NCBI RefSeq assembly: GCF_907163085.1
Contig: NZ_CAJQTX010000005.1
Span: 558,001-622,000, forward strand
Direction of reading: 5' to 3'
Length of the DNA stretch: 64,000 nucleotides
Source of the DNA: Candidatus Accumulibacter sp. ACC003
GTDB taxonomy: Bacteria > Pseudomonadota > Gammaproteobacteria > Burkholderiales > Rhodocyclaceae
The notes under the pieces were generated by a model. The model did not search any database. It saw only the letters and a list, made by a program, of their open reading frames with translations, and was not told the DNA's origin. The translations under genes and the position numbers were made by a program. Of the stretch, positions 1-64,000 are shown piece by piece; within the stretch, counting starts at the first letter, position 1; each line of letters opens with the position of its first letter.

Positions 1-681
1 GACCGGCATCGCCGCCGGCACGGTGGCGCGCACGGCTTCGAAAACGGCCAGCGGGAAACGCATGCGATTCTCGAGCGAGCCGCCGTAGGCGTCGTCGCGG
101 CGGTTGGCCAGCGGCGATAGAAACTGATGTAGGAGGTAGCCGTGCGCCGCGTGTAATTCGATGGCGTCGAGTCCCAGCCGGTGCGCGCGTTGCGCGGCGG
201 CGACGAAGGCCTGCACCACGCCTTGCAAGGCGGCGTTATCGAGCGCCAGCGGCGCGGGCTCGCCAAGGGCGTGCGCGACGGCCGATGGCGCCACGGCTCG
301 CCAGCCGCCGCTCTCGGGCAAGATCAACTGGCCGCCGTCCCAGGGCACGTGGCTCGACGCCTTGCGGCCGGCGTGCGCCAGCTGGATGGCAATGGGCATC
401 GGCGAATGCCGGCGCAGCGCGTTCAGCACCTTTTTCAGCGCCGTTTCGTTGTCGGCGGACCACAGTCCGAGGTCGGCCGGCGTGATCCTCCCGGCGGGCT
501 CGACGGCGGTCGCCTCAATGATCAGCAGGGCGGCTCCCGATAGCGCCAGATGGCCGAGGTGAATCAGATGCCAGTCGCTGGCATTGCCGTTGTCGGCCGA
601 GTACTGGCACATCGGCGCGATGACGATGCGGTTCTGCAAGCGAAGATCGGCAATGGCAAAGGGCGAAAAGAGCGTGCTCAT
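1..681 (-). CDS. NADH:flavin oxidoreductase, Old Yellow Enzyme family (partial, 3' end outside window)
   Basis: The first 227 codons of a TIM-barrel FMN enzyme that uses NAD(P)H to reduce activated C=C bonds. The protein begins MSTLFSPFAIADLRLQNRIV and runs off the left edge without a stop. The motif APMCQYSAD places a Cys and Tyr near residues 25 and 27, as in the YqjM/XenA subclass, where this Cys tunes the flavin. The substrate-binding pair appears as ELHAAHGYLLHQFLSPLAN, and NRRDDAYGGSLENR is typical of the family. The ATG at 681 is preceded by a weak GAGA element. The physiological substrate cannot be inferred. Family assignment is secure. Confidence 0.9.
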   Translation of the reverse strand, partial: MSTLFSPFAIADLRLQNRIVIAPMCQYSADNGNASDWHLIHLGHLALSGAALLIIEATAVEPAGRITPADLGLWSADNETALKKVLNALRRHSPMPIAIQLAHAGRKASSHVPWDGGQLILPESGGWRAVAPSAVAHALGEPAPLALDNAALQGVVQAFVAAAQRAHRLGLDAIELHAAHGYLLHQFLSPLANRRDDAYGGSLENRMRFPLAVFEAVRATVPAAMPV

Positions 682-790
682 GAAGCGTTTCTCGGCGAGT
701 GGATTGGCGTTTGACGATACGGCAGCCGTGTGTGTTCAGGGAAGCGCCCGCCATCGCGCACTTGTTCCCTGGGTGCCGTGCGGCCGTGGC

Positions 791-1888
791 TCACAGGTGC
801 GCCGGCAAGATCAGTACGGCGCCCTGCTCGGCGTCTTGTGGGAAGAGCGTAGCGTAGCGGTAGTGCTCCTGGAGCTGCGGATCTGCCCAGCGCAGGTTGT
901 ATTCGGTGGCGTGATTGAAGCACAGCGTTGGTTGCTCGCCACCGTGCAGAATGACTCGCGCCAGCGTTTCGTCGTGCGGATGGCCGAAGCGCGAATTGTC
1001 GGTGCTGACGATGTAGTAGTTGGCGCGCACCGCCTTCAAGAGGTCGAGCACCAGGTTGCCGCGACTGCCGTGGTGGCTGAGCTTGAAGGCGTCGATCGCC
1101 AGCGGCGCGTGCTGATTGCGGTGTTTGGCGACGGCGCGCAGCGCGCTGGCGAGCACGTTCGGGAAGGCATCTGCGGCGAGCAGTACCGACGCGCCCCGGT
1201 GTTCGAGCAGGATGGCGATGCTCGACCCGTTCGGCAGCGCCTGGTCCTTGGTGGTGGTCAGCGCGGCCAGTGTTTCAAGGTCCGGGAAGGTGATGCCGCG
1301 CTGGAACTGTTCCTGCGTGTTCGACTCGCGCTGCTGCAGGCGAGCCAGCTCTTTGTCCCATACCGATGCCAGTCGAGCGAGTCGCGCTGGCGTTGGCGAA
1401 AGCAGCGTCAGCTTCGGGTAGCCGGGCGCCGACGGCAGTTCGACAAAGCCACCCTGGCCGGCGGTCGCCACCCGGCCGCCGCCGAAGGCGCCATTCCACG
1501 GCAGGCTGCGTTCGGGTGCGCCGAGAATGGTCGCCAGCGCCTCGCCCTCGGCGACGCCACGCGCCGCTGCCTGCAGATGTCGCCGGGCATTGAACCAGAC
1601 ATCGCCAAAACTGAGGCCAAGCGCGCTGTCGGCGAACAGCAGGCGCGCCGCGCCGATGTGGTCATGGTCGATATGGCTGATGATCGCCAGGTCGATATGG
1701 CGCCTGCCCTGGCTGTCCGTCGGCAGCGACGCGAGCCGCTTTTGCAGCAAGGGCCAGGTTTCATCGGGACCCATATCCATCAGCAGGCGCCAGCTGCCAT
1801 CGGCTACCGGGCAAGTGAGCAGTAGAGCGTCGCCGTAAGCCGCCGGCAGGGCTTCGATGGTGATCGCCGGTTCAGTCGATACGTTCAT
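791..1888 (-). CDS. MBL-fold metallohydrolase (ComEC-type beta-lactamase domain)
   Basis: A 365-residue cytoplasmic protein with a metallo-beta-lactamase fold. Metal-binding motifs are visible: ISHIDHDHIGA (HxHxDH type) near residues 70-80, a later AADAF segment, and LSHHGSRGN, which is characteristic of the ComEC/Rec2-like branch. There is no signal peptide or membrane segment, so it is a stand-alone hydrolase domain and not the competence channel. I chose the ATG at 1888 over the ATG at 1900 because GGAGG lies five bases upstream of it. The reaction and substrate are unknown; nuclease or phosphodiesterase activity would be a guess. Confidence 0.8.
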   Translation of the reverse strand: MNVSTEPAITIEALPAAYGDALLLTCPVADGSWRLLMDMGPDETWPLLQKRLASLPTDSQGRRHIDLAIISHIDHDHIGAARLLFADSALGLSFGDVWFNARRHLQAAARGVAEGEALATILGAPERSLPWNGAFGGGRVATAGQGGFVELPSAPGYPKLTLLSPTPARLARLASVWDKELARLQQRESNTQEQFQRGITFPDLETLAALTTTKDQALPNGSSIAILLEHRGASVLLAADAFPNVLASALRAVAKHRNQHAPLAIDAFKLSHHGSRGNLVLDLLKAVRANYYIVSTDNSRFGHPHDETLARVILHGGEQPTLCFNHATEYNLRWADPQLQEHYRYATLFPQDAEQGAVLILPAHL

Positions 1889-2384
1889 TTGAGCCTCCAT
1901 CCGCCGTCGCCGACGGCCAGTCAGGGTGCACCGAAAAAGTGCTGTTGATCGCCCGTTTCACAAAACGCCGGGCGGTGTCGTCTTCCCGTCAGACGGGAGG
2001 GACGACGGCTCGCGCGCGCATCGCCATCAAGACGCGGCCGAGGCCGGGCGCGGCGCCTAGCGTGGCACGACCGAAAGCAGTTTGGCAAGCGGCAGCAAAG
2101 CATGAACCGGCTGAACCGCGGTCTGCGCTTGCCGGTCGACTGTATGGCCAGAACGGCAGCGGCCATGGCTGGCGTTGGCTGGCGAGCGAGAAGAAATTCC
2201 CGCTGCTTGCCGCGACCGTCAAGGCGCGGCGTCGCGGCCGAACCGCAGGCCATCCGAAAAAACGGCACGAACGGTGTAAGCATGTGCGATTGCCTCCGAC
2301 CAAAGGCCATTGAGAGGCAAAGCCTGACGGCCATGAAGGCGCGGCGATCGCCGCGATACGGAACGGTAACCGAGGAGATCCCGG
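1889..2384. other. Intergenic region, about 500 bp
   Basis: No open frame here has a convincing start, ribosome site or family resemblance; the longer frames are antisense extensions of neighbours. The region presumably holds promoters for the MBL gene (leftward) and the NPC-repeat cytochrome (rightward). A GAGGAGA ribosome site sits just before 2385. I see no repeat or RNA gene. Confidence 0.5.
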
Positions 2385-2954
2385 ATGAATCCACACGCGA
2401 AACCACTTGCCCTGGTCCTTGCTCTTGCCGGCGGCTTGACGCTGCCGATGGCGGCCACTCATGCCGCGAATCCCTGTAAACCGGCTGCCGCCAAGGCCGC
2501 CAACCCATGCGCGGCAAAGAATCCGTGTGCCGCCAGCAACGGCATCGACCCGCAGCTGGTCACGCGCCCGAAGAATTACCGGCGGTACGTCGGCGACGCC
2601 GCTGAATTGAGCAGCGAAGGCAAGCGCCTGTGGAGCGATAGCCGCCTGTCGACCAACGGCATGTCGTGCAATACCTGTCATCAGGCCAACAGCGCCTTTC
2701 AGAACAGCTTTGCGCAGCCCTATCCGCACCGCGTGCAAATGGCCCAGGATAACGCCAACATGAAGACCATTCACCTCGACGAAATGGTCCAGATCTGCAT
2801 GGTCGCGCCGATGGCCGCGAAACCGCTGGCGTGGAACTCGAAACAACTGGCAGCGCTGACCGCCTATACCGCCGAGGTTCAGAAGACTTTCAAGCCCACC
2901 GGCGGCGGTGCTAACCCCTGCGCCGCAAAAAATCCCTGCGCCGTAAAGAACTAG
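2385..2954 (+). CDS. Secreted mono-heme c-type cytochrome with NPCAAK repeats at both ends
   Basis: A 189-residue periplasmic protein with a signal peptide (about residues 1-27, ending THAA). A class I-like cytochrome core follows: one CNTCH heme site at residues 95-99, with Met142 a plausible sixth ligand. Unusually, the core is flanked by Asn-Pro-Cys repeats, three near the N-terminus (about residues 29-48) and two at the C-terminus (ANPCAAKNPC). The same motif makes up nearly the whole next gene, 49 bp downstream, which suggests a shared role such as metal binding, disulfide cross-linking or partner docking. GAGGAGA precedes the ATG. The cytochrome call is firm; the repeat function is unknown. 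Confidence 0.75.
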   Translation: MNPHAKPLALVLALAGGLTLPMAATHAANPCKPAAAKAANPCAAKNPCAASNGIDPQLVTRPKNYRRYVGDAAELSSEGKRLWSDSRLSTNGMSCNTCHQANSAFQNSFAQPYPHRVQMAQDNANMKTIHLDEMVQICMVAPMAAKPLAWNSKQLAALTAYTAEVQKTFKPTGGGANPCAAKNPCAVKN

Positions 2955-2969
2955 CGGATGCTCCGCTAG
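2951..2969 (+). promoter_or_regulatory. Hairpin between the two NPC-repeat genes
   Basis: A perfect inverted repeat with arms CTAGCGGA (2951-2958) and TCCGCTAG (2962-2969) around a three-base loop. It overlaps the TAG stop of the upstream cytochrome. No T-run follows, so it is more likely an mRNA-stabilising or attenuating stem between co-transcribed genes than a full terminator. Confidence 0.4.
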
Positions 2970-3003
2970 CTTGTGCAGCACCCACCCACCCAAGGAGACA
3001 CCC

Positions 3004-3261
3004 ATGAATCAGAAATCCCTGAAGTTCGCTCTCGGCGCTGCTGCTCTCGCTCTTGCCGTTCCCTTTGCCTACGCCGCCAATCCCTGTGCTGGCAAGAATC
3101 CTTGCGCCGCCAAGAACCCCTGTGCGGCGACAAGCGCCGCGGCCAAGGCCGCCAATCCGTGCGCCGCCAAGGCGGCAAACCCCTGCGCGGCGAAAGCGGC
3201 CAATCCTTGCGCCGCGAAGAATCCCTGCGCGGCCAAGAACCCGTGCGCGGCCAAGAAATAA
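3004..3261 (+). CDS. Small secreted protein built of eight NPCAAK repeats
   Basis: An 85-residue protein. A signal peptide covers about residues 1-24 (MNQKSLKFALGAAALALAV, ending YAA). The mature part is only Asn-Pro-Cys-Ala-Ala-Lys units, eight NPC triplets in all, some directly adjacent and some separated by AlaAla or a short Ala-rich linker. It carries one Cys per repeat and one to two Lys per unit, giving a basic, cysteine-rich low-complexity chain that could bind metal or heme-like cofactors, or cross-link by disulfides. AAGGAG lies upstream of the ATG at 3004. It follows the cytochrome that carries the same motif. I do not recognise a characterised family. Confidence 0.75.
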   Translation: MNQKSLKFALGAAALALAVPFAYAANPCAGKNPCAAKNPCAATSAAAKAANPCAAKAANPCAAKAANPCAAKNPCAAKNPCAAKK

Positions 3262-3428
3262 GGCGATTGCCAGAAAATGACGGACCAGACTGTGCTGGCT
3301 TTTCGTTCGCCTTCGAGGCCCAACAACAGGTGCATAGTTGAACCATGGCATTGCTGTTGTCGCACGGAAGAGGGGCGAGACGACGCGCAAGATGGTCTGT
3401 CGTTTGACGGAAATCGCAGGCGCTTGGG

Positions 3429-4712
3429 TTGAAAATGGCGCCGGCGACCCTGCCAGCGGGAAGGGTGCTGCTGGCCCTTCCCGTTTTTCTTGTCGTTCTG
3501 GCTGGCTGTGGTCAGCACGAGGCCCTTGTCCCGCCGCCGACCGTCGCGCGGCCGCTAGCCTTGGCGGCCGACCAGGAGGCGGCGACTGCGGTATTTCTCG
3601 AGCGCCATTGGGCGCGGCCGCTGGCCGCGCAGGGGCCGCTCCCAGAAAGCTTTAGTCCGCTCGAGGCGTCGCTGGCGGCGTCCGCTTGCGGCAGCTGCCA
3701 TGCCGATCAGTACCGGGACTGGCAGACCGCGCTGCACGCGCACGCCATGGGCCCGGGTCTGCTCGGGCAGTTGCTCGAGATGGATGCGGCCGGCGGCGAG
3801 CAGCATCAGGATTGCATCCGCTGCCACGCGCCCTTGGCCGAGCAGGCCGACGACCTGGCCGCCGCACTCGCCGCCAGCGAAAGTCCATCGCCAGCGCGGC
3901 ACAGCGAGGGGGTGGTCTGTGCGGCGTGTCACGTGCGCGCGCACGAACGTTCAGGGCCGCCGCGACGCGATCGCTCGGCACCCGACGCGGCCCAGAATGC
4001 GGCCCTTCCACACGCCGGCTTTACGGCCACGCCGGCCTTCGAGGATGCGCGCTTCTGCTCGGCGTGCCATCAATTTCAGCCGGACGAATACGCGGTAAAC
4101 GGCAAGCTGCTGGAGAACACCTACGAGGAATGGCGGGCGTCACGCCATGCTCGCGAGGGACGGACGTGCCAGTCGTGCCACATGCCTGAACGTCGGCATC
4201 TGTGGCGAGGCATCCATGATCCGGAAATGGTCCGCAGCGGCGTCGAGTTCTCCGTTGAAGGCGGCGACGAGCTGGTCGGCGGCCTTATCCGGGCGGCTCT
4301 GGTGGTCCGCAACAGCGGCACCGGCCACTACTTCCCGACCTATGTGACGCCCAGGCTGATCGCCGAAATCGAGCAGCTGGATAGTGCTGGCCGGAGCTTG
4401 CCGGCAACGCGTGTCGAACAGCTCATTCAGCGGCAACTGCCGCTCGATCTCGGACGAGAGATCGCCGACACGCGCCTGCCACCCGATGGCGAGATGCGCC
4501 TCGCGTATCAGCGGCCACGGCAGCGCGGCGCGGTGGCGCTGGTTTTCCGCCTGCGCGTCGAACCCGACGAGTTCTACGCCCGCTTCTACCGCGCCTTGCT
4601 CGCCGATGAGCAGCTGCAGAAAGGCCGGCGACTGATCGTCGCCGCGCTCAAACAAGCAGAATCGTCGGCTTTCGTTGCTTTCGAAGAACGGCGAGAGCTG
4701 CCCGAGAAATGA
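3429..4712 (+). CDS. Pentaheme c-type cytochrome lipoprotein (cytochrome c554-like)
   Basis: A 427-residue exported protein. The N-terminus has a hydrophobic stretch ending LVVLAGCG, a lipobox that would anchor it through Cys27. Five CxxCH heme sites follow: CGSCH (87), CIRCH (129), CAACH (164), CSACH (210) and CQSCH (247). The pattern near the last two (CSACHQF... then EEWRASRH and TCQSCHMP) is typical of the cytochrome c554/multiheme family. The last about 170 residues lack hemes and look beta-rich. Start: TTG at 3429 has AGG eight bases upstream; ATG at 3435 in frame is the alternative. It sits between NPC-repeat proteins and a cupredoxin-like gene, consistent with periplasmic electron transfer. 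The electron donor and acceptor are unknown. Confidence 0.8.
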   Translation: MKMAPATLPAGRVLLALPVFLVVLAGCGQHEALVPPPTVARPLALAADQEAATAVFLERHWARPLAAQGPLPESFSPLEASLAASACGSCHADQYRDWQTALHAHAMGPGLLGQLLEMDAAGGEQHQDCIRCHAPLAEQADDLAAALAASESPSPARHSEGVVCAACHVRAHERSGPPRRDRSAPDAAQNAALPHAGFTATPAFEDARFCSACHQFQPDEYAVNGKLLENTYEEWRASRHAREGRTCQSCHMPERRHLWRGIHDPEMVRSGVEFSVEGGDELVGGLIRAALVVRNSGTGHYFPTYVTPRLIAEIEQLDSAGRSLPATRVEQLIQRQLPLDLGREIADTRLPPDGEMRLAYQRPRQRGAVALVFRLRVEPDEFYARFYRALLADEQLQKGRRLIVAALKQAESSAFVAFEERRELPEK

Positions 4713-4806
4713 AGCTGGCGACGCCGCGGCCGGAAGTCCGGGGCGCGCTTGGCGGGCACCGCGGCGGTCTGCGGCCCGACGCCGTCCGATGCATTTGTTT
4801 TTTACC

Positions 4807-4832
4807 GGGCCAGTCGCCTTCGCGACTGGCCC
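4807..4832. promoter_or_regulatory. Leader hairpin upstream of the cupredoxin-like gene
   Basis: A perfect 11-bp inverted repeat: GGGCCAGTCGC (4807-4817), loop CTTC, GCGACTGGCCC (4822-4832). A T-rich stretch precedes it instead of following it, so on the plus strand it is not a classical terminator. It ends four bases before the AAGGAG ribosome site of the gene at 4850, so it could influence translation or act as a weak terminator for the multiheme gene. Confidence 0.45.
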
Positions 4833-4849
4833 ATCAAGGAGAAATTGCC

Positions 4850-5320
4850 ATGAAAACGCCCGTTCGATTCGCTGCTTGCCTCTTGCTCGCCACGCCACTG
4901 CTCAACGGCGCAGTGCTCGCCGCCGAAACCGCCAAACCGGCGATCATCGAACTGACGCAGGTACCCTGTCAGTTCCTCGAGAGCGAAGAAGGGACCAACC
5001 ACGGTTACCGCAGCAGCACTATCAAGGACTGCGAAGCGATCAACGCGAAAACGGCCGCCGCGCGGCTGGCCAAGGCCAAACCCCTGCAACTCAAGGCCGG
5101 CACCTACATTTTTCGCGTCACCAACCGCGACGTCCCTTACGAGCTGGGTTTCTGGCTACGCGGCGAGGGGATCAGCGGCCGGGTGACGCTGCCCAGCGTT
5201 TCTGGCGGCGGCTTGCTGACCGGCAAGACGCAGGATTACAAGATCGACCTGAAGCCGGGTGAGTACCTCTATTCGTGTCCGCTGAACACGACGCCCGACT
5301 ACAAACTGGTCGTCAGCTGA
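4850..5320 (+). CDS. Secreted cupredoxin-like protein without an obvious type 1 copper site
   Basis: A 156-residue protein with a signal peptide (MKTPVRFAACLLLATPLLNG, cleavage after about VLAAE). The C-terminal half reads as a Greek-key cupredoxin: LKAGTYIFRVTNRDVPYELG, then a LKPGEYLYSCPLNTTPDYK loop. In true type 1 sites the Cys is followed by His and Met ligands; here no His follows the Cys, so copper binding, if any, must differ. The ATG at 4850 has AAGGAG nine bases upstream, and the longer frame from 4709 is rejected because it would cross the leader hairpin. Probably a periplasmic partner of the neighbouring cytochromes, by inference. Confidence 0.6.
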   Translation: MKTPVRFAACLLLATPLLNGAVLAAETAKPAIIELTQVPCQFLESEEGTNHGYRSSTIKDCEAINAKTAAARLAKAKPLQLKAGTYIFRVTNRDVPYELGFWLRGEGISGRVTLPSVSGGGLLTGKTQDYKIDLKPGEYLYSCPLNTTPDYKLVVS

Positions 5321-5388
5321 GCTGAGCCGACTGCGCGGCTTCGTCACCAGCTCGCCAAGCGTCCGTCTTTCGCTCGCCAGGTCGGCAC

Positions 5389-6525
5389 GTGCGTCAGTCC
5401 AGCCATCAGCAAGCGCTGCCGATTCTGGCGACGGCGACGATTGCCGTCGGCTTGATCGCCTATCTGGTGCTTGTCAACGGCCGCATGGCGGCGCTGTTCG
5501 TCGTCGGCTTGATGATCGGCGTGACGCTCTACCACAGCGGCTTCGGCTTTAGCGCGGCGTACCGGCGATTGCTTCTCCATGGCGAGCTGCGCGCGATCCG
5601 TGCGCAGCTGTCGATGGTGGCGGTTGCCACGCTGCTTTTTGCGCCGCTACTCGCCGCTGGCGAGTTCGCCGGGCGGCCGCTGTCCGGGGCCGCCGCACCG
5701 TTTGGTCTGGCGATGCTTTTCGGCGCTTTTCTTTTCGGAATCGGCATGCAGCTCGGCGGCGCTTGCGGCTCGGGAAGCCTGTACGCGCTCGGCGCCGGGT
5801 CGCCGCGCATGCTGATCGTCGTGACGGCCTTCTGCGCCGGTGGTTTCCGGGCCAGCCTCGATCTTGGCGCGTGGCAGTCGCTACCCGAGTGGCCGCCGCT
5901 GCTTCTCGGCGAGCGCTTTGGCTGGGGCGTCACGGCGTGCTTGCAGGCCTTCTTGCTCGGCGCTGCCGCCTGGCTTCTGCCGTGCGACGACGCTGCACGC
6001 GCCGGGACCTGGCACCTGTGGCGAGGGCCGTGGCCCTTGCTGGTCGGCGGGCTGCTCCTGGCCTTGTTCAATCTCGCCACGCTGCTGCTCGCCGGTCACC
6101 CGTGGACCATCACCTGGGCATTCACGCTGTGGGGAGCCAAGGCAGCGCGGGCGCTGGGCTGGAACCCCGTCGCCGATGCGTTCTGGAGCCAGCCGTTTCA
6201 GCTGGCGGCGCTGGACAACGGCGTCCTCAGCGACGTGACGTCGACCATGGACATCGGCCTGGTCCTCGGCGCGACCATCGCCGCCTTGCTCGCCCGGCGT
6301 TTTGCGCTGGTCTGGCGAATGTCGGCGCGGTCGTTTGCCGCGGCGCTGCTCGGCGGCCTGGTGATGGGCTACGGCGCGCGTCTGGCCTATGGCTGCAATA
6401 TCGGCGCCTTCTTTTCCGGCGTCGCGTCGACCAGCCTGCACGGCTGGCTGTGGATCGTTGCGGCCTTGCTGGGATCGTCGATCGGCGTGCGCTTGCGCCC
6501 ACTGTTCGGCCTGGCCAACGACTGA
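5389..6525 (+). CDS. YeeE/YedE (DUF395, TsuA-like) integral membrane protein
   Basis: A 378-residue protein with about nine to ten hydrophobic membrane segments. The two family signatures are present: MQLGGACGSGSLYALGAGS near residues 123-141 and ARLAYGCNIGAFFSGVAS near 325-345, each with the conserved Gly-rich Cys loop. In characterised members these cysteines relay thiosulfate through the membrane, so a sulfur-compound importer is the best guess. The start is GTG at 5389, with no strong ribosome site. No TusA-like partner is adjacent, unlike many homologues. Family certain, substrate inferred. Confidence 0.8.
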   Translation: MRQSSHQQALPILATATIAVGLIAYLVLVNGRMAALFVVGLMIGVTLYHSGFGFSAAYRRLLLHGELRAIRAQLSMVAVATLLFAPLLAAGEFAGRPLSGAAAPFGLAMLFGAFLFGIGMQLGGACGSGSLYALGAGSPRMLIVVTAFCAGGFRASLDLGAWQSLPEWPPLLLGERFGWGVTACLQAFLLGAAAWLLPCDDAARAGTWHLWRGPWPLLVGGLLLALFNLATLLLAGHPWTITWAFTLWGAKAARALGWNPVADAFWSQPFQLAALDNGVLSDVTSTMDIGLVLGATIAALLARRFALVWRMSARSFAAALLGGLVMGYGARLAYGCNIGAFFSGVASTSLHGWLWIVAALLGSSIGVRLRPLFGLAND

Positions 6526-6663
6526 AGGGCTTCCTGAACCGTTCCATTTCGACTCGCCGGCAGGCGGCAAGCCGGCGAATTCCTGGGCACGCGACGTTTT
6601 CGGCGGGCGCTTCAGCGCGAGCCACCTGTCAAGCACGCTTTTCAGGGTGAACTTTCTCTGCCC

Positions 6664-6690
6664 TTAGCACTCTCAGGCTGCGAGTGCTAA
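6664..6690 (+). promoter_or_regulatory. CIRCE element (HrcA operator) upstream of rpoH
   Basis: TTAGCACTC, nine bases, GAGTGCTAA: an exact match to the CIRCE consensus, 44 bp before the rpoH start. A -10-like TAAAAT (6688-6693) overlaps its right arm, so HrcA binding would block initiation. HrcA represses groE and similar operons; here it would place the heat-shock sigma factor under the HrcA repressor. Confidence 0.93.
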
Positions 6691-6734
6691 AATGCTGGTG
6701 TGGATAGTAAACTAGTGAGGAGGACTCCCTTCAG

Positions 6735-7595
<861 letters not shown>

Positions 7596-7635
7596 GGGCG
7601 CGCTGGCCAGCGCCGAAGTCCCGAAGCCGCCGCTG

Positions 7636-8262
7636 TCAGAACTTGATCAGCTTGCCGAGCTCGCCGATAAAGGCTTTCGGGTCGGGGTCATCGGCGTAGC
7701 GGAAGACCACCAGGCCCCGCCTGTCGATCAGATTGATATAGCGACCGTCAGCACCGCCGAGAAGCTGCAGCACTTTGTCGTCGGTGGCCTTGGCCAGCAG
7801 CAGGTCGGGGTGTGCGGCCAGCAGCTCGGGCGCCGGCGTCGTTCCATCCGTGAGCAGCCACAGCCGGTCGAGACGCGCAATATTGCGTCCCTGTGCGGTG
7901 CGTGCCTGACGAGTCAGGTAAAGCGTGTGCTGACAGCGCGCGTCGCAGCTGCCGGGCGCGGCAAAAATCAGCAACCATTTGCCGCTGACTTCGGGATGCG
8001 CCAGCGCTGTGCCGTCAAGTTGCCGCAGAAATTCAAACGGCAGCGCCACTGGCGTGAGCGCCTGCCCCTCGCTGGCTTTGAGCTCTGGCGGTGAGACGTA
8101 GCGAAAGTACAAGGCCGCAAGAAGGGGCAGCACGCAGACGGCAACGATCGCCAGCAGCGTCAACCTGCCCTTGCGCTGCGCCGGATCTGTGGGCGAGGTG
8201 GCAGAGGCTGGCCGGCCAGAACTTGCTGCCAGCTTCTCTGCTGTGGGTTTTTCGGTAGTCAT
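7636..8262 (-). CDS. SCO1/thioredoxin-like membrane protein of the cytochrome oxidase cluster
   Basis: A 208-residue protein with one N-terminal membrane anchor (RLTLLAIVAVCVLPLLAALYF, residues about 33-53) and a periplasmic thioredoxin-like domain. The motif AAPGSCDARCQHTLYL carries a CxxxC pair, as in SCO copper chaperones. It sits at the end of the cox operon, overlapping the SURF1 gene by four bases (ATGA), which supports a role in oxidase assembly such as copper delivery to subunit II. The third SCO copper ligand, a distal His, is not obvious in the remaining sequence, so a redox rather than copper-binding role is possible. The ATG at 8262 is chosen; an upstream in-frame ATG would extend the protein into the SURF1 gene. 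Confidence 0.75.
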   Translation of the reverse strand: MTTEKPTAEKLAASSGRPASATSPTDPAQRKGRLTLLAIVAVCVLPLLAALYFRYVSPPELKASEGQALTPVALPFEFLRQLDGTALAHPEVSGKWLLIFAAPGSCDARCQHTLYLTRQARTAQGRNIARLDRLWLLTDGTTPAPELLAAHPDLLLAKATDDKVLQLLGGADGRYINLIDRRGLVVFRYADDPDPKAFIGELGKLIKF

Positions 8263-8957
8263 TTCTTTTGCCAGGCAAAAAGGCCGTAGGCTGCAGCCAT
8301 GAGAGCGAAAACCAGCCACATCGCGGCGTAGCCGTAGTGCCTGGTTGCTGGATTGTCAGGATTACCCCAGTCGCGGATCAAGCCGTCATCGTCGCCGCCG
8401 GTTTGCAGGACGATCACCGGCAGCGCGTCGAGGCCGCTGCGTTGCCGATACTCGGCTTCCCGGACGTGCTGCCAGATCGGCCCCGCCGGCTCAGTTTCCT
8501 GCAGTTCAAATGTCTTCACCGCGAAGCTGTGGGTGATGCCGGTGACTTCGATCTCGCCCACTGGCGACGACACCGACGGAATATCGGAACGTAGTCGCGG
8601 CGCTGGAATCCAGCCACGATTGACCAATACAACAGCCTTGCTGCCGGTTAGCTGCAAAGGCGTGAGAACGTGATAGCCGGGGCGGCTGTGATAGATCTTG
8701 TTGTCGACAAAAATCGTCTTCTCGGGGAGCCAGTGACCGCGTGCGATCGCCGCCGTGTCAAGTAGTTCCTCGCGTTGGCGTTGCTCTGCCGACAAGGTGA
8801 TCGGCGTGGCGATCAGGGCGGCTTGCTCGCGCTCGAAACGTTCGCCACGCGTTTCAGCGCGCCACAGCTGTAGACGCGCCATGCCCAGACAGATCACCAG
8901 CAACAGGATGATCAGCAGCCAGCGTCGGTAGCCGCGCTGGTTAGGAAATATCGACAT
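8259..8957 (-). CDS. SURF1 family cytochrome oxidase biogenesis protein
   Basis: A 232-residue protein with the SURF1 layout: one membrane helix at each end (LLIILLLVICLGMARLQLW near the N-terminus, AMWLVFALMAAAYGLFAW at the C-terminus) around a periplasmic domain. Family motifs are clear: NKIYHSRPGYHVLTPL, VLVNRGWIPAP and NPATRHYGYAAMW. SURF1 assists insertion of heme a into subunit I. It lies downstream of coxC in the leftward oxidase operon, though a rightward DUF2909 gene intervenes between them. Confidence 0.93.
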   Translation of the reverse strand: MSIFPNQRGYRRWLLIILLLVICLGMARLQLWRAETRGERFEREQAALIATPITLSAEQRQREELLDTAAIARGHWLPEKTIFVDNKIYHSRPGYHVLTPLQLTGSKAVVLVNRGWIPAPRLRSDIPSVSSPVGEIEVTGITHSFAVKTFELQETEPAGPIWQHVREAEYRQRSGLDALPVIVLQTGGDDDGLIRDWGNPDNPATRHYGYAAMWLVFALMAAAYGLFAWQKK

Positions 8958-9035
8958 CGGTAGGTCGCTGCATTCTGTCTGGCGTTCTATGCGCAGCGCG
9001 AGTCCGGTAGACTGTGACTTTCAGGAGGAAAATCC

Positions 9036-9230
9036 ATGCACATCATCGTCGTAGTGATGCTGATCGCCATCATCGCCAGTCTCGGCAGTGCGCTGGTATT
9101 TATCTATCGCGACCAAGGTCAGGGAAAGACGCGCGCCGTCAAGGCGCTGTCCTGGCGTGTGGGTCTCTCGCTGGCGCTGTTCGTACTGCTCGTCGCGTCG
9201 CAGCGCTTTGGCTGGATTGACCGCCTGTGA
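9036..9230 (+). CDS. DUF2909 twin-transmembrane protein
   Basis: A 64-residue protein of two membrane helices (IIVVVMLIAIIASLGSALVF and VGLSLALFVLLVASQRFGW) joined by a basic loop with YRDQGQGKTRAVKALSWRV. This matches the DUF2909 family, which is regularly found beside cytochrome oxidase genes in betaproteobacteria. AGGAGG precedes the ATG by about eight bases. It is oriented opposite to coxC and SURF1 and sits between them. Function unknown. Confidence 0.85.
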   Translation: MHIIVVVMLIAIIASLGSALVFIYRDQGQGKTRAVKALSWRVGLSLALFVLLVASQRFGWIDRL

Positions 9231-9238
9231 TCTTGTCG

Positions 9239-9266
9239 GTGCGGCGCCGTTCGCCAGGCGCCGCAC
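9239..9266. terminator. Hairpin between convergent DUF2909 and coxC genes
   Basis: Perfect 10-bp arms GTGCGGCGCC (9239-9248) and GGCGCCGCAC (9257-9266) with an eight-base loop, lying in the 46-bp gap between two convergent stops. No clear T-run on either side, but the position suggests a bidirectional terminator. Confidence 0.6.
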
Positions 9267-9276
9267 GAGGAAGGTC

Positions 9277-10131
9277 TTACAACCAGTAGATGACGATGAA
9301 CAGACCGAGCCAGACGACGTCCACGAAGTGCCAGTACCAGGCTACGCCTTCGAAGGCAAAGTGACGTTCGGCGGTGAAATGCCCTTTGATCGACCGGATC
9401 AGAATCACCGTCAGCATCGTCACGCCGAGCGTCACGTGAAAGCCGTGGAAACCGGTCAGCATGAAGAAGGTTGAACCGTACACACCGGTGGTCATCTTGA
9501 GGTTCAGGTGGCTGTAGGCTTCAAGGTATTCGTACGCCTGCAGGCTCAAGAACAGCACACCAAGCGCAATGGTCAGGATCAGGCCGACGATCAGTTGCTG
9601 CCGCTTGTGGGCGACCAATCCCCAGTGCGCCCAGGTCAGCGTCACACCCGAAGTCAGCAGCAGCAGGGTGTTGATCGCCGGGATTCCCCAGGCGTGCATC
9701 TGCGAGAAGGGATCACTGGCGGCCGGCCCGGCGCTCGGCCATACGTCCCGGAAGCCTTCCCAGAGCGCGGCCTGGTCGGGGCTGGCAAGGTCGGGGATGG
9801 CGAGGACGCGAATATAGAACAGAGCGCCGAAGAAGGCGACGAAGAACATGACTTCCGAAAAGATGAACCAGGCCATCGCCAGACGGAACGAGCGATCAAC
9901 CTGCAGGTTGTAACGCATGCTTTCGGATTCGCCGATGACCCGCCCGAACCAGCCAAAAAGCATGATTGCCAGAACGGCAAAGCCGCCAAGCAGCACATAG
10001 CCGCCATGGTCAATCGAGTTCATCATCAACACGGCGCCGCTCGCCAGCAGTAACAGCGCCAGAGAGCCAACCAGCGGCCAGTATGAAGGCTGAGGAACGA
10101 AATAGCGGCTTGCGGATGCGGGATGACTCAT
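9277..10131 (-). CDS. coxC: Cytochrome c oxidase subunit III
   Basis: A 284-residue polytopic membrane protein with seven predicted helices. Recognisable subunit III segments include RLAMAWFIFSEVMFFVAFFG, with the conserved Glu that binds lipid near the proton-uptake path, NTLLLLTSGVTLTWAHW, and the C-terminal FTAERHFAFEGVAWYWHFVD followed by VVWLGLFIVIYW. The ribosome site AGGAGGAAG precedes the ATG at 10131. It belongs to the leftward coxB-coxA-ctaG-coxC set and encodes the third core subunit of an aa3/caa3-type terminal oxidase. Confidence 0.96.
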   Translation of the reverse strand: MSHPASASRYFVPQPSYWPLVGSLALLLLASGAVLMMNSIDHGGYVLLGGFAVLAIMLFGWFGRVIGESESMRYNLQVDRSFRLAMAWFIFSEVMFFVAFFGALFYIRVLAIPDLASPDQAALWEGFRDVWPSAGPAASDPFSQMHAWGIPAINTLLLLTSGVTLTWAHWGLVAHKRQQLIVGLILTIALGVLFLSLQAYEYLEAYSHLNLKMTTGVYGSTFFMLTGFHGFHVTLGVTMLTVILIRSIKGHFTAERHFAFEGVAWYWHFVDVVWLGLFIVIYWL

Positions 10132-10192
10132 CTTGACTTCCTCCTGAAGATCATATTGTCGTTATTGCCTGTTAGCTTGTGCATACGATCGC

Positions 10193-10405
10193 TCACTGGC
10201 GACTGAAATGGGTTGCCACGCTTACCAGTACCAGCACGAAAACCAGCATGAAAGCCAGCGCGATGAACAAAATCCGCAGCGGCGACAGCTTTGGCGCGTC
10301 GTCTCCGTACGGCTTGTGCCCGCGTACCCCCAGTAAGCCCCAGGCGACTGTACGAATGGTGCGAAAGCGTTCGCCTTTCGGCGCTTGTGGTCCTGGCAGC
10401 GGCAT
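10193..10405 (-). CDS. DUF2970 small membrane protein
   Basis: A 70-residue protein: a hydrophilic N-terminus with FRTIRTVAWGLLGVRGHKPYGDD, the hallmark of DUF2970, then one C-terminal helix (ILFIALAFMLVFVLVLVSVA). It lies three bases after ctaG and before coxC, its usual place in betaproteobacterial oxidase operons. Probably an accessory or assembly factor; no activity is established. Confidence 0.85.
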   Translation of the reverse strand: MPLPGPQAPKGERFRTIRTVAWGLLGVRGHKPYGDDAPKLSPLRILFIALAFMLVFVLVLVSVATHFSRQ

Positions 10406-10408
10406 CGA

Positions 10409-11014
10409 TCACTTCCCGCTTGCTGCTGCCGTGGCCGTCGGCGAAGACGTGGCAGCACCACTCGGGACCTCGAAAAAGGTGTACGAGAGGGTGACCGTGT
10501 TAACTTCTTCCGGCAAGCCCTGTTCGAGTAGGAAGACGACGGGCATCTCGCGTACTTCGTGCGGCGCAAAAGTCTGCTGCTTGAAACAAAAGCAATCGAG
10601 TTTCTTGACGTAGGCACCCGCATATTGCGGCCCATAGCTGGGGATCGCCTGGCCAACGACCGTCCGGTTCAGGGTATTCTCGATCCGGTACACCACGTGC
10701 ACGATCTCGCCCGTCTTGGCGGTAAGGGTGGCCGTCTCGGGCCGGAAGCGCAAGCTGCCGTCGTGACTGTTGGCATCGAACTCAAGCGTTACCGGACGCG
10801 GCGGGATCGACGAAACAGCGACGCGTTGCGCGCGGTCGATATCATAGAGACCGGACCAGTCGCAAAAGGCCTTGTAGAAGCGCGGCTGCACCGACAGAAA
10901 AAGCAAGCTGCCGACGACAACGCTCAGCAAAGCCGCGACGACGCGCCGATTACTGCGCGCCGGTCGCCGCGGCCGTCCACTCGTCGCTGGCGGCGAGGTG
11001 AGGGTCGGATTCAT
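10409..11014 (-). CDS. ctaG: Cytochrome c oxidase assembly protein CtaG (Cox11-like copper chaperone)
   Basis: A 201-residue protein anchored by one N-terminal helix (VVAALLSVVVGSLLFLSVQ) with a periplasmic immunoglobulin-like domain. The copper-binding motif appears as KKLDCFCFKQQTFAPHE (CxC). Cox11/CtaG inserts CuB into subunit I. The ATG at 11014 overlaps the preceding stop as ATGA, which settles the start against the ATG at 11029. It is translationally coupled to the small assembly gene and coxA upstream. Confidence 0.94.
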   Translation of the reverse strand: MNPTLTSPPATSGRPRRPARSNRRVVAALLSVVVGSLLFLSVQPRFYKAFCDWSGLYDIDRAQRVAVSSIPPRPVTLEFDANSHDGSLRFRPETATLTAKTGEIVHVVYRIENTLNRTVVGQAIPSYGPQYAGAYVKKLDCFCFKQQTFAPHEVREMPVVFLLEQGLPEEVNTVTLSYTFFEVPSGAATSSPTATAAASGK

Positions 11015-11127
11015 GTATTGCCCAGCCACTGTCGGATGACATAGCTAAGAAAGACGGCGGCAGCAAACAGAGCCAGGCCGATCGCGATGCGCCGGTTGTT
11101 CTGTTCGCGTGACGGGTCGCGGGTCAT
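11011..11127 (-). CDS. Cytochrome oxidase small assembly protein (38 aa)
   Basis: A 38-residue single-helix protein: MTRDPSREQNNRR followed by IAIGLALFAAAVFLSYVIR. Its start overlaps the coxA stop (ATGA at 11127-11124) and its stop overlaps the ctaG start, so the three genes are tightly coupled. Tiny proteins with the NNRR motif at this position in betaproteobacterial cox operons are annotated as small assembly proteins. The longer frame starting at 11226 is rejected because it would overlap coxA by 100 bases. Confidence 0.8.
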   Translation of the reverse strand: MTRDPSREQNNRRIAIGLALFAAAVFLSYVIRQWLGNT

Positions 11128-12734
11128 CCGTGTGCCTCGGCCTGATTGAACGGAGGCGGATCTTCGAAGGTATGGTAGGGCGCCGGCGAAGGCACTGTCC
11201 ACTCGAGTCCGTGCGCACCGTCCCACGGCCGGCTTGAAGCTTTTTCACCGCTCTTCAACGCCTGGAAGATGACCACCAGCACCAGCAACTGACTGAAGCC
11301 GAAGCCGAAAGCGCCGATGCCGGAAATTACGTTGAAGTCGGCAAACTGCTGCGCGTAGTCAGGGACGCGTCGCGGCATTCCCGCCAGGCCGAGGAAGTGC
11401 TGCGGGAAGAAGGCGACATTGAAGAAGATGATCGACAGCCAGAAGTGGAGCTTGCCAAGACCTTCGCTATACATACGCCCGGTCCACTTGGGCAGCCAGA
11501 AATAGAGGCCGGCGTAGGCGGAGAAAAGCGCTCCGGCAACCATCACGTAGTGGAAGTGCGCGACGACGTAGTACGTATCCTGCAACTGGATGTCGACCGC
11601 GGTCATCGCCAGCACCAGACCGGTCAGCCCGCCGATGGTAAAGAGAACGAGGAAGCCGAGCGCGAAGAGCATTGGCGTTTCGAAAGTCAACGAGCCACGC
11701 CACATGGTGGTGACCCAGTTGAAGACCTTCACGCCGGTCGGTACGGCGATCAGCATCGTCGCGTACATGAAGTAGAGTTGTCCGGTGAGTGGGATGCCCG
11801 TCACGTACATGTGGTGCGCCCAGACAAAGAACGAGATCAGGCCAATCGCGGCGATGGCATAGACCATCGAGACATAGCCAAACAGGGGCTTGCGCGAGAA
11901 CGCCGGGATCACGTGCGATACCACACCAAACGCCGGCAGGGCGATGATATAGACCTCGGGATGTCCGAAGAACCAGAAGATGTGCTGAAACAGTACCGGG
12001 TCACCACCGCCCGCGGCGGCGAAGAAGCTGGTGCCGAAATGGCGGTCGGTCAGCAGCATCGTCACCGCACCGGCGAGGATCGGCATCGAGGCGATCAGCA
12101 GGAAGGCCGTCACCAGCCACGTCCAGCAAAACAGTGGCATTTTCATCAGGGTCATGCCAGGCGTGCGCATGTTGAGAATCGTCGTGACGATGTTGATCGA
12201 GCCCATGATTGACGACATGCCGAGGATGTGCACCGCGAAGATCGCCATGTCCATCCCCATGCCCATCTGAATCGACAACGGCGGGTACATCGTCCAACCG
12301 GTGCCGGCTGCGCCACCGGGGACGAAGATCGACGTGGTCAGTAGGATGGCGGCGGGCGGCAGCAACCAGAAACTCCAGTTGTTCATCCGCGCGAAGGCCA
12401 TGTCCGACGCTCCGATCATCATCGGGATCATCCAGTTGGCGAAGCCGACGAAGGCCGGCATGATCGCTCCGAAAACCATAATCAGCGCGTGCAGCGTCAG
12501 CATCTGGTTGTAGAACTCGGGCGATACGTACTGCAGTCCGGGCGAAAACAACTCCGCGCGGAGAATCAGCGACATCGCGCCGCCGACCAGGAACATCACG
12601 AAGCTGAACCACAGGTACATCGTCCCGATATCTTTGTGGTTGGTCGTCGTCACCCAGCGCATCAAACCGGTCGGGTGCCCGTGGCTATGGTGATCGTGGT
12701 TGCCGGCGTAACCGGCGTGTGGTGTGGCTTGCAT
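11124..12734 (-). CDS. coxA: Cytochrome c oxidase subunit I
   Basis: The 536-residue catalytic subunit with twelve expected membrane helices. Heme and copper ligands are visible in LTLHALIMVFGA, in FFGHPEVYIIALPAFG (with the HPEVY cross-link motif), in VWAHHMYVTG (two CuB histidines) and in VVAHFHYVMVAG (heme a3 and a ligands). The N-terminus carries a His-rich stretch (GNHDHHSHGH) before the first helix. AGGAG sits just upstream of ATG 12734; the longer frame to 12851 lacks a ribosome site and would overlap coxB. It catalyses O2 reduction coupled to proton pumping. Confidence 0.97.
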   Translation of the reverse strand: MQATPHAGYAGNHDHHSHGHPTGLMRWVTTTNHKDIGTMYLWFSFVMFLVGGAMSLILRAELFSPGLQYVSPEFYNQMLTLHALIMVFGAIMPAFVGFANWMIPMMIGASDMAFARMNNWSFWLLPPAAILLTTSIFVPGGAAGTGWTMYPPLSIQMGMGMDMAIFAVHILGMSSIMGSINIVTTILNMRTPGMTLMKMPLFCWTWLVTAFLLIASMPILAGAVTMLLTDRHFGTSFFAAAGGGDPVLFQHIFWFFGHPEVYIIALPAFGVVSHVIPAFSRKPLFGYVSMVYAIAAIGLISFFVWAHHMYVTGIPLTGQLYFMYATMLIAVPTGVKVFNWVTTMWRGSLTFETPMLFALGFLVLFTIGGLTGLVLAMTAVDIQLQDTYYVVAHFHYVMVAGALFSAYAGLYFWLPKWTGRMYSEGLGKLHFWLSIIFFNVAFFPQHFLGLAGMPRRVPDYAQQFADFNVISGIGAFGFGFSQLLVLVVIFQALKSGEKASSRPWDGAHGLEWTVPSPAPYHTFEDPPPFNQAEAHG

Positions 12735-12765
12735 AGTCAGAATCTCCTGATGGCCTGTGGCGTGC

Positions 12766-13935
12766 TTACTTGCCGCGAAGCGCCTTGACTTCGGCGGGCT
12801 GAATGACTTCGCCGAGCTTGTTGCTCCAGGCGTTCCGCTCGTAGGCGACAACGGCCGCGATATCGGTGTCGCTCAACTGTTCGCCGAAGGCCGCCATCGC
12901 CGTTCCGGCCTTGCCCTTGAGGACGAGAGCGAGGTGTGCTTCCTTGGGACCGGTGGCGATTTTGGAGCCGTTCAGCGCCGGGAAGGCGGGTGGCATTCCC
13001 TCGCCGCTGGCCTGGTGGCAGGCGGCGCAGTTGGCGGCGTACACCGTTTCACCACGGGCGACCTGTTCATCGAGCGTCCATACCTTGTTCGGATCCTCGG
13101 CGCCTGCAGCCAGTTGCTGCTTCTGTTCGGCGACCCACGCCGCATACTTTTCCGCGGAGACGACTTCGACGACTATCGGCATGAAACCGTGGTCCTTGCC
13201 GCACAGCTCGGAACACTGGCCGCGATAGGTGCCTTCCTTCTCGGCACGGAACCAGGTGTCGCGCAAGAAGCCGGGAACCGCGTCGGTCTTGACGGCGAAG
13301 GCCGGCATCGACCAGTTGTGAATGACGTCGTTGGACGTCGTCAGAATGCGCACTTTCTTGCCGACTGGTACGACCAGCGGACGATCGACCTCGAGCAGAT
13401 AGTGTTCACCCTTCGGTGCCTTGTTTTCGATCTGGTCGCGCGGCGTCGATAGCACGCTCAGGAACTTGACGCCGGCTGCATCGCCCGTGAGGTATTCGTA
13501 ACCCCACTTCCACTGATAACCGGTGACCTTGACGGTCAGATCGGGTTGCGAGGTGTCACGCATGTCGACCAGCGCCGACGTCGCCGGGAAGGCAATCGCC
13601 ACCAGGACCAGCGCTGGCACGATGGTCCACGCCAGTTCGACCGCCGTGTTGTCGTGGAAGGTAGCTGCTTTGTGGCCTCTGGACTTGCGATGAAAGTACA
13701 GCGAATACGCAACGACGGCAAAGACGCCGACGAAAATGACCACGATCACCCACAACAGGAGGCTGTGCAACTCGTAGACCCGCCGGGCGACGGCGGTTAC
13801 CGGTTCCTGCAGGTTGAGCTCCCAAGCCGCGTTGGCGGTGCTGCTGAGCAGCGCGAGCAGTCCCGCGAACAGCGGTCGGGCTGCCCCGGATAGCACACCA
13901 GTGGTGTCGCGATTGTTATTTGAGCGTCGTGCCAT
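12766..13935 (-). CDS. coxB: Cytochrome c oxidase subunit II with C-terminal cytochrome c domain
   Basis: A 389-residue protein: signal sequence ending TANA, two membrane helices (about residues 55-125), the CuA cupredoxin domain, then a heme c domain. CuA ligands are in YRGQCSELCGKDHGFMPIV (CxxxCxxxHxxM). The C-terminal extension has CAACH and PPAFPALNGS, so this is a caa3-like fusion in which an attached cytochrome feeds electrons to CuA. The ATG at 13935 is preceded by a purine-rich GGGAGAGGGAGA; the frame to 14016 is not used. First gene of the leftward operon, transcribed from a region with FNR-like boxes. Confidence 0.96.
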   Translation of the reverse strand: MARRSNNNRDTTGVLSGAARPLFAGLLALLSSTANAAWELNLQEPVTAVARRVYELHSLLLWVIVVIFVGVFAVVAYSLYFHRKSRGHKAATFHDNTAVELAWTIVPALVLVAIAFPATSALVDMRDTSQPDLTVKVTGYQWKWGYEYLTGDAAGVKFLSVLSTPRDQIENKAPKGEHYLLEVDRPLVVPVGKKVRILTTSNDVIHNWSMPAFAVKTDAVPGFLRDTWFRAEKEGTYRGQCSELCGKDHGFMPIVVEVVSAEKYAAWVAEQKQQLAAGAEDPNKVWTLDEQVARGETVYAANCAACHQASGEGMPPAFPALNGSKIATGPKEAHLALVLKGKAGTAMAAFGEQLSDTDIAAVVAYERNAWSNKLGEVIQPAEVKALRGK

Positions 13936-14076
13936 ATTCTCCCTCTCCCCCGCCAGGTCCCACGCCGCGCGGCACAGCATTGGCGCAAACACCTGACGTT
14001 GTCGAAAACGTGCCAAGAAGGGTCCGTCGGACCCCGTTCCAGTTTTTCACCAGCCCGGGAGGTTAACACACTCCAA

Positions 14077-14090
14077 TTGACATGGATCAA
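14077..14090. promoter_or_regulatory. FNR/CRP-family binding site candidate (coxB side)
   Basis: TTGACATGGATCAA matches the FNR/Anr consensus TTGAT-N4-ATCAA at nine of ten positions. It lies 142 bp upstream of the coxB start codon, compatible with oxygen-dependent control of the oxidase operon. Confidence 0.6.
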
Positions 14091-14262
14091 TGTGCGGGCG
14101 AAAAAATCTTCCCAGGACGCGCGGAAACGGAGCGTTCTGGCCGCGTCGTGGGTGACCTGGTCGTGATGACGCTGGCCTCGAAGGGGCGCGCGGAAAAGCG
14201 ATCCTTGGTCGGCTCCTTGCCATCAGCCTCGGCGCCCGTGCTAAAATTTCTGGCCAGATACC

Positions 14263-14276
14263 TTGACTTGGGTCAA
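14263..14276. promoter_or_regulatory. FNR/CRP-family binding site candidate (DUF2244 side)
   Basis: TTGACTTGGGTCAA is a perfectly symmetrical TTGAC-N4-GTCAA palindrome 44 bp before the DUF2244 start. That spacing would suit an activator at about -41 of a short-leader transcript. Confidence 0.5.
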
Positions 14277-14320
14277 CTCCAGCCAGGCAGCGCCTGCGTC
14301 TGGTTGTCCGGGAGGCCTTG

Positions 14321-14812
14321 ATGAGCCTGGTTGTTGCGCAGACACCAACCGCCCGGACGTGGCTGGCCCGCCCGAACAGCTCGCTTTCGGTGACGGCAAG
14401 GAACTGGTTATTTGTCGTCACGGCTGCTGCTTCCGGCTCGATCGCTTTCACTTTCTCGTATTTTGGCGCTTGGCCGGTGCTGCCATTCACCGGCCTGGAT
14501 CTCGCCCTGTTGTGGTACGCGCTGCGCTATGTAGAAAAAAAGGCCGCTGATTTCGAGAAGATTAGCATCGAGTCGGAACGGCTGACGATCGAGATCCGCC
14601 GCGGCGCGCGCCTTGAGCGCCATGAGTTTCCCCGCTACTGGGCGCGCCTGCAGTGCTCAAGGCCGGCGGGGCAATTTGGCCTGCGGCTGCTGATCTGCTC
14701 GCATGGCAAAGAGGTCGAAGTCGGTCGCTTGCTGACCGATGAACAAAAAGTGCTGCTCGGCAACGAGTTGAAAAGAAACCTGGGTGCGGCGTGGCCCGGA
14801 ACGACTCTCTAG
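14321..14812 (+). CDS. DUF2244 integral membrane protein
   Basis: A 163-residue protein with two adjacent membrane helices (WLFVVTAAASGSIAFTFSYF and PVLPFTGLDLALLWYALRYV) followed by a soluble C-terminal domain. The PFTGLDLALLW motif identifies DUF2244. The ATG at 14321 has GGGAGG seven bases upstream. It begins the rightward arm of the oxidase locus, followed 15 bp later by the subunit II-like hairpin protein, so a role in oxidase function or biogenesis is likely but unproven. Confidence 0.8.
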   Translation: MSLVVAQTPTARTWLARPNSSLSVTARNWLFVVTAAASGSIAFTFSYFGAWPVLPFTGLDLALLWYALRYVEKKAADFEKISIESERLTIEIRRGARLERHEFPRYWARLQCSRPAGQFGLRLLICSHGKEVEVGRLLTDEQKVLLGNELKRNLGAAWPGTTL

Positions 14813-14827
14813 GGAGCGCAGTTCAAG

Positions 14828-15181
14828 ATGCTTCATCGTTGCTGTTTGCGGATGGGTGCTTTTTCGCCGGGTATTTTGGCGCTTGCCTTTCCGTCTTCGT
14901 CTGCTGCCGATTCCAGTGCCGGCTTGCACGCCCCTGTTGCCGCGATCGGCCGCGTGCCGCTGGCGATGCACGCTTACTTCGTGCTGATCGTCGCGGTGTT
15001 GTTCGTCGTGGTGTTTGCCGTCATGATCTATTCCTTGGCCAAGCACCGGAAGAGCGCCGACGACCAGTCCGGCAGGTTTACCGGGCCGACCGGGACCGTG
15101 CAGTGGTTGTGGGCGATGGTGCCGTTTGCCATTCTGCTGTTCGTCGTCTACGCCCTGATCAGTCAGTACTGCAGCAGTTGA
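14828..15181 (+). CDS. Subunit II-like membrane hairpin lacking the CuA domain
   Basis: A 117-residue protein with a probable signal sequence (to about SSAADS) and two helices: YFVLIVAVLFVVVFAVMIYS and QWLWAMVPFAILLFVVYALI, linked by LAKHRKSADDQ. This is the transmembrane hairpin of cytochrome oxidase subunit II; the same YSLxxHRKS segment occurs in the coxB product of this window. It stops right after the second helix, so it has no CuA site and cannot transfer electrons like subunit II. It may be a stabilising subunit or an assembly factor. No frameshift is apparent downstream, so it seems a true short gene, not a broken coxB. Confidence 0.75.
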   Translation: MLHRCCLRMGAFSPGILALAFPSSSAADSSAGLHAPVAAIGRVPLAMHAYFVLIVAVLFVVVFAVMIYSLAKHRKSADDQSGRFTGPTGTVQWLWAMVPFAILLFVVYALISQYCSS

Positions 15182-15330
15182 GCGATGACGCCCGCGCTTG
15201 CCAGCGAACGCTGATGGCCCTGCCGGGCGGCGTGCTGGTGTGACCGGCGCGAGAGACGCCTAGAGAGTCGAGACTTCGAGTGCCCGCCGAGGTCGGCGGT
15301 GTTGGTGGGCAGCATAGGACAGGAAAGCAT

Positions 15331-16227
15331 ATGGCAGTGATCAGTAGCAGTTCCCGACGTTCGCCTGGGCAGCGCCTAGAGGCTTTTTTCGCTTTGTGCA
15401 AACCGCGGGTCAACAGCCTCATCGTCTTCACAGCGATGATCGGGATGTTTCTGGCGGCGCCGGCCTTCCCGCCGTTTGGCCTCTTCGTCGCGGCATCCGT
15501 TGGAATTGCGCTGGTCGCCGGTGCCGCGGCAGCGATCAATTGCCTAATCGAGAAACAGATCGATGCGCTGATGGCGCGTACGCGTGCTCGCCCGACGGCG
15601 CGTGGCGAGGTCTCGGCGGCAGAAACGCTGACCCTGGCAACGCTGGTTGGTGGCCTCGGACTCGGGATTCTGCACGTCTTCGTCAATCCGCTGACGATGT
15701 GGTTGACGCTGGCCACCTTTCTCGGCTACGCGGTGATCTACACGGCGCTGCTGAAGCCGGCGACACCGATGAATATCGTCATCGGCGGCGCTTCCGGTGC
15801 GATGCCGCCGCTGCTCGGCTGGACGGCGATCACCGGCCAGGTTGGCCCGGAAGCGCTGGTCCTGTTCCTGATCATCTTCATCTGGACCCCGCCACATTTC
15901 TGGGCCCTGGCGTGTTACCGCTGCGCCGACTACGCCAAATCCGGCTTGCCGATGCTGCCCGTGACTCATGGCATCCGCCTGACCTGCCTGCACAGCCTGC
16001 TCTACGTGGTGATGCTCACCGCGGCGACTATCCTGCCGTATACGCTTGGCATGAGTGGTCCATGGTATCTGGCGGCAGCGCTAATTCTCGATGCGATTTT
16101 CCTGGTCTACAGCGTCACCCTGTGGCGTGACTACAGCGACAAGCTGGCGAGGCTGACCTTCCGCTATTCAATCATCTACCTGACGCTGCTGTTTGCGGCG
16201 CTGCTGGTCGACCACTTCCTGCGCTGA
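15331..16227 (+). CDS. ctaB: Protoheme IX farnesyltransferase
   Basis: A 298-residue UbiA-superfamily membrane prenyltransferase that makes heme O from protoheme and farnesyl diphosphate, the first step toward heme A. Asp-rich motifs are present: [23 protein letters not shown] and the second loop [16 protein letters not shown]. About nine helices. The ATG at 15331 has AGGAAAG upstream; the frame extension to 15280 is rejected. Heme A synthase (ctaA), usually adjacent, is absent from this locus. It converges on mpl with a four-base gap. Confidence 0.95.
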
Positions 16228-16231
16228 TCGA

Positions 16232-17590
16232 TCAGGCCGCGAGCGCGGCCAGCAGTTTCTCGTGGATGCCGCCAAAACCGCCGTTGCTCATCACCAGGAG
16301 CCGGTCGCCGGGGCGGCTGCTGGCGACAATCTGCTCGACCAGACGCTCGAGATCATTGGCGACAAGCGCCTTGTAGCCGAGCGGTGCGAGTGCTTCGGCG
16401 GCGTTCCAGTCGAGCCCGCCGGCGTAGCAGAAGACCAGGTCGGCGTCAGCCAGGCTGCCTGGCAGCAAGGCCTTCATGACGCCCAGCTTCATGGTGTTCG
16501 AGCGCGGTTCGATGATCGCCAGGATGCGTGCGGCTCCGACCTTGCGCCGCAAACCGGCGAGGGTCGTGGCAATCGCCGTCGGGTGGTGCGCGAAATCGTC
16601 GTAGACCTCGACACCGTTGGCGCTGCCGCGCAGCTCGAGGCGACGCTTGACGCTCGCGAAATCGGCCAGCGCCGCCAGCCCCTGCGCGAACGGCACGCCG
16701 GCGTGCCTGGCCGCGAGCAGCGCCGCCAGCGCGTTGTGGCGATTATGGTCGCCGGTCAGCTGCCAGTGGGTGCTGCCGAGCACTTGTTCGCCGTGCCGCA
16801 AATGCAGCGTGCCATCGACGTCGTCGCCGTCGACCCACCAGCCAGCGCGATCGTTGAAGCGCTCGACCGGTGTCCAGCAGCCGCGCGCCAGGACACGTTC
16901 CAGACTGTCTTCCGCGGCATTCGACACGAGCAGACCATTGCTCGGCAGGGTGCGCACCAGATGGTGAAATTGCGTCTCGATCGCCGCTAGATCGGCGAAT
17001 ATGTCCGCATGATCGAACTCCAGGTTGTTGAGCACGGTGGTTCGCGGATGGTAATGGACGAACTTCGACCGCTTGTCGCAGAAAGCGCTGTCGTATTCGT
17101 CGGCTTCGATCACGAAGAACGGCGAATTGACGTCGTTTCCGTATAGCCGTGCGGAGACCGCGAAATTCATGGGTACGCCACCAATCAGGAAACCGGGAGC
17201 AAGGCCGGCACACTCGAGCAGCCATGCCAGCATGGCGGCCGTCGTCGTCTTGCCGTGCGTGCCGGCGACGGCCAGCACCCAGCGTCCCTTGAGAACGTGC
17301 TCGGCCAGCCACTGCGGCCCCGAGAGGTAGGGCAGGCGACGGTCGAGGATTTCTTCGAGCAGTGGATTGCCGCGCGAAATGGCGTTGCCAACCAGATAGC
17401 AGTCGGGCTCAAAAGAAGTTTGCGCGGCGTCGTAACCTTCGACGAGTTCGATTTGTGCCGCTTCGAGCTGCGCGCTCATCGGCGGATAGACGGCGCTGTC
17501 GCAGCCTGTCACCCGGTGGCCGGCGGCGCGCGCCAGCTGCGCCACGCCGCCCATGAAGGTACCGCAGATGCCGAGGATATGAATGTGCAT
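16232..17590 (-). CDS. mpl: UDP-N-acetylmuramate:L-alanyl-gamma-D-glutamyl-meso-diaminopimelate ligase
   Basis: A 452-residue Mur-ligase family enzyme that recycles murein tripeptide by joining it to UDP-MurNAc. The N-terminal Rossmann segment MHIHILGICGTFMGGVAQLA is distinctive for Mpl. The ATP loop is AGTHGKTTTAAML (about residue 107), with ADEYDSAFCDKRSKFVHY after it and VYDDFAHHPTAI near the C-terminal domain. The ATG at 17590 is chosen; the much longer open frame reaching 18280 only overlaps the divergent gene. Function is cytosolic cell-wall recycling. Confidence 0.95.
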   Translation of the reverse strand: MHIHILGICGTFMGGVAQLARAAGHRVTGCDSAVYPPMSAQLEAAQIELVEGYDAAQTSFEPDCYLVGNAISRGNPLLEEILDRRLPYLSGPQWLAEHVLKGRWVLAVAGTHGKTTTAAMLAWLLECAGLAPGFLIGGVPMNFAVSARLYGNDVNSPFFVIEADEYDSAFCDKRSKFVHYHPRTTVLNNLEFDHADIFADLAAIETQFHHLVRTLPSNGLLVSNAAEDSLERVLARGCWTPVERFNDRAGWWVDGDDVDGTLHLRHGEQVLGSTHWQLTGDHNRHNALAALLAARHAGVPFAQGLAALADFASVKRRLELRGSANGVEVYDDFAHHPTAIATTLAGLRRKVGAARILAIIEPRSNTMKLGVMKALLPGSLADADLVFCYAGGLDWNAAEALAPLGYKALVANDLERLVEQIVASSRPGDRLLVMSNGGFGGIHEKLLAALAA

Positions 17591-17692
17591 GTCAGCGATC
17601 CAAGTTAGAATCGGGAAGTGACGCGAGTAGGGCGCGATTGTACGCCTCACCGCGCCGTGCTTCCGCTTTGTCATTTGCCAACCGACGCCGCC

Positions 17693-18283
17693 ATGAGCAG
17701 CCGACAGGATCGCCAGAACAACGCCCAGCAGCGCAGCCTCATTGCCAGCCTCGCGGCACGCCTGATGGCCGAAGATGGTATCAACGCGCCGGCTCTGGCC
17801 AAACGCAAGGCGGTGCGCCGCCTGGGCTTGCCGGACAGCGCGCCGATGCCCGAAGACCGTGAAGTCGAGGTCGAGCTGCGAACTTATCAGCGCCTCTTTC
17901 AGGACGACGAGCAGCGGGCGAGAAACCTGCACCTGCTGCGCGTTGCCGCGCGCTTGATGACCGTGGTGCAGCGCTTCAACCCCTACCTGAGCGGTTCGGT
18001 GCTCGACGGCACCGCCGGCCGTCACGCGGAGATCGACATCCAGCTCTTCACCGACAGTGCCAAGGACGTCGAGATCTTCCTGCTCAACGAGCGTATCGAT
18101 TACCGTCACAGCCAACCGCGCAGCGACCGTGCCGAAGCCGTTCTGACCATTTTCAGCGATGACGCGGTGGTCAACCTGGTGGTCTACCCGCGTGCTGAAG
18201 AGCGCGTCAACTTCCGGACGCGTGCCGGCCGGGTACGCGAACACGCGCGCCTCGAGGTGGTTAACAAGTTGCTTGCACAATGA
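17693..18283 (+). CDS. Nucleotidyltransferase-fold protein of unknown function
   Basis: A 196-residue soluble protein. Residues about 95-115 read PYLSGSVLDGTAGRHAEIDIQLF, resembling the GS...DxD motif of DNA polymerase beta-type nucleotidyltransferases, with a possible third acidic residue in the VVNLVVYPR strand. The N-terminal half is helical and basic. It overlaps the next gene, a TlpA-like thioredoxin, by four bases (ATGA), so they are co-translated. I do not recognise a characterised member. The ATG at 17693 is preferred to the extension at 17618, whose N-terminus looks non-coding. Confidence 0.65.
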   Translation: MSSRQDRQNNAQQRSLIASLAARLMAEDGINAPALAKRKAVRRLGLPDSAPMPEDREVEVELRTYQRLFQDDEQRARNLHLLRVAARLMTVVQRFNPYLSGSVLDGTAGRHAEIDIQLFTDSAKDVEIFLLNERIDYRHSQPRSDRAEAVLTIFSDDAVVNLVVYPRAEERVNFRTRAGRVREHARLEVVNKLLAQ

Positions 18284-18831
18284 GCCGGCGACAAGGCTTG
18301 CTGCTTGGGCTGTTTGCCGCGATCTTCGCGATTCTGGCGGGGTTTTACGCGTTATCGCAGCGTTTTGACACGCGTCAGCAGGATTTGTCTGCTGACGACG
18401 CAGCCGTCGTCGAGCGTTTCTTCGCCACCAGTCTGGACGATGTACACGGGCAAGCGCAGGCGTTCTCGCAGTGGCAGGGCAAGACCCTGGTGGTCAACTT
18501 CTGGGCCACCTGGTGCCCGCCGTGCCGCGATGAAATGCCGGCGTTTTCGCGCTTGCAGAGACTTCATGGAGCGAAGGGCGTTCAATTTGTCGGTATCGCG
18601 CTGGATTCTGCCGAAAGTGTGCTGGATTTTTCGCAACTCCAGCGCGTCACCTATCCGCTGCTGATCGGCGGCGCACGCGGCATCGAACTGGCGCAACAAT
18701 TCGGCAACGTGACGCTGGCTCTTCCCTATACGGTCGTCATCAGTCCAGCGAAAAAGGTCGATCTGGTCCGGCTGGGGCCTTTGTCGGAGGTCGAACTGGA
18801 CCGCTTTCTGCACCAGGCGACGTCTCGCTGA
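18280..18831 (+). CDS. TlpA-like membrane-anchored thioredoxin
   Basis: A 183-residue protein with an N-terminal anchor (LLLGLFAAIFAILAGFYAL) and a periplasmic thioredoxin fold. The redox motif WCPPC (Cys79, Cys82) sits in NFWATWCPPCRDEMP, and a cis-Pro loop is visible as LPYTVVI. Members reduce disulfides in periplasmic partners, often apocytochromes or oxidase copper sites. It is translationally coupled to the nucleotidyltransferase-like gene and lies 48 bp before aroQ. Confidence 0.88.
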   Translation: MSRRQGLLLGLFAAIFAILAGFYALSQRFDTRQQDLSADDAAVVERFFATSLDDVHGQAQAFSQWQGKTLVVNFWATWCPPCRDEMPAFSRLQRLHGAKGVQFVGIALDSAESVLDFSQLQRVTYPLLIGGARGIELAQQFGNVTLALPYTVVISPAKKVDLVRLGPLSEVELDRFLHQATSR

Positions 18832-18879
18832 AGACGTGTTGCTGGACAGAATGCCGCGATTTGCGGCAAAATCCGGCCC

Positions 18880-19371
18880 ATGAAGAAGCAAAAGAACACT
18901 ACCGCGGAAACTGACAAGGCGTCGCAGCTTCCCCGGCTACTGGTTCTGCACGGCCCCAATCTCAATCTCCTCGGTACCCGCGAACCCAGATACTACGGTT
19001 CGACCACCCTGGCCGAGATCAATATGGCTCTGGCTCACCGTGCCGAGGGTGCTGGAGTCAACCTCGAGTCCTTCCAGAGCAACCATGAGGGAGCACTGAT
19101 CGAGCGCGTGCACGCCGCTGGCGAACAGGGCGTCCGCTACATGATCATCAATCCCGCAGCGTACACTCATACCAGCGTCGCGCTTCGCGATGCCGTCGCC
19201 GGGACCGCGATTCCGTTTATCGAAGTCCACCTCTCCAACGTGCATGCGCGTGAGTCTTTCCGCCAGCAATCATACTTTTCCGATCTGGCGATTGGCGTCA
19301 TCTCCGGCCTTGGCAGCGAGGGTTACCTGTTGGCCCTCGAGTATCTGCTGAGCAAGGTTTCGGCAGAGTGA
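18880..19371 (+). CDS. aroQ: Type II 3-dehydroquinate dehydratase
   Basis: A 163-residue shikimate-pathway enzyme (dehydroquinate to dehydroshikimate). The signature [17 protein letters not shown] includes the active-site Arg and Tyr; [13 protein letters not shown] and [13 protein letters not shown] complete the site. There is a 15-20 residue polar N-terminal extension ([18 protein letters not shown]) compared with typical homologues. It precedes accB, the standard aroQ-accB-accC order of many proteobacteria. Confidence 0.95.
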
Positions 19372-19453
19372 GGCCGGCGCGCCGCGGCGAATGCCGGCAG
19401 GCGCCGGTATCAGGGTGTGGCCGCAAGCAAGACTATTCATCCGGAGAGAATTC

Positions 19454-19906
19454 ATGGATCTGCGCAAACTGAAGAAACTCATCGATCTCGTCGAGGGGTC
19501 GAGCATTACCGAACTCGAGATCAACGATGCCGAGGAAAAAGTTCGCATCGTCAAGAATGGCGGAGCGATTGCCCACCAGGCCTACGCGATGTCGCTGGCC
19601 ACGCCGGTGCCGCTAATGTCGGCAGCGCCAGGCGCGGCCGCCGCGCCGCCCGATGAGCCCGAGTTTCCGGAGGGCGAGATGCTCAAGTCGCCGATGGTCG
19701 GCACCTTCTACCGGGCCTCGGGCCCCAGCGCCGAGCCTTTTGTCGAGATCGGCAGCGTCGTCAAGGCAGGCGACACGCTATGCATCATTGAAGCGATGAA
19801 GTTGCTCAACGAGATCGACGCCGACCGGGCTGGGACGGTCGTCGCGATCCTGGTCGAGAATGGTGAACCGGTAGAGTACGGCGAACCTCTGTTCATCATC
19901 GGCTAA
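19454..19906 (+). CDS. accB: Biotin carboxyl carrier protein of acetyl-CoA carboxylase
   Basis: A 150-residue carrier. The C-terminal biotinyl domain has [14 protein letters not shown] with the biotinylated Lys116, and the thumb region is [20 protein letters not shown] Pro/Ala-rich linker (about residues 50-75) joins it to the N-terminal segment [26 protein letters not shown] precedes the ATG at 19454. Its TAA stop falls in the first bases of the dispersed repeat that separates it from accC. Confidence 0.96.
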
Positions 19907-20104
19907 CGGTCATGAGCATTCGCGACACCCTCGATCATGCCCGTCATGACCGTTTCCCTCGCACTTGCAGTGCGCATTCCGGCTTGCACGCCGGCATCGT
20001 TCGCCGGGCAGGGAGCATGCGCCCTGAATTTCCCGCCTCACCCCGGCCCTTCTTCGGCAGCGGCGGAGAAGGGACATTCGTGGGTCGCACGCGCGACTTT
20101 CACA
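19903..20104 (+). repeat. Dispersed multi-hairpin repeat, copy A (between accB and accC)
   Basis: About 200 bp that recur at 28026-28230 and, inverted, at 62264-62470. The left part has CTAACGGTCATGA and, 36 bp on, TCATGACCGTTT as inverted arms; then follow the palindromes CCGGCTTGCACGCCGG and a degenerate GGGAGC/GCCCT, a GC-rich CCCGCCTCACCCCGGCCCTTC segment, and a final CGCGACTTTCACA. It increases the accB-accC spacing to 217 bp and must be transcribed with the operon. Confidence 0.85.
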
Positions 20105-20123
20105 GCAAGGAGAGGTGTCAGTC

Positions 20124-21488
20124 ATGTTCGGCAAAGTCCTGATCGCCAATCGCGGAGAAATTGCTCTTCGCATCCAGCGCGCGTGCCGCGAACTCGGTAT
20201 CAAGACCGTCGTCGTCCATTCGGAGGCGGACCGCGACGCCAAGTACGTCAGGCTTGCCGACGAATCGGTGTGCATCGGCCCGCCCGCTTCGGCGCTGAGC
20301 TATCTCAATGTGCCGGCGATCATCTCGGCGGCCGAGGTGACCGACGCCGAAGCGATTCACCCGGGCTATGGCTTTCTCTCCGAGAACGCCGATTTTGCCG
20401 AGCGCGTTGAGTCTTCGGGTTTCGTCTTCATCGGCCCTCGCCCGGAAACGATTCGCCTGATGGGCGACAAGGTGTCCGCTAAAAACGCCATGCGCGCTGC
20501 CGGGGTTCCGTGTGTTCCCGGCTCCGAAGGCGCTTTGTCCGACGATCCCAAGGATATCCTGCGCATGGCCAGGGACGTTGGTTACCCGGTGATCATCAAG
20601 GCCGCCGGTGGTGGTGGCGGTCGTGGCATGCGTGTCGTCCATACGGAAGCGGCGCTGGCCAACGCGGTGACCATGACTCGCGCCGAGGCGCAGACTTTTT
20701 TCGGCAATCCCAACGTTTACCTCGAGAAGTACCTCGAAAACCCGCGGCACATCGAGATCCAGGTTCTTGCCGACAGCTTCCGGAATGCCGTCCACCTTGG
20801 TGAGCGCGATTGTTCGATGCAGCGCCGTCACCAGAAGATCATCGAGGAGGCGCCGGCCCCGGGTATCGCGGTGCGCCACATCACGCGTATCGGCGAGCGT
20901 TGCGCCGAAGCGTGCCGGCGGATCAACTATCGCGGTGCGGGCACCTTCGAGTTCCTCTACGAGAACGGCGAGTTCTATTTCATCGAGATGAATACGCGCA
21001 TCCAGGTCGAGCATCCGGTTACCGAGTTGATCAGCGGCGTCGACCTGGTCAACGAGCAGATCCGCATCGCGCACGGTGAGCGGCTGCGCTTCAAGCAGCG
21101 CGACCTCGCATTCCGCGGCCACGCCATCGAATGCCGGATCAATGCCGAAGACCCGTTTACCTTTGTTCCTTCGCCGGGCAAGATCACCTTTTATCATCCG
21201 CCGGGCGGCCCCGGCATCCGCGTTGACTCGCATATCTATCAGGGTTACACGGTTCCGTCGCACTATGACTCGATGGTCGCCAAGGTGATTTCCTACGGTG
21301 ACACTCGTGACCAGGCGATTCGTCGGATGCGTACGGCACTATCGGAAATGAGCATCGAGGGGATCAAGACCAATATCGCGCTCCATCAGGAACTGATGCA
21401 CGACGCGCGGTTCATGGAAGGCGGCACGAGTATTCACTATCTCGAACAGCGCTTGGCCGCCAAGAACGAGGTCAAGAGGGACAGCTGA
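20124..21488 (+). CDS. accC: Acetyl-CoA carboxylase, biotin carboxylase subunit
   Basis: A 454-residue ATP-grasp enzyme that carboxylates the biotin of AccB. Motifs: [14 protein letters not shown] at the N-terminus, the glycine-rich ATP loop [29 protein letters not shown], and [14 protein letters not shown] in the catalytic core. The ATG at 20124 is used; a GTG at 20115 is an in-frame alternative. AAGGAGAGG precedes it and immediately follows the dispersed repeat. Confidence 0.97.
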
Positions 21489-21503
21489 CCGGCGCCGATC
21501 ATC

Positions 21504-22394
21504 ATGACCTGGCTATCCATCAGCATCGAGACCGACTGCCTGCACGCCGAAGCGCTGGCTGACGCACTGCTGGCAGAAGGCGCGCTGGCCGCCAGCATCG
21601 AGGACGCCGACGCCGGGACGCCGGACGAAACGCCGCAGTTCGGCGAACCCGGCGCGGCGACACGGCCGGGCTGGGAGCGCTCACGCGTCGTCGCGCTGCT
21701 CAAGCCGGAAACCGATGCGGCGCGACTGATCGACGTCTGCGCGGCGATCGCCGGACTAGTCGAGGTGCCGGCCTACGCCCAGGAAGACGTGGCCGAACAG
21801 GATTGGGTGCGCGTCACGCAGGCGCAGTTCGAACCGATTCGCGTCTCGGAGCGTTTGTGGATCGTTCCCTCGTGGCATCAGGCACCCGATCCCGAGGCGA
21901 TTGTTTTGGTCCTCGACCCGGGAATGGCTTTCGGCACCGGCTCGCATCCAACGACGCGCCTGTGCCTGGAATGGCTCGAAGGCTGCGTTGCTCCGGCAAA
22001 ATCGGTTCTCGACTACGGTTGTGGATCGGGAATTCTGGCGATCGCCGCGGCCCGGCTCGGCGCCTCCGAAGTGCTCGGAGTCGACATCGACGAGCAGGCG
22101 GTGACTGCTTCGATCAGCAACGCCGAGCGCAATGGCGTCGGCGTCCGTTTCCAGAGTTCGCAAGACGCGCTGACCGGCCAGTTCGATATCGTTGTCGCCA
22201 ACATCCTGGCCAACCCGCTGAAGGTGCTGGCACCAGCGATCTGCGGCCACGTCCGGCCGGGCGGCAGGCTGGCGCTGTCGGGAATTCTGTGCGAACAGGC
22301 TGAGCAGCTGATCGCTGCCTATGCGCCTCATCTGCCGCTCCACATAGCCGACACGCGCGACGGCTGGGTGTGCCTGGCGGGCGTCAAGGAATGA
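21504..22394 (+). CDS. prmA: Ribosomal protein L11 methyltransferase
   Basis: A 296-residue SAM-dependent methyltransferase that trimethylates ribosomal protein L11. Typical motifs: MAFGTGSHPTTRLCLEWLE and VLDYGCGSGILAIAA (SAM-binding motif I), then DIVVANILANPL (motif IV, substrate lysine site). The N-terminal domain WLSISIETDCLHAEALADAL is the PrmA L11-binding domain. It follows accC by 15 bp, a frequent gene order in betaproteobacteria. Confidence 0.95.
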   Translation: MTWLSISIETDCLHAEALADALLAEGALAASIEDADAGTPDETPQFGEPGAATRPGWERSRVVALLKPETDAARLIDVCAAIAGLVEVPAYAQEDVAEQDWVRVTQAQFEPIRVSERLWIVPSWHQAPDPEAIVLVLDPGMAFGTGSHPTTRLCLEWLEGCVAPAKSVLDYGCGSGILAIAAARLGASEVLGVDIDEQAVTASISNAERNGVGVRFQSSQDALTGQFDIVVANILANPLKVLAPAICGHVRPGGRLALSGILCEQAEQLIAAYAPHLPLHIADTRDGWVCLAGVKE

Positions 22395-22398
22395 GCCA

Positions 22399-23454
22399 AT
22401 GAAGACCTGCTGTCCAGGCTGTCAGACCGTCTTTCGCGTCAGCTCCGAGCAACTCAAGGCACGCGCTGGCAAGGTCCGCTGCGGCCAATGCCGAAAGGTC
22501 TTCAACGCCATCGAGGGCCTGGTCGACGACGGCGAAGCGGTCGTCAGTGCGCCGCTCGCGGCGGCGCCCGACGGCGGCGAGCGGAACACGGCGACGCCGA
22601 CGGTAGCCGTGCTGCTGCGCCAGCAGGAGGCCGACGACGGCTCGCTCGAACTGCCCGCCGCCAGCAGTGCTTCGGCCAGCCGCGATGGCGACGTTGCCGA
22701 GGCGCTTACCGGCAGCGAGCCGGCCGCTTCGCCGCCTGATTCACCGCCTGATTCACCGCCTGATTCACCGCCCGATTCGCCGCTCGATTCAACGCTCGAG
22801 CTACCGCCCGACTTGCCGGTCATTACCGCCACGCCCGCGGAGCCGGCGGCGATGCCGGAAAGCGCCGCGCTGGCGAGCATCGGCATGGTCGTTCCCGGCG
22901 AAACCAGGGAAGCCGCCGGCCATGACCGCTGGCTGGAAGGCGCGATCAGCAAGCCCGTATCGGCAACGGCCGGCAAGCGGCCGAGCGGCCCCTTCGTGAT
23001 CGCCATCGTGCTCTTGCTGCTGCTGCTCATCGGCCAGCTGATCTTTCATTTCCGCGGCACCATGGTCCTTATCGCACCCAGCTTGCGACCCGCGCTGGCC
23101 GTTCTCAGCACCGCGCTTGGTACCACCATCCCGCTGCCACGGCACGCCGATCTGGTGAGTATCGAAGCTTCCGATCTGCAGAGCGAAGCCGGGCGCAACA
23201 AGCTGCTGGCACTACAGGCTACGCTACGCAACCGGGCCAGCTATGCGCAGGCCTTGCCGGCGATCGAACTGACCCTGACCGCGGCCGACGACAAGGCTGT
23301 CGTCCGCCGCGTATTCATGCCCGAGGAGTATCTGCCGCCGAGCGCGCTGGCCGAAGGCTCGTTCCCGGCCAATGGCGACCTCGACGTCCGCCTGACGCTC
23401 GACGCCAAGGAGGTCGACGCGGCGGGCTACCGGCTATACGTCTTTTACCCGTGA
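22399..23454 (+). CDS. Zinc-ribbon (MJ0042) and DUF3426 membrane protein
   Basis: A 351-residue protein. The N-terminus is a zinc ribbon (CPGCQTVFRVSSEQL, later VRCGQCRKVF: two CxxC pairs). A disordered acidic stretch follows with tandem Pro-Asp-Ser-Pro units (about residues 114-133, five to six near-perfect copies at 22735-22794), then one membrane helix (FVIAIVLLLLLLIGQLIFHF) and a C-terminal DUF3426 domain outside the membrane. It follows prmA by four bases; prmA-DUF3426 is a common pairing. Function unknown. Confidence 0.85.
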   Translation: MKTCCPGCQTVFRVSSEQLKARAGKVRCGQCRKVFNAIEGLVDDGEAVVSAPLAAAPDGGERNTATPTVAVLLRQQEADDGSLELPAASSASASRDGDVAEALTGSEPAASPPDSPPDSPPDSPPDSPLDSTLELPPDLPVITATPAEPAAMPESAALASIGMVVPGETREAAGHDRWLEGAISKPVSATAGKRPSGPFVIAIVLLLLLLIGQLIFHFRGTMVLIAPSLRPALAVLSTALGTTIPLPRHADLVSIEASDLQSEAGRNKLLALQATLRNRASYAQALPAIELTLTAADDKAVVRRVFMPEEYLPPSALAEGSFPANGDLDVRLTLDAKEVDAAGYRLYVFYP

Positions 23455-23538
23455 GCACGTGCCTCGGCGGCGAGCCGTGCGAGCGATCGGCTGCGGTGCC
23501 TCATTCATTCAACGCTGTCAATATTCCCTGAAAAATCC

Positions 23539-24474
23539 ATGTCCACACTGATTTGCGGTTCAATCGCCTTCGACAACATCATGGTTTTCCATGATCGCTT
23601 CAAGAATCACATCCTGCCCGAGCAGATCCACATCCTGAACGTCGCTTTCCTGGTCCCCGAGATGCGCCGCGAGTTTGGCGGCTGCGCCGGCAATATTGCC
23701 TACAACCTGAAATTGCTCGGCGGCGAGCCATTGATCATGGCCACCGTCGGTGACGACGCCGATCCCTATCTGCTGCGGCTCGACGAGCTTGGTCTGTCGC
23801 GGGCGCATGTGCGCCGGATCGCTGGCAGCTTTACGGCGCAGGCTTTCATTACCACCGACCTCGACGACAACCAGATCACCGCCTTTCACCCCGGCGCAAT
23901 GACCAGCTCGCACGACAATCGGGTGGTCGATGCGCCGGGTGCGACGCTGGCCATCGTCGCTCCCGACGGGCGTGACGGCATGCTCCAACACGCCCACGAC
24001 CTGGCCGCCGCCGGCGTGCCCTTCATCTTTGACCCTGGCCAGGGTTTGCCGATGTTCTCGGGCGACGATCTGATGAGCTTCATGAAGCTGGCTGATTACG
24101 CCTGTTTCAACGACTACGAGGCGAAGCTGCTGTGTGACCGGACGGGGCGCACCCTCGAACAGCTCGCCGGCGAAGTGCAGGCCCTGATCGTCACGCTTGG
24201 CGGCGAAGGTTCGCGAATTCACGCGGGTGGCGGCTGGCACGACATTCCCTGCGTCAAGCCGACGGCGCTGATCGACCCCACGGGCTGTGGCGATGCCTAC
24301 CGCTCGGGCCTGCTGTACGGCATCAGCGCTGGCTGGGATTGGCCCAAGACGGGTCGGCTGGCGGCGGTGATGGGAGCGCTCAAGATCGCCCATCGGGGTG
24401 GCCAGAACCATCGGCCGAGCCGCGAGGAAATTGCCGCTCTTTTTGCCGGAGCGTTCGGCAGCAGTCCCTGGTAG
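23539..24474 (+). CDS. PfkB-family carbohydrate/nucleoside kinase
   Basis: A 311-residue ribokinase-fold enzyme. The second PfkB signature is clear: LIDPTGCGDAYRSGLLYGI, containing the catalytic Asp in TGCGDAYRSG. The N-terminal GGCAGNIAYNLKLLGGEP segment resembles the substrate-binding GG loop; the overall pattern is closest to adenosine kinase-like members often seen after prmA-DUF3426. The phosphate acceptor cannot be fixed from sequence alone. It converges on the MliC-like gene. Confidence 0.85.
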   Translation: MSTLICGSIAFDNIMVFHDRFKNHILPEQIHILNVAFLVPEMRREFGGCAGNIAYNLKLLGGEPLIMATVGDDADPYLLRLDELGLSRAHVRRIAGSFTAQAFITTDLDDNQITAFHPGAMTSSHDNRVVDAPGATLAIVAPDGRDGMLQHAHDLAAAGVPFIFDPGQGLPMFSGDDLMSFMKLADYACFNDYEAKLLCDRTGRTLEQLAGEVQALIVTLGGEGSRIHAGGGWHDIPCVKPTALIDPTGCGDAYRSGLLYGISAGWDWPKTGRLAAVMGALKIAHRGGQNHRPSREEIAALFAGAFGSSPW

Positions 24475-24485
24475 AGATCGGCGTG

Positions 24486-24905
24486 CTAGCCGCCAGCGCG
24501 CTCGGAACTGCGAGCGCTGCCCGCCAACTTGCACTCGTTGGCCAGCGGCCGTCCGCTTCTGGCGTCCATCAGGACGCCTTTCCACGGCAGGTCAATCCAC
24601 AGCAAGCCATGCTGCCGGTCCTCGTAGCGCGGCAGGCCGGACGTCGAATCGTAGCGCAGCAGCGTGCGGCGATTGCCCTGCCAGCTGATTTCGATCAGAT
24701 TGCTGTTGATCGTGTCGCGTTGAATCTGCACGTTTTGCCCGGACTCGCAGCGATAGACGCCGCTGGCCAGCTTGAACTGCAGCTGTTGGCCGTCGCCGCT
24801 GACCACCGCCTGGCGTGGCGAAGCTTCGGGTTCTGGTCGCGTCAGTATGCACGCGGCCAGCAGGCCGCAGAGAAAAATGATGATGATCGGACGATGCGGC
24901 GTCAC
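24486..24905 (-). CDS. Lipoprotein resembling membrane-bound lysozyme inhibitor MliC
   Basis: A 139-residue protein with a lipobox (IIIIFLCGLLAACIL, Cys19). The domain that follows, with GVYRCESGQNVQIQRD, GNRRTLLRY, SGLPRYEDRQHGLLWIDLPWKGVL and a closing ANECK, has the beta-barrel pattern and Cys pair of the MliC family that blocks c-type lysozymes in the periplasm. The diagnostic Ser/Lys inhibitory positions are not certain from inspection, so the family call is moderate. Confidence 0.6.
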   Translation of the reverse strand: MTPHRPIIIIFLCGLLAACILTRPEPEASPRQAVVSGDGQQLQFKLASGVYRCESGQNVQIQRDTINSNLIEISWQGNRRTLLRYDSTSGLPRYEDRQHGLLWIDLPWKGVLMDARSGRPLANECKLAGSARSSERAGG

Positions 24906-25029
24906 GGGTCAGCCTCAATATATGGAAAGCACTTGAAGATAGCACGGCAAACGGCTGGAAATCCAGCTGTTTTGCGGCGCTGCCTGTCTTGGCAAGCGGC
25001 CTTGGTGACGCCGTCTTTCGGCGGGATGG

Positions 25030-26547
25030 ATGGCCAACAGCGAGGTCTCCAGCTTGGTGTCGCCGACGATGAATGAACGCGAGGCGCTGCTGGCCACGGC
25101 GCTGCGGGCAGTCGAGACGGTCGACGGCGATCGGCGGCTGTGGACCGACGATGATCGCTCGTGGTCCAGCCAGGCGGCGGCCGAAGCCGTCGGTGAAGGC
25201 GCCAGCGCCGCGGTTTTCGTCGGCCGTCGCGCCGCTCTGGCGCTGGAACGTCTGCGCGGCCGCGACGCGGCCCTCGTTGGCGTCGTCGACGGCCTGCTCT
25301 GGCGGCCGTGGATCGGCGGGCTGGTGATGCTGCTGGCGCTTTTTGCCGGCGTCGCCATCGACCGTATCGGTTCGGCACAGGAGATCAACCTGCTGGCACC
25401 GCCGGTACTCGGCCTGCTGGCCTGGAACGTCGGCGTCTACCTCGTCATCCTGGTCGCTTTGCTGTCGCGCCGGCGACGAGCTGGCCGCGCAGCCGGGCCC
25501 TTGCGCCGCTTCCTTGGCGCCTGCGTGGGCGCCAGCGGTCGCTTGCCGCGGCATCGGCAAGGGCCGATGCCGGCGGCGATTCTGGCGCGCCTGATCGGCG
25601 ACTGGAGCGCCGTCGCCGCACCCCTGCACGGCGCTCGGCTGGCGCGTATCCTGCATTTCTCGGCGGCGCTGTTTGCCGTCGGCCTCGTTGCCGGACTTTA
25701 CCTGCGCGGCTTCGCCGTCGAATATCGCGCCACCTGGGAAAGTACTTTCCTTGGCGCCGACGCCGCGCACGCGCTGCTGACGGCAATGCTGGCGCCCGGC
25801 GTTTGGTTGACCGGTGGCGCCTTGCCCGACGTCGCTGCGCTGGCGGCGATTCGCTCGGGGGCGTGGCCAGCGACCGAGAACGCGGCGCCCTGGCTACACC
25901 TGCTGGCGGCGACCATCGTCGTCGTCGTCGTCGTGCCGCGAATCGTGCTTGGCGTGTTCAGTGCTTTTGTCGAACGGCGTCGATCCAGGCAGCTGCTCAC
26001 GCGCTTCGACGAGCCCTATTATCAGCGCCTGTTGCACGGCTACCACGCCGGGCCGGTGCAGCTGACGGTGATTCCCTACAGTTATCATCCTTTGCCGATC
26101 GCGCTGGCCGGCTTGCAAACGCTGCTCGGCCGGGTCTTCGGGAGCAAGGCAGCGATTCGCTGCACGGCGCCGGTGAACTATGGCGACGAGGATGCGCTGC
26201 CGGCTGCCGCGCGGCCCGACGGTAACGGCCCGCTGATCGCGCTGTTCAGCCTGGCGGCGACGCCGGAACGCGAAACGCAGGGGGCTTTTGTCGCTGCCTT
26301 GCGCGCGGCGGCGAGCGCCGCGCCGCTGCTGGTGCTGGTCGACGAAGCCCCGTGGCACGCCCGCTTCGACGCCGACGCCAAACGTCTGGCGGCGCGCCGT
26401 TCGGCGTGGCGGGCCGAACTCGCCGCCGTCACAGAAGGTGCCGAACTCGCCAATCGTGGTCTTGTTCCGGTATTCGTCAATCTGGCAAAACTCGATCTGG
26501 CGTCGGCGCAAGACGAGATCGAACGCCGTCTGGAAGGCTCCTTGTGA
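25030..26547 (+). CDS. DUF2868 membrane protein
   Basis: A 505-residue protein with four or more predicted membrane helices (GLVMLLALFAGVAIDRIG, PVLGLLAWNVGVYLVILVALL, ALFAVGLVAGLYLRGFAV, LLAATIVVVVVVPRIVLGVF) and a C-terminal soluble part. This layout and the pairing with the next gene identify DUF2868. Its stop overlaps the GTPase start (GTGA), so the two are co-translated; the pair is conserved in proteobacteria, but its task is unknown. Start uncertain; ATG 25030 and ATG 25069 are possible. Confidence 0.8.
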   Translation: MANSEVSSLVSPTMNEREALLATALRAVETVDGDRRLWTDDDRSWSSQAAAEAVGEGASAAVFVGRRAALALERLRGRDAALVGVVDGLLWRPWIGGLVMLLALFAGVAIDRIGSAQEINLLAPPVLGLLAWNVGVYLVILVALLSRRRRAGRAAGPLRRFLGACVGASGRLPRHRQGPMPAAILARLIGDWSAVAAPLHGARLARILHFSAALFAVGLVAGLYLRGFAVEYRATWESTFLGADAAHALLTAMLAPGVWLTGGALPDVAALAAIRSGAWPATENAAPWLHLLAATIVVVVVVPRIVLGVFSAFVERRRSRQLLTRFDEPYYQRLLHGYHAGPVQLTVIPYSYHPLPIALAGLQTLLGRVFGSKAAIRCTAPVNYGDEDALPAAARPDGNGPLIALFSLAATPERETQGAFVAALRAAASAAPLLVLVDEAPWHARFDADAKRLAARRSAWRAELAAVTEGAELANRGLVPVFVNLAKLDLASAQDEIERRLEGSL

Positions 26548-28064
26548 ACGATTTTCTGATTTCTCTGTCGCTGATTTCGCACACCAACGCGGGCAAGACG
26601 ACGCTCGCGCGCACGCTGCTCGGGCGCGACATCGGTGAAATTCGTGACGCGCCGCACGTGACCGTCGACAACACCGTCCACTCGCTGATCAGCACGCCGG
26701 CCGGCGACGAACTGGTACTTTGGGACACGCCGGGATTTGGCGACAGCGCGCGGCTGGCCAAGCGCCTGCGCCAGCAAGGCAACCCGATCGGCTGGTTTAT
26801 GGGGCAGGTATGGGATCGCTTTCGTGATCGCTCCTTGTGGTTCTCGCAGCAGGCAGTGGCGAACGTACGTGACCAGGCGGACGTCGTACTCTATCTGGTC
26901 AACGCCGCCGAAGAGCCAGGCGACGCCGGTTACCTCGAGCCCGAGTTGGCGATTCTGGAATGGATCGGCAAACCGGTGATCGTGCTCCTCAACCAGACCG
27001 GCCGCTGCCGACCCGGCGACGAAGAGGCCGCCGAGCACGAGCGCTGGCGGCAACTTCTCGGCGGCTACCAGGCGGTTCGTGCGGTGCTGCCACTGGACGC
27101 TTTCGCGCGCTGCTGGGTGCAGGAGATGATGCTTTTTCGCGAAGTCGGCAAAGTGCTGCCAAGCGAGCGCCAGCCGGCCTACACGCGCCTGATCGACGCC
27201 TGGCAGCAGCGCCGGGAGGAGCAGTTCGACGCGGCGATGGCGGTTCTCGCGGAAACCCTGGCAGCTGCCGCGCTGGATATCGAAATCTTGCCGGAAACGC
27301 GCGTCAAGGGAGCTTTACGCGACCTCGGGCGGGCCCTGGGTCTGCCGCACAAGGACGGCGACGACGACAAGGCGCGCGCTTTGCTGGCGCTCGGCGGACG
27401 ACTCGACGCCGACCTCAGAGCGGCGCTCGATCGGCTGATCGCCATCCATCAACTCGAGGGTCACGCCAGCGAAGAACTGTTGCGGCGGATCGCGCGGACG
27501 GTGACCGTCGAGGCGCCGGTCAACGAGAAGAAGGCGGCGCTGATGGGCGGCGCGCTGTCGGGCGCGCTGACCGGTATCGGCGTCGACATTGCACACGCCG
27601 GCATGACACTCGGCACGGGCATGATTACCGGCGCCGTTCTCGGCGCGCTTGGCGGTGCCGGCGTCGCTCGCGGCGTCAACATCGTGCGCGGCCGACGCGG
27701 TACCACCCTGCGCTGGGACGATGCCTTCCTCGCCGAACTGGTGGTCAGCTCGTTGCTGCGCTACCTGGCGGTGGCGCATTACGGGCGCGGGCGCGGCGAG
27801 TGGCAGGAGACCGAGTATCCCGCGTTCTGGCCTCCGCTGGTCAGCGCCGCCGTCGCCGAGGCCAGCGACGCGCTGACCGGTAGCTGGTCGGCGCGCGCTG
27901 CCGGCCAGGCGCCGGGCATCGTCGCCGCGCGGGTGCAGCCGGTAATCGACGAAATCGCCCGAACGATTCTCGATCGCCTCTATCCGGGAGTCCTCGCCAG
28001 TGCCGCCGCGCCATCGGCAAGCGACGCTAACGGTCATGACATGTTGACAGACCTCAGATCATGA
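26544..28064 (+). CDS. DUF3482 GTPase
   Basis: A 506-residue TRAFAC-type GTPase. G1 is SHTNAGKTTLARTLL, G3 is LWDTPGFGD, and G4 is VLLNQTG, a variant of NKxD. A membrane-active glycine-rich stretch (AALMGGALSGALTGIGVD... MITGAVLGALGGAGVARG) in the C-terminal half suggests membrane association. The GTG at 26544 overlaps the DUF2868 stop, and the longer frame from 26352 lies inside that gene. The last about a dozen residues (from SDANGHDMLT) are encoded by the left end of dispersed repeat copy B. Confidence 0.85.
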   Translation: MNDFLISLSLISHTNAGKTTLARTLLGRDIGEIRDAPHVTVDNTVHSLISTPAGDELVLWDTPGFGDSARLAKRLRQQGNPIGWFMGQVWDRFRDRSLWFSQQAVANVRDQADVVLYLVNAAEEPGDAGYLEPELAILEWIGKPVIVLLNQTGRCRPGDEEAAEHERWRQLLGGYQAVRAVLPLDAFARCWVQEMMLFREVGKVLPSERQPAYTRLIDAWQQRREEQFDAAMAVLAETLAAAALDIEILPETRVKGALRDLGRALGLPHKDGDDDKARALLALGGRLDADLRAALDRLIAIHQLEGHASEELLRRIARTVTVEAPVNEKKAALMGGALSGALTGIGVDIAHAGMTLGTGMITGAVLGALGGAGVARGVNIVRGRRGTTLRWDDAFLAELVVSSLLRYLAVAHYGRGRGEWQETEYPAFWPPLVSAAVAEASDALTGSWSARAAGQAPGIVAARVQPVIDEIARTILDRLYPGVLASAAAPSASDANGHDMLTDLRS

Positions 28065-28230
28065 AAGTCATGACCGTTTCCCTCTCACTTACAGTGCGCA
28101 TTCCGGCTTGCAAGCCGGAATCGTTCGCCGGGCAGGGAGCAGGCTCCCTGAATTCCCCGCCTCACCCCCGGCCCTTCTCCCGCAAGGGGAGACGGGAGTT
28201 TCGTGAGTCGCTTGCGCGACTTTCACATTA
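28026..28230 (+). repeat. Dispersed multi-hairpin repeat, copy B
   Basis: The best-preserved copy. In order: GCTAACGGTCATGACA, spacer, TCATGACCGTTTCCCTC, then the palindromes CCGGCTTGCAAGCCGG and AGGGAGCAGGCTCCCT, a GC segment with CTCCCGCAAGGGGAG, and AGTCGCTTGCGCGACT before TTTCACATTA. It starts within the GTPase coding sequence and ends just before the first SMR gene. Confidence 0.9.
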
Positions 28231-28240
28231 GAGCCTAGCC

Positions 28241-28564
28241 GTGGAGTGGTTCGCGCTGCTCGTCGCCGGCGTCTTCGAATGGGGTTGGCCGGTCGGACTC
28301 AAGCTTGGCTGGTCGGACAGCGGCACGCATTGGGGATGGTTGGCCTTCGCCGCCGGCTGCATCGCCGCCAGCGGCGCCTTGTTGCTGATTGCCCAGCGAC
28401 GGATCGCCATCGGCACCGCCTACGCGGTGTGGACCGGCATCGGTGCGGTCGGCACCTTCCTGCTCGGCATTGTCCTGTTTGGCGAGGCGGCGACCGTCGA
28501 GCGCTTCGCTTTCGTCGGCCTGATCGTGGCCGGCATCGTCGGCCTCAAAGCGTCGTCGAAATAG
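28241..28564 (+). CDS. Small multidrug resistance (SMR/Gdx-like) transporter, first of a tandem pair
   Basis: A 107-residue four-helix protein. The essential proton-coupling Glu13 is in AGVFEWGWPVGLK, and the Gdx-type GTAYAVWTGIGAVGTF motif is present. The start is GTG at 28241, ten bases after repeat copy B, and no strong ribosome site is visible. It is followed nine bases later by a close paralogue, so the two may form a heterodimeric exporter of guanidinium-like or cationic compounds. Substrate inferred only from the family. Confidence 0.88.
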   Translation: MEWFALLVAGVFEWGWPVGLKLGWSDSGTHWGWLAFAAGCIAASGALLLIAQRRIAIGTAYAVWTGIGAVGTFLLGIVLFGEAATVERFAFVGLIVAGIVGLKASSK

Positions 28565-28573
28565 GCGCCGACG

Positions 28574-28894
28574 ATGGACTGGATCGCCATTTTCCTCGCC
28601 GGCGTCTGCGAGTGTGGGTGGCCGCTCGGCCTCAAGCTTGGCCACGGCGAGCGTGGCACGCACTGGGGATGGATCGCCTTCGCCGTTGTCTGCATCGTCG
28701 CCAGTGGCGCCTTGTTGCTCTACGCGCAGCTGAGCATTCCGATGGGCACCGCGTACGCGGCGTGGACCGGCATCGGCGCGGTCGGCACCTTTGCTCTCGG
28801 CATCCTGGTGTTCAAGGAACCGGCTCGACTGGCTCGTTTCGTCTCGGTCGGGCTGATCGTCGCCGGCATCCTGGGCCTCAAGCTCGTGGCCTAG
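28574..28894 (+). CDS. Small multidrug resistance (SMR/Gdx-like) transporter, second of a tandem pair
   Basis: A 106-residue paralogue of the preceding protein with the same layout: Glu13 in AGVCECGWPLGLK and GTAYAAWTGIGAVGTF. The two share HWGW and SGALLL segments, indicating tandem duplication. It differs in loop charge, as expected for paired SMR subunits inserted in opposite orientation. Same strand, nine-base gap, presumably one transcript. Confidence 0.88.
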   Translation: MDWIAIFLAGVCECGWPLGLKLGHGERGTHWGWIAFAVVCIVASGALLLYAQLSIPMGTAYAAWTGIGAVGTFALGILVFKEPARLARFVSVGLIVAGILGLKLVA

Positions 28895-28989
28895 TTCGGC
28901 GTCGGCAAGGGCTGACGTGGGCGATAATGCGCGCTCACCGCGAACGCGCTGGCCGCTCTCCCGGCGAGTTGCCTGGCGCCGCCAGCACC

Positions 28990-29052
28990 GGTCATGAGCA
29001 TTCGGACCCCCGCTAAGCAAAGTCATGAACGTTTTCCCTCCACTTGCACGGT
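28990..29052 (+). repeat. Dispersed repeat, truncated copy D
   Basis: Only the left portion of the dispersed repeat: GGTCATGAGCATTC (identical to copy A over 14 bases), a spacer, then AGTCATGAACGTTTTCCCTC and CACTTGCA. The hairpin-rich right part is missing. It lies in the gap before the acyltransferase gene. Confidence 0.75.
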
Positions 29053-29065
29053 AATAGGCCGACCC

Positions 29066-29656
29066 ATGCATCGCACCATCTTTACCACGCCGCTCGTCAA
29101 CACCGTGTTGCGCGCCTTCTCGGTGAGCTTTCTGAAGCTTGGCGGTTGGCAAGTCGAAGGCTGCCTGCCGCCCGGCGCCAGCAAGAGCGTCTTGATCGCC
29201 GCGCCGCACACCAGCAACTGGGATCTGCCGTACACGCTGATGGTCGCTTTCACGCTGCGCCTGAACATTTACTGGATGGGTAAGGCACAGATCTTCAGGC
29301 CGCCGTTTCGTGGTCTGATGATGTGGCTGGGCGGCATCCCGGTGCAACGCGAGACGTCCAATAACCTGGTCGCTGCGTCGGCAGCGGCAATCCGGGCGGC
29401 CGACGGTCCGGTACAACTGATCGTGCCGCCGGAAGGAACGCGCAGCAAGTCGCGGCAATGGAAGACCGGTTTCTATTACATCGCGGTGAGTGCGCAGGTA
29501 CCGATCGTGATGGCCTACATGGATTACGAAAAGAAGCGCAGCGGCCTCGGCGCGATTTTCGAACCAAGCGGCGACATCGACGTCGACATGGCGGCGATCA
29601 AGGCCTTCTATGCGCCGTTCAAGGGCCGCAACGCGAACCAGTTTCACGCCGACTGA
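29066..29656 (+). CDS. PlsC-family acyltransferase
   Basis: A 196-residue 1-acyl-glycerol-phosphate acyltransferase-like protein. Catalytic motif I is APHTSNWDLPYTL (HxxxxD), followed by YWMGKAQIFRPPFRGLMMWLGGIPVQR and motif III IVPPEGTRSKSRQWKTGFYYIA. The ATG at 29066 is chosen because the in-frame extension to 28994 would be encoded by repeat copy D. Likely acts at the inner membrane on lysophospholipid or a similar acceptor; the precise substrate is not determined. Confidence 0.88.
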   Translation: MHRTIFTTPLVNTVLRAFSVSFLKLGGWQVEGCLPPGASKSVLIAAPHTSNWDLPYTLMVAFTLRLNIYWMGKAQIFRPPFRGLMMWLGGIPVQRETSNNLVAASAAAIRAADGPVQLIVPPEGTRSKSRQWKTGFYYIAVSAQVPIVMAYMDYEKKRSGLGAIFEPSGDIDVDMAAIKAFYAPFKGRNANQFHAD

Positions 29657-29665
29657 GCGGTGCAC

Positions 29666-29682
29666 GGCGGCAGAGCGCCGCC
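29666..29682. terminator. Small hairpin between convergent acyltransferase and TetR genes
   Basis: GGCGGC (29666-29671) and GCCGCC (29677-29682) around a five-base loop, in a 31-bp gap between convergent stops. No T-run, so only a weak terminator candidate. Confidence 0.35.
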
Positions 29683-29687
29683 CTGGT

Positions 29688-30353
29688 TCAACGGCCCTGC
29701 AGTCTTTCCGTCAGTTGTTCGAGGTAACGTTGCAGCAGTGGCCGCGCCTGTTGCCGAAAGATCCGCAGCCGTCCGGTATGGATCAGCACCAGCAGGCCGA
29801 CGATATGCGCGAACAGTGCGGCAAGCTCAGTTTCGACTTCGGCTGGATCGAGGCCGTACTCGGCCAGCGCGGCGGCCGTCGGTTGCAGCGCGACGCGCAG
29901 CTGCGCGTCGAGTTCGCGGCTCAGGCCTTGCGGTCGCACGCCGTGCAACAAGTAGAAACCAAGATCGAGATCGCGCGGATTTTCGCTGTAGAAAGCGAAC
30001 AAGGCGCCGGCCTTGCTGTTCACCCGGGCGGCCGTGCTGCCGGCGTTTTCTGCGCCAGCGACCGCTGCGTTCAGGCGCGCCAGCGATTCGCCGAGCAAGG
30101 CGGCGTAGATTTCCTCCTTGCTCGAAAAATAACTGTAGATCGCCCCCGGCGTGTAGCCGGCGCGCTTGGCGATCTCGCGCAGGCTGGTGCCGTTCAGCCC
30201 CAGCTCGAAGAAAGCGCTGCGCGCCGCATCGACCACCAAGCCACGGCGGACCTCGGTCATCGCCGCGGCGCGGCGCGCGCGCGCATCGTCGTCGGGGCCG
30301 CCTTCGAGAGCTGTGGTGGTGTTCTTCGCTGACCTTTTGATTGACTCGCGCAT
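29688..30353 (-). CDS. TetR-family transcriptional regulator
   Basis: A 221-residue repressor-type protein. The DNA-binding helix-turn-helix is GLNGTSLREIAKRAGYTPGAIYSYFSSKEEIYAALL (about residues 52-88); the remainder is the ligand-binding helical domain. It is divergent from the HpaB-like gene with a 69-bp AT-rich gap, so that gene is the likely target. A -10-like TATAAT on this strand (30365-30360) lies only seven bases from the ATG at 30353, so either the mRNA is leaderless or translation starts at the internal ATG (30260) just before the HTH. Confidence 0.9.
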   Translation of the reverse strand: MRESIKRSAKNTTTALEGGPDDDARARRAAAMTEVRRGLVVDAARSAFFELGLNGTSLREIAKRAGYTPGAIYSYFSSKEEIYAALLGESLARLNAAVAGAENAGSTAARVNSKAGALFAFYSENPRDLDLGFYLLHGVRPQGLSRELDAQLRVALQPTAAALAEYGLDPAEVETELAALFAHIVGLLVLIHTGRLRIFRQQARPLLQRYLEQLTERLQGR

Positions 30354-30368
30354 GGCCGCATTATACGC

Positions 30369-30396
30369 TTGACGACAAATTGAACGATGTTAAATA
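30369..30396 (+). promoter_or_regulatory. Promoter candidate for the HpaB-like gene
   Basis: TTGACG, 16 bases, TAAATA, in an AT-rich island between the divergent TetR and HpaB-like genes. An imperfect AAATT/AATTT dyad (about 30378-30400) overlaps it and could be the TetR operator. Confidence 0.4.
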
Positions 30397-30422
30397 ATTT
30401 CTAATACCGAGAGGCAAGGCGT

Positions 30423-32036
30423 ATGCAAGACACCCACCAGGCTTTACCATCGGCGACGCTGATGAGCGGCAGCGACTACCGGGAGTCCCTGCGCCGCTAC
30501 CGGCCGCTGGTCTACGTCGATGGGCGGCGGATCGAGTCGGTGGTCGACGCGCCGGAGTTGCAGCCGGGGATCAATGCCCTGGCGGTGACCTACGACTTTG
30601 CTCTTGACGCCGACAAAGCGCCCCTGATGACCGCACATCAGTCAACGCGGGCCAGCGTCGTGAACCGCATGCTGCATATCGACGAGTCGGCGGGCGATCT
30701 GCTCAACAAGCTCGAGGCGGTTCGTCTGCTGTGCAAGGAAACCGGCTGCGCGCAGCGCTATCTGGCGCACGATGCGTTGAACGCCATCCATCAGGTCAGC
30801 GCGCGCATCGACGACGCGCGTGGCAGCAGCGAGCATCGTGCGCGCTTCGCCGCATACCTGACGCACGTGCAGGACCGCGACCTGTCGCTGGGAATCGCCA
30901 TGACCGACGCCAAGGGCGACCGCAGCAAGCGCCCGCACCAGCAGGCGAACGCCGATTCCTACCTGCACATCGTCGAGCGCAACGGTCGCGGCATCGTCAT
31001 CTCCGGCGCCAAGGCGATCGTTACCGGCGCGCCGTACATGCACGAGCTGCTGGTCATGCCGTGCCGCAACATGGGCCCGGAAGACGCCGATTTCGCCGTC
31101 TGCTGCGCGCTGCCGGTAGACGCCGAGGGCGTGACCATCGTCTCGCGAGCCGCCGGACGACCTGGCGAGAAGCCAGAGCACGGCCAACCGCTGTTCTCGC
31201 GCCGCTATGGGCAAGCGACCGCGGTCGTCCTCTTCGATCGCGTCTTCGTCCCCTGGGAGCGGGTCTTCTACGCCGGCGACTGGCAGCACTCGGGAGCGCT
31301 GACCTACAACTACGCGACGCATCACCGCCACAGCTGTATCGCCGCCCGCGCCGGCTTTGGCGACCTGCTGATCGGCGCTGGCGCGCTGATCTGCGAAGCC
31401 AACGGCTTCGACCCCGGCGCCGAGTCGAACCTGCGCGACTCGATGGTCGAGCTGATCACCATCGTCGAGGGTTTTTTCGCCTGCGGCGTCGCCGCCAGCG
31501 TCTATTCCCGGGCCGACGACGTTAGCGGCAGCTTCATGCCCGACCCGGTCTTTGCCAACGTTGGCAAACTCCTGCTGGCGACCAAGATCTACGACATGCA
31601 CCGCTTGGCGCACGAAGTCTCGGGCGGCCTGATTGTCGCCCTGCCGGGGCCCGACGAAGACCATAATCCGGCCACCGCCGCCAGTCTGGCCGACGTCTTG
31701 CGCGCCAATCCGGACGTCCCTTACGAAAAACGCATTGAGGTCGCACGCTTCATGGAGGATCTCACTGCCTCGTACCAGGCCGGCTGGTATTCGGTGATCA
31801 GCCTGCACGGCGGCGGCTCGCCGGCGGCGATGAAGCAGGAGATCTGGCGCACTTACCCGGTTGGTGAGAAAGTGGCTCTGGTCGAGCGGCTACTCGATCG
31901 CGGTCTGGTCGACGACCCGGTGCGGCCGATTAGCCGCAACCGCCAACCGGGACGCTGCTGCGACAGCGGCTGCTCGCCGCCCGGGCAAGCGTTGATGGTG
32001 CCGCTGCCCGGCCGCGCGAGCCGCGCCAGCGACTGA
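30423..32036 (+). CDS. HpaB/4-hydroxybutyryl-CoA dehydratase-fold flavoprotein lacking cluster cysteines
   Basis: A 537-residue protein homologous along its length to the 4-hydroxyphenylacetate 3-hydroxylase (HpaB) superfamily, and closest in motifs to 4-hydroxybutyryl-CoA dehydratase: AMTDAKGDRSK, GAKAIVTGAPYMHE, VLFDRVFVPWERVF, and HGGGSPAAMKQEI near the end. The dehydratase binds [4Fe-4S] through three Cys and one His. Here the first Cys (Cys109) and the His (His301) remain, but the second Cys is Tyr113 and the third is Ala308. It therefore probably lacks the cluster and does another acyl-CoA or oxygenase reaction. The C-terminal tail has a CCDSGC motif and is longer than usual. Likely regulated by the divergent TetR. 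Confidence 0.75.
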   Translation: MQDTHQALPSATLMSGSDYRESLRRYRPLVYVDGRRIESVVDAPELQPGINALAVTYDFALDADKAPLMTAHQSTRASVVNRMLHIDESAGDLLNKLEAVRLLCKETGCAQRYLAHDALNAIHQVSARIDDARGSSEHRARFAAYLTHVQDRDLSLGIAMTDAKGDRSKRPHQQANADSYLHIVERNGRGIVISGAKAIVTGAPYMHELLVMPCRNMGPEDADFAVCCALPVDAEGVTIVSRAAGRPGEKPEHGQPLFSRRYGQATAVVLFDRVFVPWERVFYAGDWQHSGALTYNYATHHRHSCIAARAGFGDLLIGAGALICEANGFDPGAESNLRDSMVELITIVEGFFACGVAASVYSRADDVSGSFMPDPVFANVGKLLLATKIYDMHRLAHEVSGGLIVALPGPDEDHNPATAASLADVLRANPDVPYEKRIEVARFMEDLTASYQAGWYSVISLHGGGSPAAMKQEIWRTYPVGEKVALVERLLDRGLVDDPVRPISRNRQPGRCCDSGCSPPGQALMVPLPGRASRASD

Positions 32037-32125
32037 CCAAGCGCCGCCATTCCGCCGGCGCGCGCGACGCCGTGGCTCGGCGCTGCTCGAAACACCGGCG
32101 AAGCTTTTTCAATGGCGGTTGGCGG

Positions 32126-32656
32126 TCATTGCCCGCAAGACGGCTGCACGCCACCTGGCCCCGAAAGATTCGGGTGCTGCCCCGTTGAACGTACGATACC
32201 CGTGCTGCCGTCGAACATCACGTCGAAAAATTCCTGAGAATTCCAGCTGTTGCAGAACAGCCACGACCAGGCCAAGGTGTTGCTTCGCGAGTAAAACTCT
32301 GTCCATTGCGAGCCCGATGGGCCAAGCACGCGCAGCACCTCGTCCTTGTTCATTCCCGCCCGGACAAGAGCAAAATGCTCGGTGTTCAGCACCTCTTCGA
32401 GGCGTTGCAGCTTTCCGTCAGGTCCGACATACGCCATGAAAGTCTGCGTGCCCGCCGGGCCGCGCGGGTAAGCGAGCTGTTCGCTGCCATCGGCATTCTT
32501 CCAGACCATTGCCGGCGAGCCCATCGACGCCACGACCTCGGGCAGTGTCGACACGCCCGCTTTCAGATTGCCGCCGTCGTAGCCGGCGCACGCCGAAACA
32601 AACAGCGCGGTGAATACTGCCAGCGCGCGTAACCGAACTGAAAAGTGGCTGTCCAT
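32126..32656 (-). CDS. Lipoprotein with a BamE/SmpA-like fold
   Basis: A 176-residue protein with signal and lipobox (AVFTALFVSACAG). Two repeated stretches, GVSTLPEVVASMGSPAMVWKN and GMNKDEVLRVLGPSG, match the helix-turn pattern of SmpA/OmlA (BamE) domains: G.s..eV...lG.P. This suggests an outer-membrane lipoprotein, but BamE itself is shorter and its conserved surface is not evident. The ATG at 32656 is chosen because it places the signal peptide at the N-terminus. Confidence 0.65.
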   Translation of the reverse strand: MDSHFSVRLRALAVFTALFVSACAGYDGGNLKAGVSTLPEVVASMGSPAMVWKNADGSEQLAYPRGPAGTQTFMAYVGPDGKLQRLEEVLNTEHFALVRAGMNKDEVLRVLGPSGSQWTEFYSRSNTLAWSWLFCNSWNSQEFFDVMFDGSTGIVRSTGQHPNLSGPGGVQPSCGQ

Positions 32657-32930
32657 CTTGCCTCCATGTTTGCTCAAAGCGACCTTGATTGCCGACCTGC
32701 TGGTGGCCCCCGAACACGAAACCCACGGCGGCGGCGGCAAGTATCGCTGACGCTGGCTGGGCTAGTCAATTGGCCGACTTTTTGCCGGCCAGCGCCGGTA
32801 CAAACGGCGATCGACGGCGATCTCGTCGGCAGGCGAACTTCGGCTGTGGAATAATGCCCAAGGACCGCCGCCCAGAATGGTCGGCCGCTTCGCGAATCTC
32901 CCGACACCTCAACGACGATAAGGAAAAAAC

Positions 32931-33434
32931 ATGACCAACACAGTGACACTCGGTGGCAACCCGTTTCAAGTCAAGGGCAATCTTCCACAAAAAGGCCAGG
33001 TGGCGCCCGCTTTCACGCTCGTCGGCAAGGATCTCGCCGACGTTTCGCTGAGCAGTTTTGCCGGTCAGCGCAAGGTCTTGAACATCTTTCCCAGCGTCGA
33101 TACGCCGACCTGCGCGACCTCGGTGCGCAAATTCAACGAGCAGGCCAGCGCGCTGAGCAACACCGTGGTCTTGTGTATCTCGGCCGACCTGCCCTTTGCG
33201 CTGAGCCGCTTCTGTGGCGCCGAGGGTCTGGATTCGATGCTCACGCTGTCGACCATGCGCGGGCGCGAGTTTCTCGAAGACTATGGCGTCGCGCTGGAGA
33301 ACGGCCCGCTGGCTGGCCTGGCAGCGCGCGCGGTGGTGGTGCTTGATGGCGACGACCAGGTGCTGTACAGCCAGCTGGTTGCCGAGATCAAGGACGAACC
33401 CGACTACGACGCCGCCCTGCGGGCTCTTGCCTGA
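32931..33434 (+). CDS. tpx: Thiol peroxidase (Tpx)
   Basis: A 167-residue peroxiredoxin that reduces hydroperoxides with thioredoxin. The peroxidatic Cys61 is in [18 protein letters not shown] and the resolving Cys95 in [10 protein letters not shown], the same positions as in Escherichia coli Tpx. Length and start (ATG at 32931, AAGGAAAA upstream) are standard. Stands alone as a monocistronic gene. Confidence 0.96.
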
Positions 33435-33564
33435 GGCCAGGGTCTGAGGCAAATCCCGGCGAAGTCGAGCAGCGCTCGCGGCGCGGCCGGCTTCGTCGCT
33501 CGGCGGTCGGCTGCGCAGTCGCCGTCGCGCACCGCACCGCGCCGCACTGACTGGAAGCAGGCCA

Positions 33565-34419
33565 ATGGTCGACACGAACAATAGCGAGTTGGTGAAGCAG
33601 CGGCAGGGAATCCAGTCGATCGAAGTCGGCGCGCGCTTGTTGCGCGCGCTGGCTGCCAGCAGGCGGTCGATGATGCTGCGCGACGTCGCCCGCAACGCCG
33701 GCATGCCGGCCGCCAAGGCTCGTCGTTATCTGGTCAGCTTCATGCGCATGGGGCTGGTCGAGCAGGACGCCAATACCGGCCGCTACGACCTCGGCGAGTT
33801 TTCGCTGGAGCTGGGATTGGCAAGCCTGGCGCGGCTCGATCCGGTACGGCTGGCCGGGCCGGTACTCGACGACCTCTGCGAGCACATCGGCGCGACGGTG
33901 GCGCTGGCGATGTGGGGCAACCGAGGTGCCACCTGTGTGCGCTGGGTCGAAGCCGGCGGACCGGTGACCGTCACCCTGCGCACCGGCGTCGTTCTGCCGC
34001 TGACCTCGTCGGCGACCGGTCTGGCGTTCGCCGCTTTCTATCGCTCGCCCTACCTCAAGAGAATGCTCGACGCCGAGGTACAGGTCAGCGCCGAGGCCAG
34101 CGGCTCGACGCCAGCGGCGGTGCTGTCGGCGCTCAACGAGCGCCTGGACGACATTCGCAGGCACGGTATTTCACGTGCTTCGGGTAGCGTTGCGGCCGGC
34201 ATCAACGGCTTCAGCGCGCCGGTCTTTGGGCATACTGGCCGGATGCTTGCCGCGGTTACCTCTCTGGGGATCATCGGCAGCTTCGACCTGGATTGGGATA
34301 GCCCGATGGCGCGCGACACGCGCGAAGCCGCGGCGACGCTCTCACGGCGCCTCGGCCATGGCAGCAGCGACGGCGTTGCTGGCGAGCCGCCGCCGTCGCT
34401 AGGCGCTGGCTCGCCGTGA
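33565..34419 (+). CDS. IclR-family transcriptional regulator
   Basis: A 284-residue regulator. The N-terminal winged helix is IQSIEVGARLLRALAASRR followed by MLRDVARNAGMPAAKARRYLVSFMRMGLVEQD; the C-terminal effector domain has GATVALAMWGNRGATCVRW and LTSSATGLAFAAF. A downstream YkgJ-like gene starts within its stop codon, so the pair is coupled. Targets and effector unknown; no catabolic operon is adjacent. Confidence 0.9.
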   Translation: MVDTNNSELVKQRQGIQSIEVGARLLRALAASRRSMMLRDVARNAGMPAAKARRYLVSFMRMGLVEQDANTGRYDLGEFSLELGLASLARLDPVRLAGPVLDDLCEHIGATVALAMWGNRGATCVRWVEAGGPVTVTLRTGVVLPLTSSATGLAFAAFYRSPYLKRMLDAEVQVSAEASGSTPAAVLSALNERLDDIRRHGISRASGSVAAGINGFSAPVFGHTGRMLAAVTSLGIIGSFDLDWDSPMARDTREAAATLSRRLGHGSSDGVAGEPPPSLGAGSP

Positions 34420-34688
34420 CGATGCCTGCCGCTCGTCAATGCCGGCCGCTATGCGGCGCCTGCTGTATCGCGCCGTCGATCAGTACGCCGATGCCCGGCC
34501 ACGCCAATGGCAAAGCCGCCGCCGAGCCCTGCGCGAACCTCAGCAGCGACCTGCGGTGTCGCTTGTGGGCTCAGGTCGAACGGCCGTCGTGCTGCGCCGG
34601 GCTAAAGCCGTCGGACGAGATGTGCGGCGACAACCGCCAGCAGGCACTGGCCTGGTTGTCGGCGCTCGAGCTGGCCAGCCGACCTTGA
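34416..34688 (+). CDS. YkgJ-family cysteine-cluster protein
   Basis: A 90-residue protein with nine cysteines (9, 13, 16, 17, 39, 48, 59, 60, 70) in the family pattern CRPLCGACCIAPSI, then PCANL, RCRLW and PSCCAGLKPSDEMCG. Such proteins are thought to bind zinc or an iron-sulfur cluster. The start GTG (34416) overlaps the IclR stop as GTGA; ATG at 34422 is also possible. Homologues are usually single small genes. Function unknown. Confidence 0.8.
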   Translation: MTMPAARQCRPLCGACCIAPSISTPMPGHANGKAAAEPCANLSSDLRCRLWAQVERPSCCAGLKPSDEMCGDNRQQALAWLSALELASRP

Positions 34689-34881
34689 GTAGCAGGACGA
34701 GTTGTGCCAGGGGCAAGCCGCCTCGTTGGTCTGTTCACGCGCCTTCGGCGTTGCCCGCACCGTTACATGGTTGGACCAGGCGCGTGTTGACGCGCCTGAA
34801 AGACGACCGAAAGTCCGGCGCAATGTGGTATCTCCTTCTCCGGCAATCGCCTAAAATGCGACTTTTTCCTGAAAGTCGCGC

Positions 34882-35703
34882 GTGGACCTGCTGCTTCTGC
34901 TGAAAGCCCTGATTCTCGGCATCGTCGAAGGCGTCACCGAGTTCTTGCCCGTTTCGTCGACGGGTCACCTGATCCTTGCGGGTGCTCTGCTCGATTTCAA
35001 CGACGAGCGCGGCAAGCTGTTCGAAATCGTCATCCAGTCGGGCGCCATTCTGGCGGTCTGTTGGGAGTTCCGGGCAAAGATCACACAGGTGCTGCTCGGC
35101 CTGCCGAGTGACCGTGGCGCGCAGCGCTTTGCGCTCAATGTGCTGGTCGCTTTTCTGCCGCTGGCGATCATCGGCCTGCTCTTCGGCAAGGCGATCAAGG
35201 CTTCGCTGTTCAACCCGCCGGTAGTCGCCACGGCGTTTATCGTCGGTGGCCTGATCATCCTCTGGGCCGAGCGCCGCGAGCATCGCGTCCGCGTCGAGTC
35301 GGTCGACGACCTGTCGCTGCTCGACGCCTTCAAGCTCGGCTGCGCGCAGGCGCTGGCGCTGATTCCGGGGACCTCGCGCTCGGGAGCAACGATCATCGGC
35401 GGCCTGTTGTTCGGCCTGTCGCGCCGTGCGGCGACCGAGTTTTCCTTTTTCCTGGCGATTCCGACGCTGATCGGTGCGACGATCTACCAGTTGTACAAGG
35501 AGCGCGCGTTGCTTTCCATCGACGACCTGGGGATGTGGGTCGTCGGTTTTGTCGCCGCCTTCCTCTCGGCGTTCTGGGCGGTGCGTGCGCTGCTGCGCTA
35601 TATCAGCACGCACGACTTCTCGATCTTCGCCTGGTACCGCATCGCTTTCGGCATCGGCATCCTGCTGACCTGGCATTACGGACTGGTTTCCTGGAGCGAC
35701 TGA
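34882..35703 (+). CDS. uppP: Undecaprenyl-diphosphatase (bacitracin-resistance type)
   Basis: A 273-residue polytopic enzyme that dephosphorylates undecaprenyl diphosphate for lipid-carrier recycling. Both signature motifs are present: [18 protein letters not shown] ([12 protein letters not shown]) and [15 protein letters not shown] (PGTSRSG). About eight helices. Start is GTG at 34882, giving [13 protein letters not shown]. It overlaps no gene but is followed by the yqiA-like gene one base later. Confidence 0.96.
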
Positions 35704-35704
35704 G

Positions 35705-36277
35705 ATGGCAGACCCCCGCATTATCTATTTGCATGGCTTTTGCTCGTCGCCGGCATCGTGGAAAGCGCGGCTGCTCGGCGAAGCGCTTAACAGCGCTGGC
35801 CTGGCCGATCGCTTTGCCTGCCCGGTGCTGCCGCCGGAGCCGCTGACGGCGATTGCCCGCGTCGAAGCGCTGCTGGCCAGCGACGACGCGACGACGACGC
35901 TGGTCGGTAGTTCGCTCGGCGGCTATTACGCGACCTGGCTGGCCGAGAAGCACGCGCTGCGAGCCGTGCTGATCAACCCGGCGGTGATGACGCCGAGCAT
36001 GCTTGGCCGTCTGGTCGGCGCGCACAGCAACTTCCACAGCGGCGAGCCATTCGAGTTCACCGCCGCGCACTTCGAACAACTGCGAACGCTCGCCACGGGG
36101 CGCGTGACGCCCGCGCGCTACCTGCTGCTGGCCGAGACCGGCGACGAAGTCCTCGATTACCGTGACGCCGTCGCGCACTACGCCGGCAGCCGCCAGTTGA
36201 TCATCGAGGGCGGTAATCACAGCTTCACCCGCTTCCCCGAGTTCCTGCCGCAAATCATTGAATTCTGTGGGTTATAA
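35705..36277 (+). CDS. YqiA/UPF0227-type esterase
   Basis: A 190-residue alpha/beta hydrolase. The oxyanion loop is YLHGFCSSPASWKA, the nucleophile elbow LVGSSLGGYYATWLA with the Ser, and the catalytic His in GGNHSFTRFPEFL near the end. Short-chain acyl esters are the known substrates of the family. It follows uppP immediately and precedes the RNase gene by eight bases, so the three form an operon. Confidence 0.88.
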   Translation: MADPRIIYLHGFCSSPASWKARLLGEALNSAGLADRFACPVLPPEPLTAIARVEALLASDDATTTLVGSSLGGYYATWLAEKHALRAVLINPAVMTPSMLGRLVGAHSNFHSGEPFEFTAAHFEQLRTLATGRVTPARYLLLAETGDEVLDYRDAVAHYAGSRQLIIEGGNHSFTRFPEFLPQIIEFCGL

Positions 36278-36285
36278 TCGTACCG

Positions 36286-38199
36286 ATGCATGTTCTATTT
36301 GAAGAAGACGGGGCCTTCCGTACAGCCACCATTCTGACCGACAACGACACCTCGCTGCAGGTCGAGACGGCCTCCGGGAAGCGCAGCAAGATCAAGTCGG
36401 CGAACGTCCTCTTGCGCTACAGCGAGCCGTCGCCGGCCGTTCTGCTCGATCAGGCCGAAGCGCTGGCCGGCGGCATCGAGCACGATTTCCTCTGGGAATG
36501 CCTGGCTGACGACGAGTTCTCTTTCGCCGATTTTGCCAGCGAGTACTTCGGTCACGTCGCCTCGCCGGTCGAAGCGTCGGCGTTGCTGCTGGCGCTGCAC
36601 GCGGCGCCCATGTACTTTCATCGCAAAGGCAAGGGCCGCTTTCGCCGCGCCCCGGCCGATATCCTCCAGGCCGCTCTCGCCGGCCTCGAAAAGAAGCGCC
36701 AGCAAGCACTGACCATCGCCCGCATGATCGGCGAACTCAAGGCGTCTTCGCTGCCGGCAGAGTTTCGGCCGATCATCGCGCAACTGCTCTACAAGCCCGA
36801 TCGCAACCGCAGCGAGACCAAGGCGCTCGAAGCGGCGTGTAGCGAAACGGGCCAGTCGGCGCCGCAGTTGCTGCAACAATGCGGCGCCTTCCGCTCGGCA
36901 TACGATTATCACCTGCAGCGCTTTCTGGTCGACTACTTCCCGCATGGCACCGCTTTCGCGGCGACTGAAACACCGCGGCTGCCAACGGGCCTGCGACGTG
37001 CCGACGTGCGCGCTTTTTCAATCGACGACGCGGCGACGACCGAAATCGACGACGCCTTCTCGGTGCAGGCCTTGCCCGGTCTCGGCTGGCAAATCGGCAT
37101 CCACATTGCGGCGCCGTCGCTGGGCATTGCGCCGGGGTCACCGCTGGACCAGATTGCGCGCCAGCGCCTGTCGACGGTCTACCTGCCGGGCAGCAAGATC
37201 ACCATGATGCCGGACCGCGTGGTGGACTGCTTCACTCTGAGCAGTGGCCGCGACTGCGCCGCCATCTCGCTGTACCTGACGGTGACCCCCGACTTCGAGA
37301 TCACGGCTCACGAATCACGTGTCGAAATCGTTCCGATCGTCGCCAACCTGCGCCATCACGACGTCGAACCCTTGTTCAACGAGCGAACGATTGCCGCCGG
37401 ACTGCCCGAGTTCGCTTTTCGCGACGAGTTGATGACCCTTTGGCAGCTGGCCAATTCCTGCGAAGGGCGGCGCGGTAAACCCTCGGCGATGCAGAGTAAT
37501 CACGACTACAACTTCAGGATCGACGGCGATCTCGCCAATCCCGAGGCGTGCCGTGTCGACATCAGCGCCCGTCGCCGGGGTAGCCCGCTCGACAAGCTGG
37601 TCGCCGAGCTGATGATCGTCGCCAACAGCACCTGGGGTGGTCTGCTGGCCAGCAAGGGGGTGACCGCGATCTACCGCATTCAGTCCGGTGGCAAGGTGCG
37701 GATGAGCACTTCGCCGCAGGCGCACGAAGGTCTTGGCGTCAAAGAATACGCGTGGGCGTCGTCGCCGCTACGCCGCTACGTGGACCTGATCAACCAGTGG
37801 CAGCTGGTCGCTTTTCTGGACGGTGATACGCCACCCTTTGCCGCGCGCTCGGAGACGCTGTTTGCCGCGCTGCGCGACTTCGAGTTGACCTATGCCGCCT
37901 ACGCCGAATTCCAGCGCAGCATGGAACGTTACTGGTGCCTGCGTTACCTGCGTCAGCAGGGCGCCGAAACGATCAAGGCGACGATCATCGGTCGTGACAA
38001 TCTGGCACGGCTGGACGGCCTGCCGCTGGTGCAGCGAGTGCCGTCGGCGCCCGAACTCAAGCCCGGTCAGGAGATCGTGTTGGGCATCGAGTCGATCGAT
38101 TATCTGACGCTCGAACTCACTTGTCGTTATCTCGAAACGATCGTCCCGACAACGCTCGCTGAAGAGGCCGGCGATGGCTTGCTGGAGGCGATCGATTGA
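36286..38199 (+). CDS. RNB-domain exoribonuclease (RNase II/R family)
   Basis: A 637-residue 3'-5' exoribonuclease. The catalytic acidic cluster appears as SIDDAATTEIDDAFSV (about residues 247-262), followed by LPGSKITMMPDRVVDCFTLSSG and, later, PLRRYVDLINQWQLVAFL, standard RNB motifs. The N-terminal region is not a typical cold-shock domain, and the C-terminal S1 domain looks degenerate, so it belongs to the shorter beta-proteobacterial branch and not to canonical RNase R. It overlaps the TonB-like gene by 26 bases. Confidence 0.88.
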   Translation: MHVLFEEDGAFRTATILTDNDTSLQVETASGKRSKIKSANVLLRYSEPSPAVLLDQAEALAGGIEHDFLWECLADDEFSFADFASEYFGHVASPVEASALLLALHAAPMYFHRKGKGRFRRAPADILQAALAGLEKKRQQALTIARMIGELKASSLPAEFRPIIAQLLYKPDRNRSETKALEAACSETGQSAPQLLQQCGAFRSAYDYHLQRFLVDYFPHGTAFAATETPRLPTGLRRADVRAFSIDDAATTEIDDAFSVQALPGLGWQIGIHIAAPSLGIAPGSPLDQIARQRLSTVYLPGSKITMMPDRVVDCFTLSSGRDCAAISLYLTVTPDFEITAHESRVEIVPIVANLRHHDVEPLFNERTIAAGLPEFAFRDELMTLWQLANSCEGRRGKPSAMQSNHDYNFRIDGDLANPEACRVDISARRRGSPLDKLVAELMIVANSTWGGLLASKGVTAIYRIQSGGKVRMSTSPQAHEGLGVKEYAWASSPLRRYVDLINQWQLVAFLDGDTPPFAARSETLFAALRDFELTYAAYAEFQRSMERYWCLRYLRQQGAETIKATIIGRDNLARLDGLPLVQRVPSAPELKPGQEIVLGIESIDYLTLELTCRYLETIVPTTLAEEAGDGLLEAID

Positions 38200-39085
38200 G
38201 GTGAACGCCAGCTTGCGTGATCGCTCCCAAGCCCCGCTCGCCGCGCGCAATCTGTGGCTGGCGTTGGCTGTCTCGCTACTGGCGCACGCTTTGCTCCTGT
38301 CCCTGCATTTCAGCTTCCCTGATGCCGCGCGCGCCGTCCAGGACCGGGCACTCGAGATCATCCTGGTCAATAGCCGCTCGGCCAGGAAGCCTGCCGAAGC
38401 GCAAGCGCTGGCACAAACGAATGTCGACGGCGGTGGCAACACCGAGCAGGAACATATCGCAACGACGCCCTTGCCGTCGGCGCCGATCGAGCACGGTGGC
38501 GACGACCTCGAACACTCGCAGCGGCGCGTCCAGGAACTCGAAGCGCGGCAGCAGCGACTGGCCACGCAGGCGCGCAGCCGGACGGTGGTCGCGCCAACGC
38601 CCGAAAAGCAAGCGCAGCCGGTGCCTGTGCCCAGTGTCAGCGGCGTCGATCTGGCGTCCAGCGCGCTGGCCATGGCACGCCTCGAAGGCGCGATCGGCAA
38701 GGAACTCGACGACTACAACAAGCGACCACGCAAGAAGTTCATTGGCACGCGCGCCGACGAATACCGCTTCGCGCGCTACGTCGAAGAGTGGCGGAGCAAG
38801 GTCGAACGCGTCGGCACGCTCAATTACCCCGAGGCGGCCAGGGGCAAGCTTTACGGAACGCTGGTCCTGACGGTGACGCTGAAGAGCGATGGATCGGTGC
38901 TCAGCGTTGAAATCAATCGCTCGTCAGGTCACCAGGTCCTCGACGACGCGGCGCGCCGGATCGTCGCCATGGCGGCGCCGTTCGCCGACTTTCCGCCGAC
39001 GATTCGCAACGATACCGATCTCTTGGTGATTACCCGCAGCTGGCGGTTCACGCAGCGAGACAGTCTCGAAACCAAGGCCCGCTGA
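38174..39085 (+). CDS. TonB-like energy transducer
   Basis: A 303-residue protein with an N-terminal helix ([20 protein letters not shown]), a long periplasmic linker with coiled-coil character ([18 protein letters not shown]) and a C-terminal TonB domain: [41 protein letters not shown] and [20 protein letters not shown]. There is no ExbB/ExbD nearby. Start is ambiguous: ATG 38174 (GAAGAGG upstream, overlaps the RNase gene) or GTG 38201 (GGAGG upstream). It sits in the conserved RNase-tonB-aroE-mtgA order. Confidence 0.85.
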
Positions 39086-39089
39086 AATC

Positions 39090-39938
39090 ATGAGTGACCA
39101 CTACGCGGTCTTCGGCAATCCGGTTGCGCACAGCAAGTCGCCGGCCATCCATCAGGCTTTCGCTGCCCAGTGCCGGCAGCAGATCAGCTACCAGGCGATC
39201 CTCGCACCCAGCGATGGCTTTGCGGCCAGCGTCCGCCGCTTTGTCGCCGCCGGCGGCCGCGGGGCCAACGTCACCGTGCCGTTCAAGGAAGAGGCTTACC
39301 TTCTGGCAACGCGCCTGACAAGCCGGGCGGCCGCTGCCGGGGCGGTCAATACGCTGCTTTTCGAAGGCCATGAGGCACTCGGTGACAACACCGACGGCGC
39401 CGGCCTGCTGCGTGATCTGACACACAACCTGTCATTCTCGATCGCTGGCCAGCGCGTTTTACTGCTCGGCGCCGGCGGCGCCGCGCGCGGCGTCGTCGCG
39501 CCCTTGCTCGAGGCCGCGCCGGCGGCACTGTTCATCGCCAACCGCAGCGCCAAGCGGGCGGACGATCTCGTGCAGCGCTTTGCCGGCCTGGCGGCACTTT
39601 CTGAACTCGCTGGCGGCGGCTATCCGGCGCTGGCCGGTCATTCCTTCGATCTGGTGATCAACGCCACGTCGGCCAGCCTGAGCGGCGAACTGCCGCCTTT
39701 GCCGGCAGCTGTCGTCGCCTCCGGCGGCCTGGCCTACGACATGATGTACGGCTGCGGTGAGACGCCTTTTCTCGCCTTTGCCCGGCAACACGGCGCGGCA
39801 CGCCTGGCCGATGGCCTCGGCATGCTGGTCGAACAGGCGGCCGAAGCGTTTCATCTCTGGCGCGGTGTCCGCCCCGACAGCGCGCCGGTGATCGCCATGC
39901 TGCGCAGCGCGGCACCGGGCCCAGCGGCGCGACGATGA
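39090..39938 (+). CDS. aroE: Shikimate dehydrogenase
   Basis: A 282-residue NADPH enzyme reducing 3-dehydroshikimate. Substrate-site motifs are [20 protein letters not shown] and [16 protein letters not shown] (with the catalytic Lys), then [12 protein letters not shown]; the cofactor loop is [32 protein letters not shown] and AYDMMYG complete the pattern. It starts four bases after the TonB-like stop and its own stop overlaps mtgA (ATGA). Confidence 0.96.
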
Positions 39939-40630
39939 GCCGCCTCGGCGCCTGGCTGAAGAGGCTGCTTCTCGGTCTGCTGGCGCTGCTGCTGCTCTAT
40001 CAGTTCTGGCTGTTCGCCTGGGTGTTGTGGTGGAACTGGGTCAATCCCGAGCAAACGCGCTTCATGAGCATTCGTCTCGCCGAGCTGCGGGTCAAGGATC
40101 CGCAGGCGCAACTGCAGCACCGCTGGCTTGCTTACCCACTAATCTCGGGACAGCTCAAGCGCGCGGTCATCGCTGCCGAAGACGCCAAGTTCGTCGATCA
40201 CGAGGGCTTCGACTGGGAAGGCATCCAGAAAGCGATCGAAAAGAACCAGCAAAGAGGACGAATTGTCGCCGGCGGTTCGACGATCTCGCAGCAACTCGCC
40301 AAGAATCTCTTTCTGACGCCGGCGAAAACACCGTGGCGCAAGGGTGAGGAGGCGATCATCACGTTGATGCTGGAAACCGTCTGGAGCAAGCAGCGGATCC
40401 TCGAGGTGTACCTGAACGTCATCGAATGGGGCAACGGCGTCTTCGGCGCCGAGGCTGCCGCGCGCCACTACTATGGCATTTCGGCGGCACAGCTGTCGGC
40501 CGAACAGGCGGCACGGCTGGCCGGCATGGTCCCCAGCCCACGCTTCTATGACCGCAACCGCAATGCCCCCGGGCTGGCCAGGAAGACGGCGATCATTGTG
40601 GCGCGGATGCGCTCCGCTGACCTTCCCTGA
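39935..40630 (+). CDS. mtgA: Monofunctional biosynthetic peptidoglycan transglycosylase
   Basis: A 231-residue GT51 enzyme that polymerises lipid II glycan chains. One N-terminal helix ([19 protein letters not shown]) anchors it. Catalytic Glu is in [15 protein letters not shown], and [15 protein letters not shown] and [19 protein letters not shown] are standard GT51 motifs. Coupled to aroE by a four-base overlap, as often seen in Rhodocyclales. Confidence 0.96.
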
Positions 40631-40762
40631 ACCTGAAACGTGCGCCAGCCGCTGTCGTTGGCCGACAGATGGCGACCTTGCGGCGATCCTGGGATACTAT
40701 CGGCATCTGGTCGATGCCGCGCCGGGTCCTTTCCGGAAATACCTTCAAGGAGTGATCAAACC

Positions 40763-41287
40763 ATGAAGTTTCGCACGCTGTTCCTGCTGTTCATCCTCGG
40801 CGCCACAGCCGGTTTTTCAGCGCTCAACTGGGATGCCTTCGTTACCCCGACGACGCTATCGGTAGGGGTGACCGACGTCCAGGCGCCGATCGGCGTAATC
40901 ATGCTCGGCGTGGTCAGCTTCCTGACGGCGTATTTCCTGGTCTTCGTGATCTACGTTCAGGCCTCGGCGCTGTTCGATTCGCGGCGTCATGCACAGGAGC
41001 TACAGGCCAACCGCGAACTCGCCGACAAGGCCGAGGCTTCGCGCTTCACCGAATTGCGCAGCTTTATCACCACCGAACTGCAGCAACTCGCCAGGCAGCG
41101 CGAGAACGCGGGTTCGTCGGCGACCGACAATTCGGCGACGCTGGCCAGGCTCGATCGCGTCGAGAAAGAGCTGCTGGGCGCTGTCGAGCAGTCCGCGAGC
41201 AACCTCGCCGCCACTCTTGGCACGATCGAGGATCGTCTCGAGCGGACCGAGCGCGCGCTGCTTCCCGCCGCGACGACTCGCTCCTGA
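40763..41287 (+). CDS. LapA-like membrane protein with coiled coil
   Basis: A 174-residue protein with two N-terminal helices (FLLFILGATAGFSALNW and APIGVIMLGVVSFLTAYFLVFVIYV), the LapA/DUF1049 hairpin, followed by a long charged coiled coil (AQELQANRELADKAEASRF and LERTERALL). AAGGAG precedes the ATG at 40763. Function unknown; an envelope-organising role would fit. An in-frame upstream extension to 40640 is rejected for lack of a start signal. Confidence 0.7.
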   Translation: MKFRTLFLLFILGATAGFSALNWDAFVTPTTLSVGVTDVQAPIGVIMLGVVSFLTAYFLVFVIYVQASALFDSRRHAQELQANRELADKAEASRFTELRSFITTELQQLARQRENAGSSATDNSATLARLDRVEKELLGAVEQSASNLAATLGTIEDRLERTERALLPAATTRS

Positions 41288-41468
41288 TCGCTTCAGCGCC
41301 GCCTTGGCGGGACAGCATCGACCAGCCAAGGGCGTTCTCGCGCTGCCGCCGACTGCGCTCCTGGCCGCCGTGGCGGCCCCAGCAAACCCCCGCTGGTCGA
41401 CACCAGGCCACGGCTGAAGCCAGCGAAAAGCACCGCTACACCCGCCGGCGCAGGTCTCGCCGCGCCGA

Positions 41469-42275
41469 TCAGCGCCAGAACTTGCCGCAGAAACCGAGAA
41501 AACGGTAGGGCGTGGCGGGGACTCGCGGCGACGCCCCCGCTGCTTCCAGGGTCACGCCGAGGCGAGTCACCCCCGACAAGAGCTTCTCGGAGGGTGCAGC
41601 CAGTTCCAGGCGGACGCTCTGACCGCGCGGTAGAGCGCCCAGCGCTATCGGCGTGCCACCATCGGCGGGCAATCCCCAGAGATACAGGACGCTGCCGTCG
41701 GGAAAGTCCTCCGGCTGCAGGAGCTTGATGTCGGCGACGCGGCCCTGCCGCAGGCTGCTGACCAGCATGCCGGCGTGGCCCGCTTGATCGGCAAGGACGC
41801 CGACGTAGCTGGCGGGCAGTTGCGGCGCGTTCAGCGCCGCCGGCGACGATGGCGACGGCGAGCTTGCCGGCGGCGCGATCATGACGCCCAGCACGAGGCC
41901 GCTGGCGAGTCCGGCGAATGCCCAGCCGACGCCCCGCGCCAGACCCGTGCCCGCTCTGCTGTCCGCTCGGCTGCCCACTTCCTCGCGGGCACGCGCGCCA
42001 CCGAAAAACCTGCGCCAGTCGCTGCCGGGTGTCGGCGGCGCGGCTGCGAAACCCAGGCGCTGCTCGACGCGCGTCCACAGCGCATCGGACGGTGCCTGCG
42101 GCGGCAGCGCCAGCGCCAGGGGCGCATAGCGCGCCACCTGCTCGTCCACCCGCTCCTGCAAGGCAGAATCGTGCGCCATCAGACGCTCGAGTCGCGCACG
42201 CGCACGCCGGGTCAGCAAGCCCAGGGCGTAGGCCGTGGCCAGATGGCGCCGCAAGGCCGGGTTCTGGTAACGCAT
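41469..42275 (-). CDS. RskA-type anti-sigma factor
   Basis: A 268-residue protein: a cytoplasmic N-terminal segment RYQNPALRRHLATAYALGLLTRRARARLERLM typical of anti-sigma factors, one helix (GVGWAFAGLASGLVLGVMI) and a periplasmic RskA-like beta-domain (VADIKLLQPEDFPDGSVLYLWGLPADGGTPIALGAL). It should bind and inhibit the ECF sigma factor encoded two bases upstream. Last gene of the five-gene amyloid-like operon; its periplasmic domain may sense envelope or fibre assembly status. Confidence 0.88.
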   Translation of the reverse strand: MRYQNPALRRHLATAYALGLLTRRARARLERLMAHDSALQERVDEQVARYAPLALALPPQAPSDALWTRVEQRLGFAAAPPTPGSDWRRFFGGARAREEVGSRADSRAGTGLARGVGWAFAGLASGLVLGVMIAPPASSPSPSSPAALNAPQLPASYVGVLADQAGHAGMLVSSLRQGRVADIKLLQPEDFPDGSVLYLWGLPADGGTPIALGALPRGQSVRLELAAPSEKLLSGVTRLGVTLEAAGASPRVPATPYRFLGFCGKFWR

Positions 42276-42277
42276 GC

Positions 42278-42841
42278 TCAGTGCTCCATGCAGGTCTGCA
42301 AGCGCAGCACACTGCGCCGGATCCAGGCCTTGATCGTGCCCAGCGGCTGCGCCAGCCGCTCGGCCAGCTGACGATGGCTATGGCCGCCATAGTAGGCGAG
42401 CAGCAGCACCTGCCGCCGGTCCTCGTCAAGTTCGCCGAGGCAGTGTTTGAGACGCTCGTCCTCGCAGCGCTGCAGCAGTGCCTCTTCGGGCGTCAGGCCG
42501 TCACTCGGGGCGTCTTCAACGACGCTGGCGCCCTGCGCATCGCGACGCTCGAGCGGCAAATGGGTCGGCCGGGCACGGGCGATGTCGAGAGCCTTGTTGC
42601 GCACCAGCGTAGTCAGCCAGGCCAGTGCCGGAGCACGCTCGGGACGGTAGCGCCCGGCGTGATGCCAGAGCGCCAGATACGCCTCCTGCAGGGCGTCCTC
42701 GGCCAGCGAGCGGTCGCCAAGCAGGCGCAGGGCGATCGGAAACAAGCGCGCCGAACTGGCCTCGTACGCCGCCCGCAGAGCCTCACGGTCACCCAGCGCG
42801 ATGCGGCCGATCAAGCCCTCCAGGGTAAGTGCCTGGCTCAC
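42278..42841 (-). CDS. ECF-type RNA polymerase sigma factor
   Basis: A 187-residue sigma-70 family member with region 2 (SARLFPIALRLLGDRSLAEDALQEAYLALW) and region 4 (LLLAYYGGHSHRQLAERLAQPLGTIKAWIRRSVLRL). The GTG start overlaps the stop of the lipoprotein gene (GTGA), so its synthesis is coupled to that of the secretion-pore candidate. The cognate anti-sigma factor follows two bases later. It likely autoregulates this operon. Confidence 0.92.
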   Translation of the reverse strand: MSQALTLEGLIGRIALGDREALRAAYEASSARLFPIALRLLGDRSLAEDALQEAYLALWHHAGRYRPERAPALAWLTTLVRNKALDIARARPTHLPLERRDAQGASVVEDAPSDGLTPEEALLQRCEDERLKHCLGELDEDRRQVLLLAYYGGHSHRQLAERLAQPLGTIKAWIRRSVLRLQTCMEH

Positions 42842-44340
42842 CGACGGGCGGTCTTCTTCAGGCTGACGCTGGCCGTGGCCACCGTTTCGCCGGCTACGCC
42901 TTCGAGAATCTGGTGCACGTCGGCGAAGTCGCGGACCGCCTTGAGATCGTGGAAATCGCCCCAGCGCAAGGCCGCCGGAATGTCGTTGTAGATCTCGCGC
43001 GCGGTGGCGAAGCAGGCCACCGGCACGCTGTCGCTGTCGCCAGGCAGCAACTTGAAGCCCTGCCTGCCGGGCAAGAGCAGCGGCACGCCCGGATCGACCC
43101 GTGGATCGCTGACGAAGCGGTTCGGGAAAATCCGCTGCAACTTGCCTGCCGCCGTCTGCGCGTAGCAGTAGACGTAGGCCGGCGCGCTGGTCAGCACCTT
43201 GAACGCGAGGCCACCGTCCGGGCCGTCCGCCGCGGCGGATTGCAGCTCGATCCCGATGCGCGGCGCTGCGGCGGCGGGCGCTGTCGGAGCGCTCCGCGTG
43301 GCAGCGCCGAAAGGCTGCGCCGGGAAGGGGCCGGCCAGGAAGCGCGTGAAGAACGCCAGATCGACGTTCGGCGCGCCCCCCATGCCGACTGCGCTGCGGT
43401 AGGCGGCAACGGCCTGACGCAAGGCCGGCGTCACCGTGCCGTCGGCCGGTCCGTCGTAAAAGCCGCGATTGCGCAACTGCGCCTGGAAGTACGGCGTCAG
43501 CTCACCGGCGCGCTCCATGCCAACGAACCAGTCTTCGATCTCGTTGGCGACTTCCGGATTGTCGACGTCGGCGCCGACGCAACTCCAGTAGGGAAGCTTG
43601 AGCAGTCGCCCGAAAAGTTCGACCGACGACAGCTCGACCATGTTGCGCAGCGCCTGCGCGGTGCCGTCGCTACGCTGAAAAGAAGTGCTGAAGTTGATTC
43701 CCACCTTGTTGAAGGTCGCTTGCGAGTCGAGCGCGTCGCCCTCCTTGGTGATCGTCGTCAGGTTCTTCGACACCACCCCGGGAACCAGCGCCAGGCGATC
43801 GGTATCGGCCATCGCCACATCGAGCCCGAGGACGTTGAACTGACGGCTGGCCGAGGCGCCCAGCCCGAGCAGGTTGGCGAGCGAAACGCCGGAATCGGCC
43901 TGACGCTTGACGACGCCTTCGTCGAGTTGCGTGACCGAGCCGCGCAAGCTGAAACGCGGCACGACGGCAAAGGCGCTGCGCTTCTGCGCATTGGCGAGAA
44001 AAGCGACGGTGTTGTTGGCGTCCTTGCCGAAAGCGATCACCTCGATGGCCCGGCTTCGACGCGTTTGGTCGGAAAGCGCCGACATCATCATGTCGCGGGT
44101 GCCGGCGTTCACTTTCTTCGTCGAGTCGTCGAGGTCCTCGAGAAGCACGCTGACGTCACGCACACCGTAGCCGATGTACAGCTTGTCCATGCAGCGCAAT
44201 GCCTCCGAGAAGTTGGTGACATTGCGCTGCGGTACCGTATCCGGGGGCTTGACGGCGGTGCGCACATCCTGGCTTTTGGGCGGTAGCGGCGAGCATGCAG
44301 TGAGCACGGCAGCAAGCAGGCAGATCGATTTATGGGTCAT
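42838..44340 (-). CDS. CsgG-like outer-membrane lipoprotein with peptidoglycan-binding-like and DUF4384-like regions
   Basis: A 500-residue lipoprotein (CLLAAVLTACSPL, Cys16). Residues about 45-260 follow the CsgG curli-pore pattern: VLLEDLDDSTKKVNAGTRDM, a block with FSLRGSVTQLDEG, then LGLDVAMADTDRL and VVSKNLTTITKEG, ending ALRNMVELSSVELFGRLL. About residues 300-345 resemble a peptidoglycan-binding repeat (YFQAQLRNRGFYDGPADGTV). The C-terminal part (from about 370) reads as DUF4384, with APAYVYCYAQTAAGKLQRIFPN. Such a protein could form the secretion channel and attach it to the wall. The ATG at 44340 puts the lipobox at the N-terminus. Precise domain limits are by eye. Confidence 0.75.
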   Translation of the reverse strand: MTHKSICLLAAVLTACSPLPPKSQDVRTAVKPPDTVPQRNVTNFSEALRCMDKLYIGYGVRDVSVLLEDLDDSTKKVNAGTRDMMMSALSDQTRRSRAIEVIAFGKDANNTVAFLANAQKRSAFAVVPRFSLRGSVTQLDEGVVKRQADSGVSLANLLGLGASASRQFNVLGLDVAMADTDRLALVPGVVSKNLTTITKEGDALDSQATFNKVGINFSTSFQRSDGTAQALRNMVELSSVELFGRLLKLPYWSCVGADVDNPEVANEIEDWFVGMERAGELTPYFQAQLRNRGFYDGPADGTVTPALRQAVAAYRSAVGMGGAPNVDLAFFTRFLAGPFPAQPFGAATRSAPTAPAAAAPRIGIELQSAAADGPDGGLAFKVLTSAPAYVYCYAQTAAGKLQRIFPNRFVSDPRVDPGVPLLLPGRQGFKLLPGDSDSVPVACFATAREIYNDIPAALRWGDFHDLKAVRDFADVHQILEGVAGETVATASVSLKKTARR

Positions 44341-44362
44341 GGTCGTGGAATGGCCTGGGTTT

Positions 44363-44728
44363 TTAGCGACAGTTGTTGCCTGCCTGGATGATGTCACCGG
44401 TGATGATGACCGTGGTTTCGCGGCGCGCCGAGGTGCCGATTTTCTTGTCGTCCTCGAAGACATTGCCGACGGCAATCGTGCAGCCGTTGTCGAGTCGTGT
44501 CAGAGCCGCCGCGCTGCCGGCCCTGGCGCCGGCGCCAGGGCCGTCGCGGTCACCATCACCACGATCGAGCCGGTTACGGGCGCGCTCCGAAGCCTGCGCC
44601 GCCTGGTCGCTTTTCGAACGCGCGATGCGCGCATTGATGTCATCGGACAGTTCCGGCGTCCCGGCCAGGCTTGGCAGGACCGGCAGCGCCAGTCCGGCAG
44701 CGAACAACAAGGCGAAAAATTTCGGCAT
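44363..44728 (-). CDS. Small secreted protein sharing the amyloid repeat motif (nucleator candidate)
   Basis: A 121-residue protein: signal peptide (MPKFFALLFAAGLALPVLPSLAG), a charged Arg/Asp/Gly-rich middle (DRGDGDRDGPGAGARAG), and a C-terminal segment with CTIAVGNV, a spacer, and TVIITGDIIQAGNNC. This matches the strand pattern of the large repeat protein (I-x-V-G-x-V ... T-x-V-x-x-x-G-x-I-x-Q), once, bracketed by two Cys. Its position between the repeat protein and the CsgG-like gene recalls CsgB, the curli nucleator, but that role is inferred. Confidence 0.65.
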   Translation of the reverse strand: MPKFFALLFAAGLALPVLPSLAGTPELSDDINARIARSKSDQAAQASERARNRLDRGDGDRDGPGAGARAGSAAALTRLDNGCTIAVGNVFEDDKKIGTSARRETTVIITGDIIQAGNNCR

Positions 44729-44777
44729 GGCCTCTGACTCCCTTTTCTTTCCGGTTCATTGCTGTACGTTCGGGCGC

Positions 44778-46328
44778 TTACTGCGCACCTTCGACGCCGC
44801 CGACCAGCACGCGCTGGCTGCCACCGCTGCCCAGCCGGCTGCTCTGGTTGATCGCCCCGCTGACACGCACATCGGTGGCTATATTGCCGCCGCCCGCATT
44901 GCGCACGCTGCCGAGGTTGATGGTCTGCGAAGCGTTGGTCGTGCCGAGCGCGTCCTGCTGGATGCCGGCGTCGACGACGGCCCGGGTAGCAACCGTCGCC
45001 GCCGTATTCTCGACGCTGCCGATGGCCACCGTCTGCTCGCTGTTGATCGTGCTGCGCGCCGACTGATCGATCCTGCCGGTCACCACCGCATCGGTGCTCA
45101 CCGTTCCCGAAGTACGCTCGGCGCTGCCCACGGAAATCGTCTGCCGGGCGCCGCCCTGGGTATCGGCCAGCGACTGCGAGATGGCGTTGGTGGTGCTTGC
45201 ATTGGTGGTGACGCGACCGCTGCTGCCGACGACGCTGCCGATCAGCACACGCTGCTGGTTAGCGGCGGTGTTGCCGGTGCGCGAGCTGGCCGACTGCGAA
45301 ATCGCGCCCGATACCTGCGCCTTGGTCGTCGCGCTCTGCGGCGAGCCGCCGCTGACGGTGCCGATGGCGATGCTCTGATCCGCCTGGCTGTTCTGCGTCT
45401 GGGTCACCGTGTTGCTGACGGCGCCGCGCGTCGAAATATTGCCGCCCGCGTCGACACCGCTGACGGCGCCGACGGAAAGGTTCTGCCTGCCTGCCGCGCT
45501 CCCCTGCCGGGTCTGCGTGACCGCGCCGCCAATCAGCCCGTCGGTGTTCACGTTGCTGGCCTGGGTGGCGGTGATGCTGCCCGCATCGATGGTCTGCGCA
45601 TTCGCCAGATTGCCCGCGTTGCCACCACTTGACTGCTGGCTGACGCTAGCGCCGACGATCCGGCCGCTGCTCGCTGCCGAGCCGATCTGCGAGTTCTGCA
45701 CCGCTCCAGCACGAATCTCCTGACTCAGACCGGCGCTGCTCGAGTCATTGACCTGGCTCTGAGTGACGTTGCCCGAGACGACGCCACTGGTCGTGAGCGA
45801 CCCGACGCGCGAATCCGACAGGCTGCCGGCATCGATTTTTTGCGTCCGCTGCCCGAACGTGGCGCTCTGCGTCTGCACCACATTGGCCTTGACGGTGCCG
45901 GAAAGCGTCGCGTTGCCCGCTTGCACGTTCCCGGCCGTGGAGCCGACCCGGACTTCCTGCGCGTCGCTCGCCGTCGAGCGCCCGGAAACGCCGCTCTTGC
46001 TCTGCACCAGGCTGCCGGCCAGCGTTCCGTCGGCACTCACCGTTCCCGTCGTCGTGCCGCTGACGCCGCCCACCGAGACATCCTGCCGGCCGCCCGCACT
46101 GTCACTGGCCTGATCAACGCTGCCGACCAGCGAGCCACGAGTGGTCAGATCATTGGCGCCGACAGATGTCGGCGGCTGCCCGCCAAGCGTATCGGCCGGC
46201 GCCGCGGACTTCTCGGCCGCCACCAGGGTATTGGAAGTGCCGTCCTTGACCGGCGCGATCTGCGCCAGCAAGGGGCTCGACGCGAGACTCAAGACGGCAG
46301 CCAGAATCTTCAAGCGGACTGGTTTCAT
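44778..46328 (-). CDS. Secreted repeat protein, curli-like amyloid or beta-solenoid candidate
   Basis: A 516-residue exported protein: signal peptide ending SSPLLAQ, a short linker, then about twelve imperfect repeats of 36-43 residues plus a partial one. Each repeat has two strands: Q-x-I-x-V/I-G-S-V and V-x-T-x-x-x-V-x-G-x-I-x-Q; examples are QTISVGSAERTSGTVST and QTVAIGSVENTAATVAT. The composition is very rich in Ser, Gly, Thr, Gln and Asn with no Cys and few Lys, as in curlin subunits. Spacing of Q and G at strand ends suits a strand-loop-strand amyloid ladder. ATG 46328 has AGGA eight bases upstream; ATG 46334 overlaps that site. First gene of the operon. Confidence 0.8.
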   Translation of the reverse strand: MKPVRLKILAAVLSLASSPLLAQIAPVKDGTSNTLVAAEKSAAPADTLGGQPPTSVGANDLTTRGSLVGSVDQASDSAGGRQDVSVGGVSGTTTGTVSADGTLAGSLVQSKSGVSGRSTASDAQEVRVGSTAGNVQAGNATLSGTVKANVVQTQSATFGQRTQKIDAGSLSDSRVGSLTTSGVVSGNVTQSQVNDSSSAGLSQEIRAGAVQNSQIGSAASSGRIVGASVSQQSSGGNAGNLANAQTIDAGSITATQASNVNTDGLIGGAVTQTRQGSAAGRQNLSVGAVSGVDAGGNISTRGAVSNTVTQTQNSQADQSIAIGTVSGGSPQSATTKAQVSGAISQSASSRTGNTAANQQRVLIGSVVGSSGRVTTNASTTNAISQSLADTQGGARQTISVGSAERTSGTVSTDAVVTGRIDQSARSTINSEQTVAIGSVENTAATVATRAVVDAGIQQDALGTTNASQTINLGSVRNAGGGNIATDVRVSGAINQSSRLGSGGSQRVLVGGVEGAQ

Positions 46329-47075
46329 GGTCATCTTCCTATCGGTTGAGGGTTACCAGAGCACAAGACTTTGCGCCGCTTGTAGTGGTTTCGTATTCAA
46401 TCGCGGTTTGGATGCAGTCAGCGTGAAAATATTCTCGTGCACGCATGCATGGCTGCTGCGCTCTCGATACCTCGTGGGCAAGTCGAATATTCGAGGCGGC
46501 TACTGCTGGCCGCGCGGCTGGAAAAGGCCGCGACCCTCGCCGGCCGGCCACGCCAGTCAAAAAAGGCTCATCCGCCGCGTAAAAGCAGCGCTCGAAGCGT
46601 GGGTCTTCTGCGCTGCAGATAGTAGCCGCAACGCGCCCTACGGCATACATCAGGCGCATGTATTCTGCGGCCCTGTGCGGAACTATCAGCTCACCCCTCG
46701 ACGCTCACGAAACCTGACCCTTTTTCGCTCACTAGAACGGATCCAGGAGATGCGCAGGAGTCGGCCATCTGCGCGATGCCGGCTATGATCGAATGAGGTT
46801 TTGTGGCGGCGCGGCGGCGCGGCGACACGCTCCGTCCGCCGGGGATTTTTTGACGGCAAATGGATGCGCTTGACGCGTGCGGCAGGAAGGCCTCGGAGCT
46901 GGGTCAAGGGCAGGCTGCGGTTTTTTGCAGCCTGGCGAAGCCTCCCTTGACGCAGCGGAGGGGCGCGAGACTGAGGGGTGGCAGTAAGCGCGGCAGTATC
47001 GGGCTTACTGCCCTGGAGACGGGTGTTTGCGTGGATCGAATTCGCGCCGATCGCCGTTTCAGCTACTGATTATGG
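46329..47075. other. Long intergenic region upstream of the amyloid-like operon
   Basis: About 750 bp without a convincing gene. Short AT-rich patches occur near 46430 and 46490 (GAATATTC). The promoter of the operon should lie just right of 46330, but no clear -35/-10 pair is visible, as expected if an ECF sigma factor reads it. A frame at 46339-46659 on the minus strand has no ribosome site and unnatural composition. The right part may be degraded flank of the IS element. Confidence 0.5.
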
Positions 47076-47159
47076 TGACCCTCCCGGCGGCGGTCAGGGC
47101 GCGAGCGGGCGAGCAGCTCAGCCGCCGGCGAGCGATCCAGTGCACACGCCGCCGCGCCT

Positions 47160-47993
47160 TCAGGATGCCGCGGACTCGTTCGTTGGGGCGATGCTCCTCG
47201 ACGCCGAGCGTTTAGCCGCCGCTACCGAGGCCGCCGCCGTGATCGTCGGGGCGCTTCCTGGCTCGCTGCGCAGAGAAGGTCCGCTCAAGCGCAGGATGAT
47301 GCAGCGGTGCTGCAGTCGGTCGAGCAGCGCATCGACGAGCGGCTTCCTCTGAAACAGCTCGTACCAGTCGGGCAGATCGAGATTCGTCGTGATCAGCGTT
47401 GACAGCCCCAGGCTATAGCGCTGATCCATCAGGCGGAAGAAGGCGTTGACCTGTTCCGGTTTCAGATTGAGGTAGCCCAGCTCATCGATGGCGATCAGTG
47501 GCATGCGGCACAACTGGTTGAGCAGCGCCACCGTCGAACGATCGGCAAGCGAGGCATACAAAGCGTCGAGCAAAGCCTGCGCGGTGTAGAAGCGCGCGCG
47601 ATAACCGTTCAGACACGCCTCGCGAAGCAATCCCACCGCGATCCCGGACTTGCCGGTTCCCGGCGGACCGATCAACAACACGTTCTCGCCCCGGCGCAGG
47701 AATTCCAGTCCGGCCAGCGTCATCACCTGCGTCTTGTTCACGCTCGGCTGCCGCGCAAAAGGAAACGACTGCAAGGTCCACGGCCAAGGCAAATGCGCCT
47801 GACTGAGACGATAAGCCAGACTCTTCTCACGTCGGGCCGCGTCTTCCGCGCCGAGTAGACGGAAGAGCACCTCCGGAACCGGCGTCCCCTGGCGCTCGGC
47901 CAAATCGAGCTCCTCATCGAGCACCGCCGCCATCCCCGACCAGCGCATCTGCCCAAGCAAAGCCTTCAGACGCTCACGCATCATCACCTCCAT
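47160..47993 (-). CDS. istB: IS21-family transposition helper ATPase IstB
   Basis: A 277-residue AAA+ ATPase. Walker A is LLIGPPGTGKSGIA, Walker B LIAIDELGYLNL, and sensor I STLITTNLDLPDW. IstB directs the IstA transposase to its target. It overlaps istA by 20 bases. The C-terminus (from about residue 245) is an Ala/Ser-rich tail. GGAGG upstream favours the ATG at 47984 or 47981 over the outermost ATG at 47993. Appears intact. Confidence 0.93.
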   Translation of the reverse strand: MEVMMRERLKALLGQMRWSGMAAVLDEELDLAERQGTPVPEVLFRLLGAEDAARREKSLAYRLSQAHLPWPWTLQSFPFARQPSVNKTQVMTLAGLEFLRRGENVLLIGPPGTGKSGIAVGLLREACLNGYRARFYTAQALLDALYASLADRSTVALLNQLCRMPLIAIDELGYLNLKPEQVNAFFRLMDQRYSLGLSTLITTNLDLPDWYELFQRKPLVDALLDRLQHRCIILRLSGPSLRSEPGSAPTITAAASVAAAKRSASRSIAPTNESAAS

Positions 47994-49401
47994 CGTCGAG
48001 ATTGAAGAACTCCCCCGCCACCTGCTGCAGGATCATGTGCTCCAGGCGACCCATGTCGAACAGACCGAACTGCAGCGCCTGGGCCACGGCCGCCAGCAAA
48101 GGCTCCTGCGGATAGGTCCGCTTGAAGTCCAGCAAGCGGCGCAGCGGTCGCACCCCCCGGCCATGCGCCTGCCGGACCAGCGCGGCGACATACGCATCGA
48201 GCAGCGGGTCGTGCCCCTGCAACAATGTCGCCTCGCGCGGCGGCGTGCGCGGCCGCGGCTGCGGGGTCGGGTGATGCCCGGGGAGCTTCTGCTTCGTATC
48301 GCGCACGCCAAGCAGGCGGGCATGCACGGCGAGCAGTTGCTCACCCCGGCAGACCCTGACCTCGGTGGCATACAGATAGACGCTCAGCGCCTTGCCCACC
48401 CAGCGTTCGGGTACCGAATAGCGATTCGTCTCAAGCGACACGAAACCCTGCAGATCGACCACCCGCTCGACGACCTGATAGACCGGCGGCAGCACCGCCG
48501 GCAGCGGCTGCAGGCAAGGCCTCTCGACGGCGTAGGCGGCGCTTGGCGCCACCCCCAGAGCGCGCTTCGGTTTGGCATTGGCGACGTTCTCGCACCAGGC
48601 CAGCACCTGCGCGTTCAGGTCGGCGAAATCGCGAAACGTCCGGCCGGCCAGGAAATTGCCTTCGATCCAGGAAAAAGGTCTTTCAATCCTCCCCTTGCGA
48701 TCGGGTTTGTTCACCGCGTGCGCGCGGAAAGCGAAGCCCAGCGTACGTGCCAGGGCGACCATCTCGGGCGCAAACACGGCCTCGTCGCCGGCCCCGGCGA
48801 CGACGATCACGCTGGTATTGTCGATGACGCAGGTCGGGCAGCTGCCGGCCATGAAACGGACGGCTTCGAGCAGGAACTGCTTGGCTTCGAAACGCGTGAA
48901 ACGCGGAAAGTACTGAACGAAGAGCCGCCGCGAATACGCCAGGATCAGTGAGGCGCATTGCGCCGTCAGCGGCTTGCCGGCCAGGATCACGCGATGTGGC
49001 GAGGTATCGTGTTGCATCTCCTGACCAGGGGCGAAGTAATATTCGCCGGCGCGTTTCGGCGGCGTGCGCAGATCGGCATCGCGGATCCAGCGGGTCAGCG
49101 TGCTGTAGCCCGGACGAAGGTCCAGCTCCGCGGCCAGCATCTCCTGGATCCGCACCCCATTGCCGCGCGCGCGCTCGAAGGCCGAGACCAGCCAAAGCCG
49201 AACCGGCGCTGGGCACGCGACAGGCGCCGGGCACGCGGCTGGCCGAGCGCCCTCTGCGGTATCGGGCGGGGAAGCCGCCGGATACCGCAGGATACGGCGA
49301 ACGGTGTTACGCGAGAGCTTCAAGAGCCGGCTGATCTCGCGCAGCGCCAGACCTTGCTGATGCAATGTCAGCACGGCTTGATGAATTTCGGGCGATTTCA
49401 T
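47974..49401 (-). CDS. istA: IS21-family transposase IstA
   Basis: A 475-residue transposase. An N-terminal helix-turn-helix (GLALREISRLLKLSRNTVRRILRY) is followed by a DDE integrase core: the first Asp in MQHDTSPHRV, the second in TCVIDNTSVIV and the Glu in KPDRKGRIERPFSWIEGNF. A Mu-type C-terminal beta domain follows (FVSLETNRYSVPERWVGK). GAGGAAGG precedes the ATG. Its start lies 95 bases inside the ParB-like gene, so the two are transcribed together. Appears intact. Confidence 0.95.
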   Translation of the reverse strand: MKSPEIHQAVLTLHQQGLALREISRLLKLSRNTVRRILRYPAASPPDTAEGARPAACPAPVACPAPVRLWLVSAFERARGNGVRIQEMLAAELDLRPGYSTLTRWIRDADLRTPPKRAGEYYFAPGQEMQHDTSPHRVILAGKPLTAQCASLILAYSRRLFVQYFPRFTRFEAKQFLLEAVRFMAGSCPTCVIDNTSVIVVAGAGDEAVFAPEMVALARTLGFAFRAHAVNKPDRKGRIERPFSWIEGNFLAGRTFRDFADLNAQVLAWCENVANAKPKRALGVAPSAAYAVERPCLQPLPAVLPPVYQVVERVVDLQGFVSLETNRYSVPERWVGKALSVYLYATEVRVCRGEQLLAVHARLLGVRDTKQKLPGHHPTPQPRPRTPPREATLLQGHDPLLDAYVAALVRQAHGRGVRPLRRLLDFKRTYPQEPLLAAVAQALQFGLFDMGRLEHMILQQVAGEFFNLDDGGDDA

Positions 49402-50302
49402 CGGGGCATACCTTCCTCAGGTGGCACTGAAGAGACGCCAGCGCCAATTGCAAAGCGCCGACCGCGGTGGTGACGGCGGGCGGCAGCTCCGCTGGCGAGG
49501 GCGCCAGGGCGAACAACCGCCGAGCCAGACGGGCGCCCACCGCGTCGAGAATGCGGATGTCGGCCAGGACTTCGCCTTCCGGACCCTCGCGCAGGCTCTC
49601 GGCGCTCTTCTCGTCGGCTTTGGCGGTCAGCGAATTGAGCAACAGCTGTGGGGCCTCGACCATCCGCTCGCGCACCGTCCGGGAAGCGCCTTGATACTGC
49701 GCGAACCAGGTCGCCAGCTGGCGGGTCGTCAGCGGCGTCGTGTGCAAACTCTCCAGTAGCTGTTCGGCGTGGGCGCTGTTGGCGCGCGCCAACGGGCCGA
49801 GAATCCGCACCGCCGCCCAGGTCGAGACCTTTCCCTGGCGTACCGCCGTCAACACCGCATCCGAGAGGACCGTCACGAGTTGCAGGCGGCGACTGACCCA
49901 GCTCACGTCGCGGCCGCAGCGGCGGGCGATTTCATGCTGGCTCAGGGGGCCGCTGGCGATCAGTTCGCGCAGCAGCAGCGCTTCTTCGATCGGCGCAAAC
50001 GCGCGGCTGCGGGTTCGTGCCAACACGCCCAGCAGGCCTTGCACCGGATCGCCGTCCCAGCATTCGACCTCGGCCGTATCCCGGCCGAGTTGCCGCAACG
50101 CGGCGACGCGTCGATAGCCGTCGAGCAGGATCGCCGAGTTGCCCTCGCCGGCGACCGCGATGCACGGGACGAGCTGGCCATTGACCGCGATCGATTGGGC
50201 CAGACGCGTGATCGCCGCCGTATCCAGCACGCGAAGATCGGCGTAGCGCAACTCCAGGCGGTGCAAATCCAGAGTCTGAGCCGTAGCGGCCGTGTGATCC
50301 AT
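49307..50302 (-). CDS. ParB/Spo0J-like protein of the IS21 element
   Basis: A 331-residue protein with the ParB N-terminal nuclease-like fold: LELRYADLRVLDTAAITRLAQSIAVNGQLVPCIAV, SAILLDGYRRVAALRQLG and, as the box II equivalent, TRSRAFAPIEEALLLREL; then a helix-turn-helix (LSQHEIARRCGRDVSWVSRRLQL). No ParA partner is nearby and parS partition seems unlikely; the protein may bind the element ends or regulate transposition. GGAGG precedes ATG 50302. Overlap with istA supports its being part of the element. Confidence 0.85.
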   Translation of the reverse strand: MDHTAATAQTLDLHRLELRYADLRVLDTAAITRLAQSIAVNGQLVPCIAVAGEGNSAILLDGYRRVAALRQLGRDTAEVECWDGDPVQGLLGVLARTRSRAFAPIEEALLLRELIASGPLSQHEIARRCGRDVSWVSRRLQLVTVLSDAVLTAVRQGKVSTWAAVRILGPLARANSAHAEQLLESLHTTPLTTRQLATWFAQYQGASRTVRERMVEAPQLLLNSLTAKADEKSAESLREGPEGEVLADIRILDAVGARLARRLFALAPSPAELPPAVTTAVGALQLALASLQCHLRKVCPDEIARNSSSRADIASARSGAARDQPALEALA

Positions 50303-50388
50303 GCGCTTGACCTCCTATGGCATCCAGCCTAGCGAGGCGACCGCCGCAAGGCGATCGAGTCCTCTCTTTGCAAGCCGCGGCAGGGGCC

Positions 50389-50820
50389 TCAGGGCGAGGC
50401 GCAAGCGGCTGAAATAACGGTGATTTCAACCATCCACGCGTTCTTCTTTGCAAGCGACGCGTCCACTACCCGCGATAGGCGATAAGTGCCTGAGGAAAAG
50501 CCTGTTTCAGCCATTGACGCGTCCATCTTTGCAACGCCGGCCGGGGCGGGCGCGCGTTCCCGCTGCCGAGCCCGATTGCGTGCGACGTACTCCGGATGCT
50601 GCTCTCGATACGCCCGCCAGTAGTCGGGGTGACGCTCCGCCCAGGCCTTCTGCGCACGCTTCTGGTTATCGCGATAGTCGGGATCGTTCTGGCGCTTGGC
50701 CGCCTGCCAACGCCGTCGCCGTTCGCGCTGGCAGGCGGCGGCCGAACAGAAGCATTGGTCGGGGTTCTGCGGACGCGGCCGGAACGGCTGGTGACACGCC
50801 TCGCACTGTCGGAATTCCAT
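50389..50820 (-). CDS. Cysteine-cluster protein of the IS21 element
   Basis: A 143-residue protein starting MEFRQCEACHQPFRPR. The N-terminus is a zinc-binding cluster (CEACH, then CFCSAAACQRERRRRWQ), followed by a basic, aromatic-rich helix with repeating HPDYWRAYREQHPEYV units. It resembles small zinc-finger proteins found with IS21-type genes. The ATG at 50820 is preceded by GGAGAAA; the upstream open frame to 51042 is not supported. Likely DNA-binding; exact role unknown. Confidence 0.7.
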   Translation of the reverse strand: MEFRQCEACHQPFRPRPQNPDQCFCSAAACQRERRRRWQAAKRQNDPDYRDNQKRAQKAWAERHPDYWRAYREQHPEYVARNRARQRERAPAPAGVAKMDASMAETGFSSGTYRLSRVVDASLAKKNAWMVEITVISAACASP

Positions 50821-51098
50821 GACGGTTTCTCCCCACACGACGTCGTGCGGGAAGAATGGGCCCGTGCCGGGCTTCCTGTCGCGGAGCCGGAGAGCTGGCG
50901 AGGCTTGATCGCAACCTGGCGGCGGGCGGACTCGGCGAACGCGACGAGCTTGGCGAAGGGGCTTGACCGCGCAATCAGAAGGTCGGGCAGCCGGAGCGAC
51001 GCGCGCTGCCGCGTTGCCAACGGGCGATGCCTGCCGAACCAAGCTTGGGGAGTTACGAAGTTCGCTTTCCGGGAACCACTACGGGCCTCAACACGGGC

Positions 51099-51470
51099 TC
51101 AATGGGTCACGCTTGATGGGTCAGCTTTGGTGAGCAAAGGCGGGTCAGTTCCGGGGAGCGTCAAGGGCTCACCGCAAGTCCAGCCAGCCGCTTGCTCGTC
51201 ACGCGGTTTGTCGTGATCCCATACCGCCCATCGTGCAAATACAGGCACGGCTTTCGGTGAGAGCCTGAAGATCGCTGCACGCAGAGCTTCAATTGCCGTG
51301 CGACCCATACCCAGTTCGTCAGCAAAGGAGTATGCCAGCTCGAAGCCGGCCAATGCAGCGGCGAGCGCTTCCATGTGCTGGGCGAGTTGGTTGAGAAAAA
51401 TGGTCGTGCCCCTCATCGCGTCCGCTGGTTCGCGGAGATCCTCCGCTTGGGCAGCCTTGAGGCTGCCCAA
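51099..51470 (-). CDS. Hypothetical protein truncated at the IS21 right end
   Basis: A 123-residue open frame. The middle (LNQLAQHMEALAAALAGFELAYSFADELGMGRTAIEALRAAIF) has natural-looking composition and heptad-like spacing, but the last about 15 residues are encoded by the GGGTCA motifs of the IS edge. It may therefore be a host or older mobile gene cut by the insertion. No family recognised. Weak start signal. Confidence 0.35.
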   Translation of the reverse strand: MGSLKAAQAEDLREPADAMRGTTIFLNQLAQHMEALAAALAGFELAYSFADELGMGRTAIEALRAAIFRLSPKAVPVFARWAVWDHDKPRDEQAAGWTCGEPLTLPGTDPPLLTKADPSSVTH

Positions 51471-51672
51471 GCGCTATTCGCCAATTCAGATATCTATTCT
51501 TGTGGATACAAACCGCGCCACTTCAGATAGGCAGTCCGGGCTCGACGGCGGCTCTCGTCGATAACTCGCTGACGAGCGGGCATTCCCGGCTGCCCTTCAA
51601 GGGAAAGCGTCCCGCTCGGCGAGAGTTGCCGGGCGCCACGGTCTACGCACGACACGCGGCACCCACCCACAG

Positions 51673-51800
51673 CGTCATTGCGAGTAGGCAAAGCCGACGT
51701 GGCAATCCAGAGGTTTTACTCTTCGCGTGGTCGATGCGGCGGAAGATAGCAAGACGATGGAACTGGATTGCCGCGTCGGCTGCGCCTCCTCGCAATGACG
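51673..51800. repeat. MITE-like inverted repeat of the GTCATTGCGAG type
   Basis: Left arm starts CGTCATTGCGAG (51673) and ends GGCAATCCAG (51710); right arm starts CTGGATTGCC (51763) and ends CTCGCAATGACG (51800), the arms being imperfect reverse complements of about 38 bp around a 52-bp centre. This is a widespread intergenic repeat type in high-GC proteobacteria. No coding capacity. Confidence 0.8.
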
Positions 51801-52024
51801 AGTGGCTGGCGTGTTGCCGCCTTCCCGACGAGACTTTCAGCAAGCCCGACAGCAGCGCGCAACCCCTGCGGTGGCTGGGATGTATATGTTCCATACTGCG
51901 TGCAACGCCACGCTCGACTGCCGCTGGCGCCAAACCGGCTGCTGACGAAGCCGTGCGCCGCCGGTGGTAATATCCGGCCATCTCCACTGCATAGATGTGA
52001 CTTCCTTTCGGCCACTCTCCAACA
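51801..52024. other. Short non-coding gap upstream of the TIR gene
   Basis: No gene supported. Together with 51471-51672 this is low-information sequence flanking the MITE-like repeat; no promoter is obvious before the TIR gene. Confidence 0.4.
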
Positions 52025-53323
52025 ATGACTTCCAGCCCGCGTCCGCTTTCGGTGTTCCTCTGCCACAGTTCGCAGGACAAGGCTTTCGTCAGGGACCTGT
52101 ACGGGAAGCTGCAGCGCGACGGCGTGGCGCCCTGGCTCGACGAGGAAGATCTTCTCCCCGGCCAGCATTGGGACCGGGAAATCCGCCGTGCCGTGCGTGC
52201 CAGCGACCTGGTCCTGGTCTGCCTTTCGAAGGGCTCGGTAAGCAAGGCTGGCTATTTGCAGAAAGAGATCAAGTTTGTTCTCGACGTCGCGGCGGAGCAG
52301 CCCGACGGTAGCATCTTCCTTGTCCCCGCGCGCATCGAGGAGGGCGTTCAGATCAGCTACGTGGCCGAGGAACTGGGTCGCAAGCACTGGGTTGACCTCT
52401 TCCACGAAGCCGGTTACCAGCGGTTGCAGAACGCTTTGCAGGCGCGCGCCCGGGAATGCGGCGCCAGTTTCGGTAGCACGACACCAGCGACGCCGGCGAG
52501 CCCTGCCAGCGCCGGCTCGTCCCTGGCGATCGAACGGCCGGCATGGGCCAGCGGCGCTGGTAAGGACGCGTATGGCCAGTTTGCCGAGATCGAGGTCGCC
52601 AACATCGTCCAGCGCTTCCGCTGGATTATGCCTGGGCGTTTCCTGATGGGTTCGCCGGCCGGCGAGGCTGAGCGTTCGGAAAACGAGCTGCAGCACGAAG
52701 TCATGCTAAGTCGAGGATTCTGGCTGGCAGACACCGCCTGCACCCAGGCGCTCTGGCAAGTCGTGACCGGCAATAACCCAAGTCGCTTAAAGGACGATCC
52801 GAAGCTGCCGGTAGAGAACGTCAGTTGGAACGACGTGCAGGCCTTCCTCGCCGAGCTGAATCGCCACGTGCCGGGCCTGCAGGCGCGGCTGCCGAGCGAG
52901 GCCGAGTGGGAGTACGCGTGTCGGGCCGGGACGACGACGGCTTTCTCCTTCGGCGAAAACATCACGCCGGAACAGGTGAATTACGACGGCAACTACCCCT
53001 ACGCCGATGGCCGCATGGGCTTGTACCGCGGGTGCTCCGTGCCGATCACTAGCATGCCGGCGAACGCCTGGGGTCTCCACGAAATGCACGGCAATGTCTT
53101 GGAATGGTGCGCCGACCCGTACGGCGATTACCCGACCGCAGCGCAGGTCGATCCAAGCGGCCCGCAGGCCGGCGACAACCGCGTCTTGCGCGGCGGTTCG
53201 TCGAGTGACGACGGCAGTTTCGTGCGTTGTGCCTACCGGAGCTGGGAGGGGCCTGACCTCTGTGACCGGATCTTCGGCTTCCGGTTCGCCCTCGGTCACC
53301 CGGGGCCGGCGGAGCCGGCCTGA
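52025..53323 (+). CDS. TIR domain fused to a formylglycine-enzyme/C-type-lectin fold domain
   Basis: A 432-residue protein. Residues about 7-140 are a bacterial TIR domain: LSVFLCHSSQDKAFVRDLY, the BB-like loop DEEDLLPGQHW, and Glu81 in YLQKEIKFVLD at the usual catalytic position for NAD+-cleaving TIRs. A Ser/Pro/Ala linker (150-180) leads to an FGE-sulfatase-like domain: MPGRFLMGSPAGEAERSENE, LPSEAEWEYACRAG, NAWGLHEMHGNVLEWCADPYG and NRVLRGGS... FGFRFAL. The paired active-site cysteines of true FGE are not in place, so it is likely a binding module. The C-terminus resembles a DGR variable region. A sensor linked to an NADase effector is the inferred role. Weak ribosome site. Confidence 0.85.
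   Translation: MTSSPRPLSVFLCHSSQDKAFVRDLYGKLQRDGVAPWLDEEDLLPGQHWDREIRRAVRASDLVLVCLSKGSVSKAGYLQKEIKFVLDVAAEQPDGSIFLVPARIEEGVQISYVAEELGRKHWVDLFHEAGYQRLQNALQARARECGASFGSTTPATPASPASAGSSLAIERPAWASGAGKDAYGQFAEIEVANIVQRFRWIMPGRFLMGSPAGEAERSENELQHEVMLSRGFWLADTACTQALWQVVTGNNPSRLKDDPKLPVENVSWNDVQAFLAELNRHVPGLQARLPSEAEWEYACRAGTTTAFSFGENITPEQVNYDGNYPYADGRMGLYRGCSVPITSMPANAWGLHEMHGNVLEWCADPYGDYPTAAQVDPSGPQAGDNRVLRGGSSSDDGSFVRCAYRSWEGPDLCDRIFGFRFALGHPGPAEPA
53180..53287 (+). other. Candidate diversity-generating retroelement variable region
   Basis: Codons for residues 386-421 at the end of the TIR-lectin gene. A fixed scaffold (RVLRGGS, an Arg/Ala/Arg spine, GFR) alternates with residues whose codons mostly end in C or T (agt, gac, gac, ggc, agt, ttc; later agc, gac, ctc, tgt, gac, atc, ttc), as expected after adenine mutagenesis of AAC/AAT template codons. 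No reverse transcriptase or template copy was seen in this window. Confidence 0.45.
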
Positions 53324-53701
53324 GCGGAGCGGCTGGCCGTATAGCCGTCCGGGACGGACAACGGTCGGCGAGCCGCGCTCAAGGCTGAGGGCGACATTCC
53401 GCTGGTTTTTGACTCGTTGCCAAACCCGTCCGACCAGACGTTCCACGCACTCCCCGGCATCGGCCAGCTGGCCAGCGTCGGTTTGCTGCGGCGCAACAAG
53501 TCGGCTAGAATCGCCCCCCGGCCCGGCTCCGGCACGACGCATCAGGGGCCTTCGCGCTTTTCTTGCCGCACGCAGGCGGCGTCCGCGCTGTGCATTGGCC
53601 GCATTCAGCACTCACCACACTCACCATTCACCGCCCTGAGCGCGTCCACGAGCCGGCAAAGGCCGGGCCATGACTGGCACCAGCAAGGCAACAGGAAAAC
53701 A
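53324..53701. other. Intergenic region between TIR gene and SulP gene
   Basis: About 380 bp. The frame upstream of the SulP ATG stays open from 53417 but lacks a start signal. A short GTCCG/CGGAC stem occurs at 53347-53359. No template-repeat copy of the TIR gene's C-terminus is visible here. Confidence 0.45.
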
Positions 53702-55177
53702 ATGAAAACCTTACATCAGGACTGGCTCGCCAACGTCCGCAACGATCTGCTCGCCGGCCTGGTGGTCGCGCTGGCGCTGATTCCGGAAGCGATAGCCTTC
53801 TCGATCATCGCCGGCGTAGACCCCCGGGTTGGGCTGTACGCGTCCTTCTGCATCGCCACCGTGATGGCCTTCGCTGGCGGTCGCCCGGGCATGATTTCTG
53901 CGGCCACGGGCGCCATGGCGCTGCTGATGGTGACGCTGGTCAAGGACTATGGCCTGCAATACCTGCTCGCCGCGACGATCCTCACCGGCGCGCTGCAGAT
54001 CGTCGCCGGCTGGCTCAAACTCGGCGCGCTGATGCGTTTTGTTTCGCGCTCGGTGATCACCGGCTTCGTCAATGCGCTGGCGATCCTGATCTTCATGGCG
54101 CAGGTGCCGGAACTGGTCGGCGTCAGCTGGGTCGTCTATGCGCTGGTCGCTGGCGGCCTGGCGATCATCTACCTGTTTCCGTATATCAGCAAAGCGGTGC
54201 CATCGCCGCTGGTGGCGATTGTCGTGCTCACCGCGCTAGCGCTGGGCCTCGGCCTCGACATCCGCACGGTCGGCGACATGGGCGACTTGCCCGACAGCCT
54301 GCCGATATTCCTGCTGCCGGAGGTGCCGCTGAATTTTGAAACACTGCGCATCATCTTCCCGGTATCGGCGACGCTGGCGGTGGTCGGCCTGCTCGAATCG
54401 ATGATGACCGCATCGATCGTCGACGAACTCACCGACACCGGCAGCGACAAGAATCGCGAATGCGTCGGCCAGGGCGTCGCCAATATTGCCTGTGGCTTCC
54501 TCGGCGGCATGGCCGGTTGCGCGATGATCGGCCAGTCGGTGATCAACGTGAAGTCGGGCGGGCGCGGCCGCCTTTCCACCCTGGCCGCGGGCGTCTTCCT
54601 GCTGCTGATGGTGGTTTTCGCCGGTGACTGGGTGGCGCGCATCCCGATGGCCGCCCTGGTCGCGGTGATGATCATGGTCTCGATCGGCACTTTCAACTGG
54701 GCGTCGGTGCGCAATCTGCGCGAGCACCCGAAAAGCTCCAGCGTGGTGATGCTGGCGACGGTGGTGATGGTCGTCGCCACGCATGATCTGGCCAAGGGGG
54801 TGCTGGTTGGCGTGCTCCTGTCCGGGTTCTTCTTCGCGCACAAGGTCGGCAAGATTCTGCACATCGGCTCGATGTCCGAGGACGAGGGACGCGTGCGCAC
54901 CTACAAGGTGACCGGGCAGGTGTTCTTCGCCTCGTCCGAGCGCTTCGTGAACGCCTTCGACTTCCGGGAAGTGATCGAGAAGGTGCGCATCGACGTCAGC
55001 CGCGCCCACTTCTGGGACATCACGGCGATCAGCGCGCTCGACAAGGTGGTCGTCAAATTCCGCCGCGAAGCGACTGAAGTCGAAGTGATCGGTCTCAATG
55101 AAGCCAGCAGCACGATGGTCGACCGTTTCGCGGAGCACGACAAACCGGATGCCGTCGAACAACTGATGGGCCACTGA
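53702..55177 (+). CDS. SulP-family anion transporter with STAS domain
   Basis: A 491-residue transporter. The membrane part (about residues 10-380) begins [34 protein letters not shown], the SulP signature, and has about eleven to twelve helices. A cytosolic STAS domain closes it ([19 protein letters not shown] and [19 protein letters not shown]). SulP proteins carry sulfate or bicarbonate; this shorter type without SLC26-like extensions is often a bicarbonate or sulfate carrier. Start ATG 53702 with AGGAAAA upstream. A universal stress protein follows after 13 bp. Confidence 0.9.
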
Positions 55178-55190
55178 GAGGAGTGCCGAA

Positions 55191-56072
55191 ATGAACAGCA
55201 ACAGCCAAGACAAGGTGATGGCCTGCGTCGATCAATCGCACTTTTCCGAACATGTGGCCGACTACGCGGCCTGGGTCGCCCGCCGCCTGGCGGCGCCGCT
55301 GGAGTTCCTGCACGTCATCGACCACCATCCCGAGATCGGCTCGGGTGACGACCACAGCGGCGCAATCGGTGTCGATGCTCAGGAAAAGCTCCTCAGCCGA
55401 CTCTCCAGCGAGGATGAACTACGTACCAAGGCGGCTCGCGAACAGGGCCGCATTTTCCTCGATCGCCTGCGCCAGCGCGCCATCGCCGCCGGTAGCCTCT
55501 CGGTCGACGTCCGCCAACGTCACGGCGAACTGGCGGAGACGCTGGCCGAACAGGAGGCTGGTGTCTGCCTGGTCATCCTCGGTCGCCGCGGCGAAGCGGC
55601 CGCACACGGCCAGCGCGATAGTGGCCGCACTATCGGCCGCAATGTCGAACACGTCGTGCGCGCACTGCACAAACCGATCCTCACCGTCACCGCCGACTTC
55701 AAGCAACCGCAACGCGTGATGATCGCCTTCGACGGCGGTATCGTCACCCGCCGCGGCGTCGAAATGATTGCCGCCAGTCCGCTTTTCCGTGGCCTGCCGG
55801 TACACCTGCTGATGTCCGGAAAGGAAAGCCAGGAGGCCTGCCGACAACTCGAATGGGCCACCACCACCCTGGCCGCGGCAGGTTTTGTCGCGCCAGCGTC
55901 CTTGATTCCAGGCGACGCGGAAAGTGTCATTGCCAGAACGGTTCGCGAGCAGTCGATTGATCTACTGATCATGGGCGCCTACTCGCATTCGCCGCTGCGC
56001 AGCCTGTTTTTTGGCAGCAAAACCTCTGATCTGCTCCGCTCGGCCACTATCCCGACCTTGTTGCTTCGCTGA
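55191..56072 (+). CDS. Tandem-domain universal stress protein
   Basis: A 293-residue protein of two UspA-like domains. Domain 1 starts KVMACVDQSHFSEHVADYAAWVA; domain 2 starts RVMIAFDGGIVTRRGVEMIA and ends with the nucleotide-binding pattern LLIMGAYSHSPLRSLFFGSKTSDLLRSATIPTLLLR (GxxGxnn(S)-type loop). The first domain has a less regular loop. AGGAG precedes the ATG. Likely co-transcribed with the SulP gene; pairing of SulP and Usp genes is common and suggests stress-linked control of transport. Confidence 0.92.
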   Translation: MNSNSQDKVMACVDQSHFSEHVADYAAWVARRLAAPLEFLHVIDHHPEIGSGDDHSGAIGVDAQEKLLSRLSSEDELRTKAAREQGRIFLDRLRQRAIAAGSLSVDVRQRHGELAETLAEQEAGVCLVILGRRGEAAAHGQRDSGRTIGRNVEHVVRALHKPILTVTADFKQPQRVMIAFDGGIVTRRGVEMIAASPLFRGLPVHLLMSGKESQEACRQLEWATTTLAAAGFVAPASLIPGDAESVIARTVREQSIDLLIMGAYSHSPLRSLFFGSKTSDLLRSATIPTLLLR

Positions 56073-56109
56073 CGCTCAGGGGGTCCTCCCCAGCCGCTGG
56101 CGCATGCCT

Positions 56110-56197
56110 CTGGATTGCTTCACCGCGCACCCGATGACGACCCGTCGCCCGCACATGCCAACGTCACTGCAAGGAGCGTAGCGACGCGGCAGTCCAG
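56110..56197. repeat. Second, degenerate GTCATTGCGAG-type inverted repeat
   Basis: CTGGATTGCTTC at 56110 and, 50 bp on, CGTCACTGCAAGGAGCG through GCAGTCCAG (to 56197). These are altered versions of the arms of the repeat at 51673-51800, here in the gap between the stress protein and nnrS. Confidence 0.6.
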
Positions 56198-56317
56198 TAG
56201 TTCGCGCAATATTGACCGTCGCCGGCCCGTTTGTGTTCGCGCGCGGGCTTTTCCAGGCCGCGTCTCTCGACACATCGCTGCTCGAGGTGCGCGCCACCGG
56301 CGAGCTAAGGCGCCCGG

Positions 56318-57517
56318 CTAGCCGGGCTTGCCGTCGAGCCGCGCCCGTGACAGCACCGGCCAATAGCGAATTGCATAGAGCGCAAAAGCCAGCGACCAGC
56401 AAGCTCCCGAGCCGATCAACGTGCTCAGATAGGCGTCGGGAACGATCATCGCGCCGAAGACGCGGATCAGCGCAGCGCACAGGACGAGGGCAAAAGCTGC
56501 GATCTCGTAGCGGTCGGCAAGCAACGGTCGGCCGGTATGTCCGCGCGCGGTGCGGGTCATCATGCCGATGGTCATGCCGCCGATCGCGCCGATGGTCAAG
56601 GCGTGCAGCGCCAGCGTTTCGGCGACCAGGCCGAGCGCGGCCAGAGCACGCAACACGAGGTAGATGACGATCCAGGCGTAGGCGGCATGCAGCACCCATA
56701 CCAGCGGCGTTTTCAATGTCCGCCACGGCTGCCAGAGGGCGAGTCGGGTGGCGTGCGCCAGCGCGGCGACCAGGGCGATGACCGTGATCACCGCCGCGGG
56801 TGCGGGCAGAACATCGGCGGCCAGCAAGAGCAGAACGCTCCCCAGGGCGAGTTTTTCGACGAGCGGATGGCGGGTCGCTTGCGTCCCCGGGATGCCGTTG
56901 TTGGTGAACATCGGGATCACGCGCCCACCCATTACGGCGATGATGAACAGGACGACGTCTAGCCCGGCGAGCAAGCTGGCGCGTTCCGGCCAGGCCACGA
57001 GACCGAGCCACGAAAGATGCATGGCCAGCACCGCTGCACCGAGCAGGAGCAGCAATGGGACGAAGAAGTAGTTGCGCTGATTGCGGCTCTTCCATAGCGG
57101 GATGGCCAGCGCGATCGCCACCGCTATTGGGAAGGCGGCGTTTACGAGCGCTGCCGCGATCGCGTACGGCGTCAGCATCAGCAGCCGTCCGGCGACCCAG
57201 AGCAGCGCGAAAGCGAGCAGGGCGCCGCCGCTCGGCGTCGGTTGTCCGGTCCAGTTGCGGCCCGCCGTGAACAGGAAGCCGGCGATCACCGCCAGCGTGT
57301 ACCCGAAGAGCATCTCGTGACCGTGCCAGGCGGGACGGTGGGCCAAGGCGGCCGGCAGATAGCCCGCGTATTGGGCGACCCAGAGCGGAATCGACAGCGC
57401 CGCGAAGACGCTGGCGAGCAGATAAAACGGTCGAAAACCCAGCGCCAGGAGCGCTGATTTCGCAACTGGCGCGCCATTCTGCGGTTGCTGTTCGTCGATG
57501 GTGAGCGGTTTGGACAT
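56318..57517 (-). CDS. NnrS-family heme/copper membrane protein
   Basis: A 399-residue protein with about twelve helices. Family signatures: LGFRPFYLLASVFAALSIPLW, WHGHEMLFGYTLAVIAGFLFT, and the conserved RVIPMFTNNGIPG stretch, then HALTIGAIGGMTIGMMTRTARGHTGR. NnrS supports resistance to nitric oxide stress and is often controlled by NO-responsive regulators. The ATG at 57517 is preferred over 57529 because the latter overlaps the ribosome site. A perfect palindrome GCCCGGCTAGCCGGGC (56312-56327) covers the stop codon and may act as terminator. Confidence 0.93.
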   Translation of the reverse strand: MSKPLTIDEQQPQNGAPVAKSALLALGFRPFYLLASVFAALSIPLWVAQYAGYLPAALAHRPAWHGHEMLFGYTLAVIAGFLFTAGRNWTGQPTPSGGALLAFALLWVAGRLLMLTPYAIAAALVNAAFPIAVAIALAIPLWKSRNQRNYFFVPLLLLLGAAVLAMHLSWLGLVAWPERASLLAGLDVVLFIIAVMGGRVIPMFTNNGIPGTQATRHPLVEKLALGSVLLLLAADVLPAPAAVITVIALVAALAHATRLALWQPWRTLKTPLVWVLHAAYAWIVIYLVLRALAALGLVAETLALHALTIGAIGGMTIGMMTRTARGHTGRPLLADRYEIAAFALVLCAALIRVFGAMIVPDAYLSTLIGSGACWSLAFALYAIRYWPVLSRARLDGKPG

Positions 57518-57651
57518 GGCGATATTCATCCTGCTGAAATTGATTTTGGTTGGGGTGCAACGCCGGGGGATGGTCGTGCTGGCAAAGGGCTGGCGCGTGA
57601 TCGCCGTTGACGGTCGCAGCTTGTCGAGAGTTCGCGCTGCGCCCGCGCGGC

Positions 57652-60600
57652 CTACTCGTCGCTCGCCGCCAGTTCTTTCTCGAGCTGGCGGTGGACCCGC
57701 TGCGGCGAACCGGTGTGCCTCGCCAGCATGTCGTAGGCGACCGGCACGACGAACAGGGTGAACAGCGTTGCCGAGAGAATACCGCAGAGCACCACCGTAC
57801 CGATCACCGTTCGTGTCTCGGTGCCAGCGCCGGTAGAAAGCAGCAAGGGGATGGCGCCGGCGGCGGTGGTCACGCCGGTCATGATGATCGGCCGCAGGCG
57901 TATCTCGGCGGCCTCGACGAGAGCTTCGCGGAAAGGCCTGCCGGCGTCGCGCAGCTGGTTGGCGAATTCGACGATCAGAATGCCATTCTTGGCGGCCAGC
58001 CCGACCAGCATGATCAGGCCGATTTGGCTGTAGAGGTTGAGCGTCTGGCCGGAAAGATACAGACCGAGCAGCGCCCCGGCCATCGCCAGCGGCACGGTGA
58101 GCATGATCACGAAGGGATGGACCCAGCTCTCGAACTGCGCCGCCAGCACCAGGAAAACGACGGCGACGCCGAGAACGAAGGCGAAGACGATGGCGCCGCC
58201 GGTCGACTTGTAGTCCTCCGACTGCCCCTTGTAGTCGATGATTACCTCGCTCGGCAGATATTCCCGGGTCAATTTCTCAAGGCTGCGCAAGGCGTCGCCC
58301 AGCGCCACGCCTTCAGCGAGATTGGCCTCGAGGGTAATGGCGCGCACCCGGTTGTAACGGTTGAGCTGGATCGAATCGGCGAACTCTTCGAGCCGCACCA
58401 GGTTGGCGAGCGGGATCAGCGCCTGCGTGCGCGCCGAACGCACGTAGATGTTCTCCAGACTGGCGGGGGTGCGCTGCGTGCTGCGCTCGCCTTCGACGAT
58501 CACGTCGTATTCCTCGCCGGCGTCGATGTAGGTGGTGACGCGGCGCGAGCCGAGCATCGTTTCGAGTGTGCGACCGATGCTGCCGATGCTGACGCCGAGT
58601 TCGGCTGCTCGGTCGTAGTCGATGACCACGCGCAATTGCGGCTTGGTTTCCTTGTAGTCCCAGTCGAGCCCGACCAGCCCGGGGTTGTTGGTGTTGATCT
58701 TCTCGACCAGCGTGTCGCGCCAGCTCGCCAGTTGTTCATAGGTGCCGCCGCCGATAACGAACTGCACCGGCTTCTGGATGCGCGACCCGAAACCCTGGCG
58801 CATCACCGGAAAGGCGCGCACGCCGGGTAAGTCCTTGAGGCGCAGGCGGACGTCTTCCATGATCTCCCACGCTGAGCGACGCTGCGACCAGTCGTTGAGC
58901 ACGTTGGTGACAATGCCGGTATTGAAGATCTGGAAATTGCCGAAGGCGCGCGGAGCGCGCACCAGCATGCGCGCGATCTCGCCGTTTTCGACGAGCGGCA
59001 TCAGGCGCTGTTCGATCTCGGTCATGTACGCGGCGATGTAGGGATACGAGCTTCCTTCAGGGCCGCTGACCATGACATAGAAGACGCCACGGTCTTCCCT
59101 CGGGGCATATTCGTCGGGAATGTTCTGGTAGAGCCAAAGCGAAGCGCCCAAGAGGCTGGCAAACAGCAGGCCAACCAGCCAGTTGTGCCTGAGCGCCCCC
59201 TGCAGAAGCGTGTGATAGCCGCCGCGCACCTTGCCGAACAGCCGATCGACGACACCCGATACGGGCGCGCCGCCGGTGTTCTGCGGCAGGATCTTCGAGG
59301 CCAGCATCGGCGACAGCGACAGCGCGACAAAGCTCGAGAAACACACCGCCGCGGCCATGGTCAGCGAGAACTCGGCAAACAGGCGGCCGATGTTGCCCTG
59401 CAGGAAGGCAATCGGGACGAACACGGCGACCAGCACGACGGTCGTGGCGATCACCGCGAAAGCCACCTGGCGGGTGCCGCGGTACGCCGCCACCAGCCGT
59501 GTTTCGCCGTATTCCTGCATCCGCCGGTGAATGTTCTCAATGACCACGATGGCGTCATCAACGACCAGGCCAATGGCCAGTACCAGCGCCAGCAGGGTCA
59601 GAATGTTGAGCGAGAAACCGAGCGCCAGGAGGACCATGAAGCTGGCCACCAGCGACACCGGCACAGTCACCGCCGGCACCAGCATCGCGCGCAGGCTGCC
59701 GAGGAACAGCAGGATGACGCCGATGACCATGGCGATGGCGATGAACAGCGTCTTGTAGACCTCGTGGATGGCGCCCTCGACGAAAACCGAGCTGTCATAG
59801 CTTTGCTTGATCGCCATACCCGGCGGCAGCGTGCCGTTGATGCGCGCCATTTCCGCCTTCGCCGCCTTGGCCACGGCCAGGGTATTGGCCGTCGACTGCT
59901 TGGTGATACCGATGCCGACCATCGGTACGCCGTTACCGCGGAAGAACAGGCGGTCTTCGCTGGTGCCACGAACGACGCGCGCGACATCGGCGAGTCGTAC
60001 CAGATAACCATCGTCGCCGCGCGCCAGCACCAGTTGGCCGAAGTCCTGCGCGGTCAGGAAGCTGCGCTCGGTGCGGACGGTAAACTGACGGTTCTCGGAG
60101 TCGATGCTGCCTGCTGGCAGTTCGATGTTTTCGGCGCGTAGCGCGGCCTCGACGTCGGCGGCGGTGAGCTTGCGCGCCGCCAGTTCTCGCCGGTCGAGCC
60201 AGATGCGCATCGCGTATTCCTGGCCACCACCGACGCGCACCCGGGCGACGCCGTCGAGCACCGAAAAGCGATCGGTCAGGTAACGCCTGGCGTAGTCGGT
60301 CAGTTCCGGGATGCTCATGCCGTCGCCGGCCAGGTTGAGCCACATGATCACGTCTTCGTTGCTGTCCTGCTTCTGGATGTCCGGCGGCTCGGCCTCGTCG
60401 GGCAGCTCATCGACGATCGCCGAGACGCGGTCGCGGATGTCGTTGGCGGCGGCGTCGATGTCGCGACCGACGGCGAATTCCAGGGTGATGCGCGAACGCC
60501 CGTCCTCGCTGGTCGAGGCAATGAAGCGGATTCCCTCGATCCCCGAGATGCGCTCCTCGATCAGCTCGGTGATGCGGTTTTCGACGACGTTGGCGGCGGC

Positions 60601-60759
60601 GCCCGGGTAGCTGGTATCGACGGTGACGATCGGTGGGTCGATGTCGGGGTATTCACGCAGCGGCAGACGATCGAACGCGAGCATGCCGAAGGCGACCAGC
60701 AACAAGGACATCACCGAAGCAAAAACCGGCCGCGTGATCGAGACATCGGAGAGCATCAT
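57652..60759 (-). CDS. RND efflux inner-membrane transporter (AcrB/MexB-like)
   Basis: A 1035-residue HAE1-type pump. It begins LSDVSITRPVFASVMSLLLVAFG and has the twelve-helix, two-large-loop layout. In helix 4, GLVVDDAIVVIENIHRR has the paired Asp of the proton relay. Other motifs: PGAAANVVENRITELIEERI and the duplicated GLAAKNGILIVEFANQLRD in the second half. Its ATG overlaps the adaptor stop (ATGA at 60759-60756). Substrate unknown; no outer-membrane TolC gene is adjacent. Confidence 0.95.
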   Translation of the reverse strand: MMLSDVSITRPVFASVMSLLLVAFGMLAFDRLPLREYPDIDPPIVTVDTSYPGAAANVVENRITELIEERISGIEGIRFIASTSEDGRSRITLEFAVGRDIDAAANDIRDRVSAIVDELPDEAEPPDIQKQDSNEDVIMWLNLAGDGMSIPELTDYARRYLTDRFSVLDGVARVRVGGGQEYAMRIWLDRRELAARKLTAADVEAALRAENIELPAGSIDSENRQFTVRTERSFLTAQDFGQLVLARGDDGYLVRLADVARVVRGTSEDRLFFRGNGVPMVGIGITKQSTANTLAVAKAAKAEMARINGTLPPGMAIKQSYDSSVFVEGAIHEVYKTLFIAIAMVIGVILLFLGSLRAMLVPAVTVPVSLVASFMVLLALGFSLNILTLLALVLAIGLVVDDAIVVIENIHRRMQEYGETRLVAAYRGTRQVAFAVIATTVVLVAVFVPIAFLQGNIGRLFAEFSLTMAAAVCFSSFVALSLSPMLASKILPQNTGGAPVSGVVDRLFGKVRGGYHTLLQGALRHNWLVGLLFASLLGASLWLYQNIPDEYAPREDRGVFYVMVSGPEGSSYPYIAAYMTEIEQRLMPLVENGEIARMLVRAPRAFGNFQIFNTGIVTNVLNDWSQRRSAWEIMEDVRLRLKDLPGVRAFPVMRQGFGSRIQKPVQFVIGGGTYEQLASWRDTLVEKINTNNPGLVGLDWDYKETKPQLRVVIDYDRAAELGVSIGSIGRTLETMLGSRRVTTYIDAGEEYDVIVEGERSTQRTPASLENIYVRSARTQALIPLANLVRLEEFADSIQLNRYNRVRAITLEANLAEGVALGDALRSLEKLTREYLPSEVIIDYKGQSEDYKSTGGAIVFAFVLGVAVVFLVLAAQFESWVHPFVIMLTVPLAMAGALLGLYLSGQTLNLYSQIGLIMLVGLAAKNGILIVEFANQLRDAGRPFREALVEAAEIRLRPIIMTGVTTAAGAIPLLLSTGAGTETRTVIGTVVLCGILSATLFTLFVVPVAYDMLARHTGSPQRVHRQLEKELAASDE

Positions 60760-61838
60760 CGGCTACTGCCGCCGCCAGGCAATGAGCGCAGCAATTCGGG
60801 CAGGGTACGGCTGCCGTCGTCAATGGCGATGATGTTTACCTTCTGGCCCGCGCGCAATTGCATGTGCCCGTGGGTGATGACCCGCTCATCGGCCGCCAGA
60901 CCCTCGACCACCTCGACCTGGCCGGGACGACGCCCGCCAATGCGGAGTTCGCGCTGCTCTACCCTGTTGCCGGCGGTCACCACAAGAACAAACTGCTTCT
61001 CGGCGATGGGCAACAGCGCCTCTTCCGGGATGAGCAGCGTCAGGCGCGACTCCTGCTGAAGTACGACGTGCATCAACAGGCCTGGCTTGAGCAGGTGTTC
61101 CGGGTTCGGCAGCATGGCGCGAACGCGGACCGAACGCGTTACCGGATCGATACGGCTGTTCACGGCCTTCACCGTCCCGGTGAAACGGCGCCCGGCAAAG
61201 GCGCGGCTGCTGGCCATCACCTTCAATCCCGGACGCAGCGCGCCGAGGTAAGTCGCGGCGACCGAAAACTCGAGCTTGATGACACTGTCGTCATCGAGCG
61301 TGGTGATCAGGTCGCCGGGCTCGACGAGTGCGCCGACGCTCACGTCGCGCAGGCCGACGATGCCGGCAAACGGTGCCTTGATCTGCCGGTCGGCCAGTCG
61401 CGACTCGATGGCCGCCAGGCGCGCGCCTGCGGTTTGCCAGTCGCGCTGGCGCTCGTCGAGCAGCGATTGTGCAGCCGTGCCTTTGGCGGCCAGTGACTTG
61501 AAGCGCTGATACTGCCGGTTCGCCTCGGTGAGCGTGGCGCGGGCCTCGTCGCGCTGAGCGTGTTCCTCGTGGCTGCTCAGCTCGGCGAGAAGTTGTCCCT
61601 TCTTGACGCGGTCGCCATCGTCAAAGTGAATGGCGCTGACGGTTTCCGTGACCGACGCCGTCAAGGCCACCGATTCGTTGGCGGCCACCGTGCCGAGCGC
61701 CTCGACGGTATCGGCAAAAGCGACCTGGCGGACGGGGGCGACGATCACCCCGGCCGGCGGCGCGTCGGCCGCGTCGGTTGCGCCGCAGAGCAGGGCGATG
61801 CCAGCCAGCAGCAAGCGCAGGTCTGTCGCTGTTCTCAT
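60756..61838 (-). CDS. RND efflux periplasmic adaptor (membrane fusion protein)
   Basis: A 360-residue adaptor: signal peptide (LRLLLAGIALLCGATDAA, no lipobox), lipoyl/barrel-sandwich halves (VTETVSAIHFDDGDRVKKGQLLAEL and IKAPFAGIVGLRDVSVGALVEPGDLI), an intervening helical hairpin, and a beta-barrel domain (VKAVNSRIDPVTRSVRVRAM). It links the RND pump to an outer-membrane channel. First gene of the two-gene efflux operon. Confidence 0.93.
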   Translation of the reverse strand: MRTATDLRLLLAGIALLCGATDAADAPPAGVIVAPVRQVAFADTVEALGTVAANESVALTASVTETVSAIHFDDGDRVKKGQLLAELSSHEEHAQRDEARATLTEANRQYQRFKSLAAKGTAAQSLLDERQRDWQTAGARLAAIESRLADRQIKAPFAGIVGLRDVSVGALVEPGDLITTLDDDSVIKLEFSVAATYLGALRPGLKVMASSRAFAGRRFTGTVKAVNSRIDPVTRSVRVRAMLPNPEHLLKPGLLMHVVLQQESRLTLLIPEEALLPIAEKQFVLVVTAGNRVEQRELRIGGRRPGQVEVVEGLAADERVITHGHMQLRAGQKVNIIAIDDGSRTLPELLRSLPGGGSSR

Positions 61839-62010
61839 GGGGCTCCTGTCGGTTGGTCAGGTGTTCACGCCGGGCACGGTTGACGTTCCCATAGTAGCAG
61901 CCACGTCGACCGACCGCGCCACCCGTGTGCGCTTCGCGGAGCAGACTGCCGCCGCCGAGCGGCGCAGCTGTTGACCTGGCGAGCAGCGCCATGCCGCCCA
62001 GTTTTCGTTG

Positions 62011-62262
62011 TCAGCGACGACGACCCCGCGGCGAACGCAGCGATCGGCGTTCAGCCGGCGCGGCGCCGATGCGATTTCGGCTGTCGTCACTGGGGTTGCA
62101 GCGGAAGTGCTCGGGCTTGAGAAAGGTCGCCGCGTCTTCGAACAGATCCAGCATCAACCGCGCCAGCGCCAGCCCGTAGTCGCCTGCGTCCAGAAGCGCT
62201 CGAGCGCCAATGCAGTCGTCGACGCGCCGTCGGTCATCGTGCTGCGCGCCGACGGAGGTGCT
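62011..62262 (-). pseudogene. Gene fragment lacking a start
   Basis: An open frame with protein-like composition, including DAGDYGLALARLMLDLFEDA, ATFLKPEHFRCNPSDD and a TGA at 62013-62011. It has no start codon before the TAA that is formed at the end of dispersed repeat copy C (62265-62263). It looks like the 3' part of a gene whose 5' end was replaced by the repeat. No family recognised. Confidence 0.3.
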
Positions 62263-62263
62263 T

Positions 62264-62470
62264 TAATGTGAAAGTCGCGTACGCGGCTCACGAAACTCCC
62301 GTCTCCCCTTGCGGGAGAAGGGCCAGGGGTGAGGCGGGGAATTCAGGGAGCTTGCTCCCTGCTCGGCGAACGATTCCGGCGTGCAAGCCGGAATGCGCAC
62401 TGCAAGTGAGAGGGAAACGGTCATGACTTTCACGATCTGGGGTATCTCGACCTGTCATGACCGTTAGCGC
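62264..62470 (-). repeat. Dispersed multi-hairpin repeat, copy C (inverted)
   Basis: Read on the minus strand it matches copy B: CGCTAACGGTCATGACA, spacer, TCATGACCGTTTCCCTC, CCGGCTTGCACGCCGG, AGGGAGCAAGCTCCCT, a CTCCCGCAAGGGGAG stem, then GCGACTTTCACATTA. The second palindrome differs from copy B on both arms (GCAGGC against GCAAGC centre) yet stays paired. Confidence 0.9.
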
Positions 62471-62492
62471 GAAAGTTGCGTCCGCGACTCAG

Positions 62493-62530
62493 CGTGCTCG
62501 TTTCTCGCCGTGGCGGGAGAAACAAGCACG
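62493..62530 (-). terminator. Hairpin after the two small cytochrome genes
   Basis: CGTGCTCGTTTCTCGCC (62493-62509) and CGGGAGAAACAAGCACG (62514-62530) are imperfect reverse complements around GTGG, giving a 17-bp stem 24 bp past the cytochrome stop. No T-run follows on the minus strand, so termination is plausible but not certain. Confidence 0.5.
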
Positions 62531-62553
62531 CAGGCGGCGAGTCGTGGATGTCG

Positions 62554-62889
62554 TTAGCGAATGAAGCGGTGCAGCGGGATGACGATCAGGCTGCTGGGAA
62601 GGGCGCCGATGTAGGCCGAAAGCTCCGTGATGTCCTGCGCCGAGAGGCCTTCCGCCTGGCCGTTCATCAGCGCGTTCTTGCGGGCCCCCGACTTGTAATC
62701 GGTCAGTGCGCGCGCCAGATAGTCTGGATACTGGCCGGCGAGGCGCGGGATGTCTGCCGAGATCGGCGTATTGAAATCGGCGCCATGGCAGGCCGCACAG
62801 ACCTCGGCTTTTTGTGCCGCTGCGCCGGCACCGGCGTGGGCCGACGCGCTGACGACTGCCAACAGAGCGATGAGTAAGCTCGCTTTCAT
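62554..62889 (-). CDS. Small class I cytochrome c (second of a pair)
   Basis: A 111-residue periplasmic protein: signal peptide (MKASLLIALLAVVSASAHA), one CAACHG heme site, IPRLAGQYPDYLARALTDYKSGARKNALMNG with the likely Met ligand, and a C-terminal helix (LSAQDITELSAYIGAL). It ends with a hydrophobic extension (SSLIVIPLHRFIR) instead of the usual terminal helix end. It shares the YKSGAR motif with the upstream paralogue, 10 bp away, and both resemble cytochrome c4/c5-type carriers. Confidence 0.9.
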   Translation of the reverse strand: MKASLLIALLAVVSASAHAGAGAAAQKAEVCAACHGADFNTPISADIPRLAGQYPDYLARALTDYKSGARKNALMNGQAEGLSAQDITELSAYIGALPSSLIVIPLHRFIR

Positions 62890-62899
62890 GGTCGATCCC

Positions 62900-63220
62900 T
62901 TATTTCTGCATACTGGAATAAAAGGCCGCGACGTCGGCCATGTCCTGCTCCGACAGCCCCTGCGCGATGGCGCTCATCGTCGGATGGCTGCGGGCCCCCG
63001 ACTTGTACTCTTGCAAGGCATTGACGAGGTACGCCGCTTGCTGTCCGCCGAGCTTCGGCACGCGATAGACGTGCGGAGAAGTGGTCCGGTAACCCGGAAC
63101 GCCGTGACAGCCTTCGCACATCGACGTCTTGCCCTTGGCCGCCTCGGCGTTGCCGGTCGGCGTCTGTGCGAACGCGGCGGCAGCCAGCGCCAACGCCATT
63201 AAACCCAGAATCGTTTTCAT
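62900..63220 (-). CDS. Small class I cytochrome c (first of a pair)
   Basis: A 106-residue periplasmic monoheme cytochrome: signal peptide (MKTILGLMALALAAAAFAQ), heme site CEGCHG, then VYRVPKLGGQQAAYLVNAL, QEYKSGARSHPTMSAIA (Met ligand) and the closing helix DMADVAAFYSSMQ. Tandem with the next gene, they may work as a di-heme functional pair feeding a terminal oxidase. The ATG at 63220 starts the signal peptide; an upstream ATG at 63235 is less likely. Confidence 0.92.
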   Translation of the reverse strand: MKTILGLMALALAAAAFAQTPTGNAEAAKGKTSMCEGCHGVPGYRTTSPHVYRVPKLGGQQAAYLVNALQEYKSGARSHPTMSAIAQGLSEQDMADVAAFYSSMQK

Positions 63221-63481
63221 CGTTCTCACTCTCAAAAAGGGCGGTCTGAAAGCTCGGCCCGCGAGGCATTCAAGGATTGAAAAACAAGGGCAGCAGTATA
63301 TGGGCCTCCATCAAGTGGCGTCAATCTCGCATTTTTCCCACGGAAGCCTTTGAAAAGCCACCGCTATCCGCGCTTCGCTTGACGCTTTCGGCGATTTGTC
63401 AGGCCGCGGCGACGGGCGGACGGGTCATCGGGCGAGCGGGGGCGCGCGTTAGCCAAGGGTATCGACAACCCTGGGCTCAAC

Positions 63482-63919
63482 ATGAAACGCTTCCTGCTCT
63501 TCGCTGCCGCGCTACTGGCCATCACCGCACCAGCGCTTGCGGCCGACCTTGGCGTCTCGGTGACTGTTGGCCAACCCGGCTTCTATGGCCGTGTTGACAT
63601 CGGCGGCTACCCGCCGCCACGACTTGTCTATCCGCAGCCGATCTTCGTCGAACGCGTTCCGCCAGGCCGGCCGCCGGTGTATCTGCAGGTAGCCCCCGGC
63701 CACGCCAGGCACTGGGCCAGGCACTGCCACTCGTACCGGGCTTGTGGAGAACGCGTCTATTTCGTTAACACCAGCTGGTATCAGCGCGACGCCGCCGCGC
63801 CGCCGCCGCGAGCGCCTCACTATCGTCGCTATGGCCACCGTGACGGGCAGCGGAATTATCGTGCGGACCCCAGGCACGACCGGCGCGGCTACAATGGCGA
63901 CCGTGGTCACGATCGCTGA
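63482..63919 (+). CDS. Secreted basic, Pro/Tyr/Arg-rich protein
   Basis: A 145-residue protein with a signal peptide (MKRFLLFAAALLAITAPALA, cleaved before ADLG). The first part, VTVGQPGFYGRVDIGGYPPP, then PIFVERVPP and PVYLQVAPGHARHW, has the YPPP/RPPVY pattern of small exported proteins common in betaproteobacteria. Two Cys (HCHSYRACG) may pair. The tail is Arg/His/Asp-rich and disordered (YRRYGHRDGQRNYRAD). Function unknown. Confidence 0.75.
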   Translation: MKRFLLFAAALLAITAPALAADLGVSVTVGQPGFYGRVDIGGYPPPRLVYPQPIFVERVPPGRPPVYLQVAPGHARHWARHCHSYRACGERVYFVNTSWYQRDAAAPPPRAPHYRRYGHRDGQRNYRADPRHDRRGYNGDRGHDR

Positions 63920-64000
63920 AGCCTCGATCTGAGCGGTCGCCCGGCACTTCGGGGCGCCGCCGCTGCCAAGCTAGGTCGCCAGCGATTGCCGACCGCCCGT

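Follow-up and report, generated by a model that had tools for sequence, protein, structure and literature searches.

Two described systems, curli and the Caulobacter holdfast anchor HfaABD, are the closest known counterparts of the operon considered here. The minimal repeat of curli (CsgA, CsgB and CsgG, with CsgE and CsgF) is X6QXGX2NX10, as given in the available text of PMC3521004. The HfaABD plan, as set out in the available part of PMC6707917, comprises a CsgG-like pore, a small CsgA-like protein (HfaA) and a large protein (HfaD); HfaB is CsgG-like and is required for the surface exposure of HfaA and HfaD, and the HfaA multimers are SDS-resistant. In the window (the whole 64,000-nucleotide stretch that was analysed), five minus-strand open reading frames from 46334 to 41469 form a single tight unit, and the five closely spaced leftward genes of the initial annotation are all at their claimed places. 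This five-gene operon of a wastewater bacterium (Accumulibacter) appears to represent a system related to, yet distinct from, curli and the holdfast anchor, and it is probably an acquired operon that builds a surface fibre. Its features are as follows.

44778..46328, minus strand: secreted repeat protein of 516 residues (518 from ATG 46334), with a signal peptide and twelve two-strand units
44363..44728, minus strand: small secreted protein of 121 residues with a two-Cys C-terminal half, recognised by a family HMM
42838..44340, minus strand: outer-membrane-type lipoprotein of 500 residues (lipobox LTAC), with CsgG/HfaB-type, peptidoglycan-binding and DUF4384 parts
43552..44220, minus strand: CsgG/HfaB-type domain of the lipoprotein, residues ~41-263
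43324..43530, minus strand: peptidoglycan-binding-like domain of the lipoprotein, residues 271-339
43048..43209, minus strand: DUF4384 region of the lipoprotein, residues 378-431 (Pfam, E 1.1e-9)
42278..42841, minus strand: ECF sigma factor of 187 residues, whose C134 and C184 correspond in position to the cysteine pair of SigK, ECF18/19 (Pfam and SigK comparison)
41469..42275, minus strand: RskA-type anti-sigma factor of 268 residues with an RskA_C domain (Pfam)
46389..46416, minus strand: promoter-like sequence ahead of the repeat gene, TGCATCC-N16-CGAAA (suggestive only)

The repeat gene has two in-frame ATG codons, at 46328 and 46334, and is followed after 49 nt by the small gene, which lies 22 nt from the lipoprotein gene (counted from ATG 44340, the preferred start). 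The lipoprotein and sigma genes overlap by GTGA, and 2 nt separate the sigma gene from the anti-sigma gene.

A lipobox, LTAC, is seen by eye near the N terminus of the lipoprotein. In profile-profile comparisons, its pore domain matches HfaB at 97.7% and CsgG at 92.4%, whereas five controls reach at most 0.3%, and an ALxCM-like motif is common to the pore domain and HfaB in the alignment. In the predicted model of the monomer (mean pLDDT 70.6, with values under 50 inside the CsgG-like domain at residues 142-165 and 201-205), fold comparison identifies a CsgG fold in the pore domain as well as a wall-binding fold, and PelC ranks next among the fold matches to the pore domain. The Pfam family PF03783 (CsgG) has no match in the window lipoprotein; at E up to 1 it finds 4 of the 14 members of the lipoprotein alignment A1, the best of them at 0.0018. 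With the HfaB equivalog NF037935, the window lipoprotein scores 18.6 bits, below the 300-bit cut-off, whereas at E up to 1 it recovers 11 of the 14, with 5e-7 as the best value. Against the PDB, the A1 profile mostly lists wall-binding domains, CsgG is absent from the list, and the pore region weakly matches an outer-membrane lipoprotein carrier protein (E 0.0075). The model and the profile comparisons assign the pore domain to the CsgG/HfaB family, and the latter place it nearer to HfaB than to CsgG. The initial proposal that the first half of the lipoprotein follows CsgG therefore holds for the fold and for the profile-profile match but needs the amendment that HfaB is nearer; the CsgG profile check proposed with it was negative by Pfam and positive by profile-profile comparison. 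The wall-binding and DUF4384 parts also proposed are supported by the fold of the model and by Pfam, in which DUF4384 matches at E 1.1e-9 to 1.2e-9 and PG_binding_1 at 9.7e-4 (19.7 bits, under the 23-bit cut-off). These two parts are additions relative to HfaB, and the portion following the pore domain has no HfaB match.

The repeat protein contains twelve motif ends of the pattern Q-x-[VIL]-x-[VIA]-G-[SGA]-[VATIL], with eleven full units of 36-42 residues between them, which are of the type V-x-T-x3-V-x-G-x-I-x-Q-S ... Q-x-V-x-I-G-S-V. The alignment of its two halves to each other scores 215, compared with 99 +/- 12 for 300 shuffles (maximum 136), and a unit HMM that includes the protein's own units recognises 12 units, in agreement with the roughly twelve two-strand repeats noted earlier. 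The curli-type character suggested for them fails in every comparison made. The curlin repeat PF07012 matches neither the window repeat protein nor ten proteins of relatives, and its only match across the genome is elsewhere and under the cut-off (E 0.44); the curlin minimal repeat occurs 0 times in the window protein, and Q.G..N matches five times in E. coli CsgA. Kinship of the units with CsgA/CsgB was likewise rejected, at 0.3% for the window type and 1.2% for the QSGLLN type against E. coli units, of which only four were used. Neither the repeat protein nor the small protein has a credible Pfam match.

Outside its seeds, the HMM of the window-type units matches, at E up to 0.01, ORFs in L080 (two ORFs), L087, L091, L055 and L046. 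Among the six ORFs, five were already flagged as repeat proteins, and the unflagged ORF of L087 is located just upstream of the small gene of that locus. At E 0.01, the same HMM matches 0 shuffled copies, 0 CsgA ORFs and 0 HfaD ORFs, which is a weak test for diverged HfaD repeats. The comparison of unit profiles relates the window-type to the QSGLLN-type units (81%, E 1.2e-5), and the two types are linked by this comparison and by the window-type HMM; the QSGLLN-type HMM has no match to the window repeat protein.

The C-terminal half of the small protein follows the pattern C-x-[IV]-x-[VI]-GN ... V-x-I-x-G-D-I-I ... C, in which two cysteines are conserved; by eye, both are kept in all 38 aligned small proteins. 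The earlier description, one copy of the repeat motif between two cysteines, is nearly right: by eye, the protein has two strand-like segments that look like the halves of a repeat unit with their order swapped. Homology of the small-protein family to HfaA was not supported, with 1.4% against seven HfaA-like proteins and 0.3-1.5% for four controls.

Like HfaABD, the window operon combines a CsgG-like lipoprotein with two secreted partners, one of them small and the other large and repetitive, and HfaB is the best profile match of the pore domain. The operon may accordingly be read as an anchor whose pore exports the repeat and small proteins to tie exopolysaccharide to the cell, with no free fibres. 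The similar plan of HfaABD (in the available part of PMC6707917), the closeness of the pore domain to HfaB with its common ALxCM-like motif, and the fold match to PelC, another exopolysaccharide lipoprotein, speak for this reading. However, the small protein is not recognisable as HfaA, the units are not recognised as HfaD repeats by the weak test described above, and none of the eight flanking genes scanned is a polysaccharide synthesis gene, so that we regard an anchor as unlikely, though it deserves serious consideration. Additionally, the word sigma is absent from the available text of PMC6707917, whereas the window operon carries an ECF/RskA pair. Curli shares with the operon the CsgG fold and a secreted repeat subunit with a smaller partner; the window system differs in its units of 36-42 residues, which lack the Q-x-G-x2-N motif and a PF07012 match, in its predicted wall-binding pore and in its in-operon sigma pair, and CsgF has no match in the genome. 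Because the pore is of the CsgG/HfaB family while HfaA, curli repeats and CsgF are not recognised, the system is filed as a CsgG/HfaB-family variant and is named neither curli nor Hfa.

Loci for comparison were picked by the lipoprotein, not by its neighbours. A relative of the lipoprotein is encoded in 15 of 300 genomes of the order (its own genome included), and an A1 profile scan of GTDB contigs yielded 105 relatives, of which the best 80 were kept; the addition of 13 loci from the order and of the window itself gives 94 loci, or 88 distinct loci after the merging of 6 duplicates. The weak or partial matches L037, L038, L040 and L041 were excluded before the locus counts. An HMM built from 38 small proteins of the same loci finds 73 ORFs among 6149, one per locus in 73 of the 94 loci. 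Among the 88 distinct loci, 69 have the small protein, a low count because at least one likely member (L098 12414-12722) goes undetected by the HMM, and in 50 it is directly upstream on the same strand. In 60 of the 88, a periodic Gln/Asn-rich protein is encoded no more than 6.5 kb away, irrespective of strand, a number that excludes the window protein since its varying unit lengths escape the single-lag periodicity test; after shuffling, 1 of 87 periodic proteins passes, the controls being shuffled sequences. Both genes accompany the lipoprotein in 57 of the 88 loci, and neither is found in 16, including L043, which starts at a contig end. The recurrence of the repeat, small and lipoprotein genes as a gene set, which the initial annotation proposed to survey, is supported, but one or the other of two kinds of sigma pair is present in only 21 of the 88 loci. 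No description of this gene set was found in the titles and abstract openings of the open-licence literature, among the matches listed.

That repeats recur with varying number and length would also suit a secreted non-amyloid adhesin or coat, in which ordinary beta-solenoid monomers cover the surface, and the computed results do not separate a soluble solenoid from a polymer. Known CsgG-type pores, however, serve polymerising or multimerising substrates (curli, and the HfaA multimers in the available part of PMC6707917), which makes a monomeric coat improbable.

The assignment of the last two genes to an ECF sigma factor and an RskA-like anti-sigma factor is borne out by Pfam, with Sigma70_r2 at 4.8e-15, sigma region 4 also named, and RskA_C at 9.3e-12. 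The residues C134 and C184 of the sigma factor match cysteines 133 and 183 of SigK, a pair that, according to the available text of PMC7509140, is conserved in 94% of ECF18, 56% of ECF19 and under 2% of other members. An RskA_C partner and the sigma cysteine pair, as in SigK/RskA of ECF18/19, are therefore both present; the window pair differs in its host, a betaproteobacterium, and in sharing its operon with the gene of a CsgG/HfaB-type lipoprotein. Across the whole genome, sigma region 2 is matched 12 times.

Within the locus stretches, some ECF gene is present in 27 of the 88 loci. An RskA-type pair occurs in 9 (window included), directly downstream of the lipoprotein in 8 and upstream of the repeat genes in L045; in L068 and L089, the ORFs as called overlap, owing to starts that are drawn long. 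A different ECF gene with another anti-sigma family is found in 12 loci, all 12 of which have the repeat and small genes. The sigma pair is consequently outside the core gene set, although the view of a dedicated pair stands insofar as ECF/anti-sigma partners recur. In seven of the nine RskA-type loci (L031, L056, L058, L068, L072, L073 and L089), neither the repeat nor the small gene is found, and L031 and L056 instead have a Cys-rich secreted protein of ~240 residues upstream; hence the RskA-type pair may serve the lipoprotein rather than the fibre. A role of the lipoprotein chiefly in sensing the envelope state on behalf of the sigma/anti-sigma pair, with the repeat genes as passengers, would fit its retention with ECF and RskA genes in these seven loci but is very improbable given the 57 loci that hold the repeat, small and lipoprotein genes together, mostly without an RskA-type pair. 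In a tree of the N-terminal domain of the lipoprotein (79 rows), a single change suffices for each of the two kinds of pair (support 100/99), a count that omits 58 rows in neither group, some of them inside the clades. As the two pairs differ in both proteins, at least two recruitments are inferred.

Upstream of the first repeat gene, L044 and L045 carry TGC[AC]TCC-N16/17-CGTAA, and the window site, TGCATCC-N16-CGAAA, ends 54 nt before ATG 46334. The pooled pattern has 5 matches in the 2.6 million strand-bases of the loci, three of which are those of L044, L045 and the window; chance predicts 0.17 per 64-kb window and ~3 over all loci, so that the 5 observed are notable only in their placement. 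It has no match in L042, and TGCATCC-N15-17-CGWAA matches twice in the 5.39-Mb genome, compared with once for the backwards pattern. A printed SigK promoter consensus was sought in the open-licence literature and not found, so the promoter reading rests on locus comparison. The sites of L044, L045 and the window supplied the pattern and therefore do not test it independently, so the evidence that 46389..46416 is the promoter of the repeat gene or operon is suggestive only.

A lipoprotein match is present in 10 of 27 other Accumulibacter genomes, some of them incomplete, with 30-33% identity where the alignments are longer and as much as 41% where they are short. In the tree, the window lipoprotein pairs with that of Aquabacterium terrae (L042; 60%, support 97/93), its closest relative among the best 80 of 105, near which no sigma pair is labelled. 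An IS21-type element is located upstream of the operon, at 47160-49401. A plasmid search returned only two Azospirillum records (~29%) for the lipoprotein and none for the IS element. The simplest reading is that the operon was acquired laterally.

In the favoured reading of an acquired operon that builds a surface fibre, the repeat protein, as the major subunit, and the small two-Cys protein, as a proposed nucleator or cap, would reach the periplasm via Sec and leave through an outer-membrane ring of the CsgG/HfaB-type lipoprotein, whose peptidoglycan-binding domain may anchor the pore to the wall. Outside the cell, the repeats would stack into a strand-turn-strand solenoid that is probably amyloid-like. 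The RskA-type protein may restrain the sigma factor as long as there is no envelope or redox signal; upon such a signal, the sigma factor would be released and transcribe all five genes, including its own, from the 46416 site. More tentatively, fibre export by the CsgG family could have a third branch in addition to curli and the holdfast anchor, which would extend across Beta-, Gamma- and Alphaproteobacteria, deltaproteobacterial-type bacteria and a myxococcal MAG. Its pore would be anchored to the wall, its long solenoid fibres would start from the two-Cys protein as a single rung locked by a disulfide, and dedicated ECF sigma/anti-sigma control would have been gained at least twice independently.

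Wastewater flocs and granules are reported to contain amyloid adhesins. In the available parts of two 2025 studies of Accumulibacter enrichments, curli are assigned to Flavobacterium (PMC12019908) and to Kaistella (PMC12016536). The operon described here is a concrete putative amyloid-adhesin candidate within an Accumulibacter genome, and its gene set can be used as a search target in other genomes. Additionally, the joining of a predicted CsgG-type pore to its own wall-binding domain and a cognate stress-type sigma factor would allow fibre production and envelope signalling to be tested jointly. If the third branch is real, it could explain the amyloid-like matrix of floc- and granule-forming betaproteobacteria.

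Two loci in other genomes, L031 and L056, retain the lipoprotein, ECF sigma factor and RskA-type anti-sigma factor genes, beside which neither the repeat gene nor the small gene was found. A Cys-rich secreted protein of approximately 240 residues is encoded directly 5′ of the three genes in both (L031, 10066-10785; L056, 3774-4496), and this protein may be an alternative substrate or a sensor. At L084, from Thiodiazotropha, which are clam symbionts, two solenoid-like proteins with regular 36-residue units (6623-7573 and 5115-5729) adjoin the lipoprotein.

Additional genes recur near the lipoprotein in the 88 distinct loci, as observed in blastp searches with one or two seeds each, which are not family searches: they match OmpA-like (53), caspase-like or Sel1-like (34), small RCWQ-motif (22) and GIN-like (19) proteins (the labels are our own). 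Upstream of the operon (47160-50302), the window carries IstA/IstB genes of the IS21 type together with one that is ParB/KorB-like, and a separate CsgG-family protein is encoded elsewhere in the same genome (G000:C1:253534-254004; PF03783, 31.7 bits).

The Accumulibacter and Gallionella copies encode solenoid-like proteins that are very short, approximately 100 residues, along with a protein with two Cys and another that is OmpA-like (L103, 11399-11707 and 11685-11996; L098, 12414-12722 and 13349-14057). Some Accumulibacter species therefore possess a diverged version of their own.
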